Shown here: piece by piece, positions 1 to 64,000 of the stretch
Layout: each line of letters starts with the position of its first letter
Position numbering within the stretch: the first letter of the stretch is position 1
Source: Acidaminococcus sp.
Lineage (GTDB): Bacteria; Bacillota; Negativicutes; Acidaminococcales; Acidaminococcaceae
NCBI GenBank assembly: GCA_022482815.1
Contig: JAKVOM010000001.1
Coordinates: 1,302,001 to 1,366,000 of the forward strand
Direction: 5' to 3'
DNA length: 64,000 bases
Position numbers and translations under genes: made by a program
Notes under the pieces: generated by a model
What the model was told of the DNA's origin: nothing
What the model saw: only the letters and a program-made list of their open reading frames with translations
Databases searched by the model: none

Positions 1-84
1 AACGAGTGCATTCCCTGAAAAGTGTAACTTTTGTTTCAATTTTCTCATCCCTTTTTTAAAAATTGAGTTTTTTGAAAATTCTTG

Positions 85-177
85 TTGAAATTCAATCAAG
101 ATTAAAATATAATCATGATTGAAAAATTGCTTATCTGTATTATAGACAGTCTCGAGAAAAATGTCAATCATGATTGA
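85..177 (+). promoter_or_regulatory. tetR promoter with three copies of a 14-bp operator
   Basis: TTGAAA (85-90) and TATAAT (108-113) are 17 bp apart. The perfect palindrome TCAATCATGATTGA lies at 164-177. Near copies lie at 109-122 (over the -10) and 92-105 (in the spacer). I infer binding sites for the adjacent TetR-family protein, giving autorepression; the transporter and dipeptidase behind it are probably co-regulated. Confidence 0.7.
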
Positions 178-194
178 AAAAAATAGGAGGGCCC

Positions 195-926
195 ATGAAA
201 GGAGAAGAAAAACTGATTTCCCATAAAGGAGAGGATATGACAATCCGGCAGAAAAGAACGCTCATATATTTTGTAGAAGCGACTAAACAGATTCTGCAGC
301 GGGATGGTTTCCACGGACTTACTATTCGTACGATTGCTGAACAAGCCGGTTACAATTCAGCAACCCTTTACCATTATTTTGCAGACCTGGATGAGTTGAT
401 TCTTTTTGCTTCTGTCGGATTTTTAAGGGATTATGTGATGCTGCTTCACAAACAAATCACGCCGCAGATGACTGCAATGGAAAAGTACCATACAATTTAT
501 CGCTGCTTCAATGAGATCGCTTTTCAGTATCCGGAAATCTTTTACAATATGTTTTTTGGACCTCGTTCCGGTAATCTGGAAATGGTGATTAAAATATACT
601 ATCAAGTTTTATATCCTGAAGAACTTGAAGGTATTCCGGATGCATCGACGAGGCGGATGCTTTTAAGAGGTACGTTGTTCGACCGCGACATGATCATTAT
701 GGATGAGTTAGTTAATGAGGGCACTTTGCAAAAGGATAGGGTACCGCTCCTTTTGGATGCCATCATTTCGCTGCATGAGCGTTATATCCATCAAGCTTGC
801 CTGCTGAAGGGTACGCTTGACATCAAAGCTCATGAGCAGCGCTTTGAAAAAACGTTTGATTTTATTCTGGATTTGGCCGTACATGTGAGGAGTGAGGATT
901 CCTCGTTTTCAGGCCATCACAAGTAG
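195..926 (+). CDS. TetR/AcrR-family transcriptional regulator
   Basis: One-component repressor. The N-terminal helix-turn-helix is clear (IRTIAEQAGYNSATLYHYF followed by the usual DLDELI helix); the C-terminal half is the variable ligand domain and gives no hint of the inducer. I chose ATG 195 because AGGAGG (185-190) sits just ahead of it; a TTG at 174 would lie inside an operator palindrome, and ATG 237 also has a GGAGAGG ahead of it. It is followed after 27 bp by a YfcC-type transporter and then a dipeptidase, so it probably controls uptake and use of a peptide or amino acid. Confidence 0.88.
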   Translation: MKGEEKLISHKGEDMTIRQKRTLIYFVEATKQILQRDGFHGLTIRTIAEQAGYNSATLYHYFADLDELILFASVGFLRDYVMLLHKQITPQMTAMEKYHTIYRCFNEIAFQYPEIFYNMFFGPRSGNLEMVIKIYYQVLYPEELEGIPDASTRRMLLRGTLFDRDMIIMDELVNEGTLQKDRVPLLLDAIISLHERYIHQACLLKGTLDIKAHEQRFEKTFDFILDLAVHVRSEDSSFSGHHK

Positions 927-953
927 AACAGGTTTTATGAAAGGAGTTTCGAA

Positions 954-2372
954 ATGAGTGAACATGATCAGGAAAAATCCAAGGGGCTGTCACTGCATGC
1001 CCTGAACCCGATGGTCCTTTTGGCCATTATCATGCTGCTCGCGTTTGTTGCTTCGTATATTGTTCCGGCTGGCGAATACGCCCGCGTAATGGATCCTGTA
1101 ATCAATAAGAAAGTAGTGGATCCGGCTTCGTTTCATTATGTAGAGCAGCACCCAGTCGGCATCTTCTATCTCCTCCAGTCTCTGACCCTGGGTCTTCAGA
1201 ATGCTACAGAAATTATTTCTTTCTTGTTTATTATCGGCGGTATGTTCGCCATTATGGATGCAACGGGAGCGACCGGTGCCGGCCTTTCCAATATTGTAAA
1301 GAAGATGAGGGGCCGCGAGCTGTTGATGATTCCGGTTTGCATGGTTCTTTTTGGATGCGGCTCCTGCTTTGCAGGCAACTTTGAAGAGTTCCTTGCTTTT
1401 ATGCCTCTCGTGATCGGGGTCTGTGTAGCTATGGGGTTTGACTCCCTGACGGCTATCGGGGTAGTCTTCTGTGCGGCTGCTTCCGGGTATGCCGGTGCCG
1501 TAACCAACCCCTTTACGGTCGGTGTGGCTCAGGGGATTGCAGGACTTCCGATGTTCTCCGGACTTGGCCTGCGGCTCGTATTGTTTGCCACTCTGATTAC
1601 CGTATCTATCCTTTATGTGATGTGGTATGCTCGTAAAATCAAAGCAAATCCGGAAGCAAGTACCGTCCATGAAGAAGATATGAAATATAACCAGCAGCTG
1701 GATATTGAAGAAATTCCGGTCATGACGACTCGCCACAAACTGGTATTGTTGATGTTTTTATTAACCATCATTGCCGTTATTGTAGGTGTTTTGAAATTCG
1801 ACTTTTATATTAATGAAATGGCAGGACTTTTCCTTGCATGCGGGCTGATCAGCGGCGTTATCGGCGGGTTGAAACCCGGGGAAATTGCCGATGCTTTTCT
1901 GAAGGGCTGCGGCAACCTTCTCTTCGCTAATATTGTCATTGGTATGTGCAACGGTGCTACGCTTATCATGCAGCAGGCACACATCATGGATACGATTATT
2001 CATGCCCTCGCAGGGCTGCTGAACGGACTTCCGCCTGTGCTGAGTGCCTGCGGTATGTTCGTAGTTCAGGATATTTTCAACGTACTCGTTCCTTCCGGCA
2101 GTGGTCAGGCTGCCATTACCATGCCGCTGATGGCACCGCTCGCTGACCTCATTGGACTTACGCGTCAGACTGCAGTGCTCGCCTTCCAGATGGGCGATGC
2201 TTTTACCAACGTGCTGGCACCGACCAGTGGTGAAGTTGTGGCTGCCTGCGCCATGGCCCGTATTTCCTTCGGTAAATGGTTCAGATGGCTCCTCCCGCTT
2301 TTTGCGCTGTGGTGGGTTGTCGCTTTCATCTTCATGACCATTGCGGTTCAGATTCACTATGGTCCTTTCTAA
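954..2372 (+). CDS. YfcC-family multi-pass transporter
   Basis: Inner-membrane carrier of about 12 hydrophobic segments, 472 residues, the usual size for the YfcC/ArsB-like 'C4-dicarboxylate anaerobic carrier' group. Typical features are the N-terminal segment followed by SYIVPAGEY, the GGMFAIMDATGA stretch, and the C-terminal LVPSGSGQAAITMPLMAPL with a GDAFTNVLAPTSGE signature. Family members are linked to amino-acid or short-peptide transport; the substrate cannot be read from sequence. An AAAGGAG precedes the ATG. The dipeptidase that starts 7-16 bp after the stop suggests import of a peptide that is then hydrolysed. Confidence 0.85.
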   Translation: MSEHDQEKSKGLSLHALNPMVLLAIIMLLAFVASYIVPAGEYARVMDPVINKKVVDPASFHYVEQHPVGIFYLLQSLTLGLQNATEIISFLFIIGGMFAIMDATGATGAGLSNIVKKMRGRELLMIPVCMVLFGCGSCFAGNFEEFLAFMPLVIGVCVAMGFDSLTAIGVVFCAAASGYAGAVTNPFTVGVAQGIAGLPMFSGLGLRLVLFATLITVSILYVMWYARKIKANPEASTVHEEDMKYNQQLDIEEIPVMTTRHKLVLLMFLLTIIAVIVGVLKFDFYINEMAGLFLACGLISGVIGGLKPGEIADAFLKGCGNLLFANIVIGMCNGATLIMQQAHIMDTIIHALAGLLNGLPPVLSACGMFVVQDIFNVLVPSGSGQAAITMPLMAPLADLIGLTRQTAVLAFQMGDAFTNVLAPTSGEVVAACAMARISFGKWFRWLLPLFALWWVVAFIFMTIAVQIHYGPF

Positions 2373-2388
2373 GGAGTGAGTGTCAACT

Positions 2389-3855
2389 ATGGAAACTTTA
2401 GAAACGTTAGCTCAGCACCCTGTATTTCGCCATTTTTTTGAAATTTGCAGGATACCTCATAATTCTCATGAAGAAAAGCAGCTTAGTGATTCCCTTTTTG
2501 CCTGGGGCAAAAAAAGAAATTTTTCGGTCTGGCAGGATGCAAGAAATAATTTGCTGCTCCGCCGTGAAGCTTCCCAAGACGCTGCGGATAAACCCGGCCT
2601 GATCCTGCAGGCGCATCTGGATATGGTCTGCCAGAAGGCACCCGGCATCGAACATGACTTCACATCAGATCCGCTGACACTTGAAGTCAAAGGAGATTTG
2701 CTTTCCACGGGCGGCAGAACCACATTGGGTGCCGACGATGGCATCGGTGTTGCACTCGGCCTTGCTCTTCTGGAGGAAGATTTGCCGTCCCATCCCGAAA
2801 TCGAAGTACTTTTAACCACAGATGAAGAAGATACTTTCAGCGGGGCGGATGGGGTGGATTTTTCTAAAATTCATGGCAGACAATTGCTGAATTTGGATAA
2901 TGCCCAGGAATCACATGCCATTACAGGCAGTGCCGGAGGTTTTGCTGTGGAGTGGCAAAGACCCAACACAATGGTACCTGTGACTGAAGAAACGTCCTGG
3001 ATTTCTTTACAAGTCAAAGGGATGATTGGCGGTCATTCCGGTGAAGATATTCATCGCGGCAGAGGAAGTGCTATTGCTCTTTTGACCCGTCTTTTGGCAG
3101 CAGCGGAAGAAACGGCCCCGGTACGGATTGCTTCTTTGAACGGGGGTTCCTTCCGGCTGGCACTTGCCCGCGATGCCAAAGCGGTCATTGGCGTTTCCAG
3201 GGAGGCTGCACCAAGGGTCATGGCGGCTCTTGAAAAAGCAAAACAAAACCTGCTTCGCGAGTACCTTCATACAAATCCGGAACTTGCTGTCGCACTGGAA
3301 TCACGCAGCGAGGAAGTATCTCAGGCACTCACTGAGGCAGATTCAAAGTCTCTCATCCAGTTCCTCGTGCTGGCTCCGCAGGGAATCCAGGAGATGGAAG
3401 GATTGGAAACATTTTCAGTCAGGACATCGGCCAATTTGGGTGAACTTTCCCTTGAACCGGATCATACGGCAAAGGCGGTCTGGGAAATCCGTTCTACCTT
3501 TGATTCCGGAAGCCGGTCTGTCTATCAAAAAATTCAGGCTCTTGCTGCTCTGGTCGGCGGAACCTGCCATACCTTTGGCGCTTATCCGGGATTCCCTCAC
3601 CGGACCGATTCCCCGCTCCGGGAGCGTGTGCTTCAGACGTACTCAGAGGTTACCGGTGAGAAGATGACTGCTGCTCCTGTCCACTGCGGCTTGGAGTGTG
3701 GCTGTTTCATTGCCCATTGCCCGGAACTTGACTGCCTTTCCATCGGACCCAATGAGTGGAACCTGCATTCACCGGAGGAAAGTCTGAGTATTTCTTCGAC
3801 ACTGCGTATGTATGAAGTCCTGAAAACATTGATTTCTGCGATGGCGAAGAAATAA
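2389..3855 (+). CDS. pepD: Cytosol non-specific dipeptidase (PepD-like, M20)
   Basis: Zinc aminopeptidase of the M20 PepD (aminoacyl-histidine dipeptidase) group that cleaves unblocked dipeptides in the cytoplasm. Metal and catalytic motifs are present: LQAHLDMVCQK, TLGADDGIGVAL, TTDEEDTFSGA, LNLDNAQE and the lid signature GGHSGEDIHRGRGSA, ending with HCGLECG and SIGPNEWNLHSPEE. About 488 residues, full length. AAGGAG at 2371-2376 could serve GTG 2380 or ATG 2389; the ATG gives the family-like N terminus. It lies directly behind the YfcC transporter, probably in one transcript. Confidence 0.9.
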   Translation: METLETLAQHPVFRHFFEICRIPHNSHEEKQLSDSLFAWGKKRNFSVWQDARNNLLLRREASQDAADKPGLILQAHLDMVCQKAPGIEHDFTSDPLTLEVKGDLLSTGGRTTLGADDGIGVALGLALLEEDLPSHPEIEVLLTTDEEDTFSGADGVDFSKIHGRQLLNLDNAQESHAITGSAGGFAVEWQRPNTMVPVTEETSWISLQVKGMIGGHSGEDIHRGRGSAIALLTRLLAAAEETAPVRIASLNGGSFRLALARDAKAVIGVSREAAPRVMAALEKAKQNLLREYLHTNPELAVALESRSEEVSQALTEADSKSLIQFLVLAPQGIQEMEGLETFSVRTSANLGELSLEPDHTAKAVWEIRSTFDSGSRSVYQKIQALAALVGGTCHTFGAYPGFPHRTDSPLRERVLQTYSEVTGEKMTAAPVHCGLECGCFIAHCPELDCLSIGPNEWNLHSPEESLSISSTLRMYEVLKTLISAMAKK

Positions 3856-3875
3856 AGCAGGAGATGTAAAAAAAT

Positions 3876-4022
3876 ATAAAGAGGCGCTTATGGCCTATGG
3901 CATTTAGCCTCGTCTGCAGCAGTATGGCAAGGCTTTTGATTCAAATAAAAAATAAAACCTGAAATTTAGCAGATAGCCTAAATTTCAGGTTTTATTTTTA
4001 TAAGTTCGTAGGAAAATGCCCT
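3876..4022 (+). repeat. Intergenic mosaic repeat, copy A (with hairpin 3949-3998)
   Basis: Contains the module 'ggcgctt..ggcctatggcatttagcctcgtctgcagcagt...gcttttgattcaaat' in approximate form, then a hairpin whose arms AACCTGAAATTTAG and CTAAATTTCAGGTT enclose the loop CAGATAGC, extended by A-runs and T-runs so it could act as a terminator. The start of the next module (ataagttc..gaaaaatgccctgg) follows. The GC-rich module and terminal terminator hairpin seen in longer copies are missing. Confidence 0.8.
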
Positions 4023-4134
4023 GGTTGTTATCAAGACAGATAATTTTTGGTCACACGTGTCATCTGCTTTTCTGTCCATTTTTTTAGTAATGTAGTACAA
4101 TAAAGAAAAATATACTTGGAGGGGGGACTTACCA

Positions 4135-5610
4135 ATGACAGAACAGATGACACTGGAAGCGCTGGAAAAAGAACCGGTGTTTCATTATTTTCTGGCGCTG
4201 TGCCGCATTCCGCATCCCACGTTTCAGGAAAAACTTTTGAGTGACACCATTTTCACCTGGGCACGGAATCAGGGTTTTACCTGCCGGCAGGATGCTTACC
4301 ATAATCTGTATATCCGCAAACCGGCTTCGACGGGACGTGAAAAAGAGCCGGCCGTTATGCTGCAGGCCCATCTCGACATGGTTTCTCAAAAAGCACCTCA
4401 TGTTGTCCATGATTTCGCCAAAGATCCAATACCGGTGAAGCTTGAAGATGATCTTCTGACAACGGGGGGCCGGACGACGCTGGGAGCTGATGATGGGATT
4501 GGAGTAGCGCTTGCTATGGCCCTGCTCGCGGCAGACGATTTTTCTCATCCGGAATTGGAAGTTCTCTTTACTACGGCTGAAGAAGACGATTTCAGCGGCG
4601 CCTTGAATGCCGACGTATCGTGGTTCCATGCACCCTATGTGATTGATCTCGATAACGCGTCGGAACACCATGCGACTACGGGCAGTGCCGGCGGCTGCTG
4701 CGTTCGCTATGAACGGCCTGTGACTTATAAAAGGACGACGGCTTCCTTTGCGTTCGTACGCTGCCATGTAGGCGGCATGCGGGGCGGTCATTCCGGAGAA
4801 GATATCCATCGGGGACGCGGCAGTGCTATTGAACTGTTGACTCGTATGATGGCAGAAGCAGAAAAAATAGTGACGCTTTATCTAGCAGATTTAAAAGGCG
4901 GCAGTTTCCGTATTGCCATTTCACGGGATGCCTCGGCAGTCCTCGCTTTCCCTGCAGATGCCCTGCAGAAGGTCATGGCGCTTTGGAAAAAGATGGGTGA
5001 GGCCTTCAAGGTAGAGTACGGTGCCGTAAATCCTGACCTTTTCATTCAGACAGAAGTATTGCCTGATGAGCGCTTTGAAGTTCTTACCGCGGAAGATACG
5101 CGGGCTGTTTTGTGTTATTTGCTGCTGGCACCCCAGGGGATTGTTGAGATGAATGGTATGGTACCAGGTGTTGTCCAAAGCTCTGCCAACCTTGGCGAGG
5201 CAAGATTGGAAAGAGAAAAATCCCGGTTTGTGGCAGTTTCGGAACCGCGTTCTTCGTTTGCTTCGCGGCGTGATGCTATCGTTGATAAAATGCGGCTTCT
5301 GAGTCAGCTTTTTGGTGGAACCATCGATGTTTCCTGTGTGTATCCGGGCTGGCCGGACAATCCGGATTCCCAGCTGAAGAAAATGGCAGTTTCCTGCTAT
5401 CGTAAGCTATACGGGGAAGAACTTGCAGCTACACCGGTTCATGTCGGTTTGGAATGTGGATTTTTCCTGGAAAAACGCCCTGAACTTGATTGTATTTCCA
5501 TCGGTCCGGACGCGGGCAACCTCCATTCTCCGCAGGAATTTGTCAGTATTTCTTCTACGCGAAGAGTGTTCGCATTCCTTAAAGAACTAATCGGAAAAGC
5601 GGTTGAATAA
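4135..5610 (+). CDS. Second PepD-like M20 dipeptidase
   Basis: Paralogue of the preceding dipeptidase, with the same motifs: MLQAHLDMVSQK, TLGADDGIGVAL, TTAEEDDFSGAL, DLDNASEHHATTGS and GGHSGEDIHRGRGSA, and the C-terminal HVGLECG and SIGPDAGNLHSP. Its length (491 residues) is nearly the same, pointing to tandem gene duplication. A strong GGAGGGGGG stands before ATG 4135, and a promoter of its own is likely because copy A of the intergenic repeat separates the two genes. Specificity probably differs, since the sequences have diverged widely outside the motifs. Confidence 0.88.
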   Translation: MTEQMTLEALEKEPVFHYFLALCRIPHPTFQEKLLSDTIFTWARNQGFTCRQDAYHNLYIRKPASTGREKEPAVMLQAHLDMVSQKAPHVVHDFAKDPIPVKLEDDLLTTGGRTTLGADDGIGVALAMALLAADDFSHPELEVLFTTAEEDDFSGALNADVSWFHAPYVIDLDNASEHHATTGSAGGCCVRYERPVTYKRTTASFAFVRCHVGGMRGGHSGEDIHRGRGSAIELLTRMMAEAEKIVTLYLADLKGGSFRIAISRDASAVLAFPADALQKVMALWKKMGEAFKVEYGAVNPDLFIQTEVLPDERFEVLTAEDTRAVLCYLLLAPQGIVEMNGMVPGVVQSSANLGEARLEREKSRFVAVSEPRSSFASRRDAIVDKMRLLSQLFGGTIDVSCVYPGWPDNPDSQLKKMAVSCYRKLYGEELAATPVHVGLECGFFLEKRPELDCISIGPDAGNLHSPQEFVSISSTRRVFAFLKELIGKAVE

Positions 5611-5617
5611 AGTAGAA

Positions 5618-5990
5618 AAAGGGGCTGTGAAAAATAAAAAAGCGCTTTTGGCTTTTGGCCTATAGCATATAGCCTCGTCTGCAGCAGTATGGTAAGGCTT
5701 TCGATTCATGTAAAATATGATATAAAACCTGAAGTTTAGCAGATAATCTAAATTTTTTTATTTAGCCTTGCCTTCGGCAGAGTGGTCCATCACCCACCGC
5801 TTTCCGGAAGGCCCGATGTCATCGGGCCTTCCGGCGGTCCCCCTCTCTTCAAGGTCGCGTGGCGACGTCGAAGAGGGTCTCCTTGGTCATTTTTCTTCCA
5901 CGGGCGGGAGGCGGACGGCGGGCTGCGGAAAGCGTGAAAAAGGGACTGCGAAATGATGCACACGCATTATTTCACAGCCCTTTTTATTGC
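5618..5990 (+). repeat. Intergenic mosaic repeat, copy B, with an inserted two-hairpin cassette
   Basis: Full-length copy: 5' module (5640-5720), decayed AT-rich hairpin (5726-5763), GC-rich module 'ccacgggcgggaggcggac' (from 5897) and a terminator hairpin GGGACTGCGAAATGATGC / GCATTATTTCACAGCCC with T-run (5942-5986). A cassette not seen in other copies is inserted at about 5764-5880. It has a perfect 14-bp stem (5804-5834, arms CCGGAAGGCCCGAT, loop GTC) and a second composite hairpin (5841-5877). The end hairpin probably terminates both the dipeptidase and the convergent LysR gene. Confidence 0.8.
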
Positions 5991-6017
5991 CCGTATAATT
6001 GTGTCAGCCATTTCCCA

Positions 6018-6968
6018 CTAGCCGTTCATCACCTTTTTAGGCTGCTTTTCCAACAATCTATGGATTTCTTTGGATACAATGCTCGCTACACTTTCCAGTT
6101 CCTTCTTTTTATAACGGGCCGTCAGATAAGCGATACCGATGCGGCGTCTGGCCAGCGGTGAAGTAATCGGGTAGAAACGGACGTGATTCCGTTTTTCATC
6201 AATGGAGGGGAGGAGCGTGCTTGGAAGAAAACCTACGCCGTAATTGTGATTAATCAGCGTGTAAACTGTATCGAGGTTGTCTGATTCGTATACGGAGCGA
6301 GGCTGAAAATGAAAGCTGCTGCAAATGGCTTCTGCAAAATCATGAAATTTAAGACCTTTCCGCAGCAGTACAAAGGGTAGATGACGGAATGCATATAAGT
6401 CAATTTTATCTCCATCCCAGGCGGATTTAGCAATATTCACTGCTTCTTTATTTTTCTCGGAAAAGGCAAAATATGCATATTCTTCATAAATGGGCAGAAA
6501 ACTGATTTCCTGGTGGTATATGGGTTCAGGAAAAATGCCTATATCCAATTTGTGTAAGACAATCTGGCTTTCCAGAAGTTCCGATCTTCCTTCGGTAATT
6601 TGAATGTGGGATTCGGGCATTTTGCTGCGGAGAACATCAATCATCGGTGCAAGCACGTACTTCCCGTAAAACTGAGAGGCTCCGATCGTCAACAGGTTGT
6701 GTTTTCCCCAGCGGTACTTTTCCATCTCCTTTTCCAAATTATGTATACTGCCCAAAATATCTTGAGCGCGTTCTACGAAAACTTTTCCCGCCGGTGTAAG
6801 TTCTACTTTTTGGGTATTTCGATAAAAAAGGGTGCATCCCAGACGATGTTCGAGCCGACGGATGTATTGGCTGAGCGCAGGCTGGCTTACCATGACAAGC
6901 TTTGCCGCCTGTGAAAAGCTGTGGGTCTGGGCGACGGCGATTACATACTGCAGTTCACGGCTGTCCAT
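6018..6968 (-). CDS. LysR-family transcriptional regulator
   Basis: N-terminal winged helix typical of LysR proteins (ELQYVIAVAQTHSFSQAAK, then VSQPALSQYIRRLEHRLG), followed by a periplasmic-binding-like effector domain. I chose the ATG at 6968 because GAGGG lies 8 nt upstream; the in-frame ATG at 6983 has no ribosome site. It is divergent from the aconitase operon with a LysR-type palindrome between them, so it most likely activates that operon in response to a tricarboxylic or dicarboxylic acid. The effector is not visible. Confidence 0.9.
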   Translation of the reverse strand: MDSRELQYVIAVAQTHSFSQAAKLVMVSQPALSQYIRRLEHRLGCTLFYRNTQKVELTPAGKVFVERAQDILGSIHNLEKEMEKYRWGKHNLLTIGASQFYGKYVLAPMIDVLRSKMPESHIQITEGRSELLESQIVLHKLDIGIFPEPIYHQEISFLPIYEEYAYFAFSEKNKEAVNIAKSAWDGDKIDLYAFRHLPFVLLRKGLKFHDFAEAICSSFHFQPRSVYESDNLDTVYTLINHNYGVGFLPSTLLPSIDEKRNHVRFYPITSPLARRRIGIAYLTARYKKKELESVASIVSKEIHRLLEKQPKKVMNG

Positions 6969-6982
6969 CTCTGCATCCCTCA

Positions 6983-7001
6983 TTATAATATCACATTATA
7001 A
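6983..7001. promoter_or_regulatory. LysR-type operator palindrome
   Basis: TTATAATATCACATTATAA is a perfect 7+7 inverted repeat with a 5-bp centre and contains the T-N11-A arrangement of LysR boxes. It lies 15 bp before the regulator start and about 130 bp before the aconitase gene, a usual place for autoregulation and divergent activation. Confidence 0.6.
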
Positions 7002-7128
7002 AACTATTATAATTAAATATTATACGAAATGCAAGAGGTGTGATACCATAATTTCAGAAAATTCAGAGGCAATGAGCCAACCTGGAATAAGAATTGTCTG
7101 AAGCTGTATTTGGAAAGGGGAACTTGAA

Positions 7129-9078
7129 ATGAAAGAGAATATCACTCAAAAATTGATCCGCATGCATCTCGCTAAGCCGGCCGAACTGGTGCCGGGAAAC
7201 GAAATTGCATTGACAGTGGATCATACGCTGACCCACGATATCAATGCTGTTATGGCTTATCTGGCTTTTGAGGCGCTGGAAGTGCCTCGTGTCAAGACGA
7301 AACTTTCCGTGAGCTATGTAGATCATAACTTGCTGCAAGTTGATAACAAGACCCCGGACGATCATATTTATCTGCAGACCCAGGCTAAAAAACAAGGCAT
7401 CGTGCTTTCTAAGGCTGGTAATGGTATCTGCCACGCTCTGCATTGTGCACGGTTTGCCAAGCCTGGCTATTTGCTTTTAGGCGGCGACAGCCATACCCCG
7501 AGCTGCGGTGCTGTTGGGATGCTTTCCATCGGTGTCGGCGGTATGGATATCGCAACGGCGCTCGCCGGGCTGCCTTATGTACTGCGCATGCCGAAAGTTG
7601 TTAAGGTTGAACTGAAGAATCATCTCCGTCCCGGTGTGGCCGCAAAGGATATTGTTCTTGAAATGCTGCGCCGCGTATCTGTGAAAGGCGGTACGGGCAA
7701 GGTGTTTGAATATGTGGGAGAAGGGGCCGCATCCCTCTCTGTGCCGGAACGCATGACCATTACGAATATGGGTGCCGAAATGAATGCGACAACGTCCATT
7801 TTCCCTGCTGATGAAACGGTTCGCGCCTATCTGGCTGCTCAGGGAAGAGAAGAAGATTATAAGGAAATTCTGCCGGACCCCGGCTGTACGTATGATGAAG
7901 AAATGACTATTGACCTCAGTACGCTGGAACCTCTGGTTGCGTTGCCGGATCTGCCGGATAACGTCGTCACGGTGTGGGAAGCTCCGAAGAAAAGAGTGCA
8001 GCAGGTTTATATCGGAAGCTGCACGAACGGCTCCTATTCTGATTTTAAGAAAGCAGCGCTGGTACTGAAAGGACACCATGTAGCCGAGGATGTCAGTCTT
8101 GTCTGCGGCGTCAGCTCCCGTCAGATTTACCTGCAGCTGATGAAGGACGGTGTCATTGCCGACTTGATGACGGCCGGTGCCCGTTTCCTGGAACTGGCCT
8201 GCGGCCCTTGCTGCGGCATTGGCTGTGCTCCCTGCACGAAGGGAATTTCTGTTCGTACTTCCAACCGTAACTTTAAGGGACGCAGCAGTACGCCGGATGC
8301 CAAACTGTTCCTCGTGAGCCCTGAAACAGCGGCTGCTACAGCGATTACCGGTGTCCTGACGACGGCGGAAGAAGTGATGGATGATGTTTCCGTGCTGGCA
8401 GATGTCAAGGAACCGGAAACCTATCCGGTTGATGACAGCCTGTTCCTGAAGCCGGCTCCCGCAGACAATGATGTACAAATTATTCGTGGACCGAATATCA
8501 AGCCGCTGCCGGTCGCAGATCCTCCGGAAAACGAACTGAGTGCCCAGGTCAGCCTGAAAGCACGTGACAATGTGTCGACCGATGATATCACGCCGGCCAG
8601 TGCCAAGTTTTCCTCCATGCGTTCCAATATGCCGGCTATGGCCGAATATGCATTTTGCCGCTATGACCCGGAATTTTCCAAGCGTGCCAAGAGCATGGGA
8701 AAGAGCTTTATCGTCGGTGGGGCTAACTATGGCCAGGGCTCTTCCCGTGAACATGCAGCGATTACTCCGATGTATCTCGGCGTGAAGATGATTATTACCA
8801 AGAGCTTTGCCCGTATCCATAAAGCCAACTTAATCAATCATGGTATCATTCCGGCCGTTTTTGCGGATCCGTCTGATTATGACAAGATTGACCAGAGTGA
8901 TGTACTGACGATTCACGGTCTGCGTGATCACATGCCGGAAAAAGAATTGACTGTGGAAGATGAAACCAAACATTTCAGTTTTAAGATTCGTCTTGAATTG
9001 AGCGATTTGGAAGTACAAATTCTGCTCGCGGGCGGTAAGTTGAGATATACCAAAAAACTGTTAGCTGAGAATAAGTAA
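7129..9078 (+). CDS. Aconitase-family hydratase (mono-chain, about 650 aa)
   Basis: [4Fe-4S] dehydratase that isomerises citrate and isocitrate through cis-aconitate, or a close homologue acting on a related tricarboxylate. Cluster ligands are in YIGSCTNGSYSD and CGPCCGIGCAPCTKG; the C-terminal swivel domain has NVSTDDITPAS, GGANYGQGSSREHAA and SFARIHKANLINHGI. At 649 residues it is the short 'Aquifex-type' aconitase, not the ~900-residue AcnA. Unusual is the cysteine-rich cluster stretch (four Cys where most aconitases have fewer). It is first in an operon with a lactonase-like propeller and a MatC-like carrier, so uptake and use of citrate or aconitate is a reasonable inference. Confidence 0.9.
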   Translation: MKENITQKLIRMHLAKPAELVPGNEIALTVDHTLTHDINAVMAYLAFEALEVPRVKTKLSVSYVDHNLLQVDNKTPDDHIYLQTQAKKQGIVLSKAGNGICHALHCARFAKPGYLLLGGDSHTPSCGAVGMLSIGVGGMDIATALAGLPYVLRMPKVVKVELKNHLRPGVAAKDIVLEMLRRVSVKGGTGKVFEYVGEGAASLSVPERMTITNMGAEMNATTSIFPADETVRAYLAAQGREEDYKEILPDPGCTYDEEMTIDLSTLEPLVALPDLPDNVVTVWEAPKKRVQQVYIGSCTNGSYSDFKKAALVLKGHHVAEDVSLVCGVSSRQIYLQLMKDGVIADLMTAGARFLELACGPCCGIGCAPCTKGISVRTSNRNFKGRSSTPDAKLFLVSPETAAATAITGVLTTAEEVMDDVSVLADVKEPETYPVDDSLFLKPAPADNDVQIIRGPNIKPLPVADPPENELSAQVSLKARDNVSTDDITPASAKFSSMRSNMPAMAEYAFCRYDPEFSKRAKSMGKSFIVGGANYGQGSSREHAAITPMYLGVKMIITKSFARIHKANLINHGIIPAVFADPSDYDKIDQSDVLTIHGLRDHMPEKELTVEDETKHFSFKIRLELSDLEVQILLAGGKLRYTKKLLAENK

Positions 9079-9107
9079 TTGATGTCTGGGGAAAGGATGG
9101 ATATTTT

Positions 9108-10148
9108 ATGTACGCATATGTAGGATGCAGAACCACTGAAAAACGCCATGCCAGAGGCAAAGGCATTTCTTTCTACAAGATTGATGAAAATGGGAATTGG
9201 ACACTTCAAAATATCACGAAGATCCTGGACAATCCGTCTTATTTATCTTTTGATCGGAATAAAAATTTTCTGTACACCGTTCACGGTGACTTTCATGAAG
9301 TAAGTGCTTTTAAGGTCCATGCAGACGGTAATCTGGAATTTCTCAATACGGTAGATTCTCAAGGACGGAATCCTGTCTATATTACTCCTTCGCTGAATAA
9401 TAAGTTCCTGTTCTGTGCTTCCCTGCAGGGCGGCGCCGTAGCAAGCCTTCCGATTCGTGCGGACGGCAGTCTCGGAGAAGCTGTGTATGTAGAACATCTG
9501 GAAGGATTGACGGAAACGGGTGTATCCCACGCTCATCAGTGCCTGCTGGACCATACGGGCAAGTTCCTGCTCGTTCCGACTCAGGCCCGCAAGATTGGAT
9601 ATGAACGAGTCTGGGTACTGCGCGTGGATCAGGAAACGGGCAAAATGACTCGTGCCGACATCCAGGATGCCCGTACCTATGATGAACCCAGACACATCGC
9701 ATTATCACCGGATAATAAGAGAGCTTACCTCGTGAATGAAAAGGGAAACAGCGTTCGTTTCTTCAACTTTGATGATACGACGGGCAAACTGACGCCGCTT
9801 CAGGTAACCCCGTCTCTGCCGGAAGATTACGTCGGCCAGGGACAGGCCAGCGCTATCCTGGTTCATCCTAACGGCCGCTTTGTGTATGAATCCAACCGAA
9901 TCCATGAAAGCATTGCTGTATACCGTGTTGAGGAGCCGTCCGGTTTTCTGCGGATTGAACAATTTATTTCCTGTGAAGGCAAGACACCGCGCTTCATTAC
10001 TTTCAGTCCCGACAATAAGGAACTTGTGGTAGCTAACGAGGATTCCGATACGATTAAATTCTTTGCCATTGATGAAAAGACGGGGAAACTGACCTTTACC
10101 GGCAAGACCGTCGCTACGGAAAGCCCGACAAGCCTGGTATTCAAATAA
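9108..10148 (+). CDS. Lactonase-family seven-bladed beta-propeller protein
   Basis: Belongs to the 6-phosphogluconolactonase / 3-carboxymuconate cyclase-like propeller family (PF10282 type): 346 residues with recurrent blades of the form PxYITPSLNNKFLF, PRHIALSPDNKRAYLVNE, ILVHPNGRFVYESNR and PRFITFSPDNKELVVANE. No signal peptide, so cytoplasmic. It follows the aconitase by 29 bp and precedes the carrier by 12 bp. No pentose-phosphate genes are nearby, so it may act on a lactone or isomer of a tricarboxylate instead of 6-phosphogluconolactone; that is inference. Confidence 0.83.
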   Translation: MYAYVGCRTTEKRHARGKGISFYKIDENGNWTLQNITKILDNPSYLSFDRNKNFLYTVHGDFHEVSAFKVHADGNLEFLNTVDSQGRNPVYITPSLNNKFLFCASLQGGAVASLPIRADGSLGEAVYVEHLEGLTETGVSHAHQCLLDHTGKFLLVPTQARKIGYERVWVLRVDQETGKMTRADIQDARTYDEPRHIALSPDNKRAYLVNEKGNSVRFFNFDDTTGKLTPLQVTPSLPEDYVGQGQASAILVHPNGRFVYESNRIHESIAVYRVEEPSGFLRIEQFISCEGKTPRFITFSPDNKELVVANEDSDTIKFFAIDEKTGKLTFTGKTVATESPTSLVFK

Positions 10149-10160
10149 GGAGGAACAGTC

Positions 10161-11423
10161 ATGGATTTAGGTGTACTGTCATTGATCCTCCTGCTGGCGG
10201 CTATTGTACTCGGTTTCTTCCGGAAAACAAACGTCGGTCTTGTGGCACTGCTTTTTGCACTGGTGCTGGGCCGCATTGCCGGTATGAATGATGCGTCTAT
10301 TTTGAAAGGATTCAATCCGAATCTTTTTATTAAACTGATGGGTGTTACCTTCTTGTTTAGTGTACTTAATGTTAACGGGACCATTGATCTGCTGGCCAGA
10401 AAAATTGTGGCACTGGCAGGGAAAAATAACGTGCTGATCCCGATCTTGATTTATTTGATGGGGCTGGGACTCACGATGTGCGGCCCTGGTTCCATCCCCG
10501 TACTTGCCATTATGCCGGCCTTTGCCATTCCGATTGCGAGAGCTCATGGTTATAATCCGCTGATGCTTTCTATCATTGGCTGCTGCGGATGTTTTTCCGG
10601 CCGCATGACGACAATTACGCCGGAAGGTATCCTGACCTACGAACTGCTGGGCAAGGCCGGAATTGATACAGCCACAGCCGTGCGTCCTGTATTTACCAAC
10701 CTCTTTATTTCCGGACTTCTTCTTGCTATCTTGTGCTTTGTATATTACAAGGGATGGCGCGTGGAAAAACGGGAGGAAATCAAAGAAGAAGAACACTTAA
10801 AGACATTTACCGCGCAGCAGTGGCTGTCCCTTTTAGGACTTTTAGCCATGGCCGTCCTTGTCATTGCCTTTAAGTTCAATATTGGCCTTGTTGCTTTTGC
10901 CATTGCTGCCGTGCTGCTGCTCTGCCATTGCGCCAACGAAGGTAAAAGTTTTAAAGGCGTACCCTGGGGCGTTTTAATCATGGTTTCCGGTGTCAGCACA
11001 CTGATGAATATCGTTATCAAGACGGGCGGCATCAAACTGCTTACGGCAGCCCTTTCCACGATGATGACTCCCTTTACGGGAGCCGCCGTCATGGGCGCTA
11101 CTGCCGGAATCATGAGTTTGTTCTCTTCCGGGCTGGGTGTTGTGTTCCCAACGCTGCTTCCTACTGTGGCGAGTGTAGCCGAAGCCGTCGGCGATATCAA
11201 TCCGATTGTCCTCGGTTCCATGGTCGTTATCGGCGGCACGATTACGGGACTTTCTCCGGTCTCTACGACGGGCGGTATGATTATGGCCATTTTGATGGCT
11301 GAAGATCAGGAAAATCAGGAACTGGAACGTCATCTGTTCCTGTCTCTGGTTGCCTGGGGATTTGCCGCACTGGTGCTGGTTATTCTCCTTGCACTGAGCG
11401 GTGTTTACACCCTGGCATTGTAA
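10161..11423 (+). CDS. MatC/Dcu-like dicarboxylate or tricarboxylate carrier
   Basis: Inner-membrane permease of 420 residues with about 12 hydrophobic segments. The N terminus (LSLILLLAAIVLGFFRKTNVG) matches the MatC N-terminal family, followed by LTMCGPGSIPVLAIMPAFA and a C-terminal ITGLSPVSTTGGMIMA. These proteins carry malonate, citrate or C4-dicarboxylates with a cation. A GGAGGA site precedes ATG 10161. It is the last gene of the aconitase operon and is followed by a strong terminator, so its substrate is presumably the acid that the hydratase metabolises. Confidence 0.78.
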   Translation: MDLGVLSLILLLAAIVLGFFRKTNVGLVALLFALVLGRIAGMNDASILKGFNPNLFIKLMGVTFLFSVLNVNGTIDLLARKIVALAGKNNVLIPILIYLMGLGLTMCGPGSIPVLAIMPAFAIPIARAHGYNPLMLSIIGCCGCFSGRMTTITPEGILTYELLGKAGIDTATAVRPVFTNLFISGLLLAILCFVYYKGWRVEKREEIKEEEHLKTFTAQQWLSLLGLLAMAVLVIAFKFNIGLVAFAIAAVLLLCHCANEGKSFKGVPWGVLIMVSGVSTLMNIVIKTGGIKLLTAALSTMMTPFTGAAVMGATAGIMSLFSSGLGVVFPTLLPTVASVAEAVGDINPIVLGSMVVIGGTITGLSPVSTTGGMIMAILMAEDQENQELERHLFLSLVAWGFAALVLVILLALSGVYTLAL

Positions 11424-11457
11424 AGTAAAAAATAGCAAAACCTTCTTTCTATAAAAT

Positions 11458-11493
11458 GGGCCGTGCAAAAATGATTTCATTATTGCACGGCCC
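11458..11493. terminator. Terminator hairpin of the aconitase operon
   Basis: Near-perfect 17-bp stem (GGGCCGTGCAAAAATGA with its complement carrying one mismatch). The arms resemble the terminal hairpin of the intergenic mosaic repeat, here without the other modules. Confidence 0.75.
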
Positions 11494-11694
11494 ATTTGAC
11501 GCAGGACGCCGGTCGTTTGCCTTGGATTGCCCTGGGAAGATAGTAGTAATCTGCCGAAGGCTGTCGAATATGCTTCTTCAAGCTTGCGGTATTTGTCACT
11601 ACATACTTGACCACAAGCCACTTTTTCCATTCTCCTTCCTCTAAATCGTGCTACAATAGGGATGCTATCATTTTCCGATGGAGGAGACTTTTTT

Positions 11695-12567
11695 ATGAAA
11701 GTTAAGCGTATTATTTCAGCGTTCTCCGCGGCAGCGATGCTGTTGGTAAATTCTATTGCTTTGGCGGCAGCGGATCAGAATAAGACAGATGTGGTCAATG
11801 CCTTGGTAAAACTGCGCATGGCACCGGAAGTACAAATGTCAGGAGAAGGACGTTTTCATTCCAATCTCTTTAGCAGTCATATTGATTTCAAAAGTGAGCA
11901 AATCAACAAACCGGATTTTGCCTGCGCCATCACCACGACAGTGACTGGGACCGATAACCAGGGAAAGGCGATTAAAAGTCAAAAGATACAAGATTATATA
12001 GCAAAACCTGTTTCTCAGTTTTATCATTACAGACAAGTTAACGGTCAGCCCTGGACAAAGGATAAGATGGGGATGCTGAAAAATGACTCAGAAGCTAAGG
12101 TTCGTAAGGACTTTGAAAAACAGGTTATTGAAGTGATGCCGGTGGCGGAAGATGAACATCAGAAGACGCTGGCAGCTGTTATTGCCGCAATGGGCTTCGT
12201 AAAGTCGGAACAGCAGGAGGACACGGATAAGCCGCGACAAGTCAGTGAGACGACATATATCATTACGATTGATAAAAAGACGGGGCTGCCGCAAAAAATG
12301 CTATGGGATTCCTCTCCTCTTATGCAGACAGCCATGAAGCAGAAACTTTTGGGAAATATAAATTATGGAGAATCCATTGAAAAACAGGCTTTTGAAATGG
12401 AGACATTCGTGCATTCCATTTCGCTGCTTTGTACAATCAATTTCACTTACGACAGAGACACTGTAATTACCGTTCCTGAGGCAGCTAAGGAAGCCGAAAC
12501 GACTGAAAAGAGTCCAACTTTTATCAATCCTTTTACGATGCAGGGATCGATTATGCAAAGCCTTTGA
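11695..12567 (+). CDS. Secreted protein of unknown function, paralogue 1
   Basis: Not recognised with certainty. It has a clean signal peptide (MKVKRIISAFSAAAMLLVNSIALAAA, cleavage near ALA-AAD) and about 265 mature residues with alternating charged and beta-like stretches. Segments such as YHYRQVNGQPWTKDKMG and a late 'TIDKKTGLPQKMLWDSS' also occur in equivalent form in the next gene ('TVNKKTQLPTRYEMDCSS'), so the two are paralogues. The layout recalls DUF6612-type surface proteins (lipid-carrier-like fold), but I cannot confirm this. ATG 11695 follows GGAGGAG; a TTG 33 bp earlier is unlikely. Confidence 0.65.
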   Translation: MKVKRIISAFSAAAMLLVNSIALAAADQNKTDVVNALVKLRMAPEVQMSGEGRFHSNLFSSHIDFKSEQINKPDFACAITTTVTGTDNQGKAIKSQKIQDYIAKPVSQFYHYRQVNGQPWTKDKMGMLKNDSEAKVRKDFEKQVIEVMPVAEDEHQKTLAAVIAAMGFVKSEQQEDTDKPRQVSETTYIITIDKKTGLPQKMLWDSSPLMQTAMKQKLLGNINYGESIEKQAFEMETFVHSISLLCTINFTYDRDTVITVPEAAKEAETTEKSPTFINPFTMQGSIMQSL

Positions 12568-12686
12568 TAGTCCTTTCGCGGGTGGAAAAAGAACGCTTTT
12601 TGGGAGAATATTTCTCAAATTCTTCACTTGACAATTGCCTTAATTTGAATGAAGATGAAGGGTATCAGAAGTAAGGAGGGGTACTC

Positions 12687-13619
12687 ATGAAATTATCCCG
12701 TAGATTTTTTGGAGGGCTGCTCACTGCTCTGTGTCTTTTTGCAGCACCGGTGATGGCGGCACCTCAGTCCGATACAGTAAACAAGCTGACGGCGGCAGCT
12801 GATGCTTTTCATAAGGTAAAGGCGTATCAATTTGATGGAAAGGCCAGCCTGAGCAGCATTCTCTTCAATGGCATTTTTTCTTTTAAAGGAGAAGCTGTAA
12901 AGCAGCCGGCAAGCAAAGTGAAAATGACGGGTTCTTTAGCTATGGCGAGCGTGGTTGGTGCAGCGACTAAAGAAATTCCTGTGGAAATCTATGTACTCCA
13001 AAATGGTAAGGAAAATACCGTCTATGTCAAAAAGGGCAATGAAGCCTGGGGCAAATATACAACGGCTGCTGAGCCTTCCAAACCTGCAAAGGCAGACAAA
13101 GATAAGCCGGCCAAATCGGATAAAGATATCTTGAAAGAAGCAGTGCAGTCAGCCCATGTAATTTCTAAAGATGGCCCGGAAGAAGTCATTCTTTTCCATT
13201 TAGACCCGAGCATTATCGATTCTTACAATCCGACGGCAAAAGTTGATGATGGAAAGCTTACAACTGACGAAGAAAAATTACTGAATGGTGCTTTATACGA
13301 AACGGATTACATGCTGACCGTCAATAAAAAAACACAGCTTCCGACCCGCTATGAGATGGATTGTTCTTCTCTCGTCCAGAAAGTCGGTGAGATTGCATTG
13401 AATCACACGGCTAAAGAAACGAAAATGACAGATTCACAGAAACAATTCGCCAATCAGTTGATTCAAACGCTCAAAATGAAAATCGACCTCAATATGACCT
13501 ATAAGAAGGGGAAAGATATTGTGCTTCCGGACGAAGCAAAAAATGCTAAAGAAATTGAAGACCCGACGAAGGGAAGTTTGACAGAGGGTGTCAACGAAGC
13601 ATTGACCCCGGCAGCTTAA
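12687..13619 (+). CDS. Secreted protein of unknown function, paralogue 2
   Basis: 310 residues with a signal peptide (MKLSRRFFGGLLTALCLFAA, cleavage near VMA-APQ). The mature part begins 'DTVNKLTAAADAFHKVKAYQFDGKAS' in outline and has a Lys/Pro/Asp-rich linker (PSKPAKADKDKPAKSDKD, residues ~130-147). As in the upstream paralogue, it has a 'TVNKKTQLPTRYEMD' turn and ends in a segment rich in charged residues. There is no lipobox, so it should be periplasmic or exported. Start ATG follows AAGGAGGGG. Function is unknown; a lipid- or ligand-carrier fold is only a guess. Confidence 0.65.
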   Translation: MKLSRRFFGGLLTALCLFAAPVMAAPQSDTVNKLTAAADAFHKVKAYQFDGKASLSSILFNGIFSFKGEAVKQPASKVKMTGSLAMASVVGAATKEIPVEIYVLQNGKENTVYVKKGNEAWGKYTTAAEPSKPAKADKDKPAKSDKDILKEAVQSAHVISKDGPEEVILFHLDPSIIDSYNPTAKVDDGKLTTDEEKLLNGALYETDYMLTVNKKTQLPTRYEMDCSSLVQKVGEIALNHTAKETKMTDSQKQFANQLIQTLKMKIDLNMTYKKGKDIVLPDEAKNAKEIEDPTKGSLTEGVNEALTPAA

Positions 13620-13626
13620 GGAATCA

Positions 13627-13850
13627 AAAGGGACTGTGAAACAATAAAAAGCGCTTTCAGCTTTTGGCCTATAGTATATAGTCTCATCTGCACTAGTGTG
13701 TTAAAGCTTTTGATTCAAATGAAATATGATATAAAACCTGAAATTTAGCAGTTAACCTAAATTTCAGGTTTTATTTTTATAAGTTCAAAGAAAAATGCCT
13801 TGGTCATTTTTCTTCCACTGGCGGGATGCGGACTGCGGAAAGCGTCAATC
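13627..13850 (+). repeat. Intergenic mosaic repeat, copy C (hairpin 13731-13780)
   Basis: Starts with 'gggactgtgaaacaata', then the 5' module (gcgctttcagcttttggcctatag), 'aaagcttttgattcaaatgaaatatgatat', a hairpin with arms AACCTGAAATTTAG / CTAAATTTCAGGTT around the loop CAGTTAAC, and the 'aaagaaaaatgccttggtcatttttcttccac' module with a shortened GC-rich stretch. The terminal terminator hairpin is missing. The rest of the gap up to the nitroreductase holds only its likely promoter region. Confidence 0.8.
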
Positions 13851-13991
13851 TGGCCCAATATGTTGAAACTTGAACGATTTTCTTGCCTTAATTGAACGAA
13901 TATGCTTGAACCGTTTCAGTATTTTGCGTCTATGCGCCGCTATCTGTTATAATTTTTATAAACTAAGCAACCCCGGAAAGGAGGAATTATT

Positions 13992-14534
13992 ATGAATGCT
14001 GTAATTCAAGCGATGCTGGATCGTCGGAGTGTCCGCAAGTACAAAAATGATCCTGTGCCCAGGGAAATGCTCGATACAATCATCAGGGCCGGCTTGTACG
14101 CGGCAAGCGGCATGGGGCGTCAACAGACATTGATTGTGGCGATAACGGATCCCGGAATGATTAAAAAATTGTCCGAAGTCAATTGCAGGATTGGCGGTTG
14201 GGATGAGAAATTCGACCCCTTCTACGGAGCGCCTGCTGTGCTCATTGTTCTTGCTAAAAAAGGCCTCCCGACAGCGGTTGAAGACGGCAGTCTTGTTCTG
14301 GCTAATCTGTTGCTCGCTGCTTCTTCCCTGGGGCTTGGCAGCTGCTGGATTCATCGTGCCCGTGAAGAATTTGAAATGCCGGAATGGCAGGATTTTCTCC
14401 GCAAACATGGTGTGACGGATGAATACATCGGTATCGGCCACTGCATTGTCGGGTATGCGGCCGAAAAGCCGAAAGCAGCTCCTCGCAAAGATGGCCGTGT
14501 CATCTATGTAGAAAAAAAGCGTAAGGAGAGCTGA
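13992..14534 (+). CDS. Nitroreductase-family FMN oxidoreductase
   Basis: 180 residues, a single-domain FMN-dependent NAD(P)H oxidoreductase. The N-terminal IQAMLDRRSVRKYKNDPVP is the phosphate/FMN-binding signature, followed by AASGMGRQ, the GAPAVLIVL strand and the LGLGSCWIHRA segment. A strong AAGGAGG lies before the ATG. It begins a probable three-gene operon: the threonine aldolase starts 3 bp after its stop and the acetyltransferase comes 15 bp after that. The natural substrate is unknown; these enzymes often reduce quinones, flavins or nitro compounds. Confidence 0.9.
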   Translation: MNAVIQAMLDRRSVRKYKNDPVPREMLDTIIRAGLYAASGMGRQQTLIVAITDPGMIKKLSEVNCRIGGWDEKFDPFYGAPAVLIVLAKKGLPTAVEDGSLVLANLLLAASSLGLGSCWIHRAREEFEMPEWQDFLRKHGVTDEYIGIGHCIVGYAAEKPKAAPRKDGRVIYVEKKRKES

Positions 14535-14537
14535 GAA

Positions 14538-15563
14538 ATGAAGTTGTTTTTTGAAAATGATTATAACTGCGGGTGTGCACCGGAAATCCTGAAACGCCTG
14601 GAAAAAGAAAACTGGCAGCCCCGGGTTGGATATGGCTGCGATGACATTACACAAGCCGCGGCAGCAAAAATTCTGGCGGCGACAGGCACGCCTGATGGGG
14701 ATGTTTACTTTGCCGAAGGTGGTACACAGACCAATGCGACCGTCATTGCAGCTTATCTCCATACGTATGATGGTGTTGTGGCTGCAGAGACCGGTCACAT
14801 TGCCTGCCACGAAGCCGGCGCCGTAGAAGCTTCCGGTCATAAGGTACTGACCATCCCCGGACAGGTCGATAAAATCAGTGCAGATGCACTGAAAGACTAT
14901 CTGGAAACTTTCTATGCCGGCGAAAGCTACACTCACATGGTACAGCCCGGGATGGTATACATATCCCATCCAACGGAGTACGGCAGTCTTTACACTAAAA
15001 AAGAACTGGAAGCTATTCATACTGTCTGTACCGCTTACCACCTGCCTCTCTTTGTTGACGGTGCACGGCTTGGCTATGCACTCGCCTGCAAGGAAAATGA
15101 TATTGCCCTGCAGGACCTGGGAAGACTCTGTGATGTCTTCTACGTCGGCGGAACCAAAGTGGGTGCCCTGTTCGGGGAAGCCATCGTTTTCCCGAAAGGC
15201 ATGCCGGCTTTTTTCCCGACGCATGCTAAACAGCGTGGCGCTATGCTGGCTAAAGGATTTGTCACAGCTGAACAGTTCGACGAACTCTTTACGAATCACC
15301 TTTATGTCAGATTGGGACAGCATGGCATCGATATGGCCATGAAACTGAAAAAAGGCCTGGCTGACAAAGGATATCAATTTCACATTGATTCCCCAACGAA
15401 TCAGCAGTTTATTATCGTGACGGATGAACAGGTAAAAGCGCTGCACGAAAAGATTTACTTCGAAAATTGGGAGAAGAAGGATGCCAATCATACAGTCATC
15501 CGCTTTGTGACGAGCTGGTCCACCCGGGAAGAAGATGTCGACGCTTTGCTGAAGCTGATGTAA
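14538..15563 (+). CDS. ltaE: Low-specificity L-threonine aldolase
   Basis: PLP enzyme that splits threonine or allo-threonine into glycine and acetaldehyde. The fold type I landmarks are visible: FFENDYNCGCAPEILKRL at the N terminus, ETGHIACHEAGAVEASG, LFVDGARLGYAL, and VGGTKVGALFGE with the PLP-binding lysine. 341 residues is the usual length. It is tightly spaced behind the nitroreductase. Glycine release would suit an amino-acid fermenter; the alternative, a serine/beta-hydroxy amino-acid aldolase of the same family, cannot be excluded. Confidence 0.9.
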   Translation: MKLFFENDYNCGCAPEILKRLEKENWQPRVGYGCDDITQAAAAKILAATGTPDGDVYFAEGGTQTNATVIAAYLHTYDGVVAAETGHIACHEAGAVEASGHKVLTIPGQVDKISADALKDYLETFYAGESYTHMVQPGMVYISHPTEYGSLYTKKELEAIHTVCTAYHLPLFVDGARLGYALACKENDIALQDLGRLCDVFYVGGTKVGALFGEAIVFPKGMPAFFPTHAKQRGAMLAKGFVTAEQFDELFTNHLYVRLGQHGIDMAMKLKKGLADKGYQFHIDSPTNQQFIIVTDEQVKALHEKIYFENWEKKDANHTVIRFVTSWSTREEDVDALLKLM

Positions 15564-15578
15564 GGAAGTGCCTCAGGC

Positions 15579-16205
15579 GTGAAAGAAAATGTATATCCCT
15601 GCTCGTGGGATAAAGAAACTGTGTACCTGAAAAACGTGGTCAAGGATCCAAACATCATTGTTGGCGATTACACCATGTACAATGACTTTGTAAAGGATCC
15701 GCGGGATTTTGAAAAGAACAATGTGCTGTATCATTATCCGCAGCTGAACCAGGAAAAGTTAATTATGGGGAAGTTTTGTTCCATTGCCTGCGGCGCGAAA
15801 TTTATGTTTACGGCAGCCAATCATGCTCTGGGTTCATTGGCAGCGTATCCTTTCCCCATCTTTGATGAAGAGTGGGGACTTGATCCCAAAGATATCCGCG
15901 ATTCCTGGGATAACAAGGGAGATATCGTGCTGGGTAACGATGTCTGGATTGGCTATGAAGCTGTCATCATGCAGGGCGTTACCATCGGTGATGGAGCCAT
16001 TATCGGGTGTCGGGCTGTCGTGACGAAAGATGTGCCGCCTTATGCCATTGTGGGCGGCGTGCCTGCCAGATTGATCCGTATGCGCTTTGACGAGAAAACA
16101 ATTGCTCGTCTCGAAGCTCTTAAATGGTGGGATTGGCCCAAAGAAAAAATCAGGGTACACATCAAGGATCTGCAGACTGGTAATCTTGATCAGCTCGAAA
16201 AGTGA
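15579..16205 (+). CDS. Vat/CatB-type hexapeptide-repeat acetyltransferase
   Basis: Left-handed beta-helix acyltransferase of the xenobiotic (streptogramin/chloramphenicol) acetyltransferase group, 208 residues. Typical are MYNDFVKDPRDFEKNNVLYH, the core helix 'KFCSIACGAKFMFTAANHAL', GNDVWIGYEAVIMQGVTIG, and PYAIVGGVPARLIRMRF. It uses acetyl-CoA; whether a drug or a cell metabolite is the acceptor cannot be told. GTG start at 15579 with GGAAG ahead at rather long spacing. It is the third gene of the nitroreductase operon. Confidence 0.85.
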   Translation: MKENVYPCSWDKETVYLKNVVKDPNIIVGDYTMYNDFVKDPRDFEKNNVLYHYPQLNQEKLIMGKFCSIACGAKFMFTAANHALGSLAAYPFPIFDEEWGLDPKDIRDSWDNKGDIVLGNDVWIGYEAVIMQGVTIGDGAIIGCRAVVTKDVPPYAIVGGVPARLIRMRFDEKTIARLEALKWWDWPKEKIRVHIKDLQTGNLDQLEK

Positions 16206-16386
16206 ACGCGTTTTGGCGGAATATGGTCTTGTTGCGTAAAATCTTCGTAAATATTTATTTTCCCGCTCTGTAAAGAGTTGTACCACACAGCATCGTGGTA
16301 TATGATAAATAAGATAGGTGGAGTCTGTGGGGGAAACGGGAAAGAAATCAACACCGGAAGTCAATCCACCCGAAAGGAAGAAAAAC

Positions 16387-17163
16387 ATGACCCAGAATGA
16401 ACGTCTTGACGCGTTGATTGCATATTTGCTGAAAGAAGATCCTGACTATGATGCCCTTCGTGTACCGGGGACAGTGGCGGAGAAGAAAGAGTTTTTGCGC
16501 AGTCTCATGAATGTTCGTAACCCGTCACCGGTTACAGAAGAATTTCTTAAAGTGCAGGATGCGTATCTCAAGGAAGAAATGAAGAGCCGCGGGATTGTAG
16601 AGCTTTCTGCTTTGCAGCCGGCTGCTGCCGGAATTTATATCAGAAAAGGTGATATCACGCAGCTGGCCGCAGATGCAGTCGTAGACGCCGCAGATAAGGA
16701 ACTGCTTGGCTGTTTCACGCCGTGTCATGACTGCGTCGACAATGCCGTTCATTCGGCTGCCGGCGTGCAGCTGCGCCTGGAATGTGCCCTTATTGCGGGA
16801 CAGAAGGGCGGGGAAGTTTCCGTGGCACAGCCGGAGATTACCCATGGCTGGAACCTACCGTGTAAATATGTTATCCACGTGGTGGGACCGGTCGTGTATG
16901 GCTTTGCTTCTGAAAAAGAACGGGAAATGCTGGCTCTCAGTTATCGTTCTTCGCTGGATCTGGCGCTTAAAAACGATTTGCACAGCATTGCGTTTCCCTG
17001 CATTTCAGTGGGGCAGAATGGATTTGCGCCCGAAGAGGCGGCTCCCATCGCCGTACGTACAGTCAGGGACTGGCAGGGGGAACATCCTGATACAATGAAA
17101 GTCGTCTTTGACGTCTACAATGCCTCCGATGAAGAGCTGTACAAAGAGCTGCTGACAAAATAA
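16387..17163 (+). CDS. Macrodomain protein, Zn-macro type (ADP-ribosyl hydrolase family)
   Basis: An N-terminal helical domain (residues 1-75, with FLRSLMNVRNPSPV) is followed by a macrodomain, as in the zinc-dependent protein-ADP-ribosyl hydrolases. LGCFTPCHDCVDNAVHSAAG carries the presumed Zn-binding Cys/His/Cys set. Odd: the ADP-ribose-binding motif, usually V-N-A-A-N, reads VVDAADKELLGC here, so both Asn are Asp. The glycine-rich loop ISVGQNGFAPEEAAPIA is kept. Start ATG 16387 follows AAAGGAAG. No sirtuin or lipoate-ligase partner is adjacent, unlike many homologues. Confidence 0.82.
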   Translation: MTQNERLDALIAYLLKEDPDYDALRVPGTVAEKKEFLRSLMNVRNPSPVTEEFLKVQDAYLKEEMKSRGIVELSALQPAAAGIYIRKGDITQLAADAVVDAADKELLGCFTPCHDCVDNAVHSAAGVQLRLECALIAGQKGGEVSVAQPEITHGWNLPCKYVIHVVGPVVYGFASEKEREMLALSYRSSLDLALKNDLHSIAFPCISVGQNGFAPEEAAPIAVRTVRDWQGEHPDTMKVVFDVYNASDEELYKELLTK

Positions 17164-17417
17164 AAGGGCGCTTCTGGCTTTTAGCATATGGCATTTAGCC
17201 TAGCCCGCAGCAGAGTGTTAAAGCTTTTGATTCAAATAAGATATAATATAAAACCTGAAATTTAGCACTTAACCTAAATTTCAGGCTTTATTTTTATAAT
17301 TTCGTAGCAAAATGCCTTGGCCATTTTGCTTCCACGGGTGACACGCGGCCAGCGACCGGCGACCTGCGTAACAGGGGCTGTGAAATAATGCATGTGCACT
17401 ATTTCACAGCCCCTGTT
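17163..17417 (+). repeat. Intergenic mosaic repeat, copy D (hairpin 17247-17297, terminator 17371-17417)
   Basis: Full copy in plus orientation directly after the macrodomain stop: 5' module, hairpin with loop CACTTAAC, 'gcaaaatgccttggccattttgcttccacggg', a variant GC-rich module, and a terminal hairpin ACAGGGGCTGTGAAATA / TATTTCACAGCCCCTGT with T's. The last part very likely terminates transcription. Confidence 0.8.
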
Positions 17418-17505
17418 CTTTCACACTTTCCATATTTCTCTTTTCAAGGTACAATAAATAAGATGAAAAGTTGTTCTCGCATCGGCGAAGGGAGGCCAAT
17501 CAATT

Positions 17506-18324
17506 ATGATCAAAGAAGTCAAAACCGTAGTTTTCAGTCCGACCGGCAGTACGGCCGCGCTTGTCAAAAAAGTAGGAGAAAAAATAGCCAAAGTACTGGG
17601 CGTACCCGTCAGCAGCGATAATTTCACGCTGCCGGAAGGACAGAAGGCCGTACGGTCCTATGATGCAGACACTCTCGTTGTTTTCGGAACTCCAACATAT
17701 GCCGGCCGTGTGCCGAACAAGGCGCTGCCTTTTGTGCAGACCCTTTTTACCGGTCATGATACGCCGGCTGTGGCGCTTGTGACTTTCGGAAATCGCAGTT
17801 ATGACAGTGCTTTGACCGAACTGGCACAGGAACTTACGGCTCATGGTTTTCATGCAGTTTCTGCCGGTGCTTTCGCCCGGAAACATGCTTTTGCCAATAT
17901 CGGTACGGAACATCCAACCGAAGCAGATGATGCACTTCTGGAGCAGCTTGTTGCTGAGACGGCTGCACTGCTGCAGAAGGGAAAAGTTCCCGATGTAGTG
18001 ATTAGAGACGGTGCTCCCGTTGCTCCTTATTATATCCCAAAAGGTGAGGATGGTCAGCCTGCCAAGTTCCTCAAGGCAAAACCCAAGACTGACCTTACAA
18101 AATGTGACCACTGCGGTAAATGTGCGGAAGTTTGTCCCATGGGTTCCATCAATAAAGAAAATACGGACGAAGTCCCGGGAATCTGTATCAAGTGCCAGGC
18201 CTGCATTGTGTACTGTCCGAAGCAGGCAAAGTACTTCGATGATCCGCGTTTCTTGTCACATAAGGCAATGCTGGAAAAGAATTTCCAGCGGACTGCCGCC
18301 TCTGAAATCTTTGTAGGAAAATAA
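17506..18324 (+). CDS. EFR1-type flavodoxin / two-[4Fe-4S] ferredoxin fusion
   Basis: 272 residues. An N-terminal flavodoxin-like domain (VVFSPTGSTAALVKK, VFGTPTYAGRVPNKALPF) is followed by a bacterial ferredoxin domain with two clusters, CDHCGKCAEVCPMGS and CIKCQACIVYCPKQA. Such EFR1 proteins are common in anaerobic Firmicutes and probably carry electrons between ferredoxin and a flavin partner. The ATG follows GGGAGG. It has its own transcription unit after repeat copy D. A second member of the family lies at 41228-41992. Confidence 0.87.
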   Translation: MIKEVKTVVFSPTGSTAALVKKVGEKIAKVLGVPVSSDNFTLPEGQKAVRSYDADTLVVFGTPTYAGRVPNKALPFVQTLFTGHDTPAVALVTFGNRSYDSALTELAQELTAHGFHAVSAGAFARKHAFANIGTEHPTEADDALLEQLVAETAALLQKGKVPDVVIRDGAPVAPYYIPKGEDGQPAKFLKAKPKTDLTKCDHCGKCAEVCPMGSINKENTDEVPGICIKCQACIVYCPKQAKYFDDPRFLSHKAMLEKNFQRTAASEIFVGK

Positions 18325-18376
18325 AAATCGTCTTTAGCATACTGCTTTTGCGATTGCCGGAAAGGAAAATGAAAGT

Positions 18377-18922
18377 ATGAAATTGCTTATAGCTTCGGAT
18401 ATCCACGGCTCGGCTATGTACTGCCGACAGCTTGCAGAGGCGATTACCCGTGAAAAAGCAGATAAGCTGCTGCTTTTGGGAGATATTCTGTATCATGGGG
18501 CACGGAATGAATTGCCGGCTGAGTATGCACCTAAAGTGTGCACCTCTCTTCTGAATGGCCTTAGCGTCCCTGTATACGCGGTCAGAGGGAATTGTGATTC
18601 CGAAGTGGATCAGATGGTACTCCATTTTTCCATTATGGCAGAATATGGCCTGATTTTCTGGGGCGGACGTACCCTTTTTATAACCCACGGCCATCATTAC
18701 AATCTTGCTGCACTGCCGCCGCTCGCACCTGGAGATATCCTGCTTCACGGACATACTCATGTGCCCGCTTGGAAAGCTTTCGGTACGGACAATTATTACC
18801 TGAACCCCGGATCTGTCACCATGCCCAAGGAAAATTCGGAGCGCGGGTATATGGTACTGGAAGGAAGCTGCGTACAGTGGAAGAAACTGGACGGAACGAT
18901 TTATCATGAACTAACTTTATAA
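18377..18922 (+). CDS. yfcE: YfcE-like metallophosphoesterase
   Basis: Calcineurin-fold phosphodiesterase of 181 residues. All metal-binding blocks are visible: IASDIHGSAMYC, LLLGDILYHGA, VRGNCDSEVDQ, FITHGHHYN and LHGHTHVPAW, then NPGSVTMPKE. E. coli YfcE hydrolyses model phosphodiesters; the natural substrate is not known. The gene starts 52 bp after the EFR1 gene, with GGAAAG before the ATG, and is followed at once by a strong terminator. Confidence 0.9.
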   Translation: MKLLIASDIHGSAMYCRQLAEAITREKADKLLLLGDILYHGARNELPAEYAPKVCTSLLNGLSVPVYAVRGNCDSEVDQMVLHFSIMAEYGLIFWGGRTLFITHGHHYNLAALPPLAPGDILLHGHTHVPAWKAFGTDNYYLNPGSVTMPKENSERGYMVLEGSCVQWKKLDGTIYHELTL

Positions 18923-18939
18923 AGCACTGATGCCAATGT

Positions 18940-18974
18940 GAAAAGCCCTCCGCTGTGGGAACGGAGGGCTTTTC
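18940..18974. terminator. Terminator after the yfcE-like gene
   Basis: Arms GAAAAGCCCTCCG and CGGAGGGCTTTTC with an 8-9 nt loop; A-rich before and T-rich after, so it can work in both directions and also ends the convergent gene at 19003. Confidence 0.85.
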
Positions 18975-19002
18975 TCAAAGGAAAGGAGTGAAGAAAAAGC
19001 AC

Positions 19003-20067
19003 TCACAGAGTGTGAGTCAGTTTGCAGTAATAGATGAAATTCTGAGCCTCTTTTGCGGCTGCTTTGCTCAGTTTCAAGGCAAGCACCAGCGTTTGCCGGT
19101 CCGGCAGCAGCACCATTGCCCCGACTTTGACCTTGGAGCTTCCGGGAATCTGTCCTGTAAGCGGCAGAATTGGTTCTTTGCGGATAAAGAGCCCTTTCTT
19201 GCAGGCGTCTTCATTGCTGCCGCCGAGACTTAATTTGCAGATACAGCTTCGCCATACACCGGAATGACGGGTTTGTTCCAAAGCCAGGAACTCATGGCTG
19301 CCGATAGAAGTGATGCCGCTGAAACGAACCCGTGTTTCGCAGGCTTCGGCTTCTCTTGCAGGAAAAGCAGAAAGTGCAGCCATGTGAGTTTCCGGAACAA
19401 AACGCAGCAGAAAATAGGCGCTGTTTCTGGCTCCTTTTTTCCGGTGCTGCTTCAGCAATACGACGAGCTGCCCTTCTTCGTCAATCGTGATGCCGCGGCA
19501 TTTGGTGTTTGTCAATCCTTCCTGCACGGCAATGTCGGGCGTGAATGAAAAGAGGACGTGGCCTTGTTTATCCAGTTTTGTGAAAAAAATGTCCTTTGGG
19601 TTGCAGATCCAGAGATTGCCCTCTGCATCTACGACGGCTTTTTCGCTCGCTGCATCAAGCAGCGTCTGCGCTGAAGGGACTGTCGGAATAGACGTGGAAA
19701 TCTGCGGCGTGCGGCTGAACGGATCATCCATGAGACGCATTTTACCGTCAGCAATGCGCAGAACGCTGATGTGAGGTATAAAGGCAGGATGCGGCAGGGC
19801 CGGCAGGCCTTCGCTTTCCTTCGTGAGGCAGTAGAAATCCAGACTGTCATCGGGATTGATTCCTCGGAAGGTCAGACTGCAGTTTGTCATCATACGGCGC
19901 CTGCCGGATATTTCCAGTCTTTCCTGATCGATTAAATAGCCCCGGATATCGCCCGCCGAAGGCTGTCCCAGTGTTTTCGAAGCGTGCATCAGGGCCCCGG
20001 GGAGCCCCAAAAGGGCAGCACCTGCTTCATGGCCGCAGATAAATGCTCTTCGTAACGTTCTATACAT
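19003..20067 (-). CDS. Conserved-looking hypothetical protein, possible beta-propeller
   Basis: 354 residues, not recognised. The N-terminal 50 residues (GHEAGAALLGLPGALMHA) are Ala/Gly-rich, without a clear signal peptide. The remainder has recurring strands such as AVVDAEGNLWICNPKDIFFTKLD, GITIDEEGQLVVLLKQ and ITSIGSHEFLALEQ, which resemble NHL/SMP-30 propeller blades. The start is supported by GGAGG six bases before ATG 20067. Monocistronic and divergent from the MATE gene. Function unknown. Confidence 0.6.
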   Translation of the reverse strand: MYRTLRRAFICGHEAGAALLGLPGALMHASKTLGQPSAGDIRGYLIDQERLEISGRRRMMTNCSLTFRGINPDDSLDFYCLTKESEGLPALPHPAFIPHISVLRIADGKMRLMDDPFSRTPQISTSIPTVPSAQTLLDAASEKAVVDAEGNLWICNPKDIFFTKLDKQGHVLFSFTPDIAVQEGLTNTKCRGITIDEEGQLVVLLKQHRKKGARNSAYFLLRFVPETHMAALSAFPAREAEACETRVRFSGITSIGSHEFLALEQTRHSGVWRSCICKLSLGGSNEDACKKGLFIRKEPILPLTGQIPGSSKVKVGAMVLLPDRQTLVLALKLSKAAAKEAQNFIYYCKLTHTL

Positions 20068-20226
20068 CTCTTACCTCCAAATAACTTGTAAGCGATTCTT
20101 TCTTGTTGGTTCCATCTTAGCGTCCGAATGTAAGAGAAAAGAAGAATTTGGATAAAAGTTTGGTAAAAAATGACCGGAGTTGTTTTTCTCGAAAAATAGA
20201 TTTGCTTTCACCCTGGTCCTCTTCTA

Positions 20227-20347
20227 TTGACACAACTTTTTTTATCCGCTATAGTAGAGGAGGTCATCGGAGGTAAGCTGTTCAAAAAGAAACGGTACGC
20301 CGGATAAGATGGCAGACTGAGATGTCTGCTCTTATCCGGCGTTTTTT
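20227..20347 (+). promoter_or_regulatory. MATE promoter and leader with an internal terminator (attenuator candidate)
   Basis: TTGACA (20227-20232) and TATAGT (20250-20255) have a 17-bp spacer, giving a start near 20262. The leader then forms a long hairpin, 20295-20340: arms ACGCCGGATAAGA and TCTTATCCGGCGT, with an inner stem GCAGAC/GTCTGC, followed by seven T. The terminator sits about 25 bp before the coding region of the MATE gene, so expression should require read-through. About 35 nt precede it and could hold a sensor; I do not recognise a known riboswitch class. Confidence 0.7.
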
Positions 20348-20372
20348 TACGAGAAGGGAGTCTTATTTGTTT

Positions 20373-21725
20373 ATGAATTCCAGAAACAACTTTACGGAAG
20401 GAAGCATTCTTGCCCCATTGCTGCGTTTTGCCGTTCCGGTGTTGTTTGCACTTTTTCTCCAGGCCATGTACGGCGCGGTTGATTTGCTCGTTGTGGGGCA
20501 GTTTGCGTCCAGTGCGGATGTATCGGCTGTTGCTACCGGTTCTCAGATTATGCAGACGGTGACGAACCTGATTAGTTCCCTGGCTACGGGAACCACTGTA
20601 CTTCTGGGACAAAAAATCGGGGAAAAGAAAGCCAAGGAAGGCGGGCATATCACAGGAGCTTCCATTTGGCTGTTCTTTATCATCGGCATGATATTTACAG
20701 TACTTCTGACTGTGTTGGCAGGTCCTCTGGCACGGATTATGAACGCACCTCGGGAAGCTTTTGAACTTACTAAAGCCTATATCCGGATTTGTGGTGCCGG
20801 TTCCATTGTCATTATTGCCTATAATCTTATTGGCGGTATTTTCCGTGGCATCGGGGATTCCACGACGCCCTTTATTACCGTGGCAATCGCTTGTGTCTGC
20901 AATATCTTCGGCGATTTACTCTTGGTGGCAGTCGTACCGCTGGGAGCGGCGGGAGCGGCTATTGCAACCGTGTTCGCCCAACTCATCAGCGTTGTTATTT
21001 CTTTCCGCCTGATTCGCAGAAAGCAGCTGCCCTTTGAAATGCATCGAGTGGATATTCGCTGCAGCAGGAGCATGGTATACCGCATTCTCTCATTGGGAAT
21101 CCCGCTCGCCTTCCAGGATTTTCTGGTAGGGATGTCATTCCTGATTATTCTGGCTATTGTCAATAGTCTCGGCCTTACGGCTTCAGCCGGTGTCGGCGTT
21201 GCGGAAAAAGTCTGCGGCTTTATCATGCTCGTTCCCGCTGCCTTCATGCAGTCCATGTCAGCGTTTACCGCTCAGAATAAGGGAGCGGGGCGTATGGACA
21301 GGGCCTTTCGGGGCCTCATTGGCGCCATTGCTGTCTCTTTGGCGTGCGGGTGCGTGATGGGCTGGTTTTCCTTCTTTCACGGAACTGCGCTGGCCGGCAT
21401 CTTTTCGCGCGCACCTGAAGTGGTGGCCGCGGCTGCTGATTATTTGAAAGCCTATTCCTTTGATTGTATTTTAACAAGCTTTCTCTTTTGCTTTGTCGGA
21501 TTTTATAACGGTATCGGCATGACGAAACTTGTTATGATCCAGGGAATTGTCGGGGCGATTGGCGTCCGGGTGCCTGTTTCTTATTTCATGAGTCTGCAAA
21601 GACCGGTTTCACTTTTTCATATCGGACTGGCAACTCCGTGTTCCAGTTTTGTACAGATTCTCTTTTGTATATTCTGTCTTTTCCTGTTAAAAAAGCATGG
21701 TAAGCTGCAAAAACGAGCGAGTTGA
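20373..21725 (+). CDS. MATE-family multidrug/cation efflux transporter
   Basis: Inner-membrane exporter of about 450 residues with 12 hydrophobic segments. MATE marks: ILAPLLRFAVPVLFALFLQA, MYGAVDLLVVGQF, the repeat-like second half starting LSLGIPLAFQDFLVGMSFLI, and GIGDSTTPFI. ATG 20373 has GGGAG 12 nt upstream; TTG 20367 in the same frame has better spacing (6 nt). A strong promoter and an internal terminator in the leader suggest induction by a small molecule. Confidence 0.88.
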   Translation: MNSRNNFTEGSILAPLLRFAVPVLFALFLQAMYGAVDLLVVGQFASSADVSAVATGSQIMQTVTNLISSLATGTTVLLGQKIGEKKAKEGGHITGASIWLFFIIGMIFTVLLTVLAGPLARIMNAPREAFELTKAYIRICGAGSIVIIAYNLIGGIFRGIGDSTTPFITVAIACVCNIFGDLLLVAVVPLGAAGAAIATVFAQLISVVISFRLIRRKQLPFEMHRVDIRCSRSMVYRILSLGIPLAFQDFLVGMSFLIILAIVNSLGLTASAGVGVAEKVCGFIMLVPAAFMQSMSAFTAQNKGAGRMDRAFRGLIGAIAVSLACGCVMGWFSFFHGTALAGIFSRAPEVVAAAADYLKAYSFDCILTSFLFCFVGFYNGIGMTKLVMIQGIVGAIGVRVPVSYFMSLQRPVSLFHIGLATPCSSFVQILFCIFCLFLLKKHGKLQKRAS

Positions 21726-21735
21726 ATAAACGGGA

Positions 21736-21897
21736 CCATAAAAAATAAAAAAAGTACCTTTGGCTTTTTGTATAAGGCATTTGGCTTGGCACGCAGCGAA
21801 GAAGTATTCCAAACTAAGGGGGGGCTGACAGTGGGCGGCGGAATGCAAAAAAGGCTGTGAAACAATGAATGTTCGTTGTTTTACAGCCTTTTTTTGC
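21736..21897 (+). repeat. Intergenic mosaic repeat, copy E (shortened), ending in a terminator
   Basis: Partial copy: degenerate 5' module ('gggaccataaaaaataaaaaaagtacctttggctttt' in outline) with the central hairpin deleted, then the terminal hairpin AAAAAAGGCTGTGAAACAA / TTGTTTTACAGCCTTTTTTT (21847-21895), a bidirectional terminator. The following stretch to 22146 is AT-rich; it holds the palindrome 21957-21977 and probably the promoter of the amidohydrolase gene. Confidence 0.75.
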
Positions 21898-21956
21898 GGT
21901 CTATGATTTTTCTGCCAGTGTCTTGTGTCGCCGATAATAATGGACATTTATCACTT

Positions 21957-21977
21957 TGGAGCAAACTATTTGCTCCA
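21957..21977. promoter_or_regulatory. Perfect inverted repeat upstream of the amidohydrolase operon
   Basis: TGGAGCAAA and TTTGCTCCA flank CTA. It lies about 170 bp before the next start and may be an operator; no regulator gene is adjacent. Confidence 0.4.
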
Positions 21978-22146
21978 TTGGCTGCAAAAAGCTTAAGCTA
22001 TGAGGTTTTTGATTCTACAAAATATACAATATTATTATATTTTTGTTATATATTATTGAATCATGTTTCATACGGTGCTACAATAAAAAACAAAAATAAA
22101 ATATATTCCACTAATTACTATAACTGATTTGAAAGAAAGTGATACA

Positions 22147-23508
22147 GTGAGCCTATTGATAAAAAATGGGATGCTTATTGATCCTGCGAACCATATTCAC
22201 CGGAAACTGAATCTGCTGCTTGACGGCGGAAAAGTTGCGGCGCTTACGTCAAAAGAACCGGAAGCAGAGCAGGTCATTGACGCGGCGGGGCGTGTTGTGG
22301 CACCGGGATTTATTGATATCCATATGCACGAAGACTTTGTGGCTCCTGACGGACATCTGGAACACGACATGAATAAAGCGATTTTTAACTGTATGCTTCG
22401 CATGGGCGTGACAACGGTTCTGGGCGGGGAATGCGGAATCAACCGGTACAATCCGACGCAGTATCTGGATATTGTGGACCGCGACGGTGCTCCCGTAAAC
22501 GTAGCACTTCTGGTGGGTCACGCCTGGCTTCGTCAGGCCGTGGGACATGCAGATAAATACAGTCATGTAACCGATGAAGAACTCCAGCAGATGTCGGCTC
22601 TTTGCGAAAAGGCACTTGCCGCCGGCTGCTTCGGCGTTTCTTATGGCATTCGCTACGTGCCGGGAATTGATGAACGGGAGCTCTTGGCGACAGCTAAGAC
22701 TTGTGTGCCGGAACATAAACTCATTGCAGCCCACGTTCGCGATGATGCGGCGGCGATTTTCGATGCCGGACGCGAGTTTATCGGAGTTGCTGAAATGCTG
22801 GGACTGCCGGCTCAGTTTTCCCATATTGGGTCCATGGCGGCCTTTGGGCAGATGGAAGCCTTTTTACAGATGATTGAGACCTATCGAAAACGGGGCGTCG
22901 ATGTACTGTGTGACTGCTATCCCTATTATGCGTTTTCGACTGCCATTGGTTCTACGACGTACGATCCAGGGTGGCTGGAGCGGTATCACTGCGGATACGA
23001 TGTGATTCAGTACTGCGAGGGTAAGTACCGCGGCAAACGCAGCACGCGGGAGGCTTTTGAAGAAGAGCGCAAGAATTACCCGAATCATTTGACTGTCTGT
23101 TATGTGATGAAGGAGCAGGAAGTCGATATGGCGCTTGCCAGTCCGCTTGTGATGGTGGGCAGTGACGGCATTATGAATCAAGGCCAGGGACATCCTCGTG
23201 CTGCAGGTACCTTCCCGCGTGTTTTCCGTGAATTCGTCCGCAAAGGAAAAATTTCCCTGGAGGAAGCTATCCGTAAAATGACAGCGATGCCGGCAGAGCG
23301 GATGGGACTCCAAAATAAGGGAAATCTTCAGGAAGGCGCCGATGCGGATGTCGTCATTTTTAATCCGGAAACTATTGCCGATAAGGCTGCCTTTGGCGAG
23401 CCGACACTAGCTCCCTGCGGCATTGATTATGTGTTGATAGGCGGTGAAATTGCAGCCAGGGATTGTCAAGTTGTCAATGGAAATTTGGGGAAAGCTTTAA
23501 GAAAGTAA
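22147..23508 (+). CDS. Amidohydrolase, N-acyl-D-amino-acid deacylase-like
   Basis: Metal-dependent amidohydrolase of about 453 residues, resembling D-aminoacylases and related deacylases. Features: LLIKNGMLIDPAN, APGFIDIHMHEDF (metal His pair), VGHAWLRQAVGH, IAAHVRDDA, FSHIGSM, VMVGSDGIMNQGQGHPRAAG with the catalytic Asp, and the C-terminal LQEGADADVVIFNP. GTG 22147 follows GAAAGAAAG weakly; a TTG at 22129 is the alternative. An NhaC-type antiporter follows by about 95 bp. A role in using N-acylated amino acids or D-amino-acid derivatives is likely. Confidence 0.82.
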   Translation: MSLLIKNGMLIDPANHIHRKLNLLLDGGKVAALTSKEPEAEQVIDAAGRVVAPGFIDIHMHEDFVAPDGHLEHDMNKAIFNCMLRMGVTTVLGGECGINRYNPTQYLDIVDRDGAPVNVALLVGHAWLRQAVGHADKYSHVTDEELQQMSALCEKALAAGCFGVSYGIRYVPGIDERELLATAKTCVPEHKLIAAHVRDDAAAIFDAGREFIGVAEMLGLPAQFSHIGSMAAFGQMEAFLQMIETYRKRGVDVLCDCYPYYAFSTAIGSTTYDPGWLERYHCGYDVIQYCEGKYRGKRSTREAFEEERKNYPNHLTVCYVMKEQEVDMALASPLVMVGSDGIMNQGQGHPRAAGTFPRVFREFVRKGKISLEEAIRKMTAMPAERMGLQNKGNLQEGADADVVIFNPETIADKAAFGEPTLAPCGIDYVLIGGEIAARDCQVVNGNLGKALRK

Positions 23509-23602
23509 AAAATGATTCTGCCGTGTCTGGCGTGAATAAAAAATATAAATCACACGTGATAAGGCAGAACATTCGTTGATGAATTTTGGGAGGGGAATAA
23601 TC

Positions 23603-25018
23603 ATGAAGTACGGATTTATATCGGTGTTGCCACCGCTGCTGACTATTATTATTGCGTTGGTTTCAAAGAATGTATTTGTGGCACTGCTCATTGGTATCTT
23701 ACTGGCCAGCCTGATTTTGACTCCGGGGCTTTTTGCCGGCCTTAACACGGCTTTCTACAGTGTAGTAGGCACTTTTTCAAGCAAAGGCAATACGATTGTT
23801 ATTATATCTTTGCTGCTCATCGGGGCAATGCTCTATTTGATTGAGCGCTCCGGCGGTATTGAAGGTTTTGTGGATATTATGGTCCGCAAAAAGAGTGTCA
23901 TCCATTCAAAGAAGGCTTCCGCTTTCTTTACGTGGCTCCTTGGGATTGTAATTTTTACCTCCGGCTCGCTGAGCTGCATGGTGACAGGCTCTATTGCCCG
24001 TCCTCTGAACGACAGTATGAAGTTGTCCCATGAAAAGGCTGCATTTCTTGTCCATACCACTTCTACCCCGTGGTGCGTACTGCTGCCGCTGTCCGGCTGG
24101 TTAGGCTCCATGACCGGCTATCTGACGAGCGGCGGTGTACCGGAAGACCAGGCCATCAGCGTGTTGATGCAGTCGATACCACTCAATTTTTACTGTATTA
24201 TTGCCGTGGCTTTTGCATTGGTTTCCTGTTTCGTTCCCGTGGACTTCGGACCGATGAAGCAGGCGGAACTGCGTGCCGATACGACGGGTGAACTGGATGA
24301 TCCGGCTTCTGTGGCAAATGATGATGGCATGGAAGCCGCAAAAATTGCCGAGAATGCAAAGCCTCGTATCATCAATATGATTGTTCCGATTGTGGTGATG
24401 ATCATTACGATTCTGGCTGTACTCATAATCACCGGTAAGGGTAATCCGACAAAGGGCGCCGGCCTGCAGTCCCTTTTGTGGGGATCTGTTCTTTCCGTTA
24501 CGTCCATTGCCGTGATGTGCCTGGTAGAAAAAGTATTTACGCTTTCGCAGCTGACGAATGAACTCTTAAAAGGCATGTGTGGGATGTTGGGTATTGCCCT
24601 CATTTTGTGCCTCGCCTTTGCCATCAGTCCGCTCATTAAAAAGCTGGGCACCGGTGCTTATCTGTCTTCTGTTTTTATGCAGTTTCTGACACCGGGGCTG
24701 CTGCCGGTGCTGACTTTTATCATTGCCATGCTCCTTTCCTTTGCAACAGGAACTTCTATGGGGACGATGGCCATTATGTCCGTCATTGCCCTGCCGATGG
24801 CAATTGACATGGGTGTCAGCGTGCCGCTGACTGCGGGCGCGCTCTTCGGTGGTTCCATCTTTGGTGACCATGCATCGCCGATTTCTGATACGACCATCAT
24901 GTCGTGTGCTACGACAGGCTGCAATATCATGGATCATGTCAAGACACAAATGCCGTATGTACTTGGTTTTGCAGTTGTGTCGATTGTGCTTTATGTGGTC
25001 TGCGGGTTTGTGATGTAA
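23603..25018 (+). CDS. NhaC-family Na+/H+ antiporter
   Basis: Membrane antiporter of about 471 residues with 11-12 hydrophobic helices. NhaC marks: FISVLPPLLTIIIALVSKNV at the start, FTSGSLSCMVTGSIARPLND, STPWCVLLPLSGWLGSMTGY, and the GASPISDTTI-like motif FGDHASPISDTTIMS. GGGAGGGG before ATG 23603 decides the start. Some family members exchange substrates with Na+ (for example malate/lactate), so with the upstream deacylase a substrate-linked role is possible. Confidence 0.87.
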   Translation: MKYGFISVLPPLLTIIIALVSKNVFVALLIGILLASLILTPGLFAGLNTAFYSVVGTFSSKGNTIVIISLLLIGAMLYLIERSGGIEGFVDIMVRKKSVIHSKKASAFFTWLLGIVIFTSGSLSCMVTGSIARPLNDSMKLSHEKAAFLVHTTSTPWCVLLPLSGWLGSMTGYLTSGGVPEDQAISVLMQSIPLNFYCIIAVAFALVSCFVPVDFGPMKQAELRADTTGELDDPASVANDDGMEAAKIAENAKPRIINMIVPIVVMIITILAVLIITGKGNPTKGAGLQSLLWGSVLSVTSIAVMCLVEKVFTLSQLTNELLKGMCGMLGIALILCLAFAISPLIKKLGTGAYLSSVFMQFLTPGLLPVLTFIIAMLLSFATGTSMGTMAIMSVIALPMAIDMGVSVPLTAGALFGGSIFGDHASPISDTTIMSCATTGCNIMDHVKTQMPYVLGFAVVSIVLYVVCGFVM

Positions 25019-25020
25019 AA

Positions 25021-25296
25021 ACAGGGGCTGTGAAGTAATGCGTGTGCATTATTTCACAGCCCCTGTTACGCGCTTTCCGCAGCCCGCTGTCCGCATCCTG
25101 CCCATGAAAGAAAAATGACCAAAGCATTTTTCTTTGAACTTATAAAAATAAAACCTGAAATTTAGATTAACTGCTAAATTTCAGGTTTTATATCATATTT
25201 TACTTGAATCAAAAGCTTTAACATACTTTCGCAGACGAGGCTAAACGCCATAGGCCAAAAGCCAAAAGCGCTTTTTGTTTTTCCACAGCTTTTTTT
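25021..25296 (-). repeat. Intergenic mosaic repeat, copy F, inverted (terminator 25021-25067, hairpin 25141-25192)
   Basis: Complete copy in minus orientation between the convergent antiporter and pyruvate-kinase-like genes. It reads in reverse: 5' module (25200-25290), hairpin whose loop in its own orientation is CAGTTAAT, 'aaagaaaaatgctttggtcatttttcttt', GC-rich module, and terminal hairpin ACAGGGGCTGTGAAGTAATG / its complement with T's (25021-25067). Confidence 0.8.
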
Positions 25297-25297
25297 A

Positions 25298-26824
25298 TTA
25301 CCGTTTGTACTTGTTTAATGTATCTTTAGCAAGATGCAGAACTTCCAGCTGCGGCGTCTTCTTGAATTGATGGCGGGTCATGCGGTTCAGAATATCGACA
25401 AGTCCGGACACTGCTTTGACAATGTAGGGACCCTTATTCAGCATTACACACTCGGCGCGTTCGCTCATTGCGGCATCAGTAATTTCGGCACGGGACGGGA
25501 TTCCCGTTTTGACCAGGTTTTCCAAAACATGCGTAGCCCAGATGACGGGAACGTGAGCCGCTTCACAGATCCACATAATCTCTTCCTGGAGTTCAGCCAG
25601 CCGGCGATAGCCTGCTTCAACGGCTAAATCTCCGCGGGCAATCATGACGCCGAAGGGGTTATGCGAAGCAGCTTGCACGATGATTTCCGGCAGGTTGTGC
25701 ACGCTGTCCTGGGTCTCTATCTTGGCGATGATAGCCATGCGGCGTGCCTTTTCCTCATTGCGTTTCCGCAGTTCACTTTGCAGCAGCTGTACATCTTCTC
25801 TGTTGCGTACAAAAGAATATCCTACGCAGTCCGCATTTTCCATTATGAAGTCCAGATCTTCTAAATCTTTTTCAGTGAGAGGGGAGAGGTCAACCGGTGT
25901 ATTCGGGAAATTGATACTCCGCCGGTTTTTCAGGTTAAAGCCTTTAGCTCTCGTTGCTATAACTTCCAGATAAGCACCCTGCTTAACGATTTCTGTGACT
26001 TCACACTGTAGTTTGCCGTCGTCTATAATCACGGAATCGCCGACCCGAAGTGTTTTAAAGACCTCGGGGATACTACTTGCGATAACGACATTGCCTTCAA
26101 AGTCTTTAGGGTAATTGGAAATCTTTCCGCTTACGAGAAAAATCGTATCCCCGATAAAGACTTTATTAGCTTCTCCGGAAAGCAAAACTTGCGAAACTCG
26201 GATTTTTGGTCCTCCGATATCCATATAGATTCGGCAGTGGCGTCTGAGCCGCTTTTCCGCACTGTGCACGTTGTAGAGAATCTTTTCCCAAACATTGACG
26301 TCGTCGTGGGCGCAGTTGATACGTACCACATTCATGCCGGCGCGAATCAAATCGTAGGCGAGCTGCGGATCATCGGCTGCTTCCGTCGGCATGGTAACCA
26401 TGATTTTCGTGTATTGACCTAACGGACGGTTGCCAAATAACAAATTAGCATTGCGGCGCAGCAGGCTGTCTCCCTGGAAAAAACGTCTTCCGGAAGGGTA
26501 GGGAATCAGTTCGGCCTCTTCTTTGCCGCAGATTCTTCCTAAAGACGCCATGACAGCATCCAGGTTGGGCATCGTCCTTGCTTCACTGCGCCCCAGCGAA
26601 GAAAGTCCCAGAGGCAGCAATTCCTTTTGCAGTTTCCGCAGATCATGGCAGCGGATAGACAGGTAAAACGCAAGGTTCATCGCACTGAAACGGAAAGAAG
26701 ATCGCTCAATTTCTTTTTCCCAGGCATGGTACATCGTTAGTCCATCAGCAAGAACTGATTTTCTCAGCTGCACCAATTGGGCGTATAGTTTGGAAGCATA
26801 TTCGGGTGTGATGGACGAATTCAC
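25298..26824 (-). CDS. Divergent pyruvate-kinase-like protein with an N-terminal extension
   Basis: About 508 residues. Residues ~1-130 form an extension without a clear family. From ~135 a PK barrel follows: TKIMVTMPTEAADDPQLAYD, AGMNVVRINCAHDD, MDIGGPKIRVS, the B-domain (GDTIFLVSGKI), VGYSFVRNREDV, AIIAKIETQDSV with the catalytic Lys, and GVMIARGDLAVE. It differs from classical PK: the ITATQMLES block reads VIWATHVLENL, the SGET segment is MLNKGPYIVKAV, and the C-terminal regulatory domain is missing. GTG 26824 is chosen from AAGGAGG eight bases upstream. True PK activity is uncertain. Confidence 0.75.
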   Translation of the reverse strand: MNSSITPEYASKLYAQLVQLRKSVLADGLTMYHAWEKEIERSSFRFSAMNLAFYLSIRCHDLRKLQKELLPLGLSSLGRSEARTMPNLDAVMASLGRICGKEEAELIPYPSGRRFFQGDSLLRRNANLLFGNRPLGQYTKIMVTMPTEAADDPQLAYDLIRAGMNVVRINCAHDDVNVWEKILYNVHSAEKRLRRHCRIYMDIGGPKIRVSQVLLSGEANKVFIGDTIFLVSGKISNYPKDFEGNVVIASSIPEVFKTLRVGDSVIIDDGKLQCEVTEIVKQGAYLEVIATRAKGFNLKNRRSINFPNTPVDLSPLTEKDLEDLDFIMENADCVGYSFVRNREDVQLLQSELRKRNEEKARRMAIIAKIETQDSVHNLPEIIVQAASHNPFGVMIARGDLAVEAGYRRLAELQEEIMWICEAAHVPVIWATHVLENLVKTGIPSRAEITDAAMSERAECVMLNKGPYIVKAVSGLVDILNRMTRHQFKKTPQLEVLHLAKDTLNKYKR

Positions 26825-26951
26825 AATAGTAACCTCCTTCCAGACAATACCTATTATCACTATACCATGAAAAAGTGTGAAAACAGTGGCTTTTACGAAA
26901 ATTTTACAACTGGTGGTTTAATTACAAAAAGAATAGAGGGCTGACTGCAAA

Positions 26952-26988
26952 AAAGGGTTTGCCGCTGTTTAGCGACAACCCCTTTAGG
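26952..26988 (-). terminator. Terminator-like hairpin upstream of the pyruvate-kinase-like gene
   Basis: AAAGGGTTTGCCGCT and AGCGACAACCCCTTT pair around GTTT, with six T on the minus strand. It either ends transcription from further upstream or forms part of the leader. Confidence 0.6.
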
Positions 26989-27044
26989 CAGATTGTATCA
27001 ATTTATGGATTAAGGGCAACCTGCGGCCAGCGCCCAGCGACCGG

Positions 27045-27446
27045 CGAAAAAAAGAGCTGTGAAAAAATAAAAAGCGCTTTTAGCTTTTTGGCATATGGCA
27101 TATAGCCCAGTAAAGTGGATAGTGGCTAGTGGAGAGTGGTTAGCACTGTAGTGCTGGCAGCTACTTTGGCGGATTCTTGAGATAGAATGCAGCGAGCAGC
27201 TAGTAGAAAATAAAGGCGCTTTTGGCTTATGGTATTTAGCCTCGCTGCAGCAGTGTGGTGAAGGTTTTGATTCAAATAAATATTATGTAAAACCTGAAAT
27301 TCAGCAGATAATCTAAATTCCAGGTTTTATTTTTTATAAGTTCAAAGAAAAATGCCCTGGCAATTTTTCTTCCACGGGCGGCCAGCGACCCGCGACCGGC
27401 GAAAAAAAGCCATGAAAAAATGAACTCATTTTTTCATGGCCCTTTT
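27045..27446 (+). repeat. Intergenic mosaic repeat, copy G, rearranged (hairpin 27286-27331, terminator 27409-27446)
   Basis: A composite. The first 5' module begins at ~27050 and is broken by a low-complexity stretch of direct repeats (gtggatagtggctagtggagagtggttag, in outline, 27116-27145). A second 5' module then starts at ~27210 and continues into the hairpin (loop CAGATAAT), the 'aaagaaaaatgccctggcaatttttcttccac' module, a GC-rich part and a terminal hairpin GCCATGAAAAAATGA / TTTTTTCATGGC with T-run. The latter probably ends the suf transcript from the right. Confidence 0.75.
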
Positions 27447-27447
27447 T

Positions 27448-28368
27448 TTATTTCAAGAATCCGCTGATAATTTCTTCTTCCGCTTCTGCTTCGGTAAGGC
27501 CCAGCGTCATCAATTTGATAATCTGGTCACCGGCAATTTTGCCGATGGCAGCTTCGTGGACAAGAGCTGCATCCAGGTTGTTGGCCTCCAGAGAAGGAAC
27601 AGCCAGAATCTTAGCATCGTCCATGATGATGGAGTCGCATTCCGTATGTCCCGAGCAGGGAGCATTCCCGGTGATGCGCAGATTCAGCTTCTGATGGGAC
27701 TGGTCTCTGGCGACACCGCGGGAAACCACATCGGCACTGGAATCTTCGCCGTTTAACGTGACCTGGTAACCGCTGACAGCGTTCTGTACACCGTGCGTCA
27801 TCAGGCGTTCACGTACAACAAGCTTGCCGCCTTTAGCGACTTCAGCTTTGGTTTCGCGGTCTGTGTCGTCGACGCCCTTGATCTGGGTCATTTCCATTTC
27901 CATGGTGCTGTTTTCGCCCAGATGAACTTCTGTCACCGGGTTCAGAATGCGTTTGCCTTTGCCGGTACCACTGCCGTAGTGTTTTTCAATATATTTGACT
28001 TTGCAGTTTTTGCCGACGTAGAAGCGATGGATGCCATCGTGTTCGGAATCCTTGCCGCCGCAGTTATCGATGCCGCAGCCGGCTACAATGATGACATCAC
28101 TGTCGTCACCTACGAAAAAGTCATTATAGACCATATCTTTCATGCCGGTCTTACTCATGACTACAGGGATATGGACACTCTCATTTTTAGTGCCCGGTTT
28201 GATTTTGATATCGATACCGCTGACATCGGTCTTTGGGATAATTTCGATATTGGCCGTAGACTGGCGGTCGGCTGCCTTGCCGTTGACACGGATATTAAAG
28301 GCACCCGTCGGGCGGGCATCAAGATCTGCTACTTCTTTCAGCAGCTGCAATTGAATTTTATCCAGCAT
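27448..28368 (-). CDS. SufB/SufD-family Fe-S scaffold protein
   Basis: 306-residue member of the SufB/D family, far shorter than SufB (~480), as in minimal SufBC systems of anaerobes. The core is visible: DMVYNDFFVGDDSDVIIVAGCGI, KGKRILNPVTEVHLGENSTMEME, SSADVVSRGVARDQS, GHTECDSIIMDDAKILAVPSL and VHEAAIGKIAGDQI (the conserved H/E and late basic positions). Start ATG 28368 overlaps the sufC stop as ATGA with AAAGGAG ahead, so translation is coupled. It should form a complex with SufC and assemble [Fe-S] clusters in the cytosol. Confidence 0.87.
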   Translation of the reverse strand: MLDKIQLQLLKEVADLDARPTGAFNIRVNGKAADRQSTANIEIIPKTDVSGIDIKIKPGTKNESVHIPVVMSKTGMKDMVYNDFFVGDDSDVIIVAGCGIDNCGGKDSEHDGIHRFYVGKNCKVKYIEKHYGSGTGKGKRILNPVTEVHLGENSTMEMEMTQIKGVDDTDRETKAEVAKGGKLVVRERLMTHGVQNAVSGYQVTLNGEDSSADVVSRGVARDQSHQKLNLRITGNAPCSGHTECDSIIMDDAKILAVPSLEANNLDAALVHEAAIGKIAGDQIIKLMTLGLTEAEAEEEIISGFLK

Positions 28369-29105
28369 CAGGCTTCTCCTTTCTCCAGTTCGGAACATGC
28401 CGTGACGGCAGAATCGGTACCGAGCAGGGTGGGCAGGATTTCGTCCCGAGGCCCTTGCTTGACGACTTTGCCATCAGCAATGACGATAATTTCATCGGCA
28501 ATTTTCAGGATCCGTTCCTGGTGGGAGATGATAATCATGGTGCCGTTCAATTTTTTTTGCATACGTTCAAATACACGGATAAGGTTCTGGAAGCTCCACA
28601 GGTCGATACCGGCTTCCGGTTCGTCAAAGACGGACAATTTGGTGCCGCGTGCGATGACCGTGGCAATTTCGATGCGCTTCAGCTCGCCGCCGGACAGTTC
28701 GGCATTGACTTGACGGTCTACATAATCATTGGCGCAGAGGCCGACTTCAGACAAGTATGCACAGCATTCGCCGCGGGAAAGCGTCTTACCGGAAGCGATG
28801 CGGAGCAGGTCAATGACTTTAATGCCCTTGAACTTGACAGGGGCCTGCATGGCGTAGCTGATGCCCTTTTTGGCTCGCTCTGTAATAGAAAGACCGGTGA
28901 TATCTTCGCCGTAATAGAAAATCTGGCCTTCATCCGGTTTATCGATGCCGACAATCAGCTTGGCAAGTGTTGACTTTCCGCCGCCGTTCGGACCGGTAAT
29001 GACGTAAAATTTATCGTCATCAAAATGCAGACTTACATCGTGAATAATTCCTTTTGTTCCCGTCTCAGTTTCCACACCGAACGAAACGTGTTTTAAATCA
29101 AGCAT
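28368..29105 (-). CDS. sufC: SufC-type ABC ATPase
   Basis: Cytosolic ABC ATPase of 245 residues: Walker A GPNGGGKST (GPNGSGKST in most homologues), Q-loop region, signature LSGGELKRIEIA, Walker B LSVFDEPEAGIDLWS, then IIISHQERIL. The pattern 'DEPEAGID' is characteristic of SufC. ATG 29105 is chosen because AGGAGG lies just ahead; an earlier ATG at 29120 would put that site inside the coding region. No SufS, SufU or SufE gene is nearby, so cysteine desulfurase must come from elsewhere. Confidence 0.92.
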   Translation of the reverse strand: MLDLKHVSFGVETETGTKGIIHDVSLHFDDDKFYVITGPNGGGKSTLAKLIVGIDKPDEGQIFYYGEDITGLSITERAKKGISYAMQAPVKFKGIKVIDLLRIASGKTLSRGECCAYLSEVGLCANDYVDRQVNAELSGGELKRIEIATVIARGTKLSVFDEPEAGIDLWSFQNLIRVFERMQKKLNGTMIIISHQERILKIADEIIVIADGKVVKQGPRDEILPTLLGTDSAVTACSELEKGEA

Positions 29106-29363
29106 AAACTCCTCCTTCATGAACCGCCCCGCGATTCAGTTTCTGCTTTTCGTGATGGATTTTGTGGTTGCAGCAAACCATATCTGCATTCTAGGTTTAT
29201 CGCCTAAAAATTCAAATGTGTGAACCATAGATTTTTATTTTATCATGTTTTGTATTTATTGGGTATATTTTGAGGGAAAAAAGCCTGTATCGGGTAGGAA
29301 AAAGCTTTGCACAGTGTTCTGCATTCCTTTTAAATTTTACTGACGGGTGTTTATTTGAAATGC

Positions 29364-29398
29364 TATAATAAAAGTATCAATTGTGAAAAAGGAGTGGC
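29364..29398 (+). promoter_or_regulatory. Ferritin -10 element and ribosome site
   Basis: TATAAT at 29364-29369 with a CTGACG-like -35 about 18 bp upstream; AAAAAGGAG follows ahead of ATG 29403. The gap between sufC and ferritin (about 300 bp) is otherwise AT-rich with no further feature that I can name. Confidence 0.5.
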
Positions 29399-29402
29399 TG
29401 TC

Positions 29403-29915
29403 ATGCTGGCTAAAAAGGTTGCTAAGTTAATCAATGAACAAGTAACATTGGAATTTTATTCTGCGTACCTGTATCTTGATATGGCAAACTACTATGCGGA
29501 TCAGGGACTGGAAGGCTTTGCCCATTGGTTTGAAATCCAGACGCAGGAAGAACGCGACCACGCAATGCTGATGCGGACGTATCTCTTAAATAATGACGTT
29601 CACGTCGTATTCGGCACGATTGATAAACCGGATAAAGTATATAAAAAGCTGGAAGATCCGCTTAACGCGGCTTTGGAACATGAACAGTTCATCACGGGCT
29701 GCATCAATAAGATCTACAGCGCTGCCGCAGATGAAAAGGATTACCGCACAATGCAGTGCTTTGACTGGTTCGTCAAAGAACAAGGCGAAGAAGAAAAGAA
29801 TGTAGGCAATCTTATCAAGAAGTTCAAGCTCTTTGGCAGCGACCCGAAAGGTCTCTACGCTCTTGATCAGGAACTCCTGGCCCGCGTCTATACCGCACCG
29901 TCTCTGGTATTATAA
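29403..29915 (+). CDS. ftnA: Non-heme ferritin
   Basis: Four-helix-bundle iron-storage protein of 170 residues that oxidises Fe(II) and keeps the mineral in a 24-mer cage. Ligand pattern is normal: NEQVTLEFYSAYLYLDMA (first Glu), HWFEIQTQEERDHAMLM (E..EExxH), ALEHEQFITGCI, and YRTMQCFDWFVKEQGEEEKN for the third helix. Start ATG 29403 is set by AAGGAG. It is divergent from the sufC-sufB/D operon, which links storage and use of iron. Confidence 0.95.
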   Translation: MLAKKVAKLINEQVTLEFYSAYLYLDMANYYADQGLEGFAHWFEIQTQEERDHAMLMRTYLLNNDVHVVFGTIDKPDKVYKKLEDPLNAALEHEQFITGCINKIYSAAADEKDYRTMQCFDWFVKEQGEEEKNVGNLIKKFKLFGSDPKGLYALDQELLARVYTAPSLVL

Positions 29916-29951
29916 AAAAGAAAATAAACCGCAGACCGCTGATGCGGTCCG

Positions 29952-30271
29952 CGAAAAAGGGACTATGAAGAAATGCATCTGTATTTCTTCATAGTCCCTT
30001 TTAATATAGATAGTGAAAAATAAAAGCACTTTTGGCCTATGGCATTTAGCCATTGCCTTCGGCAGTGTGGTATGGCTTTTGATTTAAATAAAATAATAAA
30101 AAAACTAAAATTTAGCAGATAGCCTAAATTTCAGATTTTATTTTTATAAGTTCAAAGAAAAATGCCCTAGTCATTTTTCTTCCACGGGCGGGGTGCGGAC
30201 GGCGGGTTGCTGAAGGCGAACAAGAAAGAGACTGTGAAAAATGAGCTCATTTTTCACAGTCTCTTTCTTGT
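29952..30271 (+). repeat. Intergenic mosaic repeat, copy H, between two terminator hairpins
   Basis: Hairpin 29954-30002 (GGGACTATGAAGAAATGCAT with complement) ends the ferritin gene. It is followed by the 5' module, a decayed central hairpin (30098-30147, loop CAGATAGC), 'aaagaaaaatgccctagtcatttttcttccac', the GC-rich module and a second very long hairpin 30220-30271 (ACAAGAAAGAGACTGTGAAA with complement), which ends the convergent HD gene. The element therefore sits between two similar hairpins. Confidence 0.8.
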
Positions 30272-30272
30272 T

Positions 30273-30938
30273 CTAACAGATTTTATTCCCATTTGCGGTC
30301 ATCTTGAACCGCAGTCCCAATAGCTCGGCAGCACGTTTGCACATGAGCATGCGGTCCAGGAAGATTTCGAAGTAATCGATCATGGAACAGATATTTTCGT
30401 CAAGCTCGATTTCCAGGGTGATGACTTTTTTGTGGGTGTCGATGTGAAGCTTATTGGTCAGTGCAGCATAGTTCACAGTATCGTGCTTATCGAAAGTTTC
30501 CGGCACGGTCTTGCGTACCCGGTTGCGCCGGACGTCGGTTTTGTCGGCGAGAATAATGGCGGCCGAGATGGGGTCGACGGCAGTTCCGCTTGCTTCGTCA
30601 TGCTGGCCAATAGCCGTAATGATGCTCGCAATGTCTTCCGGCGGCGCGCCCCATTTCTGGAGCAGCTGGAAGGCCATCAAGGCACCGGTGTGGGCGTGGT
30701 CAACGCGGTTGATGCTATTGCCGATATCGTGCATATATCCGGCAATTTTGGCAAGCTCGATGGTGTGGTTGTCATAGCCAAGCTTTTTCAGGATACGGCC
30801 CGCCGTGATGGCTACCTTTGCCGTATGTTTCCGGGAATGATCCGTATATCCCAGGGCACCGAGAACCTTATTGCCTTCTTCCAGATAGATGTTGACTTCT
30901 TTCGCATGGGAAATAGTTTCGTAGGTCAGTTTTTTCAT
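30273..30938 (-). CDS. HD-domain phosphohydrolase
   Basis: 221 residues. The metal-binding HD motif is clear: HSRKHTAKVAITAGRIL, IAGYMHDIGNSINRVDHAHTGA, and IGQHDEASG followed by AIILADKTDVRRNRVR. Such proteins hydrolyse phosphate esters of nucleotides or alarmones; the substrate cannot be read. It lies 38 bp downstream of the PhoH gene on the same strand, probably co-transcribed. Confidence 0.85.
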   Translation of the reverse strand: MKKLTYETISHAKEVNIYLEEGNKVLGALGYTDHSRKHTAKVAITAGRILKKLGYDNHTIELAKIAGYMHDIGNSINRVDHAHTGALMAFQLLQKWGAPPEDIASIITAIGQHDEASGTAVDPISAAIILADKTDVRRNRVRKTVPETFDKHDTVNYAALTNKLHIDTHKKVITLEIELDENICSMIDYFEIFLDRMLMCKRAAELLGLRFKMTANGNKIC

Positions 30939-30976
30939 ACTGTTGGCTGATTGAAAGTACAGCCGTATTCAACTCC

Positions 30977-32341
30977 TTATAATCTCCGAATAGCTTCCAG
31001 AGCCAGCGGAGAGCGTTCGCATTCGGAAGGCAGCATGGTGACCTGGCAGCAAAGTGGGCTTCCTTTCATCTTTTCGGAAGCATAGCTCAGACCGTTCGTG
31101 CGTTCGTCCAGGAATGGTTTATCGATTTGGTGAGGATCCCCCAAAAGGATGATTTTGGTGCCTTTGCCTGCACGGGTGATGATGCCTTTCGCCTGGTTTG
31201 GCGTCATGTTTTGTGCTTCATCGATGATGAGGTAAATCTTTTCGAGGGAACGGCCGCGGATAAAGTTCAAGGCCTCCATCTGGATAAGGTTGCGGTCAAA
31301 GACTTCCATCAGACGGCTTTCCAGTTCCATTTCATCATCGTAGCGGGACTCTTTGTCTTCGTCCATGAGCTGTTCCAGGTTGTCCATGATGGGGCGCATG
31401 AGCGGGGAAATCTTTTCCTGTTCATCACCGGGCAAAAAACCGATATCTGAGTCAAACTGCGAATTCGGGCGGCAAATCATGATGCGCCGATATTCGCCGG
31501 TGGGATGATTCAATACCTTCTCCAGACCTACTGCCAGCGCGTAGAACGTTTTGGCGGTACCGGCCTGTCCTTTGACAATGACAAGCGGTGCTTCCGAGGC
31601 AGGCTTCATCAGCGCTTCCTGCATGAAGTACTGACCGGCATTCCGCGGCTTGACGCCATACGGGTTTTCCCGGGCGTATTCGAGCGGAACGACCCGGTCA
31701 CCCCAGACTCTGCCAAGGTGTGTCTTACGCAGGGAAGCATCGGCTTTTAAGAGGACGAATTCATTCTGAACGGGCGATACCGGAGTAGTATTGCCTTCCT
31801 CATCGCTCTGGTAGAGCAGGGAGACCGGCACGCCTTCTTCCATGAACTTATCAAAGTCCTTTTCCGGGACAAAGCATTCTGTGCGGCCCATATACTGGCT
31901 GCTGCCGCTGGAAACCTGCTCGGTGCTGAAATCCTGGGCTTCGATGCCGAGAATCTGCGCCTTGAGGCGCAGCACCAGATCCTTCGTTACAAGAATCGGA
32001 TGTTCCGGAGCCAGATGCTTGCAGACCTTCAAAATCCGGTTGTCGCTTTTATCATCCGGCAGTGATTCCGGCAGCGGTTCGTTGACGCAGTTGGTTTCTA
32101 CTCGCAGCGAGCCTCCGCTGTTAAGAGCGACGCCGGTGATTAAATCACCGCTGCAGCGCAGGCTTTCCAATGTGCGGATGACCTGACGGGCATTGTACCC
32201 TCGTTCTCCTTCGGCCTTCTTGAGGCCATCCAGTTCCTCGATGACCACAAGCGGGAGAACCAGATTGTTTTCTTCAAAGCAATCCAGTGCATTAGGAGCC
32301 TGAATCAAGACATTGGTATCAATTACATAGGTTTTAGCCAA
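30977..32341 (-). CDS. PIN-PhoH fusion protein (PhoH2-type ATPase)
   Basis: 454 residues. An N-terminal PIN ribonuclease domain (TYVIDTNVLIQAP, then VVIEELDGLKK and a late 'ILVTKDLVLRLKA' with acidic residues) is fused to a C-terminal PhoH ATPase: VKGQAGTAKTFYALAVG (Walker A), ICRPNSQFDSDIGFLPGD, YLIIDEAQNMTPNQAK (Walker B) and ILLGDPHQID. Proteins of this build act as ATP-dependent RNA helicase/nucleases. Unlike classic phoH2 loci, there is no phaT antitoxin-like gene next to it. Confidence 0.92.
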   Translation of the reverse strand: MAKTYVIDTNVLIQAPNALDCFEENNLVLPLVVIEELDGLKKAEGERGYNARQVIRTLESLRCSGDLITGVALNSGGSLRVETNCVNEPLPESLPDDKSDNRILKVCKHLAPEHPILVTKDLVLRLKAQILGIEAQDFSTEQVSSGSSQYMGRTECFVPEKDFDKFMEEGVPVSLLYQSDEEGNTTPVSPVQNEFVLLKADASLRKTHLGRVWGDRVVPLEYARENPYGVKPRNAGQYFMQEALMKPASEAPLVIVKGQAGTAKTFYALAVGLEKVLNHPTGEYRRIMICRPNSQFDSDIGFLPGDEQEKISPLMRPIMDNLEQLMDEDKESRYDDEMELESRLMEVFDRNLIQMEALNFIRGRSLEKIYLIIDEAQNMTPNQAKGIITRAGKGTKIILLGDPHQIDKPFLDERTNGLSYASEKMKGSPLCCQVTMLPSECERSPLALEAIRRL

Positions 32342-32600
32342 AGTAACGCACCCCTTCCTTTTGGGAGTCTATCTTGCTCACCTTTAGTATAACAATGATT
32401 TGTATAAATTATGAAAATTTAAGTAAAAAGTGTGTACATTTTGCGGGAAACCGACAAATTTTGCGCAATTTGAGACAAAAATGCCATCAGGTACCGCGGC
32501 AGCCGGAATAAAAGCATTCACAGCAGATAGAAGTGAAGAAATACGGCCCCGATTCCTATTTACTTAGATTTTACAATAAAGAATGCGCTATCGTGGTAAA

Positions 32601-32618
32601 ATTTATTTATAAATAAAT
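32601..32618. promoter_or_regulatory. 18-bp AT palindrome upstream of autotransporter 1
   Basis: ATTTATTTATAAATAAAT is fully self-complementary and lies 38 bp before the start, overlapping the likely -10 region. It may be an operator. The rest of the gap 32342-32655 shows nothing else that I can name. Confidence 0.45.
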
Positions 32619-32655
32619 AATCGTAATTAATTGTACTTTTGGGGAAGGGAAAATT

Positions 32656-35088
32656 ATGATTACTAAAACGCTGACGAAGGCTATCTTATTGGGGTTAACT
32701 TTTTCTGTTGCAGGTACTGCAGAGGCTGTGTACAGGGGACAGCTGATGCCGGGCGATGTGACAACGGAAAGTGCTGCCATTACACACGATTCGCCCTTGA
32801 TTGATCGTCCCGGTACTTACAATATCAAGACGCCTTCCGGTACGATTGATGTGACAGGAACGACAAAATCAGCTGGCATCATCATTGGCTCGGAAGAAGG
32901 AGATATTACAGTAAACGGTGATATCAATTTTTCCAGCCGGGATGTGCTGAGCCATTATCTGATTCAGGGCACAGGCGGCAAAACTATTACACTGAATGGC
33001 AATCTCACGGTGAACAGTTATAATTCTACGAAGCTCAACGTACCTCCCGAGTGGGCACCGCGCGGTATCCAAATCATGGAATATAAGGCCCCGGGGACCA
33101 AGATTGTCTTTAACGGAGATGTAGATTTTACGGTCTACAACGATATGGATCCCAACGGCAAAGATGATTCTTATACAGTGGCCGCAGTCATGGCTCCGGA
33201 TACCGAAATTGATTTTAACGGCAACGTCCATATCGTGAACACAGTCGACCATTATGACCGCGGGTACGGCGGGGCAAATGCCGTGTATGCCGAACATAAC
33301 AGCACGCTGAATGTCACAGGCGATGAGGTTGTACTGCAGACTATCAGCTGGCGTCCTCACGCAATCAGTGCCAAAGATGGTGCCGTGGTCAATATTGATG
33401 CCAAAACGCTTCAGGTTGTCGGATGTATTGATATGACGGAAGATAAGTCACCCGATGTCGCTAAGGGCGGCACAGTGAATGCTGTGTTTTCCGGTGAGGA
33501 TTCTTATTGGTACGGTGATGAGATTAATGTGAATGGTGACGGAAATCTGAATCTGACCTTTAAAGACGGCGCCACGTACATTCCTTTCGGTACGGTGCGT
33601 GAAGTCGGGTACGCACCGAACTATTATCCTGTAAATCCGTACGGTTCAAAGAAATACCTGAGTCAGCTCGGACTTGAATCGGGCGGTATTGTCGATCTGT
33701 TTGATGCGGATGCCCAAAGTAAGTGGGAAGCCCTTGGCTTGGACAGCCGGTATACGGCTTTGAAGAGTGCCAAGCTTGACTATCTGATGATTGGTGACCT
33801 CAAGGGATCCAATGGGATTTTCCGGCTGGATGTGGATGATCTCGATAAAGCACATACCGATATGATCTATGTGCTTGATTCGACGGAAGGGGAAGGCCTC
33901 CATTACATTGAGGCCTATAATGACAACCAGTTCGGCGCGGTATCTGAGACGAATACGCTGCGTTTTGCCACGGTCGCGGCCGCGGCGGCAAATAAGCTGA
34001 TTTTCCGTGACAAGATGAATATTTACGGGAATTCGTTGTGGGATTATCAGGTCCTTGTCGGACACGCTCCTTATGATGTCAATGATCCGGAAAACGCGGT
34101 GTACAATGGCAGCCGGGATGGGCTGACTGCGGACCAGCTCAATGAACTTATGGCCGGCGGTACTAACTGGTTTATTTACAGGGCGGACAAGGTTCCTACA
34201 GATAATGCAAAAGTTGTCATTGATGGAACCAATGCCGGTTACGATATGGCAGTTTCTCTTGACCGCTATAATAAGCGACACGGGGAAGCGCGGTTCCTCA
34301 ATCCGGACAGTAATGTGTGGGTTCGCCTGCAGCGCGGCGATATGAGCCGTGATGACAGTTACGACGGACAGTATACGATGGGTCAGATCGGTCTTGAGTT
34401 TGGCAGCGGCCATCAGCATTACGGCTTTGCGGCTGATTATCTGAAGGGAAGCAGTGATTTATCGCGCCATAACGGCACGGTAGATACGACGCGGCGCGGT
34501 ATCATGGCCTATGACACGCTGACGTGGGATAACGGCAGTTACCTCGATATGGTAGCCCGCTATGGCCGTATGGAAACCGATCTCGACGGTTACGACACCC
34601 GTAATGGGCAGGAAATCAGCGGCAATGCTTCTCAGGCTGTATATGGCGCAAGTCTGGAATATGGCCGGAAACTGCCGCTCGCAGGTGATGGGCTTTTCTT
34701 CGAACCACAGGCTCAGCTGCAGTATATGCACGTAGGCGGCGATTCTTACCGTACCGGCAACGGTTTTAACGTTCATCTCGATAGTACCAACAGTTTGATT
34801 GGGCGTCTCGGTTTCCGACTGGGGCAGGAATGGGCCGATAAGGGTTCTGTCTACTTGAAGGCCGACGTGCTGCGGGAATTTACCGGCGGAGAAGACTTTA
34901 CGATTCTCTCTTCCGATGCCGTGATGAAAGATGCGGTAGAAAAACGGGGGACTTGGTACGATGTGGGTATCGGTGCCGATTTTAATATGGCACCGAATGC
35001 TGTGTTTACCTGTGACCTGGAACGCAGCTTTGGCGGAGAGCTGGGCAAGAATTGGGAAGTGAATGTCAGCGCCCGCTGGAAACTGTGA
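32656..35088 (+). CDS. Autotransporter outer-membrane beta-barrel protein 1
   Basis: 810 residues with three parts: a signal peptide (to about AGTAEA), a passenger of ~530 residues rich in short beta strands and 'GDINFSSRD', 'NGNLTVNS', 'NGDVDFTV' turns (right-handed beta-helix like), and a C-terminal autotransporter barrel from about residue 553 (VWVRLQRGDMSRDDSYDGQY, MGQIGLEFG, GASLEYGRKLPL, FEPQAQLQYMHVGGDSY, DSTNSLIGRLGFRLG), ending SARWKL. The barrel inserts into an outer membrane, hence a diderm host. No protease or cleavage motif is visible; an adhesin-like role is inferred. Confidence 0.88.
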   Translation: MITKTLTKAILLGLTFSVAGTAEAVYRGQLMPGDVTTESAAITHDSPLIDRPGTYNIKTPSGTIDVTGTTKSAGIIIGSEEGDITVNGDINFSSRDVLSHYLIQGTGGKTITLNGNLTVNSYNSTKLNVPPEWAPRGIQIMEYKAPGTKIVFNGDVDFTVYNDMDPNGKDDSYTVAAVMAPDTEIDFNGNVHIVNTVDHYDRGYGGANAVYAEHNSTLNVTGDEVVLQTISWRPHAISAKDGAVVNIDAKTLQVVGCIDMTEDKSPDVAKGGTVNAVFSGEDSYWYGDEINVNGDGNLNLTFKDGATYIPFGTVREVGYAPNYYPVNPYGSKKYLSQLGLESGGIVDLFDADAQSKWEALGLDSRYTALKSAKLDYLMIGDLKGSNGIFRLDVDDLDKAHTDMIYVLDSTEGEGLHYIEAYNDNQFGAVSETNTLRFATVAAAAANKLIFRDKMNIYGNSLWDYQVLVGHAPYDVNDPENAVYNGSRDGLTADQLNELMAGGTNWFIYRADKVPTDNAKVVIDGTNAGYDMAVSLDRYNKRHGEARFLNPDSNVWVRLQRGDMSRDDSYDGQYTMGQIGLEFGSGHQHYGFAADYLKGSSDLSRHNGTVDTTRRGIMAYDTLTWDNGSYLDMVARYGRMETDLDGYDTRNGQEISGNASQAVYGASLEYGRKLPLAGDGLFFEPQAQLQYMHVGGDSYRTGNGFNVHLDSTNSLIGRLGFRLGQEWADKGSVYLKADVLREFTGGEDFTILSSDAVMKDAVEKRGTWYDVGIGADFNMAPNAVFTCDLERSFGGELGKNWEVNVSARWKL

Positions 35089-35112
35089 AGTTTTTTTAGA
35101 TCTATAGAACAA

Positions 35113-35178
35113 TAAAATAAATCTTCTCTCAGGTGGTGCATGTCTGGCTTTGCATGCGGCTGAGGGAAGATTTTTTTA
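35113..35178 (+). terminator. Terminator of autotransporter 1
   Basis: AATCTTCTCTCAG pairs with CTGAGGGAAGATT, with an inner GCATG/GCATGC stem, followed by seven T. Confidence 0.75.
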
Positions 35179-35373
35179 TAGGTATAAGTGTTACATCGCT
35201 GACTGCGTGATGGCACCGGTTATTGCTGCTATTTTCGCGGACTTTGCTAATCCTATCTGCAATGTATGATTTTAGGTAAATCTATTCCTAAATACGGCAT
35301 TTTTAGGGTATTAATCCAGCTAAAAAATTATGCAAAAATAGTAGTGTTTTTAGTAAAGGATCGTGGAGATATT

Positions 35374-35634
35374 GTGAGCACTAATCAAAAGTTGTATTTT
35401 ACACTGATTGGCGCCAAAATCCGCTATTACCGCAGAATCAGTCATTTAAGCCAGGAGGAGCTTGCCAAACGTGTAGGCATCAGCTTAAGTACCCTCCGCA
35501 GAATCGAACAGGGAACCTATAACCAAAGTACGCCCCTGGTGACTCTAATGGACATTGCCGATGGTCTCAATATGGATGTCCAGGAATTTCTTGTTGTATC
35601 AGACCTTGAAAAGCGGCTTTCCGGCTGGAAATAG
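35374..35634 (+). CDS. XRE-family helix-turn-helix regulator
   Basis: 86-residue DNA-binding protein made of one XRE domain: IRYYRRISHLSQEELAKRVG, then ISLSTLRRIEQGTYN and LMDIADGLNMDVQEFL. I chose GTG 35374 because GTGGAG lies just ahead and the sequence upstream is AT-rich and lacks a start signal. It sits between two autotransporter genes and may control one of them; there is no direct evidence. Confidence 0.8.
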   Translation: MSTNQKLYFTLIGAKIRYYRRISHLSQEELAKRVGISLSTLRRIEQGTYNQSTPLVTLMDIADGLNMDVQEFLVVSDLEKRLSGWK

Positions 35635-35801
35635 CGCCAATATAATATAATCGAATAGGATAATGAGAGTTTGAAATAAAAAATCAGCAGTGGTCTGTGC
35701 CTGTGGTTGTCTTATTATTCATGACTAAAGCGTGTACCACGTATACGGCAGGTGAGGCTAAAGACTATACACCAAAGGCCAGATGTGATTTTACCCTATC
35801 C

Positions 35802-35861
35802 AAAATGAGCTGTTATTTGCAGCTCATTTTTTTTGACATTGATTACAAATAGTAATATCAT
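35802..35861 (+). promoter_or_regulatory. Terminator hairpin followed by the promoter of autotransporter 2
   Basis: AAAATGAGCTG/CAGCTCATTTT with T-run (35802-35832) ends upstream transcription. At once follow TTGACA (35833-35838) and TATCAT (35856-35861), 17 bp apart. The transcript would have an AT-rich leader of about 95 nt. The stretch 35640-35800 shows only a faint remnant of the mosaic repeat ('aggctaaagactatacaccaaaggcc'). Confidence 0.65.
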
Positions 35862-35964
35862 GTAGATGGAAACTATAATTTTTATTATATATTGTTAAAT
35901 ATAAATTTAGAATTTACTGAAAAATTAAGCCAGACTTTTCTGGGGAAAATAATGGAGGAGAATG

Positions 35965-38796
35965 ATGAAAGGACACATGCTGCAAAAATCGAAAGTAAAA
36001 TGGATTTTGCTCGGCTTATCATTATCGACAATGACCTTGATGGGAAATGCTTCGGCAGGAACGATCACACGTGAAGGAGATAATGTGATTTTACACAATG
36101 TCGGAATCGTAAAAGGCGTTGGTCAGGGATCAAACTTCTACACCTCATTTAATGAGCCGGATAAGAATTTGACAATTAAGTGGGACGGGCAGATGAAAGG
36201 AGAAGGGCCTATCCGCAATGCAAATATTGTCAATGCAAAAAATCTGACAATTATTTCATCCTATAGTACCGGCGATGAGAACCAGGACCAATATTCCACC
36301 AAGGGAATCTTTGCTGATAAGTATCATGAAAATCCGCCCGGAAATATTCATGTCAATGTTTCGGAAGATATTAACATTACTACCGGGCATTTTCCGATTT
36401 TTACGGATCCGGGCAGTATCTTTATTACGGGATTCCAGAATTTGAATGCCACGGCAACAGGCTTGATTAAAGATTCCGGTTATGTGGTCCGCAATGTGGC
36501 TGTCACTTGGCCTAATGGTACGACTACGGACAGCACGATTCAGATTGTGGGACAGGATGACAGCACAATTAATCTCATTTCTCAAAAAAGTAATAAGACA
36601 GAAAAACTGACGGCCGTCGTGGAAGATGGGTCACAAAAAGGAACACTGATCAAGGGCGGCACCATCAATATCAATAGAATCCATAAAGAGCCTCATTCAA
36701 TTGTGCTGACCGCTCACTCCGCCGATGAAGGCCATATTGACATTGAAGGGAATCAGGCGGTAACCATCGGCAGTGCTCATGATGATTATGCTGTGCAGGC
36801 CCATTCCAAGAATGTAGGAGCTTCAACTATTGATATAAACAAAACATCCGGCGGTGTCGTGACAATCAATGGGAAAGTGACAGCCGACAGCGGCACGCTC
36901 AATATCAACTATGCCGGTGCGGGGTCACTGCAAAACGGCGATGCCGAGACAAGTACCTTTGCTCAAAATCCCGGTAAGTTGAACCTGAACTTCAGCGGTG
37001 AAAATTCCGGTATGACGGGAAATCTGAGTGCATTGAATAACAGTACGGCAGCAGTTTCTCTCGCAAGTACCAATACGTACCTTACAGGGGATGTGACAAC
37101 AAGCAGTAACAGTACGGCAACGGTTTCCCTTACGGGCAGCAATGCGGCTCTTACAGGTGATGTAACGGCAAGCGGTAATAGTACAACGTCGGTTGCTCTT
37201 GCCGGTAATAATACGTCTCTCACGGGGAACATGATGACAATCGGGACCAGTACTCTTACTGTAGAAGCTACCGGCAGCCATGCGGTGATCACCGGCGACC
37301 TCGACAACGAGGGCGGCACGGCGAATGTGACTTTGAGTAACCAGAGCCTTTGGACCGGTACCGCTGCGACCGCAGATAGTGACACGGCAGTTACGAACGT
37401 ATCACTCGAAGATAATTCAGTATGGAATGTGACCGCGGATAGTACGGTTTCAACACTGACGATTTCCTCCGGCGGGGTCGTCAATATGGAAGGCTCAGCA
37501 AGCACCTTGCGCATCGGGCATCTGACCTCGTCAGAAAGTTTATCCGGCACGCTGAGGATGGATCTGACGTATCACGACAATTCAGTCAGCACGTATGAAA
37601 ACGCAGCAGACAGTGATTTCATCTATGTGGATAGTGGAACAGGCCATTCCTTCCAGATTGAACCGACATCGAATTCCAATTTGAATTCGATGCAGGAAGG
37701 GGATAAGCTGTATTTCGCTCAGACCGGGATAGGAGCTTCCGCATTTGAAGTCAATCAGCAGGTTTTACTGCGGAACACGAACCGGCTTTACAATAAGGAA
37801 CTTGTTGTAAAAAACGAAAGTGATCCTTCCCTGGCAAACTATGAGGATTGGTTCCTGACTGCGGATACAAGCGGCGGTGCAGAAGACGGCGATATCCTGA
37901 ATCCGAATGGTTTGGCACCGGGATCCGCCCATAATGCAGCCGTCGCCATGTGGCGCGACCAGGATACGCTCCTGAAACGGCTTGGTGAATTGCGCTACAA
38001 CCGGGATGATGAAGGCATCTGGGCCCGCTTCATCAATAAAAAGCTGGAGTACGGCGGCAATCGTGGGTTTGAGACCAATCTCAAGACGGTGCAGGTCGGC
38101 TATGACTGGAAAAATTCCGGCAAAGACAGCGATTGGTACTATGGTGGTGCTTTTGAGCACACTTGGGGCAGCAGTGACTTCGGGGATAACGGAACCGGAG
38201 ACCATCACCTTTCCGATGTAGCCATTTACGGAACGAACATTGGGAAGCACGGTCATTACCTTGACCTTATCACCAAATTCGGTAAGATCAGCTCTGATTA
38301 CGAGTCTTCTTACAGCGATGAGGGTGAATTCGATAACTGGGCCTTCAGTATCGGCGCCGAATACGGCCGCAAGAAGGACCTTGGCAGCGGTTGGTATATC
38401 GAACCGCAGGCACAGCTCACATACAGCTACATCTGGGGTGATGACTATACCACAAAGAACGGAGCCAGGATCAAGCAGGATGATACGGACAGCCTCATTG
38501 GGCGCCTCGGTTTTGTAATCAGTAAGGAATATGATACGGATACCAATAGGGCAAAACGCGTCTACGCGAAAGCTTCCGTGCACCATGAGTTCCTTGGAGA
38601 CCGGAGCGAACGTCTCTATGACGACGTTGCTTTCCGTGACAGCGATGATTTTGGCGATACCTGGTATTCCGTAGGTATCGGTACGAACATCCGCATCTCC
38701 GATAATGGTGCTTTCTATTTCGACGCGGAAAGAGATTTTGGCGCGGACGTGAAGAGTAAGTATAGACTGGAAGGTGGCTTAAGATTCGAATTCTAA
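35965..38796 (+). CDS. Autotransporter outer-membrane beta-barrel protein 2
   Basis: 943 residues: signal peptide cleaved near NASA-GTI; passenger of ~640 residues with beta-helix character, including four to five consecutive 23-residue repeats (37012-37300, for example LTGDVTTSSNSTATVSLTGS); barrel from about residue 680 (WARFINKKLEYGGNRGFETN, VGYDWKNSGKDSDWYYGGAF, DSLIGRLGFVISKEYD) ending in LRFEF, whose last Phe suits the BAM signal. ATG 35965 has better spacing to GGAGGAG than ATG 35962. Related in the barrel to protein 1 (shared DSLIGRLGF and EPQAQL), not in the passenger. Confidence 0.88.
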   Translation: MKGHMLQKSKVKWILLGLSLSTMTLMGNASAGTITREGDNVILHNVGIVKGVGQGSNFYTSFNEPDKNLTIKWDGQMKGEGPIRNANIVNAKNLTIISSYSTGDENQDQYSTKGIFADKYHENPPGNIHVNVSEDINITTGHFPIFTDPGSIFITGFQNLNATATGLIKDSGYVVRNVAVTWPNGTTTDSTIQIVGQDDSTINLISQKSNKTEKLTAVVEDGSQKGTLIKGGTININRIHKEPHSIVLTAHSADEGHIDIEGNQAVTIGSAHDDYAVQAHSKNVGASTIDINKTSGGVVTINGKVTADSGTLNINYAGAGSLQNGDAETSTFAQNPGKLNLNFSGENSGMTGNLSALNNSTAAVSLASTNTYLTGDVTTSSNSTATVSLTGSNAALTGDVTASGNSTTSVALAGNNTSLTGNMMTIGTSTLTVEATGSHAVITGDLDNEGGTANVTLSNQSLWTGTAATADSDTAVTNVSLEDNSVWNVTADSTVSTLTISSGGVVNMEGSASTLRIGHLTSSESLSGTLRMDLTYHDNSVSTYENAADSDFIYVDSGTGHSFQIEPTSNSNLNSMQEGDKLYFAQTGIGASAFEVNQQVLLRNTNRLYNKELVVKNESDPSLANYEDWFLTADTSGGAEDGDILNPNGLAPGSAHNAAVAMWRDQDTLLKRLGELRYNRDDEGIWARFINKKLEYGGNRGFETNLKTVQVGYDWKNSGKDSDWYYGGAFEHTWGSSDFGDNGTGDHHLSDVAIYGTNIGKHGHYLDLITKFGKISSDYESSYSDEGEFDNWAFSIGAEYGRKKDLGSGWYIEPQAQLTYSYIWGDDYTTKNGARIKQDDTDSLIGRLGFVISKEYDTDTNRAKRVYAKASVHHEFLGDRSERLYDDVAFRDSDDFGDTWYSVGIGTNIRISDNGAFYFDAERDFGADVKSKYRLEGGLRFEF
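37012..37300 (+). repeat. In-frame 69-bp tandem repeats in the autotransporter 2 passenger
   Basis: Translated units follow the scheme (L/M)TG(D/N)-(V/L)-x2-x3-NST-x2-VSL-x-(G/S)-x-N. Each spans 23 residues, with the middle copies most alike; both base and protein levels show the repeat, which indicates recent duplication and possible length variation. Confidence 0.8.
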
Positions 38797-38819
38797 GCCG
38801 GAATTCCAGAATGTAAAAA

Positions 38820-38876
38820 TTATCTGGGCAAATTGGTTTTCAGCAGGTTTCTGAATGCTAATTTGTCCAGATTTTT
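38820..38876 (+). terminator. Terminator of autotransporter 2
   Basis: ATCTGGGCAAATT pairs with AATTTGTCCAGAT (one G-T), with an inner weak stem TTTTCAG/CTGAA, followed by TTTTTGTTT. Confidence 0.7.
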
Positions 38877-38898
38877 GTTTGGCAGGACCAAGAATTTG

Positions 38899-39016
38899 CT
38901 GGTTTTCCAGCTTTAGGGCAGGCCACTGAAGGTGGCCGAGGACTTACTGCCAGTTGCCGGAGGCAACCTAAGCAAGCCGCCCACGGCGGCGCGCAAACTG
39001 GCCGACAAAGTCGGCC
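38899..39016. repeat. Row of five short perfect hairpins
   Basis: CTGG-TTTT-CCAG (38899-38910), GGCCAC-TGAA-GTGGCC-type (38921-38937), GTTGCC-GGA-GGCAAC (38953-38967), GCCGCC-CAC-GGCGGC (38976-38990), GGCCGAC-AAA-GTCGGCC (39000-39016). Stems are 4-7 bp with loops of 3-5 nt, in a gap without genes, before the PTS-like permease. It could be a structured RNA or a repeat of unknown type. Confidence 0.6.
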
Positions 39017-39165
39017 CAAGGCTTTTCTTTTTACTGTCTTGTCACATAAATTGACATAAGTATAGGCATGCGGTATGCTGACTCCTGACATACTCTGTAT
39101 ACAAAATACGCTTGTCAAAGGCAGAAATTTTCTGATGGCGGCAAACAATATGAGGAGGTTACTCG

Positions 39166-40254
39166 ATGGAATCGATACGGGCATTTTTAAAGAAGAAAGA
39201 CGTTGAAATATCGGTACAGCGGTATCTGATTGACGCAATGGGTGCAATGGCGCAGGGACTATTCTGTTCGCTGCTCATTGGTACAATCATTAATACTCTC
39301 GGCACACTTTTTGATATTGGGGCGCTGAAAGCCGTTGTCGCCGTCGTCGGCGGCAAGAGTTATACCGTAGGCGGCCTTGCCATGGCTATGAGCGGGCCTG
39401 CTATGGCAGGGGCTATCGGGCGTGCACTGCACTGTCCGCCGATGGTAGTTTTCTCGCTTCTGACAGTTGGCTTTGCCACGAATGCCCTGGGCGGCGCCGG
39501 CGGCCCTTTGGCCGTTCTCTTTGTGGCGATTGTAACGAGCGAAATCGGTAAGATCGTTTCCGGTGAGACAAAAATAGATATTCTCGTAACGCCGCTTGTA
39601 ACTATCGGCGTGGGTGTCGCCCTAGCAGCCTGGTGGGCACCGCCCCTGGGAGCGCTTGCTATGAAAACGGGCGCACTGATTATGTGGGCTACGGAACTGC
39701 AGCCATTTTTGATGGGTATGCTTGTATCTGTTCTTGTAGGTATTGCACTGACCCTTCCGATTTCTTCCGCGGCAATTTGTGCGGCCCTGAATCTTACCGG
39801 TCTTGCGGGCGGTGCTGCTGTAGCAGGCTGCTCGGCACAGATGATTGGCTTTGCCGTGCAGTCCTTCCGTGAAAATGGCATGGGCGGTCTCTTGTCACAG
39901 GGACTTGGTACGTCGATGCTGCAGATGCCGAACATCATCAAAAATCCGCGTATCTGGATAGGTCCGATTATCGCTTCCGCAATCACAGGGCCACTGGCCA
40001 CGTGTGTATTTCAATTGCGGATGGACGGTGCAGCCGTGTCTTCCGGGATGGGGACCTGCGGCCTGGTAGGCCAGATTGGCGTATTTACCGGTTGGGTAGC
40101 AGATGTTGCTGCCGGTACCAAGGCAGCGATTACTTCCTTTGACTGGACAGGACTGCTGCTGATTTCCTTCATTATTCCCGCCGTGCTGTCACCCCTCATC
40201 AATGCGGGCTGCAGCCGTCTGGGCTGGGTTAAAGAAGGAGACATGAAGTTATAA
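39166..40254 (+). CDS. PTS-IIC-like membrane permease
   Basis: 362 residues with about 10 hydrophobic segments, resembling the stand-alone EIIC-like family (PTS_EIIC_2 type): VQRYLIDAMGAMAQGLFCSLLIGTI, GPAMAGAIGRALHCPPM, LVTPLVTIGVGVALAAWWAPP, ALTLPISSAAICAALNLTGLAGGAAVAGCSAQM, GLGTSMLQMPNIIKNPRIWIGP (shown here in parts). No EIIA or EIIB gene is next to it, so PEP-driven sugar uptake cannot be assumed. AGGAGG lies before the ATG. Alternative: a sugar or acid carrier working without PTS. Confidence 0.75.
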   Translation: MESIRAFLKKKDVEISVQRYLIDAMGAMAQGLFCSLLIGTIINTLGTLFDIGALKAVVAVVGGKSYTVGGLAMAMSGPAMAGAIGRALHCPPMVVFSLLTVGFATNALGGAGGPLAVLFVAIVTSEIGKIVSGETKIDILVTPLVTIGVGVALAAWWAPPLGALAMKTGALIMWATELQPFLMGMLVSVLVGIALTLPISSAAICAALNLTGLAGGAAVAGCSAQMIGFAVQSFRENGMGGLLSQGLGTSMLQMPNIIKNPRIWIGPIIASAITGPLATCVFQLRMDGAAVSSGMGTCGLVGQIGVFTGWVADVAAGTKAAITSFDWTGLLLISFIIPAVLSPLINAGCSRLGWVKEGDMKL

Positions 40255-40280
40255 GATCATATATCTAACACGGAGTAAAA

Positions 40281-40332
40281 AAACAGGAGCTGTGAAGAGA
40301 TTTACCGAAAATCTTCTTTACATCTCCTGTTC
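40281..40332. terminator. Bidirectional terminator between the PTS-like and GNAT genes
   Basis: AACAGGAGCTGTGAAGAGAT and its near complement around ACCGA, with A-run and T-run. It matches the terminal hairpin of the mosaic repeat. A shortened 5' module in minus orientation follows at about 40368-40435 ('ctaaaagcttaatgccaaaggcgaaaagcg' in outline). Confidence 0.65.
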
Positions 40333-40447
40333 TCGTTTTTATTTTGTTCTAATCAATAAGGTGTACAATGCTGCCGCAGGCACAGCTAAAAGCTTAATGC
40401 CAAAGGCGAAAAGCGTCTTTTATCATTATACTACCTGTAGCTATTTA

Positions 40448-41077
40448 TCAATTGCCCAGCTGCCCGGGCAGCACGAGTTTTTCTTTCTTAGGAAACTGGG
40501 CGTCATAGCGTTCAAAGGCTTCCGGGTGCCGGAACGGTTCCAAATACCCTTCAGGATCCATAAATGTACCTTTCACATCACGCAAAAAGTCCGGTTTCAG
40601 TTCTTTTATTAGGAAATACTCTGCTTCGGGATCGCTTGCATAGCGGATGCCTCTGGATTTTCCAGCGACAAATCCGGATTTGCCGTAGAATAACGGATTT
40701 CCGGTGATGGCAATGGCACCTGCTCCGAGTGCGGCCGCTTTTTTGATAGAATTATCCAATAGATATTTCCCGTATCCCCGGCGGCTGAAATTGGGGTGGA
40801 TACTGAGAGGACCAAACGTTACAATGGGGATCATTACACCTTTATCGGTTTTGATTTCTGAATGGACGTACATAATCTGCCCGATAAGCTGTCCATCTTT
40901 TTCCAGTACGAGGTCAAGTTCCGGGATGAAATCCTTTTTTGAGCGGTAACAGTGCAAAATATAATGTTCATTGCAGCCGGGATGATAAACATTCCAAAAA
41001 GCTTCCCGTACCAGCATTTCGGTTTGGTGGTAATCTTCCGGCGTTTCCCGGCGAATCAGTAAATCATTTTTTGTCAT
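40448..41077 (-). CDS. GNAT-family N-acetyltransferase
   Basis: 209 residues. The GNAT core is visible: RRETPEDYHQTEMLVREAFW (N-terminal), LGPLSIHPNFSRRGYGKYLL-type acetyl-CoA loop (in sequence FGPLSIHPNFSRRGYGKYLL), and GAGAIAITGNPLFYGKSGF. The target molecule is unknown; the Tyr-rich pattern 'ITGNPLFYGKSGF' is common in YhbS-like members. Start ATG 41077 follows AGAGGAT. Monocistronic, convergent with the PTS-like gene. Confidence 0.87.
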   Translation of the reverse strand: MTKNDLLIRRETPEDYHQTEMLVREAFWNVYHPGCNEHYILHCYRSKKDFIPELDLVLEKDGQLIGQIMYVHSEIKTDKGVMIPIVTFGPLSIHPNFSRRGYGKYLLDNSIKKAAALGAGAIAITGNPLFYGKSGFVAGKSRGIRYASDPEAEYFLIKELKPDFLRDVKGTFMDPEGYLEPFRHPEAFERYDAQFPKKEKLVLPGQLGN

Positions 41078-41227
41078 TTGGTTTATCCTCTGTCGTTAGC
41101 GCGTACCTATTACTTTTCTGATGTACAAGTCATAGCCATAGAAATTTCAAGGGATTGACGCTTTTGATATACTATGATTGCATCAGCACCATATCATGAA
41201 TCAAAGAGAAAGACAAGGAGAAATCCC

Positions 41228-41992
41228 ATGAAAATTTTATTCTTTACGGCAACGGGAAACAGTTTAGCCGTTGCTAAAGCGCTTGGCGGAACGCGGCTTT
41301 CTATTCCGCAGCTTATTACAAAAGGAATCTATGAAATTGAGGACGAAGAAGCTATTGGCATCATATATCCCATTTATGCCGGCAATACTCCAAAGATTGT
41401 CCGGGAGTACCTTAAAAGGGCAAAACTGACGGCTCCTTATTTATTTGCTATCGGGACCTATGGAAATTATGCATGCCAGGCCATGACGAATTTCAAACGT
41501 TATGCTGAAAAATGCGGCTATCATTTCCAATACACAAATACGATTCTTATGGTCGATAACTATCTTGATCTTTTTGAAATCAACCGTCAGATTGAAAAGA
41601 TCCCTTCGAAGAAGACTGACGAACAGCTTAAAAAAATCAAGAAGGATATTGCGGCCCGTGTGATGTACACGCCGGGTAAGAGTCTCTTGACTGAGGTAAT
41701 AAACCTTGTCGTAAAACCGCAGGTGGCTAAGTTCGACAGCGGAAAATTGGCGCAGTCCTACATCGTAACGGATGCCTGTGTTCGCTGCGGTATTTGCGCC
41801 AAGGTCTGCCCACGGGGCAACATTTCCGTAAAAGATCATGTCACTTTCTCCGACCATTGCGAGAGCTGTTACGCATGCCTTCATGCGTGTCCGAAGGGAG
41901 CTCTCCATCTGAAACATGAGAGAAGTGCCAAACGCTGGCGCCATCCTGATGTTACCTTAGCGGAAATTATCGAAGCGAACAACGTCCAGTAA
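41228..41992 (+). CDS. EFR1-type flavodoxin / ferredoxin fusion, second copy
   Basis: 254 residues. The N-terminal flavodoxin-like part (ILFFTATGNSLAVAKALGG, IIYPIYAGNTPKIVREYL) is followed by two [4Fe-4S] motifs, CVRCGICAKVCPRGN and CESCYACLHACPKGA. It is a distant paralogue of the EFR1 protein at 17506. AAGGAG before ATG 41228 decides the start. A terminator follows. Likely electron transfer in the cytosol; the partner is unknown. Confidence 0.87.
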   Translation: MKILFFTATGNSLAVAKALGGTRLSIPQLITKGIYEIEDEEAIGIIYPIYAGNTPKIVREYLKRAKLTAPYLFAIGTYGNYACQAMTNFKRYAEKCGYHFQYTNTILMVDNYLDLFEINRQIEKIPSKKTDEQLKKIKKDIAARVMYTPGKSLLTEVINLVVKPQVAKFDSGKLAQSYIVTDACVRCGICAKVCPRGNISVKDHVTFSDHCESCYACLHACPKGALHLKHERSAKRWRHPDVTLAEIIEANNVQ

Positions 41993-42090
41993 GTAAACTG
42001 ATTTTTCGGTTCCGACGTTTTTTGAGATGGAATCAATGCGGGAGAGCAGAGGTAAAGCTTATCCCTTTATGCAATAAAATAGAATCGGTA

Positions 42091-42128
42091 GACTGCCGTG
42101 GCAGGTTTTCTCCTGCTGCGGCGTTTTT
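42091..42128 (+). terminator. Terminator after the EFR1 gene
   Basis: CTGCCGTGGCAGG and CCTGCTGCGGCG pair around TTTTCT and are followed by TTTTT. Confidence 0.65.
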
Positions 42129-42256
42129 ATTTAAGTAGAACGGTGGCGGAAAATTGTTTTTATTCGAAAACATAGATTTTCACTATGAATTAATCGGGGA
42201 TTATACAGGAAGCATTATATCTTTGTGAAAAAATTGAAAATCCAATTCCTATCTGA

Positions 42257-42285
42257 TTGACAGCTATACCCAATAGGGGTAAGAT
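42257..42285 (+). promoter_or_regulatory. Promoter with a CsoR-like operator in its spacer
   Basis: TTGACA (42257-42262), 17-bp spacer and TAAGAT (42280-42285). The spacer holds TACCC-AATA-GGGGTA (42267-42281), which has the G/C-tract palindrome form of CsoR (copper-sensing repressor) operators. Together with the Met/His-rich protein downstream, this points to copper (or silver) control. No csoR gene is inside the window. Confidence 0.6.
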
Positions 42286-42339
42286 AACGAAGTAATTTAG
42301 TAGGAATTAAGAATTAAATCTATCAGGAGGTATTTTTTC

Positions 42340-42483
42340 ATGAGTGATGACACGAGTATGAAAGAACATTCGAATGATGCCTTTGATTTTCTGACCCTGC
42401 GAGGTCGGGTAAGGGCTGTTACGATTCAGCGTTTCCCCATAAGATCGCTTCGACGGCGCTGCGAAAATAAGATGTGTCTTTGA
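42340..42483 (+). CDS. Small ORF of 47 codons in the copper-type leader
   Basis: ATG 42340 follows a perfect AGGAGG (42325-42330). The peptide (MSDDTSMKEHSNDAFDFLTL and a basic C terminus RSLRRRCENKMCL) matches nothing I recognise. Its strong ribosome site and position as first gene of the unit suggest that it is translated; alternatively it is the remnant of a longer gene. A 22-codon frame (42506-42574) overlaps the next start. Confidence 0.45.
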   Translation: MSDDTSMKEHSNDAFDFLTLRGRVRAVTIQRFPIRSLRRRCENKMCL

Positions 42484-42567
42484 GCACATTGAAATAGCAG
42501 GGCAGATGAAACTATTGAAAAGAATGAGAGATTTATTTCCTGTATTTATGATTAGGAGGAACACTAG

Positions 42568-43266
42568 ATGGTTATGACGCATTATATGGAGCTTTTGTCG
42601 CTTCATTCTCCGTGGTTTTTGATTATATTTATGGTAATTCCTGTCGTTTTCATTGAAACGATTTTTATGGCAGAAGCTTTTACTCTTTTATCGGACAAGG
42701 AACATCAGGCAAAATGGAAGCATATCAGCCACTATGGCGGGATTTTCCTGGGTCTCTTTTTCATTGCGGCACCCATTTATCTCGTGACAAGCTATATCCC
42801 TACAATCGAGTGGCGCGGCCCCATTGATTATATTGCTGTCTGGTCTTATGTCTTAGCCATCATTCCTGCGATTTTGCTCCTCCTTAAGGAATTCGGATTT
42901 ATCTTCAATGGCCAGGATGAAAGAAAAAATGCAAAGGCTCATATTATCATCCTGATTCTTTTCGTCGTCTTTACGCATGTCGCCATGGTCTTCGGTATGG
43001 CCGATCCGCGTCTTGCCGGATATAAACCGGCACAGCCATCCATGCAGATGGATATGCCTATGGCTCCTGCCCCTCATGCTGGCAATGGGAACAATGCCAC
43101 GATGCCCCACGACGGAAGTTCCATGAATGAACATATGGATAGTCATCAGGATCATCATATGGATGGCAATATGAACGATACGATGAACAATCATATGAGT
43201 GATTCCACAAATCATCACATGAACGGGTCCATGAGTGGGGTAGCCGGTACTTCTCAAAATCCCTGA
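42568..43266 (+). CDS. Membrane protein with a Met/His-rich C-terminal tail (DUF6803-like)
   Basis: 232 residues: four hydrophobic helices (around residues 15-38, 55-78, 90-112, 122-145), then a soluble tail of about 80 residues packed with Met, His, Asn and Asp (MQMDMPMAP, MNEHMDSHQDHHMDGNMND, NHHMNGSMSG). Such tails bind Cu(I)/Ag(I) in copper-handling proteins. The ATG has AGGAGG eight bases upstream. The CsoR-like promoter in front agrees with a role in copper homeostasis. The domain name is from memory and not certain. Confidence 0.68.
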   Translation: MVMTHYMELLSLHSPWFLIIFMVIPVVFIETIFMAEAFTLLSDKEHQAKWKHISHYGGIFLGLFFIAAPIYLVTSYIPTIEWRGPIDYIAVWSYVLAIIPAILLLLKEFGFIFNGQDERKNAKAHIIILILFVVFTHVAMVFGMADPRLAGYKPAQPSMQMDMPMAPAPHAGNGNNATMPHDGSSMNEHMDSHQDHHMDGNMNDTMNNHMSDSTNHHMNGSMSGVAGTSQNP

Positions 43267-43284
43267 TATAGAAAAATTGTGAAT

Positions 43285-43450
43285 GGCTATGAAAAAATAA
43301 AAATGCGCTTTTGGCTTGTAGCCTATAGCATTTAGCTTTGTCTGCAATAGTGTGTTAAAGCTTTTGATTCAAGTAAAATATGATATAAAACCTGAAATTT
43401 AGGCTAACTGCTAAATTTCAGGTTTTATTTTTAAATGTTTTCTTCCTTTA
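43285..43450 (+). repeat. Intergenic mosaic repeat, copy I, with inverted hairpin loop (43384-43430)
   Basis: The 5' module and the 'aaagcttttgattcaagtaaaatatgatat' module are in plus orientation, but the loop of the hairpin reads GCTAACTG, the reverse complement of the CAGTTAAC type found in other plus copies. The GC-rich module is absent. Confidence 0.8.
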
Positions 43451-43472
43451 AAACAAAATGCCTTTTAAGCAT

Positions 43473-43515
43473 ACATGTCCATGTAAAATAAATATTTTAC
43501 ATGGACATGCTTTTT
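43473..43515. terminator. Terminator hairpin after copy I
   Basis: CATGTCCATGTAAAAT and its exact complement ATTTTACATGGACATG around AA, then CTTTTT. Confidence 0.75.
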
Positions 43516-43576
43516 CATGTATCCTATGAATCAGAAAAGGAATCCATTCAATTTTGATTTAACAGGAGGAATAAAA

Positions 43577-44092
43577 ATGAAAAAGTCTAAAGTATTTTCG
43601 CTGATTCTTGGTGGTTTGATGACGCTGGGCATCGCAGGCAGTGTATTTGCTGCCAGTGCACCTCCCACGTATGAAGAAGTAGCTGCTAAAATGAAAGGAA
43701 TCAATGGCACGGTTTTCCCGATTGGAACCTATAATACGGCGTATGCTCCTTATTTTACGGGTCATACTTATCTTGCTTCCATCACCAAAGACGGCGTGCC
43801 CATTTCTAATGTAACCTTTATTGACGGAGCTCATACGTTCTGGCATAAACATCACGGTACCTGTCAGATTCTGGTCGCTGAATCCGGCCATGGGTATTAC
43901 CAAATCTGGGGCGAGGAACCTCACAAACTGGAACCGGGCATGACAGTGACTATCCCGGAAGGCGTGAAACATTGGCATGGCGGTGCTCCAAACTCTATGT
44001 TCCAGCATTTGTCCATCATGGAACCGAAGCAGTCTTCCACGGAATGGCTGGAACCGGTTTCTGATGCGGACTTCCAGAAGTTAGCGGAATAA
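43577..44092 (+). CDS. Exported cupin-domain protein
   Basis: 171 residues: signal peptide (MKKSKVFSLILGGLMTLGIA, cleavage near VFA-ASA) and a single cupin barrel. The cupin motif 1 has three His (AHTFWHKHHGTCQILV) and motif 2 reads GMTVTIPEGVKHWHGGAPNS, so a metal site is intact. It resembles the cupins linked with carboxymuconolactone-decarboxylase proteins, here secreted to the periplasm. AGGAGG before ATG 43577. The lipoprotein gene follows after 36 bp, likely in the same operon. Confidence 0.85.
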   Translation: MKKSKVFSLILGGLMTLGIAGSVFAASAPPTYEEVAAKMKGINGTVFPIGTYNTAYAPYFTGHTYLASITKDGVPISNVTFIDGAHTFWHKHHGTCQILVAESGHGYYQIWGEEPHKLEPGMTVTIPEGVKHWHGGAPNSMFQHLSIMEPKQSSTEWLEPVSDADFQKLAE

Positions 44093-44128
44093 GGGTCATA
44101 AAAAACCTGTGCCGGTAAGGAGGAAACT

Positions 44129-44620
44129 ATGAAATCCTTGAAGAGCTTTGCAGGACTTTTGATTGTGATGGTACTAGTTCTTGTGGGATGTGGTGCGGCG
44201 GTCTCTAAGGAGGGAGCTGCCGAAAAGGGCAGTTCCGCTTCTGCGAGTGATACCGGAAAGGACGTGAAATCCATGAAGATTGAAGTGAACGATGGTACAC
44301 ACAAGGTAGTCTTTTCTCTGAACGGCAGCAATGCATCCAAATCCCTTCTTGAGCAGCTTCCGCTGTCGATCACAGTAGAAAATTACAGCAGCGAGGAGAA
44401 AATTTTCTATCCGAAAAAATTATCGACTTCAGGGACCCCAAGATCGGATGCGAAAGCAGGAAAGCTGGCTTATTATGCTCCCTGGGGAGATGTGGTCATG
44501 TTTTACCAGGATGGACCCAGTGGTGCCAGCGGACTGTATGAACTAGGCGAAGCCGTGGAAGGAAAGGAACAGATAAAACAGCTGTCAGGAACTATCACTG
44601 TCAAGGCGCTGTCTGAGTGA
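44129..44620 (+). CDS. Cyclophilin-like-fold lipoprotein
   Basis: 163 residues. The N terminus has a lipobox (LLIVMVLVLVGCGAAVS; acylated Cys at about residue 21), then a Ser/Ala/Lys linker and a cyclophilin-like domain (Cyclophil_like2 type): MKIEVNDGTHKVVFSLNGSN, SLLEQLPLSITVENYSSEEK, GKLAYYAPWGDVVMFYQDG. Members often occur with reductases or cupins. The AAGGAGG lies before the ATG, 36 bp after the cupin stop. Enzyme activity is unproven. Confidence 0.82.
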   Translation: MKSLKSFAGLLIVMVLVLVGCGAAVSKEGAAEKGSSASASDTGKDVKSMKIEVNDGTHKVVFSLNGSNASKSLLEQLPLSITVENYSSEEKIFYPKKLSTSGTPRSDAKAGKLAYYAPWGDVVMFYQDGPSGASGLYELGEAVEGKEQIKQLSGTITVKALSE

Positions 44621-44682
44621 AAAGTGTTTTTAAGGTGCGTTTCCCATAAGCGTTCCTAAGAAGAATATAACGTCTGAAAATC

Positions 44683-44732
44683 AAAAAGCACGAACCATTG
44701 GAATGTAAGATTCCTATGGCTCGTGCTTTTTT
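44683..44732. terminator. Terminator of the cupin-lipoprotein operon
   Basis: AAAAAGCACGAACCAT and ATGGCTCGTGCTTTTTT pair with an inner GGAAT/ATTCC stem. Confidence 0.8.
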
Positions 44733-44748
44733 GTGGGTTTGTCAAGTT

Positions 44749-46161
44749 AAGTGTGTAAGTTTTTTTAGGTATCATAAAAGAAGATGCGTTACCAGTGATT
44801 GCTGGCTTTAAAATTTCTCGTATTTCAGGATACGAGCTTGCAGCTTATCATCCATAGCCAACTGGTTTCTGACCATCGCCCAGTTCTGGATATGATGCCC
44901 TTCCCACTTGGCATAGAGTTCCTTTACCCTGAGATAGAGAACCTTGAAGACAGATTCCTCGCTGGAGAACGAGCCCTTCTTGGTGACTTTTCGGAAGCTG
45001 GAATTCACGCTCTCTATCGCATTGGTGGTATACATCACCTTCCTTACGGCACTGCCATAGTTGAATAGTTGCTGGACATGCTGCCAGTTCCGCTTCCATG
45101 TTTCTACTGCACCGGGGTACTGGCTCCAGGCCTGCTTGAACCGCTCGAATTCGGTCTCAGCACTCTTCAGGTTCACGGCTCCATAGACCTTCCTGAGCTG
45201 GGTCGTGTAGGCCTTGTAATCCTTGGATGGGATGTACTTGATGGAGTTGCGGATCAGATGGACGATGCAGCGCTGCACGACCACCTGGGGGAAGATGGAC
45301 TTTGCTCCCTCTTCCAAACCGGAGACACCATCCATGCAGATGAATCCGACATCTTCAACGCCACGGGCCTTCAGCTCATCGAATATCTGCATCCAGTTAT
45401 GTTTGCCCTCCGTCTCGTTCATCCAAAGGCCCAGGACATCCTTCGAGCCATTGATGTCATAGCCGAGGATGACGTAGACAGCGTGGTTCTTGGTCTCATA
45501 ATCCTTGCGTACAGAGACGTACAGGCAGTCTACGAACAAGAAGGGGTAGAAGGGGTTCAGAGGACGTGTCTGCCAATGCTGGACTTCGTCCATCACTCGG
45601 TCTGTGATGTTCGAGATGCTCTCTGCGGACAGCTCGAATCCATAGATGTCATCAATCGTCTTGGCAATATCCCGCTGGCTCATGCCGCGTGCATACATGG
45701 CCAGTACCTTGCTCTCGATCCCTGTGACATCCTTGGTGCGTTTGGGGACTACCTGGGGCTCGAAGGTAGATTCGCGGTCCCGTGGGACGCGGATGGGGAC
45801 CTCGCCGACCGAAGTCTGGATGGTTTTCTCCGTATAGCCATTCCGACGGTTGGAGGTTTCCTTCTTGCTATGATCATTGGAGCTATACCCGAGATGGTTA
45901 TCTATCTCGCCCTGCAGCATAGCTTCGAAGATAGGACCGAACACGTCCTTCAGCGCTATCTGCATGTCTTCCTGCGTCTTCGGCTGGTATTGTTCCATGA
46001 TGAGCTTGGCGATTGCCTGGCCTTTCTCACTCGGGTTTCTACGTTTCTTCATCAGTGCTGTACTCAATTCCTTTCAACCTGCTTTCTGATAGTGTACCGC
46101 ACCTCGACAAAAAAATGAAGTGCGTAAGTTAGTAAATTGGTTACCGGTAACTTACACACTT
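44749..46161 (-). mobile_element. IS256-family insertion sequence
   Basis: One transposase gene between 13-bp inverted repeats: AAGTGTGTAAGTT at 44749-44761 and AACTTACACACTT at 46149-46161. Near the right end lies a further partial copy (AAGTGCGTAAGTTA, 46114-46127) that pairs with the terminal one and forms a hairpin. I see no matching 8-9 bp target duplication outside the repeats, so the exact ends are not certain. Confidence 0.75.
44808..46067 (-). CDS. IS256-family (mutator type) transposase
   Basis: 419 residues, full length and without a frameshift, so possibly active. Typical segments: MLQGEIDNHLGYSSNDHSKK, RRNGYTEKTIQTSVGEVPI, VPRDRESTFEPQVVPKRTKD, the DDE region FLFVDCLYVSVRKDYE (first Asp), FICMDGVSGLEEGAKSIFPQ (second Asp), QRCIVHLIRNSIKYIPSKD and TTNAIESVNSSFRKVTKKG. 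The start is a TTG at 46067 with AAAGGA very close, or an ATG at 46052. The long frame on the opposite strand is only its shadow. Confidence 0.93.
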   Translation of the reverse strand: MSTALMKKRRNPSEKGQAIAKLIMEQYQPKTQEDMQIALKDVFGPIFEAMLQGEIDNHLGYSSNDHSKKETSNRRNGYTEKTIQTSVGEVPIRVPRDRESTFEPQVVPKRTKDVTGIESKVLAMYARGMSQRDIAKTIDDIYGFELSAESISNITDRVMDEVQHWQTRPLNPFYPFLFVDCLYVSVRKDYETKNHAVYVILGYDINGSKDVLGLWMNETEGKHNWMQIFDELKARGVEDVGFICMDGVSGLEEGAKSIFPQVVVQRCIVHLIRNSIKYIPSKDYKAYTTQLRKVYGAVNLKSAETEFERFKQAWSQYPGAVETWKRNWQHVQQLFNYGSAVRKVMYTTNAIESVNSSFRKVTKKGSFSSEESVFKVLYLRVKELYAKWEGHHIQNWAMVRNQLAMDDKLQARILKYEKF

Positions 46162-46248
46162 CATTTTACACTCCCTTTTTTGTTGTTTATGGCATATATA
46201 CAGCCAAAACAAATTGTCTTTATGCGGGTGGTGCCGGATAATTTGCGG

Positions 46249-46578
46249 CTATCTTTCTACCACAACGGTCAGGAGAACCAGGTCTTCCGTTCCCGTATTG
46301 ACCAGTTGATGCGCATGCCCCTTGGGACAAATATGGCATACACCACCGGTCAATTCTTCCTTTACACCATCACTGTACGCGATGCCTTTTCCTGAAATGA
46401 CGTAATTGATGTCATCGCTTGTCTGATGCAGATGCATGCCAATAGATCCTCCGGGATGAATCCGTGACAGAATCACTTTCCCATTTTTATCCATGTACAT
46501 TTTTGCACTCATCGTTCCGGTTCCCTTGTTCATTCCAGGGAAAACTTTATCTTGCATTTCATTAAAGTCAATTCGCAT
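46249..46578 (-). CDS. Small cupin-domain protein
   Basis: 109 residues, cytoplasmic, one cupin barrel. Motif 1 is RIHPGGSIGMHLHQTSDDI (two His, Glu replaced by Asp) and motif 2 VCHICPKGHAHQLVNTG. It may bind a metal and a small acid or sugar; the function is unknown. The ATG at 46578 follows AAAGGAGG. It stands alone between the IS element and the rlmD-side island and may mark the old chromosome border. Confidence 0.83.
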   Translation of the reverse strand: MRIDFNEMQDKVFPGMNKGTGTMSAKMYMDKNGKVILSRIHPGGSIGMHLHQTSDDINYVISGKGIAYSDGVKEELTGGVCHICPKGHAHQLVNTGTEDLVLLTVVVER

Positions 46579-46629
46579 ATTTTCCTCCTTTACAGTTAAT
46601 AGCTCTACATTGACGTAAAAGCAGCCCTT

Positions 46630-46689
46630 TTATTTTACGGACAGTGCTTTTTGGTTCTTCCGGGACATCCATACGACTGTCTCGACATG
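46630..46689 (-). pseudogene. Remnant of the rlmD 3' end (likely att-site duplicate)
   Basis: On the minus strand these 20 codons read HVETVVWMSRKNQKALSVK and a stop. The first 10 match the last codons of the intact rlmD (HVETVVWMSRN, 49792-49832). At DNA level 25 of 27 bases agree from GACATCC to GACATGG, and both flanks then diverge abruptly. I take it for the displaced original 3' end. The rest of 46690-47006 shows no gene. Confidence 0.65.
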
Positions 46690-47006
46690 GTACGAGCCTT
46701 AGAAATGGCTGTCGGATGAGTTTTCGTTTACTGAAAGAAGTCGTTTCCTTGTTTGCAAAACGGGTCTAAATGAAAATCGGAGCAAAATGGCTGTAGTTTT
46801 GGTTCGGACCGTTTGTAATAACTGGTCTATGAGCGGGTTTCTTCTAAATTCTATGATGAGTACCGACAATTCTGCTAATCATCTCAAAGGTACGGTATGA
46901 TGGAAAAAGTTCAACAATCCATAATCCATCGTCTCAACATCCACTTCGTGGAAAACTCGTGTATCCGATTCATATCAGCCACTGCGATTACTTCCAGACG
47001 TAATAC

Positions 47007-48776
47007 CTATAATACCTGCGATTTAAATAATACTTTTTGTAATTCTGCTTTTAATAAATCTCTTCTCTGTTTAATAAATTTTGGGAAATTAGCATATGTA
47101 TAGTCTATATCTGGCAAATAATTCAGAGTACGATATTGATATTTATCATTATTTGTTGGAAATTGCGAATTGAACCAGACATCAAAGTCGGTTGACAGTT
47201 TTTCTTCATTGAGCTGTGCTGGTATTAACTGTAGATTAGATATTTCATTTACTGTATTTATATACCAATCCAATTTGTCATCCGAGATTCCTTGCTTCCG
47301 GAGATATGATTTTGTGAATTTACCCTTAGGATACATATGATCCATATGAAATTTATTACTAAAATCAAGCGACGGATAAAGAAGCATGAGGGTAGAAAGG
47401 GTGTCGCTCTTTCCATATTTCAAGTTTAGTAAAAAATCATCAATGTCATCAACCGTAAATTGGATTGATTTGATTGTACCTTTAAATCTTTCAATAATTT
47501 CATCCAACGGGTATTCATTTGAACCGTTCGCTTTAATAATTTCTCGTATTGGTCTCAGAACATTATCTGGCTGTCCACTGAATACTTTCTTCAGCAAAGA
47601 AAGAATAAGCCACTTTTTGATTTTTTCTCTATTTGCCTTTGATTTCCCGGAAGTTACAAAGTTATCAGGCATATGATTAATAAAAAGATAGTATGCAATT
47701 GGAATCAATGCATTATTTGATGACAATGTATCACCGGAATACCCGAACGAAGATACCAGTAGTACCGCTTGTCTAATTGCATGTTTGATATCATCCCATC
47801 GAGACTCTATTTTCATCATATTTTTCTTGTTGAAATTATCAACTTTGAATGCAATGTTAGGAAGGTCACTTAATACAAGTGATGTTTTCAATACAAAATC
47901 TTTGTTGATTCTAAAACCATCGCCGATTGCATTTATATCATCTACGAAATTGATGATTTCTTCTCTTGCATCATGGTTTTCCCACTGGGCAGACGCAATG
48001 GATAAAAGCAAATCAGAATAGCTGAGCTTTGTGCCTCCACTGTTAACTCTTATAAAAATATTCAGCACTTTATCTAATTCAACTGCTTTTTCTCGATAGT
48101 AGCTAATTGTACCGGATTTATTAATTACGTTATAGAGCCTGGATAGGGCGTTGATAGCAAATTTCGACTGCTCTTTAGTATAATCATATTTATCCGAATA
48201 GCTAATATTCTCATTTACATACATGAATACATCGCCATCTTCATGCATTTCAAGAATCTTCCCTATTTCAAACCAGTATGTGTTTTGGTCATTTTGTACT
48301 TCCTTTTCAGAAAGAAATCTGAAATCATATTCATTATCGCCATCTGGTGGCGAAGATAACAGGTTCAAATATAATTTCCTGACAGGATACGCATTTTGGT
48401 TGTTCCTAGCCATATATTTTAGTTTATATGCATAAGTGCCTTTTAATCCTAAATAAATAGAAGTAAGACGCTGTTGGCCATCGAGCACTGCAGTAACTCC
48501 ATTCGATCCCTTAAGATCCAATTTTTGATTATGGACATTTTTGTTCTCATGATAATTTCTGATAAATCCATAGAAATCATAATCTTTTACGTGATCCTTA
48601 TTGATTTCCCAAAACAGAAAGGTGCCAATTGGGTAATCCCTCATAAGAGAATCGAATAAAGTCTCTATTTGCTCTGTGCTCCATACATATTCTCTTTGAA
48701 TCGACGGAAGGACATATTTGTTTGCTGAAATATCATTCATAACCTCTGCAATTGTAAGTGGTGTTTCATAAGCCAT
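47007..48776 (-). CDS. DUF262 (GmrSD-like) protein with DUF1524/HNH-like C terminus
   Basis: 589 residues. The N-terminal DUF262 domain has SIQREYVWSTEQIETLFDSL and the nucleotide-binding VLDGQQRLTSIYLGL, followed by NIFIRVNSGGTKLSYSDLLL; the C-terminal part holds HMDHMYPKGKF, like the DHxxP motif of DUF1524 nucleases. Related proteins (GmrSD, type IV restriction) cut DNA with modified cytosines, so phage defence is likely. The gene is clearly more A+T-rich than its surroundings, which fits transfer. AGGAGG lies 10 bases before ATG 48776. No methylase or partner gene is adjacent. Confidence 0.85.
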   Translation of the reverse strand: MAYETPLTIAEVMNDISANKYVLPSIQREYVWSTEQIETLFDSLMRDYPIGTFLFWEINKDHVKDYDFYGFIRNYHENKNVHNQKLDLKGSNGVTAVLDGQQRLTSIYLGLKGTYAYKLKYMARNNQNAYPVRKLYLNLLSSPPDGDNEYDFRFLSEKEVQNDQNTYWFEIGKILEMHEDGDVFMYVNENISYSDKYDYTKEQSKFAINALSRLYNVINKSGTISYYREKAVELDKVLNIFIRVNSGGTKLSYSDLLLSIASAQWENHDAREEIINFVDDINAIGDGFRINKDFVLKTSLVLSDLPNIAFKVDNFNKKNMMKIESRWDDIKHAIRQAVLLVSSFGYSGDTLSSNNALIPIAYYLFINHMPDNFVTSGKSKANREKIKKWLILSLLKKVFSGQPDNVLRPIREIIKANGSNEYPLDEIIERFKGTIKSIQFTVDDIDDFLLNLKYGKSDTLSTLMLLYPSLDFSNKFHMDHMYPKGKFTKSYLRKQGISDDKLDWYINTVNEISNLQLIPAQLNEEKLSTDFDVWFNSQFPTNNDKYQYRTLNYLPDIDYTYANFPKFIKQRRDLLKAELQKVLFKSQVL

Positions 48777-48889
48777 GTTAAAGAATCCTCCTAACTTTTA
48801 TCTCCGTTAAACCAGATTGTTTGCCCTCTTCAAAGTAATTCTGTTTTCCTTATAGCTATAGCTGTCTAATCCGCCCCTGTTATTTTAAG

Positions 48890-49113
48890 TCCCTTTTTAT
48901 ATATGTCAGTTCGATGTCGTATCCTATCTTCTCTGTCATCTGGATGAAGGTTCAGTTGACAATCTTGCCTAGATTTGTGATGAAACTGCTGACATACGAC
49001 GCGGAAGTTTCAAACTTTCTCACAAGAGTTGCCTGCGTAGTCTGTTCTTCCAGACATTTTACTTTTACATCGATTCCGGTATTATTCTTAAGTGTAACTA
49101 TAACCTCATTGGT
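48890..49113 (-). pseudogene. Broken XRE-type regulator
   Basis: The minus strand reads QTTQATLVRKFETSASYVSS, then FITNLGKIVN, a TGA stop, TFIQMTEKIGYDIELTYIKR and the final stop. This is the pattern of a C-terminal XRE domain. The in-frame stop and the missing N terminus show that the gene has decayed. Confidence 0.6.
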
Positions 49114-49248
49114 TCAATTGAATTTCTCTTACGGCTAAATTTATTGTACTACATTCAGGTAATCTATACATTCCTATTTGAAAAAAGCATAAGAAAATGG
49201 CATAAAAAACAGCAGACAGATCATTTCCGACTACCTCACGGCTTTATC

Positions 49249-49557
49249 CTATCGATTGTTCCATTTAATTTTGCCAAAAATGTCACCGCAGTGCTCGCAG
49301 ATGATAACGTTGGATAAGGCGTATTTTGAATTGTAGACTCGTTTTTTGCCATCTTTGATGATATTTGTTCGTTTGTTAATCTTGGCATGTACTCAGAGGA
49401 ATACATCCCCGTCAATGATTGTTTCATTACTTTTCCACATGGTACATCGGCACTAACCTTCGTTTTTGATGTACCTATTTTTCAGAACATTCACCGTGTA
49501 GATTTTCTGCAGAAGTACATCCTCGATATACTTTCTCATATGAGATATTTCTGACCA
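49249..49557 (-). pseudogene. C-terminal remnant of a serine recombinase
   Basis: The minus strand reads WSEISHMRKYIEDVLLQKIY at one end, later NETIIDGDVFL, a stop, VHAKINKRTNIIKDGKK, and finally YNSKYALSNVIICEHCGDIF with GKIKWNNR and a stop. These are the recombinase domain and the Cys-X2-Cys zinc ribbon of large serine recombinases. At least two stops or shifts break it, and the catalytic N terminus is absent. Confidence 0.72.
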
Positions 49558-49576
49558 TAATCTTTGCTGTCCGCAT

Positions 49577-49622
49577 AGAAAAATACCTCCTACCAGGTAG
49601 CCTCGGCAGGAGGTATTTTTCT
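49577..49622. terminator. Perfect 15-bp inverted repeat, bidirectional terminator
   Basis: AGAAAAATACCTCCT and AGGAGGTATTTTTCT enclose 16 nt, with A- and T-tracts at the outer ends. It lies between the recombinase remnant and rlmD. Confidence 0.6.
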
Positions 49623-49791
49623 TAGACTTTTATATAAAAGTCGCAAATACAACTATCAGCCCGAAGAATCAGTCTACTGGCTCTTCGGGAACTTTCACAT
49701 AAGTTTGCAGATTGTTTCAAGACTTTCTCTCGGATCTGTTTCAATATTCAGTTCATCAAATCCCTTTATCTCAGGCTTCTCAGCCTCTTAT

Positions 49792-51171
49792 TTACTTATT
49801 CCTCGACATCCAAACGACCGTCTCGACATGGGCCGTTTGCGGGAACATGTCAACAGGCTGTACCTGCCGAATCTTATAGCCGCCTTCATGCAGGATAGCG
49901 GCATCCCGGGCAAGGGAAGCAGGGCCGCAGGATACGTAGACGACACGCTGCGGTTTAACAGCAAGAATTGCTTTCAGCACTTTCGGGTCGCAGCCGGCAC
50001 GGGGCGGGTCAAGAACGATCACGTCGGGACGAATCCCTTCCTTGACGAGGCGCGGCAGTTCTTTTGCTGCATCGCCGCAGATAAATTCACTGTTTTTAAT
50101 GTTATTTTGCTGCGCGTTTTTCCAGGCGTCTTTGATAGCGGGAGCTACAATTTCAATGCCGAGAGCGTGGCTGGCTTTTTGCGCCAGGAAAAGGGTAATG
50201 GTACCCGTACCGCAGTAGAGATCGATGACGTTTTCTTTTCCCGTCAGGGATGCGTAATGCAGTGCAGTTTCGTACAGGACTTCTGCCTGTCTGGTATTGA
50301 CTTGGAAGAAAGAAAGAGGCGAGATGGCAAAAGTCAGGTTTCCCAGCCGGTCATGAATGAAACCGGGGCCGTAAATAATCTTGCTCTTTGGCCCCATGAT
50401 GACGTTGGTGTGACGCGTGTTGATATTCTGAACCAGCGTGACAAAGCCGGGAATTTCTTTCTTGAGCATGGCGGCTAACTGTTTCAGATGGGGAACACGA
50501 TCCGTATTTGTGATGAGAACTGCCATGACTTCACCCGTATTGACGCCGACACGGCCCATGACATGGCGGACAATCCCCGTGCGGGCATCTTCATCAAGCG
50601 CCGGGATATGATACTGCTGCATCCATCTGCGGACAACTGACGCGATGCGATTATTGTTTTCGTCCTGGATTTGGCAGGTTTCTACGTTGATGACACGGTG
50701 CGTGCCTTGGGCAAAGCACCCGATGAGCAGCTCATGTTTTCGCCCTTCAGCCGCAGGGACCTGCATCTTATTGCGGTAATTCCATGGCGTTTTGGCTCCA
50801 AGCGTCGGGTTGACATTGATTCCTTTGAAATGACCGATGCGTTCCAGTGCGTCAATGACAGTCTGGCGTTTCAGTTTCAGCTGTGCTTCGTAAGAAAGAT
50901 GCTGTAGCTGGCAGCCGCCGCAGGCCTTATACACGGGGCAGGGCGGATTGACCCGATCCGGCGATGGAACCAGAATTTTATCCAGATGGGCCTGACCATA
51001 GGACTTCTTTACGACTGTTACGGCAGCAGACACACGCTCGCCGGGGAGCGCTCCGGGGACAAAAAAGGTAAATCCTTTCACTTTACCGACACCCTCGCCG
51101 GAACTGCCAAGACCCGTAATCGTGACTTCTATATGTTGTTTAGGTGTGAACTTTACTTTTTCCGTATTCAT
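49792..51171 (-). CDS. rlmD: 23S rRNA (uracil-C5)-methyltransferase RlmD/RumA family
   Basis: SAM-dependent methyltransferase of 459 residues. N-terminal TRAM domain (EVTITGLGSSGEGVGKVKGF), a cysteine cluster for [4Fe-4S] (CPVYKACGGCQLQHLSYEAQ), and the catalytic part: SFFQVNTRQAEVLYETAL, NVIDLYCGTGTITLFLA, VIVLDPPRAGCDPKVL and VYVSCGPASLARD with the nucleophile Cys. ATG 51171 fits the family; TATAAT lies only 9 bp before it and no ribosome site is visible, so the mRNA may be leaderless. Its 3' end borders the degraded island. Confidence 0.9.
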   Translation of the reverse strand: MNTEKVKFTPKQHIEVTITGLGSSGEGVGKVKGFTFFVPGALPGERVSAAVTVVKKSYGQAHLDKILVPSPDRVNPPCPVYKACGGCQLQHLSYEAQLKLKRQTVIDALERIGHFKGINVNPTLGAKTPWNYRNKMQVPAAEGRKHELLIGCFAQGTHRVINVETCQIQDENNNRIASVVRRWMQQYHIPALDEDARTGIVRHVMGRVGVNTGEVMAVLITNTDRVPHLKQLAAMLKKEIPGFVTLVQNINTRHTNVIMGPKSKIIYGPGFIHDRLGNLTFAISPLSFFQVNTRQAEVLYETALHYASLTGKENVIDLYCGTGTITLFLAQKASHALGIEIVAPAIKDAWKNAQQNNIKNSEFICGDAAKELPRLVKEGIRPDVIVLDPPRAGCDPKVLKAILAVKPQRVVYVSCGPASLARDAAILHEGGYKIRQVQPVDMFPQTAHVETVVWMSRNK

Positions 51172-51546
51172 AACATAAACATTATACAAAGGAAGCTGGG
51201 GGAGCGCAAGAATACCAGGAGCGGGTCCGATGCTATATGCCAAATGCCAAAAGCTGCTAAATTCGCTTTTCTTTCTGCTAACGGCGAGCTGCCGTCTGTC
51301 TTGGGTTTCACCCTAACAAGCTGTCTGTACCATGGTACTATCCACTATTTGCTAACTATTATCCACTACTTATTTTTATACAATTTCCCATTGACAGAAA
51401 TCCCTTTTATCCTCTACCATATACATATAAGAGAAGACGCGACCTGCTGGCCAGCGCCTTTTTTCAGATACTCTTATGATACAAAAATAACTAATTCATG
51501 TATAAAAAATAAAAGAGTAGTAAACATACCTCGAAGGGAGATGCGG
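51172..51546. other. Gap with rlmD promoter and partial mosaic-repeat sequence
   Basis: A minus-strand promoter TTGCGC-17-TATAAT serves rlmD. At 51228-51260 stands a short repeat piece (ctatatgccaaatgccaaaagc, in outline, minus orientation) and at 51345-51375 'ctatccactatttgctaactatt'-like direct repeats as also seen at 27116 and 57700. No riboswitch of the fluoride type was found before crcB. Confidence 0.5.
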
Positions 51547-51930
51547 ATGGGAAACCTGAAATTATTGGCATATGTGGCGATAGGAGGGGCGTTGGGCTCG
51601 GTAGCCCGATATCTGGTAGCCGGTTTCATTAAAGAGACGGGCGGAGGAACATTCCCCTGGCATATGATTTTTGTGAATACGTTCGGCTGTCTGTTAGTTG
51701 GCTTTTTTGCTTCTTTTTTGTATGTCAAACTACCGCATCCGCGTTGGGTTTCCTTGATTTATTGGGGTATTATTGGTGGTTTTACTGCCTTTTCCTCTTT
51801 TATTGGGGAGGGTATGCATTTCTTCCTGTCCGGGAAACATGTGACTGGATTTGCTTATTTGCTGTTACAGAATACATTGGGCCTTGCCGCGGCAGTGGCC
51901 GCATTTTGGCTTGGCCGGATGCTCCTGTAA
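51547..51930 (+). CDS. crcB: CrcB/Fluc-type fluoride channel
   Basis: 127-residue membrane protein with four hydrophobic helices. Fluc marks are present: GGALGSVARYLVAGF (GxxGxxxRY), TFPWHMIFVNTFGCLLVGFF (W..N..G) and GFTAFSSFIGE (TTFS-like, here TAFS). It exports fluoride as a dimer. ATG 51547 has GAAGGGAG six bases upstream. A single gene, so the channel should be a homodimer; the downstream phosphoesterase starts 70 bp later. Confidence 0.92.
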   Translation: MGNLKLLAYVAIGGALGSVARYLVAGFIKETGGGTFPWHMIFVNTFGCLLVGFFASFLYVKLPHPRWVSLIYWGIIGGFTAFSSFIGEGMHFFLSGKHVTGFAYLLLQNTLGLAAAVAAFWLGRMLL

Positions 51931-51999
51931 ATTTGTTTTGAAAATTCATGGATAGCCGTAGTATGTCCATGAAGTTGTGAGAGAAGGCGATTTTCCGTG

Positions 52000-53112
52000 A
52001 TGCCATATCGTATGTTTTTCCTGGTCTGCACCTGTATCGGGGCAGTCGGGACGGCACTCGTCTGGCTGATGTATCGAACCGGTCTTGATGTCTTGAAGCC
52101 CTATTGGACTCTGGCGATTTGTATGATTGCACCGGTTCTTTTTGGCGTTTCGAATATTTATCTGAATTCACTTCCGGTCAAAGTCATTCGATATATGGCC
52201 TGGATCGGCGGCGTGTGGATGGGCTTTATTTTTTTCTCCTTTCTGCTGCTTGCTGTTTTTATTGTGCTTTATATACTTGGAAGGATCACCGGCTGGTCCG
52301 GTCTTGCGCCGATAGCCTCGCAGGTTTTGCTGGCAGTGGCTGTTGTTGCCACGAGTCTGGGCGTATGGCAGACCCTTCATCCTAACGTACGGCGCTATAC
52401 TTTCCGTACCTATAAGAGCATTAGCCAGCCCTATCGGATTGCTTTCGTCTCCGATCTTCACTTTGGTGCTTTGTTCGGCAATGACCATGGCAATAAACTG
52501 GCAGCATTGGTCAATCAGGAAGACCCTGAATTGATTATTCTCGGCGGAGATATCATTGATCGGGATCTTTACTTTGCTCTTCGGGAAGGCAGTTTGAAGA
52601 CGCTTCGGAAAATGAAGGCTCCGCAGGGAATTTTTGCTGTTATGGGGAACCATGATCTTGCAGGCGGAACGAGCGGGGAAGAACGAGCTTATCTGGAAAA
52701 CATGGGCATTCATTTCTTGATTAATGATTCCCTTCCTATCAATAAGGATATTTGGATGACAGGGCTTGATGATTATCGGCTGGGCAACAGGAATTATACA
52801 TTTCATGTGAGTGAACCGGACAAATTGAACATTTTTGTGGAACATGAACCGGTTCATATCACGGAGGCCTCTAAAAAGGGCTTTGATATTTACCTGGCCG
52901 GTCATACTCATGGCGGGCAGACAGTACCGCTGAATCTTGTCATCCAACGGATGTTCATGCAGATTTATGGTACCCAGGCGAGAGGAAACATGCTGACAAC
53001 GGTAACGAGTGGATTTGGGCTTTCCGGGATGCCGCTGCGGCTGGGCGTGCCGCCGGAAATCATCATCATCACTGTAGAGCCGGGCCCGATTAAAAAAGGA
53101 AATAAAATATAG
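52000..53112 (+). CDS. Membrane-anchored metallophosphoesterase (YkuE-like)
   Basis: 370 residues: four N-terminal hydrophobic helices (roughly residues 5-25, 35-55, 65-95, 110-130), then a calcineurin-like phosphatase domain with IAFVSDLHFGALFGN, LIILGGDIIDRDL, FAVMGNHDLAGGTS, and LAGHTHGGQTVP. The relatives act on UDP-diacylglucosamine-like lipids or other phosphoesters on the membrane. The start may be GTG 51997 or ATG 52000, with AGAAGG ahead. Confidence 0.88.
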   Translation: MPYRMFFLVCTCIGAVGTALVWLMYRTGLDVLKPYWTLAICMIAPVLFGVSNIYLNSLPVKVIRYMAWIGGVWMGFIFFSFLLLAVFIVLYILGRITGWSGLAPIASQVLLAVAVVATSLGVWQTLHPNVRRYTFRTYKSISQPYRIAFVSDLHFGALFGNDHGNKLAALVNQEDPELIILGGDIIDRDLYFALREGSLKTLRKMKAPQGIFAVMGNHDLAGGTSGEERAYLENMGIHFLINDSLPINKDIWMTGLDDYRLGNRNYTFHVSEPDKLNIFVEHEPVHITEASKKGFDIYLAGHTHGGQTVPLNLVIQRMFMQIYGTQARGNMLTTVTSGFGLSGMPLRLGVPPEIIIITVEPGPIKKGNKI

Positions 53113-53119
53113 TAAATAA

Positions 53120-53400
53120 AAAAATGGGGCAGTGAAATAATAAAAAGCGCTTTTGGCTTTTAGCCTATGGTATTTAGCCTCGTCTGCAGCAGTGTGTTAA
53201 AGCTTTTAATTCAAGTGAAATATGATATAAAACTTGGAGTTTAGCACTTAACCTAAATTTTAGGTTTTATTTTTATAAGTTCAAAGAAAAATGCCCTGGC
53301 AATTTTTCTTCCACGGGCGGGATGCGGACGGCGGGCTGCGGAAAGCGTAAAAAAGGGACTGTGCAATAATGCACACGCATAATTTTACAGTCCCTTTATT
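53120..53400 (+). repeat. Intergenic mosaic repeat, copy J (hairpin 53225-53270, terminator 53350-53397)
   Basis: Full copy: starts with 'ggggcagtgaaataataaaaagcgcttttggc', then the 5' module, a hairpin with loop CACTTAAC (arms slightly decayed), 'caaagaaaaatgccctggcaatttttcttccac', the GC-rich module and the terminal hairpin AAAGGGACTGTGCAATAAT with complement. It lies between convergent genes. Confidence 0.8.
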
Positions 53401-53495
53401 TTTTTGTTAGTCTACTGAATTCTGTGACTGGATAATACAATGCCCGGCTTGTACTCGGTGCTGATTAAAAACTTTCATCTCGTCAGCTTAACCTG

Positions 53496-53681
53496 TTATT
53501 GCATATCAATATCTAAAGCTTCCTTGGGACAATAGTCTGTACAGAGACCGCAGCCGACACATAGTGATGGATTTACAACTGCGTGGTGATCTTTGAGCGA
53601 AAGGGCTTTATGAGGACATTTCTTGACACAAGTTCCGCAGCCTATACAAAGATTCAAGTCAATTTTTACCACGATTTTCAC
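53496..53681 (-). CDS. Two-[4Fe-4S] ferredoxin
   Basis: 61-residue ferredoxin with both cluster motifs (CIGCGTCVKKCP and CVGCGLCTDYCP). Its start overlaps the stop of the flavoprotein gene (ATGA), so the two are translated together and it is the probable electron donor or acceptor of that enzyme. Confidence 0.92.
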   Translation of the reverse strand: MKIVVKIDLNLCIGCGTCVKKCPHKALSLKDHHAVVNPSLCVGCGLCTDYCPKEALDIDMQ

Positions 53682-55255
53682 TCCTCTTCTTCCAGCTCAT
53701 GACAATATTTAGCCGCTTCCTGTCCTGCCACATATCCGGAGTAGACAGAAGAAGCGTAGGCAGTTCCGTCAAGAGCTCCAAGTCCTTGAGAGCCGATGAA
53801 GCCGCTTACGCCGATGCCGGCAGCATACAGTCCTTCAAAAGGATAACCGCTTTCATGGATAACTCGCATCTTGTCATCAATCCGGATGCCGCCGAAAATG
53901 GAATCAAGAAAAATTTCCTTACTCTTGATGACATAGTAAGGGGGTGTCCGGAATGGGTAGAGAAAGCGTTTATTTTTCAAAAATTCCTCATCATATTGCT
54001 TGTCGTAATGGTCATTGATTCGATTGATTTGATCCTTGAAGTCTTTGGGATTGCACCCGATAAAATCGGCGATTTCGTCAAGGGAGTCGGTCTTTTTTAC
54101 AATTTCCGGGTGATCCTTTGCCATTCCGTCCAGGTCACTTTCCAAATGATCAAGCCAGGCTGCGCCGTTGCCGGCATTTTTTTCATCCGAAATGAGGCCG
54201 TCGACACGCGTATTTGCCGCCTTGTTGTATATGTCATCATCGACGCCCTGACCAAACATTGCTTCGAAATTGCTCAGGACTTCATGCTTACTGACCATAT
54301 CCCGCAGAGAAGCGGTATCGATGAGCCCGAAACACATATGCTTGGGCTGCCGGTCCAGTGCGGAGCCAATCATGGAGTGGTCATCGTTTGTAATCATAAG
54401 ATCTTCATTGACAAAACGCTTTCCATACAAATTGACTAAGTGGATGTAGGGCCGGCTGAGTATCATCTGACCGACCATGTGTCCCGCGATGCAGGCACCG
54501 ATGTAGAGCGTGGTCATAATGGGATCTCCCAGACAATTGACTTCTTTTGCCATCAAGTAACCATCGCCGTTGATCCATGGGTGAGACGCGGTAATTTCGG
54601 TATTGGAAAAATCTTTTTCGGGGTAAAATTTCTTTCTCAGGGCTGGGTTTGCAGTAATGGATCCTGTTGCGATAATGACAGCCTTTGCCCCAATTCGGAT
54701 TTCTTTCCCCTTGGAAGAAACTACAATTCCGCAAATCTTTTTCTCCCCATCTCTGATGAGGTGCATAGCCCGCGTTCCCATTAAGAAATGCACGCCGGCC
54801 TTTTTGCACTCCCGGGTCAGAACATTGGCGATGACTCGCCCTGTAACCGGAATATTGTTGCCTTCCCGGATAGCATGACTTGTCTTATAGGTAGTTCCTG
54901 AAGTGGCACTGATATGATTGAAGGTGATTCCTTCTTTGCTTTCAAGCCAATCAATCATACTGGCCGATGCATTGATAAAATCACGGGCAAGCCTTGCATC
55001 ACAGGCCCAGTGGGCGCTTTCCATATGTCTTTGGAAAACTTGATCCTTGGTTACGGTGATACCCCGTTCTTTCATGGGACGACTTTCGACAGCAAACATA
55101 TGCCCGATAATGGCACCGGTTCCGCCGGTTAGTTTGCGTCGTTCTACGATAGTAACGTCCCTTGCTCCCGCCTCTTTGGCGGATAAGGCTGCAGGCAGCC
55201 CTGAACCGCCCGCTCCGATTACAACCACGTCAGTAGTAATGTCAAATTCCTCCAT
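53678..55255 (-). CDS. FAD-dependent reductase, fumarate-reductase flavoprotein-like
   Basis: 525 residues of the FAD_binding_2 family. The dinucleotide fold is VVIGAGGSGLPAALSAKEAG; the C terminus carries LYAAGIGVSGFIGSQGLGAL with ASSVYSGYVAGQEAA. No heme or FMN domain and no signal peptide are visible, so it is cytosolic and should take electrons from the small ferredoxin behind it. Members reduce an activated C=C bond or act on 3-keto steroids; which substrate is used here is open. A MarR operator lies in its promoter. AAGGAGG before the ATG. Confidence 0.85.
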   Translation of the reverse strand: MEEFDITTDVVVIGAGGSGLPAALSAKEAGARDVTIVERRKLTGGTGAIIGHMFAVESRPMKERGITVTKDQVFQRHMESAHWACDARLARDFINASASMIDWLESKEGITFNHISATSGTTYKTSHAIREGNNIPVTGRVIANVLTRECKKAGVHFLMGTRAMHLIRDGEKKICGIVVSSKGKEIRIGAKAVIIATGSITANPALRKKFYPEKDFSNTEITASHPWINGDGYLMAKEVNCLGDPIMTTLYIGACIAGHMVGQMILSRPYIHLVNLYGKRFVNEDLMITNDDHSMIGSALDRQPKHMCFGLIDTASLRDMVSKHEVLSNFEAMFGQGVDDDIYNKAANTRVDGLISDEKNAGNGAAWLDHLESDLDGMAKDHPEIVKKTDSLDEIADFIGCNPKDFKDQINRINDHYDKQYDEEFLKNKRFLYPFRTPPYYVIKSKEIFLDSIFGGIRIDDKMRVIHESGYPFEGLYAAGIGVSGFIGSQGLGALDGTAYASSVYSGYVAGQEAAKYCHELEEEE

Positions 55256-55274
55256 AAGTAAGCCTCCTTTTATA

Positions 55275-55286
55275 ATAGCATGCTAT
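55275..55286. promoter_or_regulatory. MarR-type operator upstream of the flavoprotein operon
   Basis: ATAGCATGCTAT palindrome overlapping the likely minus-strand -10 (TATGAT). The same word occurs before the marR gene (55769-55780). Confidence 0.7.
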
Positions 55287-55306
55287 CATAATGTGAAAAA
55301 AGAAAA

Positions 55307-55323
55307 GGGATTAAAAAATCCCT
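55307..55323 (-). terminator. Short terminator of marR
   Basis: On the minus strand AGGGATT and AATCCCT enclose TTT, followed by a T-rich run. Confidence 0.55.
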
Positions 55324-55334
55324 GATGGATGAAC

Positions 55335-55754
55335 TTATTCTTTGCAGGCGGCAATTTTCATCAATAATTTCTTGAATATTACCCGTTCTTTTTCAGAAAG
55401 GGGAGCAAGTAAATTTATTTCAGTAGCATTACGGCATGCGGCAGCTTTTTTTAATTCTTTTAGTCCTTTATCGGTCAGAGACGCCATTTTTGCTTTGCTC
55501 CTGGGCACGGGATCCACTTTGATCAGTCCCTTTTTACTGAGGCGCGAAAGAATGCCGACTACAGTTGGCTGGCTGACGTGAAAGTGTTGTTCGAACTCTT
55601 TAAATAGGATGGCTGATTCTTTTTTGCTCGCCAGATATTCCAAATAACGAAGTTGAGAGAGTGTAAGTTGATTCTCTTTCAAGGAACTGTTTGCTTGTCG
55701 GGCAATACGATCATTGATTTCTTTAAGCAGGATTCCGCAGTCAATTGAGCCCAT
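55335..55754 (-). CDS. MarR-family transcriptional regulator
   Basis: 139 residues. Winged helix: LTLSQLRYLEYLASKKE, FEQHFHVSQPTVVGILSRLS, KKGLIKVDPVPRSKAKMASL (wing) and TDKGLKEL. The start ATG 55754 is set by GGAGG ten bases ahead. The promoter (TTGATT-17-TATAAT) overlaps the ATAGCATGCTAT operator, so it should repress itself and the flavoprotein-ferredoxin operon downstream. The effector is presumably the substrate of that enzyme, perhaps an aromatic or unsaturated acid. Confidence 0.88.
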   Translation of the reverse strand: MGSIDCGILLKEINDRIARQANSSLKENQLTLSQLRYLEYLASKKESAILFKEFEQHFHVSQPTVVGILSRLSKKGLIKVDPVPRSKAKMASLTDKGLKELKKAAACRNATEINLLAPLSEKERVIFKKLLMKIAACKE

Positions 55755-55768
55755 CTTACACCTCCATA

Positions 55769-55780
55769 ATAGCATGCTAT
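55769..55780. promoter_or_regulatory. MarR-type operator upstream of marR
   Basis: Same ATAGCATGCTAT palindrome as at 55275, directly after the TATAAT of a minus-strand promoter (TTGATT, 17-bp spacer). Confidence 0.7.
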
Positions 55781-55806
55781 CATTATATACTTTCATTGTC
55801 CTAAAA

Positions 55807-56475
55807 TCAATCAATGTTTTCTGTCAGCAGGGTGAATTTATTTTTGTGGTAGGATATTAACTGCTCTTTTTGCATTTTACTGAGTTCGGCACTTAAAGCG
55901 GAACGGTCTACACCGAGATAATCGGCCATTTCCTGACGGTCAAAAGGAACGATCAACGTTTTCTTCTTTTGCTTGGCAGCAAGAAATGAAAGGTAGGCCA
56001 GGACACGTCCGCGAATTGTTTTTGGTGCTGTATGCAGCATGCGGCGGTAAAGAGCCAGGTTTTTCTGGGCCATGATGCGCAGCAGGTTGCTGGCCACCAT
56101 CTGATGCTGAGGACAAGCGTGCGGGCAGACCGTCAGCACTTTGTGCAGGTCCATCATGAGCACTTCTGTGTCTTCGGCTGCCAGTACATTGATAAGCAGT
56201 GGCTCATTTTCGGCACAGGCATAAGCTTCGGCAAACAGGTCGCCGGGGCCGGCACGGCCGATAAGCATCCTGTTGCCCCAGTAATCAATATTTTCGATGA
56301 GGACACTGCCGGAAAGTACGAGACTGACCGTATGAACGATATCGCCGGCACGGTGAATGTAGGTTCCTTTTGAAAAGGCCTTGGCACGGGCACCGAGGCA
56401 GGTAAGGCGTTCCTTTATGGCGGCAGGTTCAACGTTCTTAAAAAAGTCGGTTTGAGAAAGAAAAGAAAAATCCAT
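55807..56475 (-). CDS. Crp/Fnr-family transcriptional regulator
   Basis: 222 residues. Cyclic-nucleotide-binding-like beta barrel (GTYIHRAGDIVHTVSLVLSG, GPGDLFAEAYACAE), dimer helix and C-terminal HTH (FDRQEMADYLGVDRSALSAELS). No Fnr-type N-terminal cysteine set, so probably no Fe-S sensor there; VCPHACPQHQ in the middle is common in the group. ATG 56475 has AAAGGAG ahead. Divergent from a ferredoxin-domain protein, which it likely controls. Confidence 0.88.
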   Translation of the reverse strand: MDFSFLSQTDFFKNVEPAAIKERLTCLGARAKAFSKGTYIHRAGDIVHTVSLVLSGSVLIENIDYWGNRMLIGRAGPGDLFAEAYACAENEPLLINVLAAEDTEVLMMDLHKVLTVCPHACPQHQMVASNLLRIMAQKNLALYRRMLHTAPKTIRGRVLAYLSFLAAKQKKKTLIVPFDRQEMADYLGVDRSALSAELSKMQKEQLISYHKNKFTLLTENID

Positions 56476-56619
56476 ATTTTTCTCCTTTTGTTGGTAAAAC
56501 AACGTTTTTATCATTGCTCCTATCGTATAATGCAAATAACAGAAATGCAAGAGCAAAGATAATAGTCATTGACTACGGTCAGACTGACGTGAATTGATAA
56601 TTTCGAGGAGGAAATAGTG

Positions 56620-57369
56620 ATGAAAAGAAAAATTATTCATATCGATCAGGATAAATGCAATGGCTGCGGACTTTGTGCCGCTGCGTGCCATGAAGGCGCC
56701 ATTGCCATGGTAAATGGGAAGGCAAAACTGATGCGTGACGATTACTGCGACGGACTGGGCGATTGTCTGCCGCATTGCCCGACAGGCGCCATCTCTTTTG
56801 AGGAACGCGAGGCTGCCGCTTATGACCGGGCTGCGGTGGAAGCCCATCTTGAAAAACAGGGTAAGAAACCGGCTCCGGCGGGCTGCCCCGGAACGCGGGT
56901 CAAAATGATGCATCCTGCCGGAGGGTGCCCCGGCAGCAGAGTTCGGATGATGCATCCTGCTGCGGCTGTTGAATCGCCGCAATCTGCCCCTGTATTTCGG
57001 AGTCAGCTTGCTCAGTGGCCCTGCCAGATTAAACTGGTACCGGTCAAGGCACCTTTCTTTGCCGGAGCAAAGCTTCTTATTGCTGCAGACTGCACTGCTT
57101 ATGCGTACGCCAACATGCATCAGGAATTTATGAAAGATCACGTGACAATCATTGGCTGCCCGAAGCTTGATGCTGTAGATTATGCCGAGAAGCTGACAGC
57201 TATTCTGGAGAATAATGATATTCGCAGCATCACGCTGACTCGTATGGAAGTACCTTGCTGCGGCGGACTGGAACAGGCTCTTGTACGTGCTTTGAAAGCA
57301 AGCGGCAAGATGATTCCCTGGAGTGTAGTGACCATTTCAACGGACGGAAAAATCCTTGACAGAAGTTAA
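56620..57369 (+). CDS. [4Fe-4S] ferredoxin-domain protein with a repeated GCPG motif
   Basis: 249 residues. N terminus: two cluster motifs, CNGCGLCAAACHEGA and CDGLGDCLPHCPTGA. The middle has a duplicated piece, GCPGTRVKMMHP and GCPGSRVRMMHP (residues ~88-113). The C-terminal domain (LLIAADCTAYAYANMHQEF, IIGCPKLDAVDY, MEVPCCGGLEQAL) has further cysteines. Proteins of this kind are usually next to Crp/Fnr regulators in anaerobes; the role may be redox or metal sensing. ATG 56620 is preferred; GTG 56617 is possible. Confidence 0.8.
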   Translation: MKRKIIHIDQDKCNGCGLCAAACHEGAIAMVNGKAKLMRDDYCDGLGDCLPHCPTGAISFEEREAAAYDRAAVEAHLEKQGKKPAPAGCPGTRVKMMHPAGGCPGSRVRMMHPAAAVESPQSAPVFRSQLAQWPCQIKLVPVKAPFFAGAKLLIAADCTAYAYANMHQEFMKDHVTIIGCPKLDAVDYAEKLTAILENNDIRSITLTRMEVPCCGGLEQALVRALKASGKMIPWSVVTISTDGKILDRS

Positions 57370-57374
57370 ATAAA

Positions 57375-57780
57375 ACAGGGGCCGTGAAAAAATGAACTCA
57401 TTTTTTCACGGCCCCTGTTTTATGCTTTCCACCGTCCGCAGCCCGCCCGTGGAAGAAAAATGACCTAGGCATTTTTCTTCAAACCTATAAAAATAAAACC
57501 TGAAATTTAGGTTAACCGCTAAATTTCAGGTTTTATTTCTTCTTCTATACTGGTTAAATGCTGCCTCATCCTGTTGCAGGTGGAGCTATGTGGAGCTATG
57601 TACTGCATGCCAAATGCCGTTATGAAGCGCTTTTTCGCTGTCGGCTAACTGCTACAGGCTATCTGTCTTGGGCTTTTAAAAACAATCTGCCCGCACGGAT
57701 GTACTAGCCACTAGACACTAGCCACTACCCACTCTACCGAAGGCCATGCCAAAAGCGCCTTTTACTTTTTCACGTTTTCC
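57375..57780 (-). repeat. Intergenic mosaic repeat, copy K, inverted (terminator 57376-57420, hairpin 57487-57538)
   Basis: In minus orientation: terminal hairpin GGGCCGTGAAAAAATGA with complement and T's, GC-rich module, 'gaagaaaaatgcctaggtcatttttcttcc', hairpin (loop CGGTTAAC in its own orientation), then a 5' part rearranged with a direct repeat 'tggagctatg' (57583-57602), 'gccactagacactagccac' (57708-57727) and a second 5'-module piece at 57740-57775. Confidence 0.75.
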
Positions 57781-57782
57781 GT

Positions 57783-58361
57783 TCAGAGTGAAAAGACCAC
57801 ACCGATAGCCGCGGAAACGGCGATGTAGAGGATAGGGTGGAACTTCCATTTACGGTAGCAGATCCAAACGACCGCGGCCAGTAAAATCAGCTTCCAGCTA
57901 AAGAGGTCGGATATACTGCCGGTTGCTTTCCAGAGACTTGTCCGCAGGAGGGCAATTTCTGCAACACTAAGGCCGGCCGCCATAATCAGGGCCGTAGAAG
58001 CGGGACGAAGACCATAGAAAACTTTTTTAACGGTTTTGGATTCTTTGAACCGCTGGAGAATTCTTGCAATGATGAGGATAATAATGACGGACGGTGTAAC
58101 CAGACCGAGTGTTGCGACGAGGCCGCCCTCAAGTCCGGCTGTTTTAAAACCGACATAGGTGGCCATGTTCACTCCAAGCGGACCCGGAGTCGACTCGGAA
58201 ACTGCGACCATGTCTGCTACATCCATCATGGTGAACCAGTGGGTTACCTGTCCCATTTCCTGAAGGAAAGGCAGTGTGGCAAGACCGCCGCCAACCGCAA
58301 AAAGACCGGTCTTGAAAAATTGCCAAAATAGCTGAAAATCAAGTAACAGCTCTTCCATCAT
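57783..58361 (-). CDS. Chromate transporter (CHR) family subunit B
   Basis: 192 residues, about six hydrophobic segments, half-size CHR protein. Marks: FKTGLFAVGGGLATLPFLQEM, VAVSESTPGPLGVNMATYVG and GLVTPSVIIILIIARILQRF. Its ATG overlaps the stop of the neighbouring subunit, so both are made together; paired short CHR proteins probably form a heterodimer. Substrate could be chromate, sulfate or another anion. Compared with bacterial ChrA, each gene is one half. Confidence 0.88.
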   Translation of the reverse strand: MMEELLLDFQLFWQFFKTGLFAVGGGLATLPFLQEMGQVTHWFTMMDVADMVAVSESTPGPLGVNMATYVGFKTAGLEGGLVATLGLVTPSVIIILIIARILQRFKESKTVKKVFYGLRPASTALIMAAGLSVAEIALLRTSLWKATGSISDLFSWKLILLAAVVWICYRKWKFHPILYIAVSAAIGVVFSL

Positions 58362-58969
58362 TGCACTTCCTTTCTTGCAGATTCGGTACCTTTCAGACTC
58401 GCGGAATCATTTGGTTTAGCGGATTTACTGCGAAAATCCGGGCAGACAAAATATCCTGTCACACCAGCCAGTACGATAAGCAGTACAGTCGGAACGTCTG
58501 TAAAAAGTGCAAATGCCAGCACTACAAAAAAGATAACCCGGCAGATGTTGTCTTTAAGAGATTTTTTGCCTAACTTTATGGCCGAATCAAAAATCAGAAC
58601 CGTGACACAGGCACGGATTCCATTGAATGCATGCTTTACAATCGCAAGTGATGCAAAATTTACGAGAAAGACCGCAATGGCTGTGATGATAAGTATCGAT
58701 GGAAAAATGACTCCAAGGGTTGCAATGATACCGCCGGATATTCCATACAGCTTGGATCCGATAAAAGTTGCTGTGTTGATTGCAATAACACCCGGTGTAC
58801 ACTGACCAATTGCGTAGTAGTCCATCAGTTCTTCTTCGGAAGCCCAATGGCGTTTCTCGACAATCTCGCGCTGCAGAATCGACAGCATCGCGTAGCCGCC
58901 GCCGAATGTGGTGACGCCGACCTGTGCAAAAACCCAGAACAGGTTCCATAGCTTTTTTAATTCTTCCAT
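58358..58969 (-). CDS. Chromate transporter (CHR) family subunit A
   Basis: 203 residues, partner of the downstream half-transporter. Marks: QVGVTTFGGGYAMLSILQRE, YYAIGQCTPGVIAINTATFIG and GVIFPSILIITAIAVFLVNF. ATG 58969 has GAAAGGGG upstream. The LysR gene at 59124 is divergent and probably regulates the pair. In many Firmicutes such pairs are not linked with chromate resistance, so the true anion is uncertain. Confidence 0.88.
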   Translation of the reverse strand: MEELKKLWNLFWVFAQVGVTTFGGGYAMLSILQREIVEKRHWASEEELMDYYAIGQCTPGVIAINTATFIGSKLYGISGGIIATLGVIFPSILIITAIAVFLVNFASLAIVKHAFNGIRACVTVLIFDSAIKLGKKSLKDNICRVIFFVVLAFALFTDVPTVLLIVLAGVTGYFVCPDFRSKSAKPNDSASLKGTESARKEVQ

Positions 58970-59123
58970 TTTTATGCCCCTTTCTCTCCTCGTACGGGAG
59001 AACACGCGGAGATATTGCCTTGCTGAAATATTTCAATAAAAATTGTGTGTTATTTTTCTACGACATAGAGTATCATAGAAGCAGATATATGAATAATATT
59101 TATTTCCTAACGAGGTATACGAT

Positions 59124-60026
59124 ATGGATATACGTCAGCTGCAATATTTCATCGCCGTAATCGAAGAGGGGACTATCTCTGCAGCCGCAAGAAAGCTTAA
59201 CATTTCGCAGCCTCCTCTTTCGACGCAGATCCGCTTGCTCGAAACCGAGGTGGGTACCCAGCTTTTTATGCGCGGAGCACGCCAGATTACACTGACGCCG
59301 GCCGGACGCAGACTATACCAGTATGCACTTGAAATGACCGATATTGAGCGGCAGGCACTGGAAGAAATCCGTGAGATGAGCCGAGGCGGAACGGGTACCC
59401 TGCGTATCGGTTGTATCTCCTCTTCTCATGTGCCTGAGGCGTATGATGGACTTATTCGTTTTCACGAGCAATATCCTCTTGTCCGTTTCAGAATTGCAGA
59501 AGGAAATACTTATGAGCTGGAAGAACAGCTTGCGAGGAATGAACTGGAAATAGCCTTTGTCCGCACGCCCGAGAACTTTAAAAATGTGCGGCGTCTCGTC
59601 ATCCGTCACGACCCGATGATGGCCGCCGGGAAGACAGATTTATTCGTAGATATTCCCTCCCGGAAAAAACTTACAGTCCGGGAGTTGGCTGATTATCCCA
59701 TCATTCTTTATAAACGCTGGGAACGTAAGATACGCAATACCTTTGAGTTCTTTAAGATTAATCCGCAAATCGTCTATGTGGCTGATGACATCCGCACGTG
59801 TCTCTTGTCAGCAGAACATGGCCTGGGAATCTGCATTTCCCCTTTGCATGATCTTCACGGTTATCCAGGCCTCACGCGCCGTATAATCGCTGAACCTGCG
59901 CTCGAGTCGACACTCGAACTTGTGATTCGGGAGGACGAATACATTTCTTCAAATGCAAAGATATTTTTCGATATCTTTGAGAAACTATACGGAAAAGATA
60001 AACCGGAAGGGAACCAAAGAACCTGA
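59124..60026 (+). CDS. LysR-family transcriptional regulator
   Basis: 300 residues. The N-terminal helix-turn-helix is clear (MDIRQLQYFIAVIEEGTISA, LNISQPPLSTQIRLLETEVG), followed by the effector domain (LRIGCISSSHVPEAYDGLIR). It is divergent from the paired CHR transporter genes (gap ~155 bp) and most likely controls them. The ATG follows GAGGT. tadA begins about 75 bp after its stop. Confidence 0.92.
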   Translation: MDIRQLQYFIAVIEEGTISAAARKLNISQPPLSTQIRLLETEVGTQLFMRGARQITLTPAGRRLYQYALEMTDIERQALEEIREMSRGGTGTLRIGCISSSHVPEAYDGLIRFHEQYPLVRFRIAEGNTYELEEQLARNELEIAFVRTPENFKNVRRLVIRHDPMMAAGKTDLFVDIPSRKKLTVRELADYPIILYKRWERKIRNTFEFFKINPQIVYVADDIRTCLLSAEHGLGICISPLHDLHGYPGLTRRIIAEPALESTLELVIREDEYISSNAKIFFDIFEKLYGKDKPEGNQRT

Positions 60027-60102
60027 CGACAGGCGGGAGTGCGGATTTTCCTACACAACGCCAGCTAATTGTCTTATACTTATTGGAAAGGGGAGTGATG
60101 GA

Positions 60103-60567
60103 ATGCAGCATCTGGCTTCTCCGGAAGATAGAAAATTTATGCTTGAGGCACTTGCAGAAGCTTGTCTGGCCGCTCGGGAAGGAGAAATCCCTGTAGGGGC
60201 CGTGTTGGTGCAGGACGGAGCCATCATTGCCCGCAATCACAACCGGCGGGAACAGAATCACGATGCAACCGCCCATGCAGAGATTCTGGTGATTCAGGAG
60301 GCCTGTCGGAAACTCAAAAAATGGCGTCTCACGGATACGACGCTTTATGTAACGTTGGAACCGTGTCCGATGTGCAGCGGCGCTATCTGGAATGCCCGCA
60401 TCGGGCGTCTGGTGTATGGCGCTTTTGACAGTGCGGCCGGTGCGTGCGGCAGCCTGTTTCAAATCCCTCTCAATCCGGCGCTTCACGGCAAAACAGAAAT
60501 TGTTGCAGGAGTCGAAGAGGCCGCCTGTAAAAAAATCTTGCAAGATTTTTTGAAAGAGCGGCGTTAA
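60103..60567 (+). CDS. tadA: tRNA-specific adenosine deaminase
   Basis: 154 residues. Converts A34 to inosine in tRNA-Arg(ACG). The zinc/catalytic motifs are DATAHAEILVIQEA (HAE) and TLEPCPMCSGAIWNARI (PCxxC). FDSAAGACGSLFQI is typical of TadA. ATG 60103 has GGGGAG seven bases ahead, whereas the frame is open much further upstream. It is followed at once by the tRNA-Ser gene. Confidence 0.95.
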   Translation: MQHLASPEDRKFMLEALAEACLAAREGEIPVGAVLVQDGAIIARNHNRREQNHDATAHAEILVIQEACRKLKKWRLTDTTLYVTLEPCPMCSGAIWNARIGRLVYGAFDSAAGACGSLFQIPLNPALHGKTEIVAGVEEAACKKILQDFLKERR

Positions 60568-60590
60568 TATGGTATAATCAGCGAGTATGC

Positions 60591-60678
60591 GGATGGGTGT
60601 CCGAGTGGTCGAAGGTGCTTGACTCGAAATCAAGTATACCGCAAGGTATCGTGGGTTCGAATCCCACCCCATCCGCCA
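60591..60678 (+). tRNA. tRNA-Ser (anticodon CGA)
   Basis: Acceptor stem GGATGGG pairs with CCCATCC, followed by G and an encoded CCA. The D-arm (TCCGAGTGGTCGAAGG), anticodon stem CTTGA/TCAAG with loop CTCGAAA (CGA, 60625-60627), a long variable arm (TACCGCAAGGTA) and the T-arm GTGGGTTCGAATCCCAC are all present. It reads UCG codons. An integrase gene follows on the opposite strand, so its 3' end is the likely attachment site. Confidence 0.97.
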
Positions 60679-60988
60679 ATTCTTTTGACTTGCTCAAGGC
60701 ATGGCACGGTATCAAGACAGCCGCGCTGTGCCTTTATTTTTTGCTTTTTATTAAGCGCACTTGTTAACACAACGTATCACAAGATGAATAAAAATTTCCC
60801 TATTTTGCCCCTATTTGATTTTAGGGAATTTCATTTTTAAGAAAATAGGGACAACCCTGTCGGAAGCATTGATACCATGCACCCGGCAGGGCTTTTTTTA
60901 TTTTGCGTTTAGACATAAAAAAAGAACCGTCCCTATCGACATCGGGAACCGGTTCGGGCTGATTACCATATTTAATTATACTCGCTAT
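60679..60988. other. Left end of an integrated element with two terminators
   Basis: The gap between tRNA-Ser and the integrase has no gene. CCCTGTCGG...CCGGCAGGG with a T-run (60856-60903) is a plus-strand terminator. GAACCGGTTCCC...GGGACGGTTC with seven T on the minus strand (60917-60955) ends the integrase gene. The att core probably lies in the tRNA 3' part; the second copy should be outside the window. Confidence 0.6.
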
Positions 60989-62113
60989 TTAAATTGTGTT
61001 CAACGCTTTAACAACGTCGTTTTCCATTTTTTCGGAAACGTGACTGTAAACGGCTAAAGTAGTCGCTGGGTCATTGTGCCCGACTCTTTGCATTATCGCT
61101 TTTAACGGTACGCCTTTTTCGGCTAACATTGAAATGTGCGTATGCCGGAAAATATGAGTAGACAATTTCTTTTTATAGTTTAGCTTCCGGAGCTGCCGAT
61201 TGACGTAAGAAATGTCAACGGGTCCTCCGTCGCGGTTAGTAAAGATAAACTTTTCTTTTCTTCTGTCGTGAATTGTTGGTTCCCAAGCGCGCCTCATTTT
61301 GTTACGGATAACAAATTTATCAATGATCTTTTTTGCTTTTGCGTCTAACTTTACCTTCCGGACGGAGTAAGCGTTTTTCGGCGTACCTCTTTCCGGGACC
61401 TCTCCGCGTTTCCTAGACCATACTAGCGTACCATTTACAAAGACGCTTTCACCGTCGTAGTCCTCATCACGCAGGGCGGCAAGCTCTCCGTATCGTAGGC
61501 CGGTCAATGAAAGAAATTCGCAAATGTCGGCGACTCTTTCATCCTTCTTTCTCAGGAGACTAATGACTTCTTTCAATTCGTCTACTGTCAGGAATTTTTG
61601 CGCGTGGCTCTCAACTTTTTTAAGAGACTGTTGCTCCCGGCCGACGACAACACAACGCACGGCGTCGGCGGATTTAATCAAGCCTAGACGTTCTCCCAAC
61701 AAATACGTGCCGCGTAGCATGACTAACATTTTTACCGCGTAATTCCGGCTCTGACGCTTTTTCAAGTCGTCCAGTATAAACTGTATATCTACCGGCTTTA
61801 ATCGCTCCGCAAGGGCATCCTCGTCAACGTAGCGGGCTAAACGTTTCTTTAATCTCAAATAGTTTAGCATTGTACCGCTCTTGATGGTATCTTCCTTGCT
61901 TTTTAAGAAACGGTCTATCAAGTCGAAAAGTTTAACGTCTGACTGCCGCTCCGTCTTTTCTTTAATGAGTGCCGCCAGTTTTTCCTCCGCTGCCTTTTTC
62001 TGCGCGCGGTTTTTACCTGGCATACTGACAGAAACTTTTTTCCTCTTGCCGGTCAGCGGGTCTTTATACATTTCCCGGAATGCGTAACCTGTTTTAGTTT
62101 TCTCTATCCACAT
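60989..62113 (-). CDS. int: Tyrosine-type integrase
   Basis: 374 residues, phage/ICE type. N-terminal arm-binding domain (TGYAFREMYKDPLTGKRKKV), core-binding SAM-like domain (~60-160), and catalytic domain with SLTGLRYGELAAL (Arg I), a beta-hairpin Lys region, HIFRHTHISMLAEKG (H-x-x-R) and QRVGHNDPATTLAVYSHVSE (His, Tyr nucleophile). ATG 62113 has GGAAGG five bases before it. The gene points toward tRNA-Ser, as expected for integration at its 3' end. Confidence 0.95.
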   Translation of the reverse strand: MWIEKTKTGYAFREMYKDPLTGKRKKVSVSMPGKNRAQKKAAEEKLAALIKEKTERQSDVKLFDLIDRFLKSKEDTIKSGTMLNYLRLKKRLARYVDEDALAERLKPVDIQFILDDLKKRQSRNYAVKMLVMLRGTYLLGERLGLIKSADAVRCVVVGREQQSLKKVESHAQKFLTVDELKEVISLLRKKDERVADICEFLSLTGLRYGELAALRDEDYDGESVFVNGTLVWSRKRGEVPERGTPKNAYSVRKVKLDAKAKKIIDKFVIRNKMRRAWEPTIHDRRKEKFIFTNRDGGPVDISYVNRQLRKLNYKKKLSTHIFRHTHISMLAEKGVPLKAIMQRVGHNDPATTLAVYSHVSEKMENDVVKALNTI

Positions 62114-62471
62114 TGTTACCTTCCTTTCTCCACATTGCAAGGATAACAAAGATTATCACGTGGACTACATAGAGACGAATAGGAAGAATGAATACAGGGA
62201 AAGAATATAAAATCGGATGCTTTACTTCAATGTCCCGTAGGCGCTTTGCAACTAGCACCCATTCAGCGACATCAAACAGGAAATAGACGATAAACGCGGG
62301 CAACAACTGACTAGCATTAAATAGCTGCGTCCGGTAGGCATTGTCTATACAATACAGAATAAAAACATACACGACATTTTGCACTAAAAATCCTATTCCC
62401 GGCTTACGTCTCAATTTAAAATTAAATGGCGAAAACAGTGTATCAAAAGTTTCCTTTGCTCCTTTATTCAT
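62094..62471 (-). CDS. Small membrane protein of the integrated element
   Basis: 125 residues with three to four hydrophobic segments. The AEWVLVAKRLRDIEVKHP turn recalls DUF805-type proteins, but the match is weak. The C terminus overlaps the integrase start by 20 bp, so the two are probably translated in sequence. AGGAGG before the ATG. Function unknown; possibly superinfection exclusion. Confidence 0.6.
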   Translation of the reverse strand: MNKGAKETFDTLFSPFNFKLRRKPGIGFLVQNVVYVFILYCIDNAYRTQLFNASQLLPAFIVYFLFDVAEWVLVAKRLRDIEVKHPILYSFPVFILPIRLYVVHVIIFVILAMWRKEGNNVDREN

Positions 62472-62489
62472 TTTTCCTCCTATTAATCA

Positions 62490-62605
62490 AAAGGTGATAT
62501 AATAATCACGTAGACTGCATCCGTTAATTCGGGGACTGATCTATGCGGCCTTCCTGTAAAGGCGGACTGTCTTAGACGTGTTGCTGACGAGCAATGCGTC
62601 TTTTT
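62490..62605 (+). ncRNA. Candidate small RNA or antisense transcript
   Basis: On the plus strand, opposite to the flanking genes, TATAAT (62497-62502 region) is followed by ~95 nt with local pairings (GGCCTTCCTGTAAAGGC, GCAT...ATGC) and the repeated word GACTG three times. It ends in a good terminator: AGACG-TG-TTGCT-GACG-AGCAA-TG-CGTCT with seven T (62573-62604). No reading frame fits. It may be a regulatory RNA of the element. Confidence 0.5.
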
Positions 62606-62619
62606 TTATTTCAGTAACT

Positions 62620-62958
62620 TTAATACCCTTCCTTCCATATCGTTCTGAGATAGACGTAAAGTACAACTGTATAAAATACTGCTTCCCATACATAGAAAAC
62701 ACGGAAGAAGATATACGGAATGTTCCTGATAAAAACAGAAATTAAAATCGCTACACCGTTTTTAAAAGCTACATCAACAATGGGGTGATTCTTTATTCTT
62801 ATAAATATCGTACAGCTCCATAAACCGGCCGAACACGCCAAAATAAGACGGCCTCGCGGTGGACTGTAATTCATAGCTCCGTACAGCCAGATGAAAGGTA
62901 TAGCTATTTGTGAGAGAAGCAGAACAGCTAACATAAATTTTCCCCACAAGTCTTTCAT
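62620..62958 (-). CDS. Small membrane protein of the integrated element
   Basis: 112 residues with three hydrophobic segments (about 8-27, 37-55, 65-100) and basic loops; no family recognised. AGGAGG lies before the ATG. It sits just beyond the candidate RNA and behind the HExxH gene. Confidence 0.55.
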   Translation of the reverse strand: MKDLWGKFMLAVLLLSQIAIPFIWLYGAMNYSPPRGRLILACSAGLWSCTIFIRIKNHPIVDVAFKNGVAILISVFIRNIPYIFFRVFYVWEAVFYTVVLYVYLRTIWKEGY

Positions 62959-62966
62959 AGCTCCTC

Positions 62967-63236
62967 CTAAATAACCTTGTAAAAGAAATCGATCCCTTTT
63001 AATGAGACACTTTTTGTATTTTCCCGGACGTCTTTTTCAATCTTAGTAGCATCTGTTTTTTCTGTTGTGAAGTCGGCACGGATAATATGGGCTAGTTCGT
63101 GGACAACGGCAGCTTGTTTTTTGACTGGTGATAATGATGCACGGACAACTATTGTAATACTGTCGTCCGCGTTCAATACAGATAAAGCATCGATACCGCC
63201 AGGGAGCTTGGATGATTGTAGAACATTAACGGTCAA
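62967..63236 (-). CDS. Short ImmA/IrrE-like HExxH protein
   Basis: 89 residues with the zinc-protease signature VVHELAHIIRAD in the middle. ImmA-type proteins cleave phage repressors after DNA damage. This one is much shorter than usual (~130-250). It starts with TTG overlapping the repressor's stop (TTGA), with AAGGA six bases ahead, so translation is coupled to the repressor gene. That it inactivates the adjacent repressor is inferred. Confidence 0.65.
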   Translation of the reverse strand: MTVNVLQSSKLPGGIDALSVLNADDSITIVVRASLSPVKKQAAVVHELAHIIRADFTTEKTDATKIEKDVRENTKSVSLKGIDFFYKVI

Positions 63237-63622
63237 GACTTATCCTTCTCTCTTTGTTTTAAGTAGATAATGTAATTGTATGCTTCTTTCATACTTTCTG
63301 GGGGTAAATCTTGGGACGCTTTAAAAAGCATTCTCAATCCTTCGTTGGTCCTTAGCTTTTCAGCAAGCGCGGCTGTATCGTCGTTTGTATAGTAGTGCTT
63401 CCCTTCGTGGGCTTCGACTAAATCCGCTTTATTAATGCCAAAGTATTTAGCCATCTTTTCAATCTTATCAATACGCGGGTAAGCATGACCGTTTACCCAA
63501 TCCGAAAAAGTCGAATACTTGAAGCCTAGATCATCACAGATTTTATGCCTGTCTATTCCTTTCAATGCCATATAGTATTGAATGTTCTTAGCCATTATCG
63601 TTTTATTACCTAAACCGCCCAT
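63233..63622 (-). CDS. CI-like repressor with XRE domain
   Basis: 129 residues. N-terminal HTH: NIQYYMALKGIDRHKICDDL, GFKYSTFSDWVNGHAYPRID, KIEKMAKYFGINKADLVE; the C-terminal 60 residues are helical and have no LexA-type protease site. ATG 63622 has AAGGAGG ahead. Its promoter TTGAAA (63670-63675)-17-TATAAT (63647-63652) contains operator 1. It should keep the element silent. Confidence 0.88.
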   Translation of the reverse strand: MGGLGNKTIMAKNIQYYMALKGIDRHKICDDLGFKYSTFSDWVNGHAYPRIDKIEKMAKYFGINKADLVEAHEGKHYYTNDDTAALAEKLRTNEGLRMLFKASQDLPPESMKEAYNYIIYLKQREKDKS

Positions 63623-63650
63623 TTTAACGCCTCCTTCTGTACCAAAATTA

Positions 63651-63727
63651 TACGGTAAATCCGTAAAATTTTCAACGGGCCAGACAAAAAAATACGGTTT
63701 AACCGTTGACATTACGATTTAATCGCA
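63651..63727. promoter_or_regulatory. Lysogeny-type switch: three 15-bp operators between divergent promoters
   Basis: Operators follow TACGRTTTAAYCGTA: TACGGTAAATCCGTA (63651-63665, inside the repressor promoter), TACGGTTTAACCGTT (63693-63707) and TACGATTTAATCGCA (63713-63727). The Cro-side promoter is TTGACA (63706-63711)-17-TAGAAT (63729-63734), so the last two cover its -35 and spacer. Confidence 0.8.
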
Positions 63728-63757
63728 CTAGAATAGGGAGCATAGGAGGTGAAAAAC

Positions 63758-63952
63758 ATGGAAGGATATACGTTGAAAGCATTACGTGTTATGAAAAACT
63801 TGACTCAATATGAAGCGGGAAAACTAGTCGGAGTCTCGGAGGACACGTGGTCTAACTGGGAACGGAAGAAGACTTTCCCGGATGTACCGCACATCAAGGC
63901 TATCGAAAAAGCATTTAACGTGCCGTACAACAATATTATTTTTTTACCCTAA
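63758..63952 (+). CDS. Cro-like XRE regulator
   Basis: 64 residues forming one HTH domain (LKALRVMKNLTQYEAGKLVG, VSEDTWSNWERKKTFPDVP, IKAIEKAFNVPYNNIIFL). ATG 63758 has AGGAGG eight bases ahead; GTG 63749 would overlap it. Divergent from the CI-like repressor and sharing the operators, it should be the opposing lytic or excision-side regulator. Confidence 0.85.
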   Translation: MEGYTLKALRVMKNLTQYEAGKLVGVSEDTWSNWERKKTFPDVPHIKAIEKAFNVPYNNIIFLP

Positions 63953-63955
63953 TAT

Positions 63956-63970
63956 TACGGTTTAATCGTA
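63956..63970. promoter_or_regulatory. Fourth operator of the element
   Basis: TACGGTTTAATCGTA, a near-perfect palindrome of the same family, 3 bp after the cro stop and directly before the next ribosome site. Confidence 0.75.
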
Positions 63971-63987
63971 AAAAAGGAGCGGAGCCA

Positions 63988-64000
63988 ATGAAAGGAAAAA
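63988..64000 (+). CDS. Start of a gene cut by the window edge
   Basis: ATG 63988 preceded by AAGGAGCGGAG; only the first four codons (MKGK) are visible. It is probably the next gene of the cro operon. Confidence 0.45.

What the first reader, a model, noticed from the sequence alone, without database searches (positions are those of the whole stretch)
46630..49835. Scar of an integrative element at the 3' end of rlmD
The last ~27 bp of rlmD recur, in the same orientation, 3.1 kb away and continue there into an alternative C terminus (KNQKALSVK). Between the two lie an A+T-rich DUF262 gene, a broken XRE gene and the C-terminal remnant of a serine recombinase. This is the pattern of attL and attR around a shrunken element that swapped the end of its target gene; rlmD/rumA-type genes are recurrent insertion sites of such elements in Firmicutes.
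Basis: partly seen in the sequence, partly recalled or inferred. Interest (0 to 1): 0.75.

Follow-up and report, generated by a model that had tools for sequence, protein, structure and literature searches.

The report
Collapsed prophage scar keeping defence gene
A virus that once inserted itself into the end of a ribosome-modifying gene of a gut bacterium has decayed to a 3-kb scar, leaving behind one gene that still looks intact and probably helps the cell resist other viruses.

Summary
The 3' end of rlmD (49804-49831, minus strand) recurs at 46663-46690 in the same orientation, 25 of 28 bases; the next best same-strand match in the window is 17 of 28. The host is an Acidaminococcus.

The island is the collapsed right end of a rlmD-integrating, triple-serine-recombinase prophage: attL core, phage arm, end of a phage DNA polymerase, its terminator hairpin, middle of the third recombinase, broken XRE gene, intact DUF262 gene, attR. 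Ruminococcus phage NatCom_38182 has the same order and orientation and lies at an rlmD 3' end; its attR was not found.

The sequence after the core at rlmD resembles phage arms (z 6.3, 0 of 300 shuffles), that after the distal core does not (z 1.0). So the present RlmD tail is phage-derived and KNQKALSVK is the displaced host tail.

The surviving cargo is a full-length HEC-05 gene (E 1.9e-226), a BrxU-type restriction enzyme by sequence. Three of six related loci tested carry strong defence-gene matches in the same slot.

rlmD integration is known; this is a new member, with a possible defence-cargo slot as the interesting part.

The parts
49792..51243 (-). rlmD (23S rRNA uracil-C5 methyltransferase), target gene; present end ...HVETVVWMSRNK*
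   Evidence: Pfam PF05958 and TRAM; ORF
49804..49831 (-). attL: att core at the 3' end of rlmD
   Evidence: 25 of 28 identical to the distal copy; next best same-strand match in the window 17 of 28
49758..49803 (-). phage-derived attachment arm (P') giving rlmD its present tail, stop codon and following hairpin
   Evidence: the 60 bases after the core resemble 48 distinct arms after the same core in IMG/VR loci, z 6.3, 0 of 300 shuffles
49628..49757 (-). remnant of the C terminus of a phage DNA polymerase, frameshifted
   Evidence: two collinear tblastn pieces to residues 618-661 of 662 of the NatCom_38182 polymerase, E 2.4e-5; of two other phage polymerases one gives the same place at E 0.43 and one gives nothing there
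49573..49614 (-). terminator-like hairpin that follows the polymerase gene in related phages
   Evidence: 90% identical over 42 bases to NatCom_38182 just after its polymerase; also in phi1605 and NatCom_28274
49240..49605 (-). remnant of the third large serine recombinase (middle part); the match runs into the hairpin
   Evidence: tblastn to residues 223-350 of 521 of NatCom_38182 LSR3, E 1.6e-27; 2 stop codons in 106 codons
48886..49092 (-). broken XRE-type regulator gene
   Evidence: 54% identical over 69 aa to the small gene after LSR3 in NatCom_38182, E 2.4e-21; 1 stop in 77 codons
47007..48776 (-). intact HEC-05 gene (DUF262/GmrSD-N plus His-Me-finger-like C terminus), BrxU-type candidate restriction enzyme, with an AGGAGG upstream of its ATG
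   Evidence: PADLOC PDLC04151 E 1.9e-226, residues 1-584 on profile 20-594 of 600; Pfam GmrSD_N E 7.3e-34; solved chain 7p9k_A E 5.1e-139 over residues 3-583; motifs kept
46663..46690 (-). attR: distal att core
   Evidence: direct repeat of attL; following sequence lacks the phage arm, z 1.0, 51 of 300 shuffles
46630..46689 (-). displaced original rlmD end, HVETVVWMSRKNQKALSVK*
   Evidence: translation; arm test
46249..46578 (-). cupin-domain gene flanking the island on the host side
   Evidence: Pfam Cupin_2

Best explanation
A temperate phage of the Phi-m46.1 / NatCom_38182 kind, with three large serine recombinases, integrated at the 3' end of rlmD. Its attP carries a copy of the target coding sequence, so strand exchange gave rlmD a phage-encoded tail and stop codon (attL) and pushed the host's own tail to the far end (attR). 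The prophage then collapsed. One deletion joined the attL arm to the last codons of the phage polymerase gene. A second removed the first two recombinases and the start of the third. A third removed the end of the third. The remaining recombinase, polymerase and XRE pieces decayed. The cargo gene between the recombinase module and attR, HEC-05, stayed intact and probably still works as a BrxU-type (type IV) restriction enzyme: DUF262 senses modified phage DNA using nucleotide hydrolysis, and the C-terminal His-Me nuclease cuts it. Shown: the repeat, the arm, the order of remnants, the intact HEC-05 frame with its motifs. Inferred: number and order of deletions, HEC-05 activity, and that HEC-05 came with the phage.
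For: Repeat 25 of 28. Arm test: window rlmD z 6.3 and A. intestini rlmD z 6.7 (0 of 300 shuffles each); the other 10 of 12 sites, among them the distal copy, z 1.6 or less. Collinear remnants against NatCom_38182: polymerase E 2.4e-5, hairpin 90% over 42 bases, LSR3 E 1.6e-27, XRE E 2.4e-21. That phage has rlmD (51% over 215 aa), core, arm, polymerase, three recombinases and XRE in the same order and orientation. The same core lies in 50 IMG/VR loci, 30 of which hold a related recombinase. HEC-05 is full length with no stop in 589 codons, against 3 stops in the 183 recombinase and XRE codons. Its QR, DGQQR, FxxxN and H/N/N positions, the motifs named for this family in PMC11411939 (passages), are among the 76 positions invariant in 13 sequences.
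Against: No second strain of the species with an empty or full site was available. The nearest relative (a different species) has a different rlmD tail and different downstream genes. No attR core could be found at the far end of NatCom_38182 (best 19 of 32). Two other phage polymerases do not support the polymerase remnant at a significant level (E 0.43 at the same place, and none). The test of the arm on the other side of the core was not discriminating. HEC-05 differs from its 10 close homologues at 12 of 160 otherwise invariant positions, the second highest count of 11. 8 of 12 other HEC-05 homologues have neither a related recombinase nor the att core within the stretch fetched.
Confidence: 0.88

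Rival explanations
1. The scar is old and HEC-05 arrived later and independently, so it is not phage cargo; its intactness then reflects recency, not selection.
For: HEC-05 has no stop codons while its neighbours do; NatCom_38182 carries two other small genes in that place; 8 of 12 HEC-05 homologues are not near such elements.
Against: HEC-05 lies inside the att repeats, directly after XRE. A HEC-05 gene also starts 251 bases after a recombinase triplet in G155 and another lies 2.1 kb before an att core in G147; a distant DUF262 relative (30%) lies 2.5 kb before a core in G293. I saw no further repeat or integrase marking a separate insertion.
Confidence: 0.25
2. The element was an ICE or mobilisable element rather than a phage. 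Streptococcal ICEs with serine integrases also use rumA and exchange the C terminus.
For: Published for single serine integrases in Streptococcus (PMC4701971, passages). Recombinase relatives occur on plasmids too (148 records).
Against: The polymerase end, the hairpin and XRE match a phage genome in order. In those ICEs att lies inside the integrase gene, which is not so here.
Confidence: 0.1
3. The repeat is a partial duplication of rlmD by ordinary recombination, with no site-specific integration.
For: A direct repeat alone would fit.
Against: Phage arm after the rlmD copy only; recombinase, polymerase and XRE remnants between the copies; the core is found in 50 viral contigs.
Confidence: 0.02

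Closest known systems
Ruminococcus phage NatCom_38182 (PV036450.1, labelled Ca. Heliusvirales in the record)
   Same: One end lies in an rlmD 3' end; same core and arm; polymerase, hairpin, three recombinases and XRE in the same order and orientation
   Different: A full 53.6-kb prophage record; no HEC-05 is annotated in the 10.7 kb of it that I fetched; its attR was not found
Streptococcus pyogenes phage Phi-m46.1
   Same: [quoted passage not shown] its 18-bp attB covers the same HVE codons (PMC4288039, passages; the codon reading is mine)
   Different: Its sequence was not aligned here; per the passages, mef(A) is used for the attL junction and tet(O) for the attR junction
Erysipelothrix phages phi1605 / phiEr670
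   Same: phi1605 has the same hairpin after the polymerase and a recombinase triplet; phiEr670-like prophages are flanked by RlmD (PMC12785378, passages)
   Different: Complete prophages carrying resistance genes
Streptococcal rumA ICEs with one serine integrase
   Same: Insertion exchanges the 3' end of rumA and changes the protein's C terminus (PMC4701971, passages)
   Different: Conjugative, single integrase, att inside the integrase gene; triplets are reported there in hsdM, mutT and traG
BrxU / HEC-05 (GmrSD-type type IV restriction enzymes)
   Same: Full-length PADLOC match and full-length match to solved chain 7p9k_A, E 5.1e-139 (that this entry is BrxU is recalled, the table says DUF262 protein). 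PMC11411939 (passages) equates HEC-05 with BrxU and says it functions independently
   Different: No activity was tested here; here it sits alone in a prophage scar, not in a BREX or Hma cluster

Membership tests
rlmD/rum-integrating triple-serine-recombinase prophages (Phi-m46.1 / NatCom_38182 kind) | att core at the HVE codons of the rlmD 3' end, duplicated around the element | tested here: met
   published attB position
rlmD/rum-integrating triple-serine-recombinase prophages (Phi-m46.1 / NatCom_38182 kind) | phage arm after the core at rlmD, absent after the distal core | tested here: met
   z 6.3 against 1.0
rlmD/rum-integrating triple-serine-recombinase prophages (Phi-m46.1 / NatCom_38182 kind) | polymerase, hairpin, recombinase, XRE in this order | tested here: met
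   remnants of each, collinear with NatCom_38182
rlmD/rum-integrating triple-serine-recombinase prophages (Phi-m46.1 / NatCom_38182 kind) | three intact recombinases and virion genes | tested here: not met
   only the middle of one recombinase remains and the island is 3.1 kb; hence a remnant, not a functional phage
rlmD/rum-integrating triple-serine-recombinase prophages (Phi-m46.1 / NatCom_38182 kind) | empty site in a strain of the same species | not testable with these tools
   one genome per species held; nearest relative is another species
HEC-05 / BrxU | full-length match to the family | tested here: met
   residues 1-584 on profile 20-594 of 600; 3-583 on chain 7p9k_A
HEC-05 / BrxU | DUF262 motifs QR, DGQQR, FxxxN and His-Me finger H, N, N | tested here: met
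   Q27 R28, D99-R103, F241/N245, H480, N514, N523 are among the 76 positions invariant in all 13 sequences; motif names from PMC11411939 passages; assigning H480/N514/N523 to the finger is my reading
HEC-05 / BrxU | protects against phage with modified DNA | not testable with these tools
   needs an experiment
rumA ICE (single serine integrase) | att lies within the integrase gene | tested here: not met
   the recombinase remnant starts ~200 bases from attL and ends ~2.5 kb from attR

The most novel reading that the evidence does not exclude
The stretch between the recombinase module and the attachment site of rlmD-integrating phages is a standing cargo slot for anti-phage genes across Firmicutes. 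When such prophages collapse, the slot outlives the rest, so rlmD scars are a route by which hosts acquire and keep single defence genes such as HEC-05/BrxU.
Probability: 0.4. Interest if true: 0.62.

Novelty: new member of a known kind. Interest (0 to 1): 0.42.

Why it matters
It turns an odd repeat into a readable fossil: which rlmD tail is host and which is phage, what kind of phage left it, and what was kept. It extends rlmD-targeting phages of the Phi-m46.1 kind to Acidaminococcus, with a second clear phage arm at rlmD in A. intestini, and offers a compact example of a prophage reduced to one candidate defence gene. If the slot proves general, the rlmD 3' end becomes a simple address at which to look for defence genes in Firmicutes.

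Tried and rejected
A C-terminal recombinase fragment near 46.9 kb, seen by eye: dropped, no Pfam or tblastn support. The middle recombinase piece itself had no Pfam match and only weak NCBIfam matches (E 0.006 and 0.0076); its identity rests on tblastn to phage recombinases. An HMM of arms with nhmmer: too weak, the window site was not listed at E 5 or better; replaced by an alignment score against shuffles, chosen after the HMM had failed. The mirror test on the other side of the core: not discriminating, ordinary rlmD ends scored as high, and a cleaned set of 40 gave no usable consensus. Searches of viral contigs for close RlmD and HEC-05 relatives: nothing confirmed. The cupin as an empty-site marker: no use. 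A second att core in the nearest relative: none above the opposite-strand background, 20 against 19 of 33.

Limits of counts: the pattern found an RlmD end in 36 of 80 loci; the other 44 were not scored for second copies. Of the 36, five had a second copy at 9 or fewer mismatches in 33 (L013, L014, L024, L080 on the same strand, L076 inverted). One search stopped on an N before L099, L093 and L094; redid these (L099 none: 20 against 19 of 33). PADLOC was run on 6 of the 10 loci with more than 600 bases between recombinase and core; L138, L193, L202 and L217 were not submitted, nor was one further ORF of L198.
Full report
WHAT IS THERE. The window lies in a 3.06-Mb one-contig genome. Its nearest named relatives by RlmD are Acidaminococcus, and the 8 other genomes held of its genus were searched. 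rlmD runs on the minus strand from 51243 to 49792. Its last codons (49804-49831) recur at 46663-46690, same orientation, 25 of 28 bases; the next best match in the 64 kb is 17 of 28 on the same strand and 18 of 28 on the other. The distal copy reads on into KNQKALSVK and a stop at 46630. Between them G+C drops to 30-38%.

WHICH COPY IS PHAGE AND WHICH IS HOST. A scan of IMG/VR for the core gave 50 loci with 52 sites. 30 of the 50 loci hold a large serine recombinase related to those of phage NatCom_38182. A loose pattern called 9 of 52 sites rlmD-like before the core, and 11 of 50 loci hold an RlmD relative by tblastn, so the majority are not plain rlmD ends. After the core many share a loose arm: a short open tail, a stop and a stretch of the form GGCTTGAAATAAAGGGATTTCCG (by eye). 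I scored the 60 bases after the core at 12 Acidaminococcus sites against 48 distinct arms, with 300 dinucleotide shuffles each. The window's rlmD site scored z 6.3 and the A. intestini rlmD site z 6.7, 0 of 300 shuffles reaching either. The other 10 sites, including the window's distal copy (z 1.0) and the A. intestini distal copy (z 0.5), scored 1.6 or less. A profile HMM of the same arms had not listed the window site. So the present end of rlmD is best read as attL with a phage arm, and the distal copy as carrying the host's original tail. The matching test before the core did not discriminate.

WHAT LIES BETWEEN. Compared with NatCom_38182 proteins by tblastn against the whole window: the polymerase C terminus (residues 618-661 of 662) at 49757-49628, two collinear pieces in different frames, E 2.4e-5 and the best place in the window; the third recombinase, residues 223-350 of 521, at 49605-49240, E 1.6e-27; the small XRE gene, residues 2-70 of 75, at 49092-48886, E 2.4e-21. 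Two other phage polymerases gave E 0.43 at the same place and nothing there. Between polymerase and recombinase sits a hairpin 90% identical over 42 bases to the one 27 bases after the polymerase in NatCom_38182, also found in Erysipelothrix phage phi1605 and Ruminococcus phage NatCom_28274 just after their polymerase genes. One end of the NatCom_38182 record lies inside a host rlmD gene (51% over 215 aa), goes on through the same core and arm (nhmmer E 0.0011), and the other end holds polymerase, hairpin, three recombinases, XRE and two small genes. The window keeps this order and orientation with three gaps. The left gap removed nearly all the phage; the other two trimmed the recombinase module. 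No attR core was recognised in NatCom_38182 (best 19 of 32).

THE SURVIVING GENE. 48776-47007 encodes 589 aa. Pfam gives GmrSD_N; PADLOC gives HEC-05 over its whole length, E 1.9e-226; NCBIfam gives nothing. The one solved chain matched is 7p9k_A, E 5.1e-139 over residues 3-583, a DUF262 protein (that it is BrxU is recalled). PMC11411939 (passages) equates HEC-05 with BrxU, a GmrSD-family enzyme that degrades DNA with modified cytosines and works alone. With 12 homologues, 76 positions are invariant in all 13, among them Q27 R28, DGQQR (99-103), F241 and N245, H480, N514 and N523, which fit the motifs named in that paper. The window differs at 12 of 160 positions invariant among its 10 closer homologues, mostly conservative by eye; leave-one-out counts for those ten run from 0 to 16. 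It has no stop in 589 codons, while the recombinase and XRE pieces have 3 in 183. At that rate about 10 would be expected, so it is either selected or young (inference). An AGGAGG lies just upstream of its ATG.

IS THE SLOT SPECIAL? Of 70 loci given to, 19 have a recombinase upstream of the core on the same strand. The gap is under 220 bases in 9, 0.68-1.73 kb in 5, and 2.3-6.7 kb in 5. Of the 10 with over 600 bases I submitted 6 to PADLOC: strong hits in three (L136 IetA, IetS, type II methylase and restriction enzyme, Vsr; L195 Ppl, E 1.7e-84; L198 PD-Lambda-3_B, E 2e-59), one weak (L222, AriAB, E 2.8e-7), none in L199 and L197. L138 looks by eye like a macrolide efflux pair and was not submitted. 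HEC-05 was found in 13 of 398 phylum genomes including this one at E 1e-30. All 12 others were looked at in stretches of 12-20 kb. In G155 it starts 251 bases after a recombinase triplet and is followed by a Qat system; that this element uses rlmD is not shown, since an att core with an arm lies 23 kb further on and the G155 rlmD end itself has no arm (z -0.1). In G147 it lies 2.1 kb before an att core with an arm (z 9.5), beside type III RM and HamA-like genes, with no recombinase in the stretch. In G293 a distant relative (30%) lies 2.5 kb before a core (z 5.3). G103 has a weak recombinase match (28%) 4.4 kb away. The remaining 8 have neither. This is suggestive, not proof, of a defence slot; the loci were not chosen at random and no matched control was run.

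ORIENTATION VARIES. In G147 the recombinases at the rlmD side face rlmD, and L139 and L144 are also convergent. So not every rlmD element has the window's layout; the 19 loci and NatCom_38182 do.

OTHER ACIDAMINOCOCCUS. A. intestini (L013) has a second core 5.9 kb downstream and L014 one 3.4 kb downstream; L014 shows no clear arm at rlmD (z 1.6). The nearest relative (L012/L092, RlmD 91%) has one core, another tail and other neighbours. Five further genomes have native-looking ends without an arm.

WHAT IS KNOWN. Phi-m46.1 integrates at the 3' end of rum, with an 18-bp attB over the same codons (PMC4288039, passages). Streptococcal ICEs exchange the rumA C terminus (PMC4701971, passages). phiEr670-like prophages are flanked by RlmD (PMC12785378, passages). 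Phi1207.3, a related prophage at another site, carries restriction-modification genes and one gene after its last recombinase (PMC4260502, passages). I saw no title or abstract start on such a scar in Acidaminococcus or on a defence slot in these elements in the listings; these are capped listings, not readings, and no search named Acidaminococcus.

VERDICT. It is a new member of a known kind, well resolved, with a promising but unproven wider pattern.

Noticed in passing
G000:C1 824688-824987, 867436-869730, 3031163-3031444 (own genome, outside the window): Further large serine recombinases elsewhere in the genome; the one at 824.8 kb has a 38-residue HEC-05-like stretch about 0.7 kb downstream. 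No rlmD-type core in the 20-kb stretches around them.
   Followed up: partly
L013 1870 and 7816; L014 11357 and 14730: Second rlmD 3'-end copies downstream of rlmD in two other Acidaminococcus; A. intestini also has the phage arm at rlmD.
   Followed up: partly
L024 10469 and L080 14596: Same-strand second copies of the rlmD 3' end in Schwartzia (0.67 kb downstream, 27 of 33) and Propionispira (3.3 kb, 26 of 33).
   Followed up: no
L047 and L044, 11389: In two Selenomonas ruminantium genomes a second att core with arm-like sequence begins about 30 bases after the rlmD match.
   Followed up: no
L034 near 12850: A second rlmD C-terminal fragment about 1.5 kb downstream of a complete rlmD in a Selenomonas genome.
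   Followed up: no
L076 14007 (minus): An inverted copy of the rlmD 3' end, 32 of 33 bases, 2.7 kb downstream in Melghirimyces.
   Followed up: no
G147:C1 2808579, 2869138, 2929114: Three att cores in one orientation about 60 kb apart, the last at rlmD: apparently two elements in tandem at one rlmD.
   Followed up: partly
window 44808-46067: An intact Mutator-family (IS256-type, name recalled) transposase next to the cupin gene, which may have disturbed the host side of attR; the 76 bases at one end recur once elsewhere in the genome.
   Followed up: no
window 60989-62149 and 63233-63712: A tyrosine-integrase-like gene and an XRE-type gene at the window's right end, looking by eye like a second, separate integrated element.
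   Followed up: no
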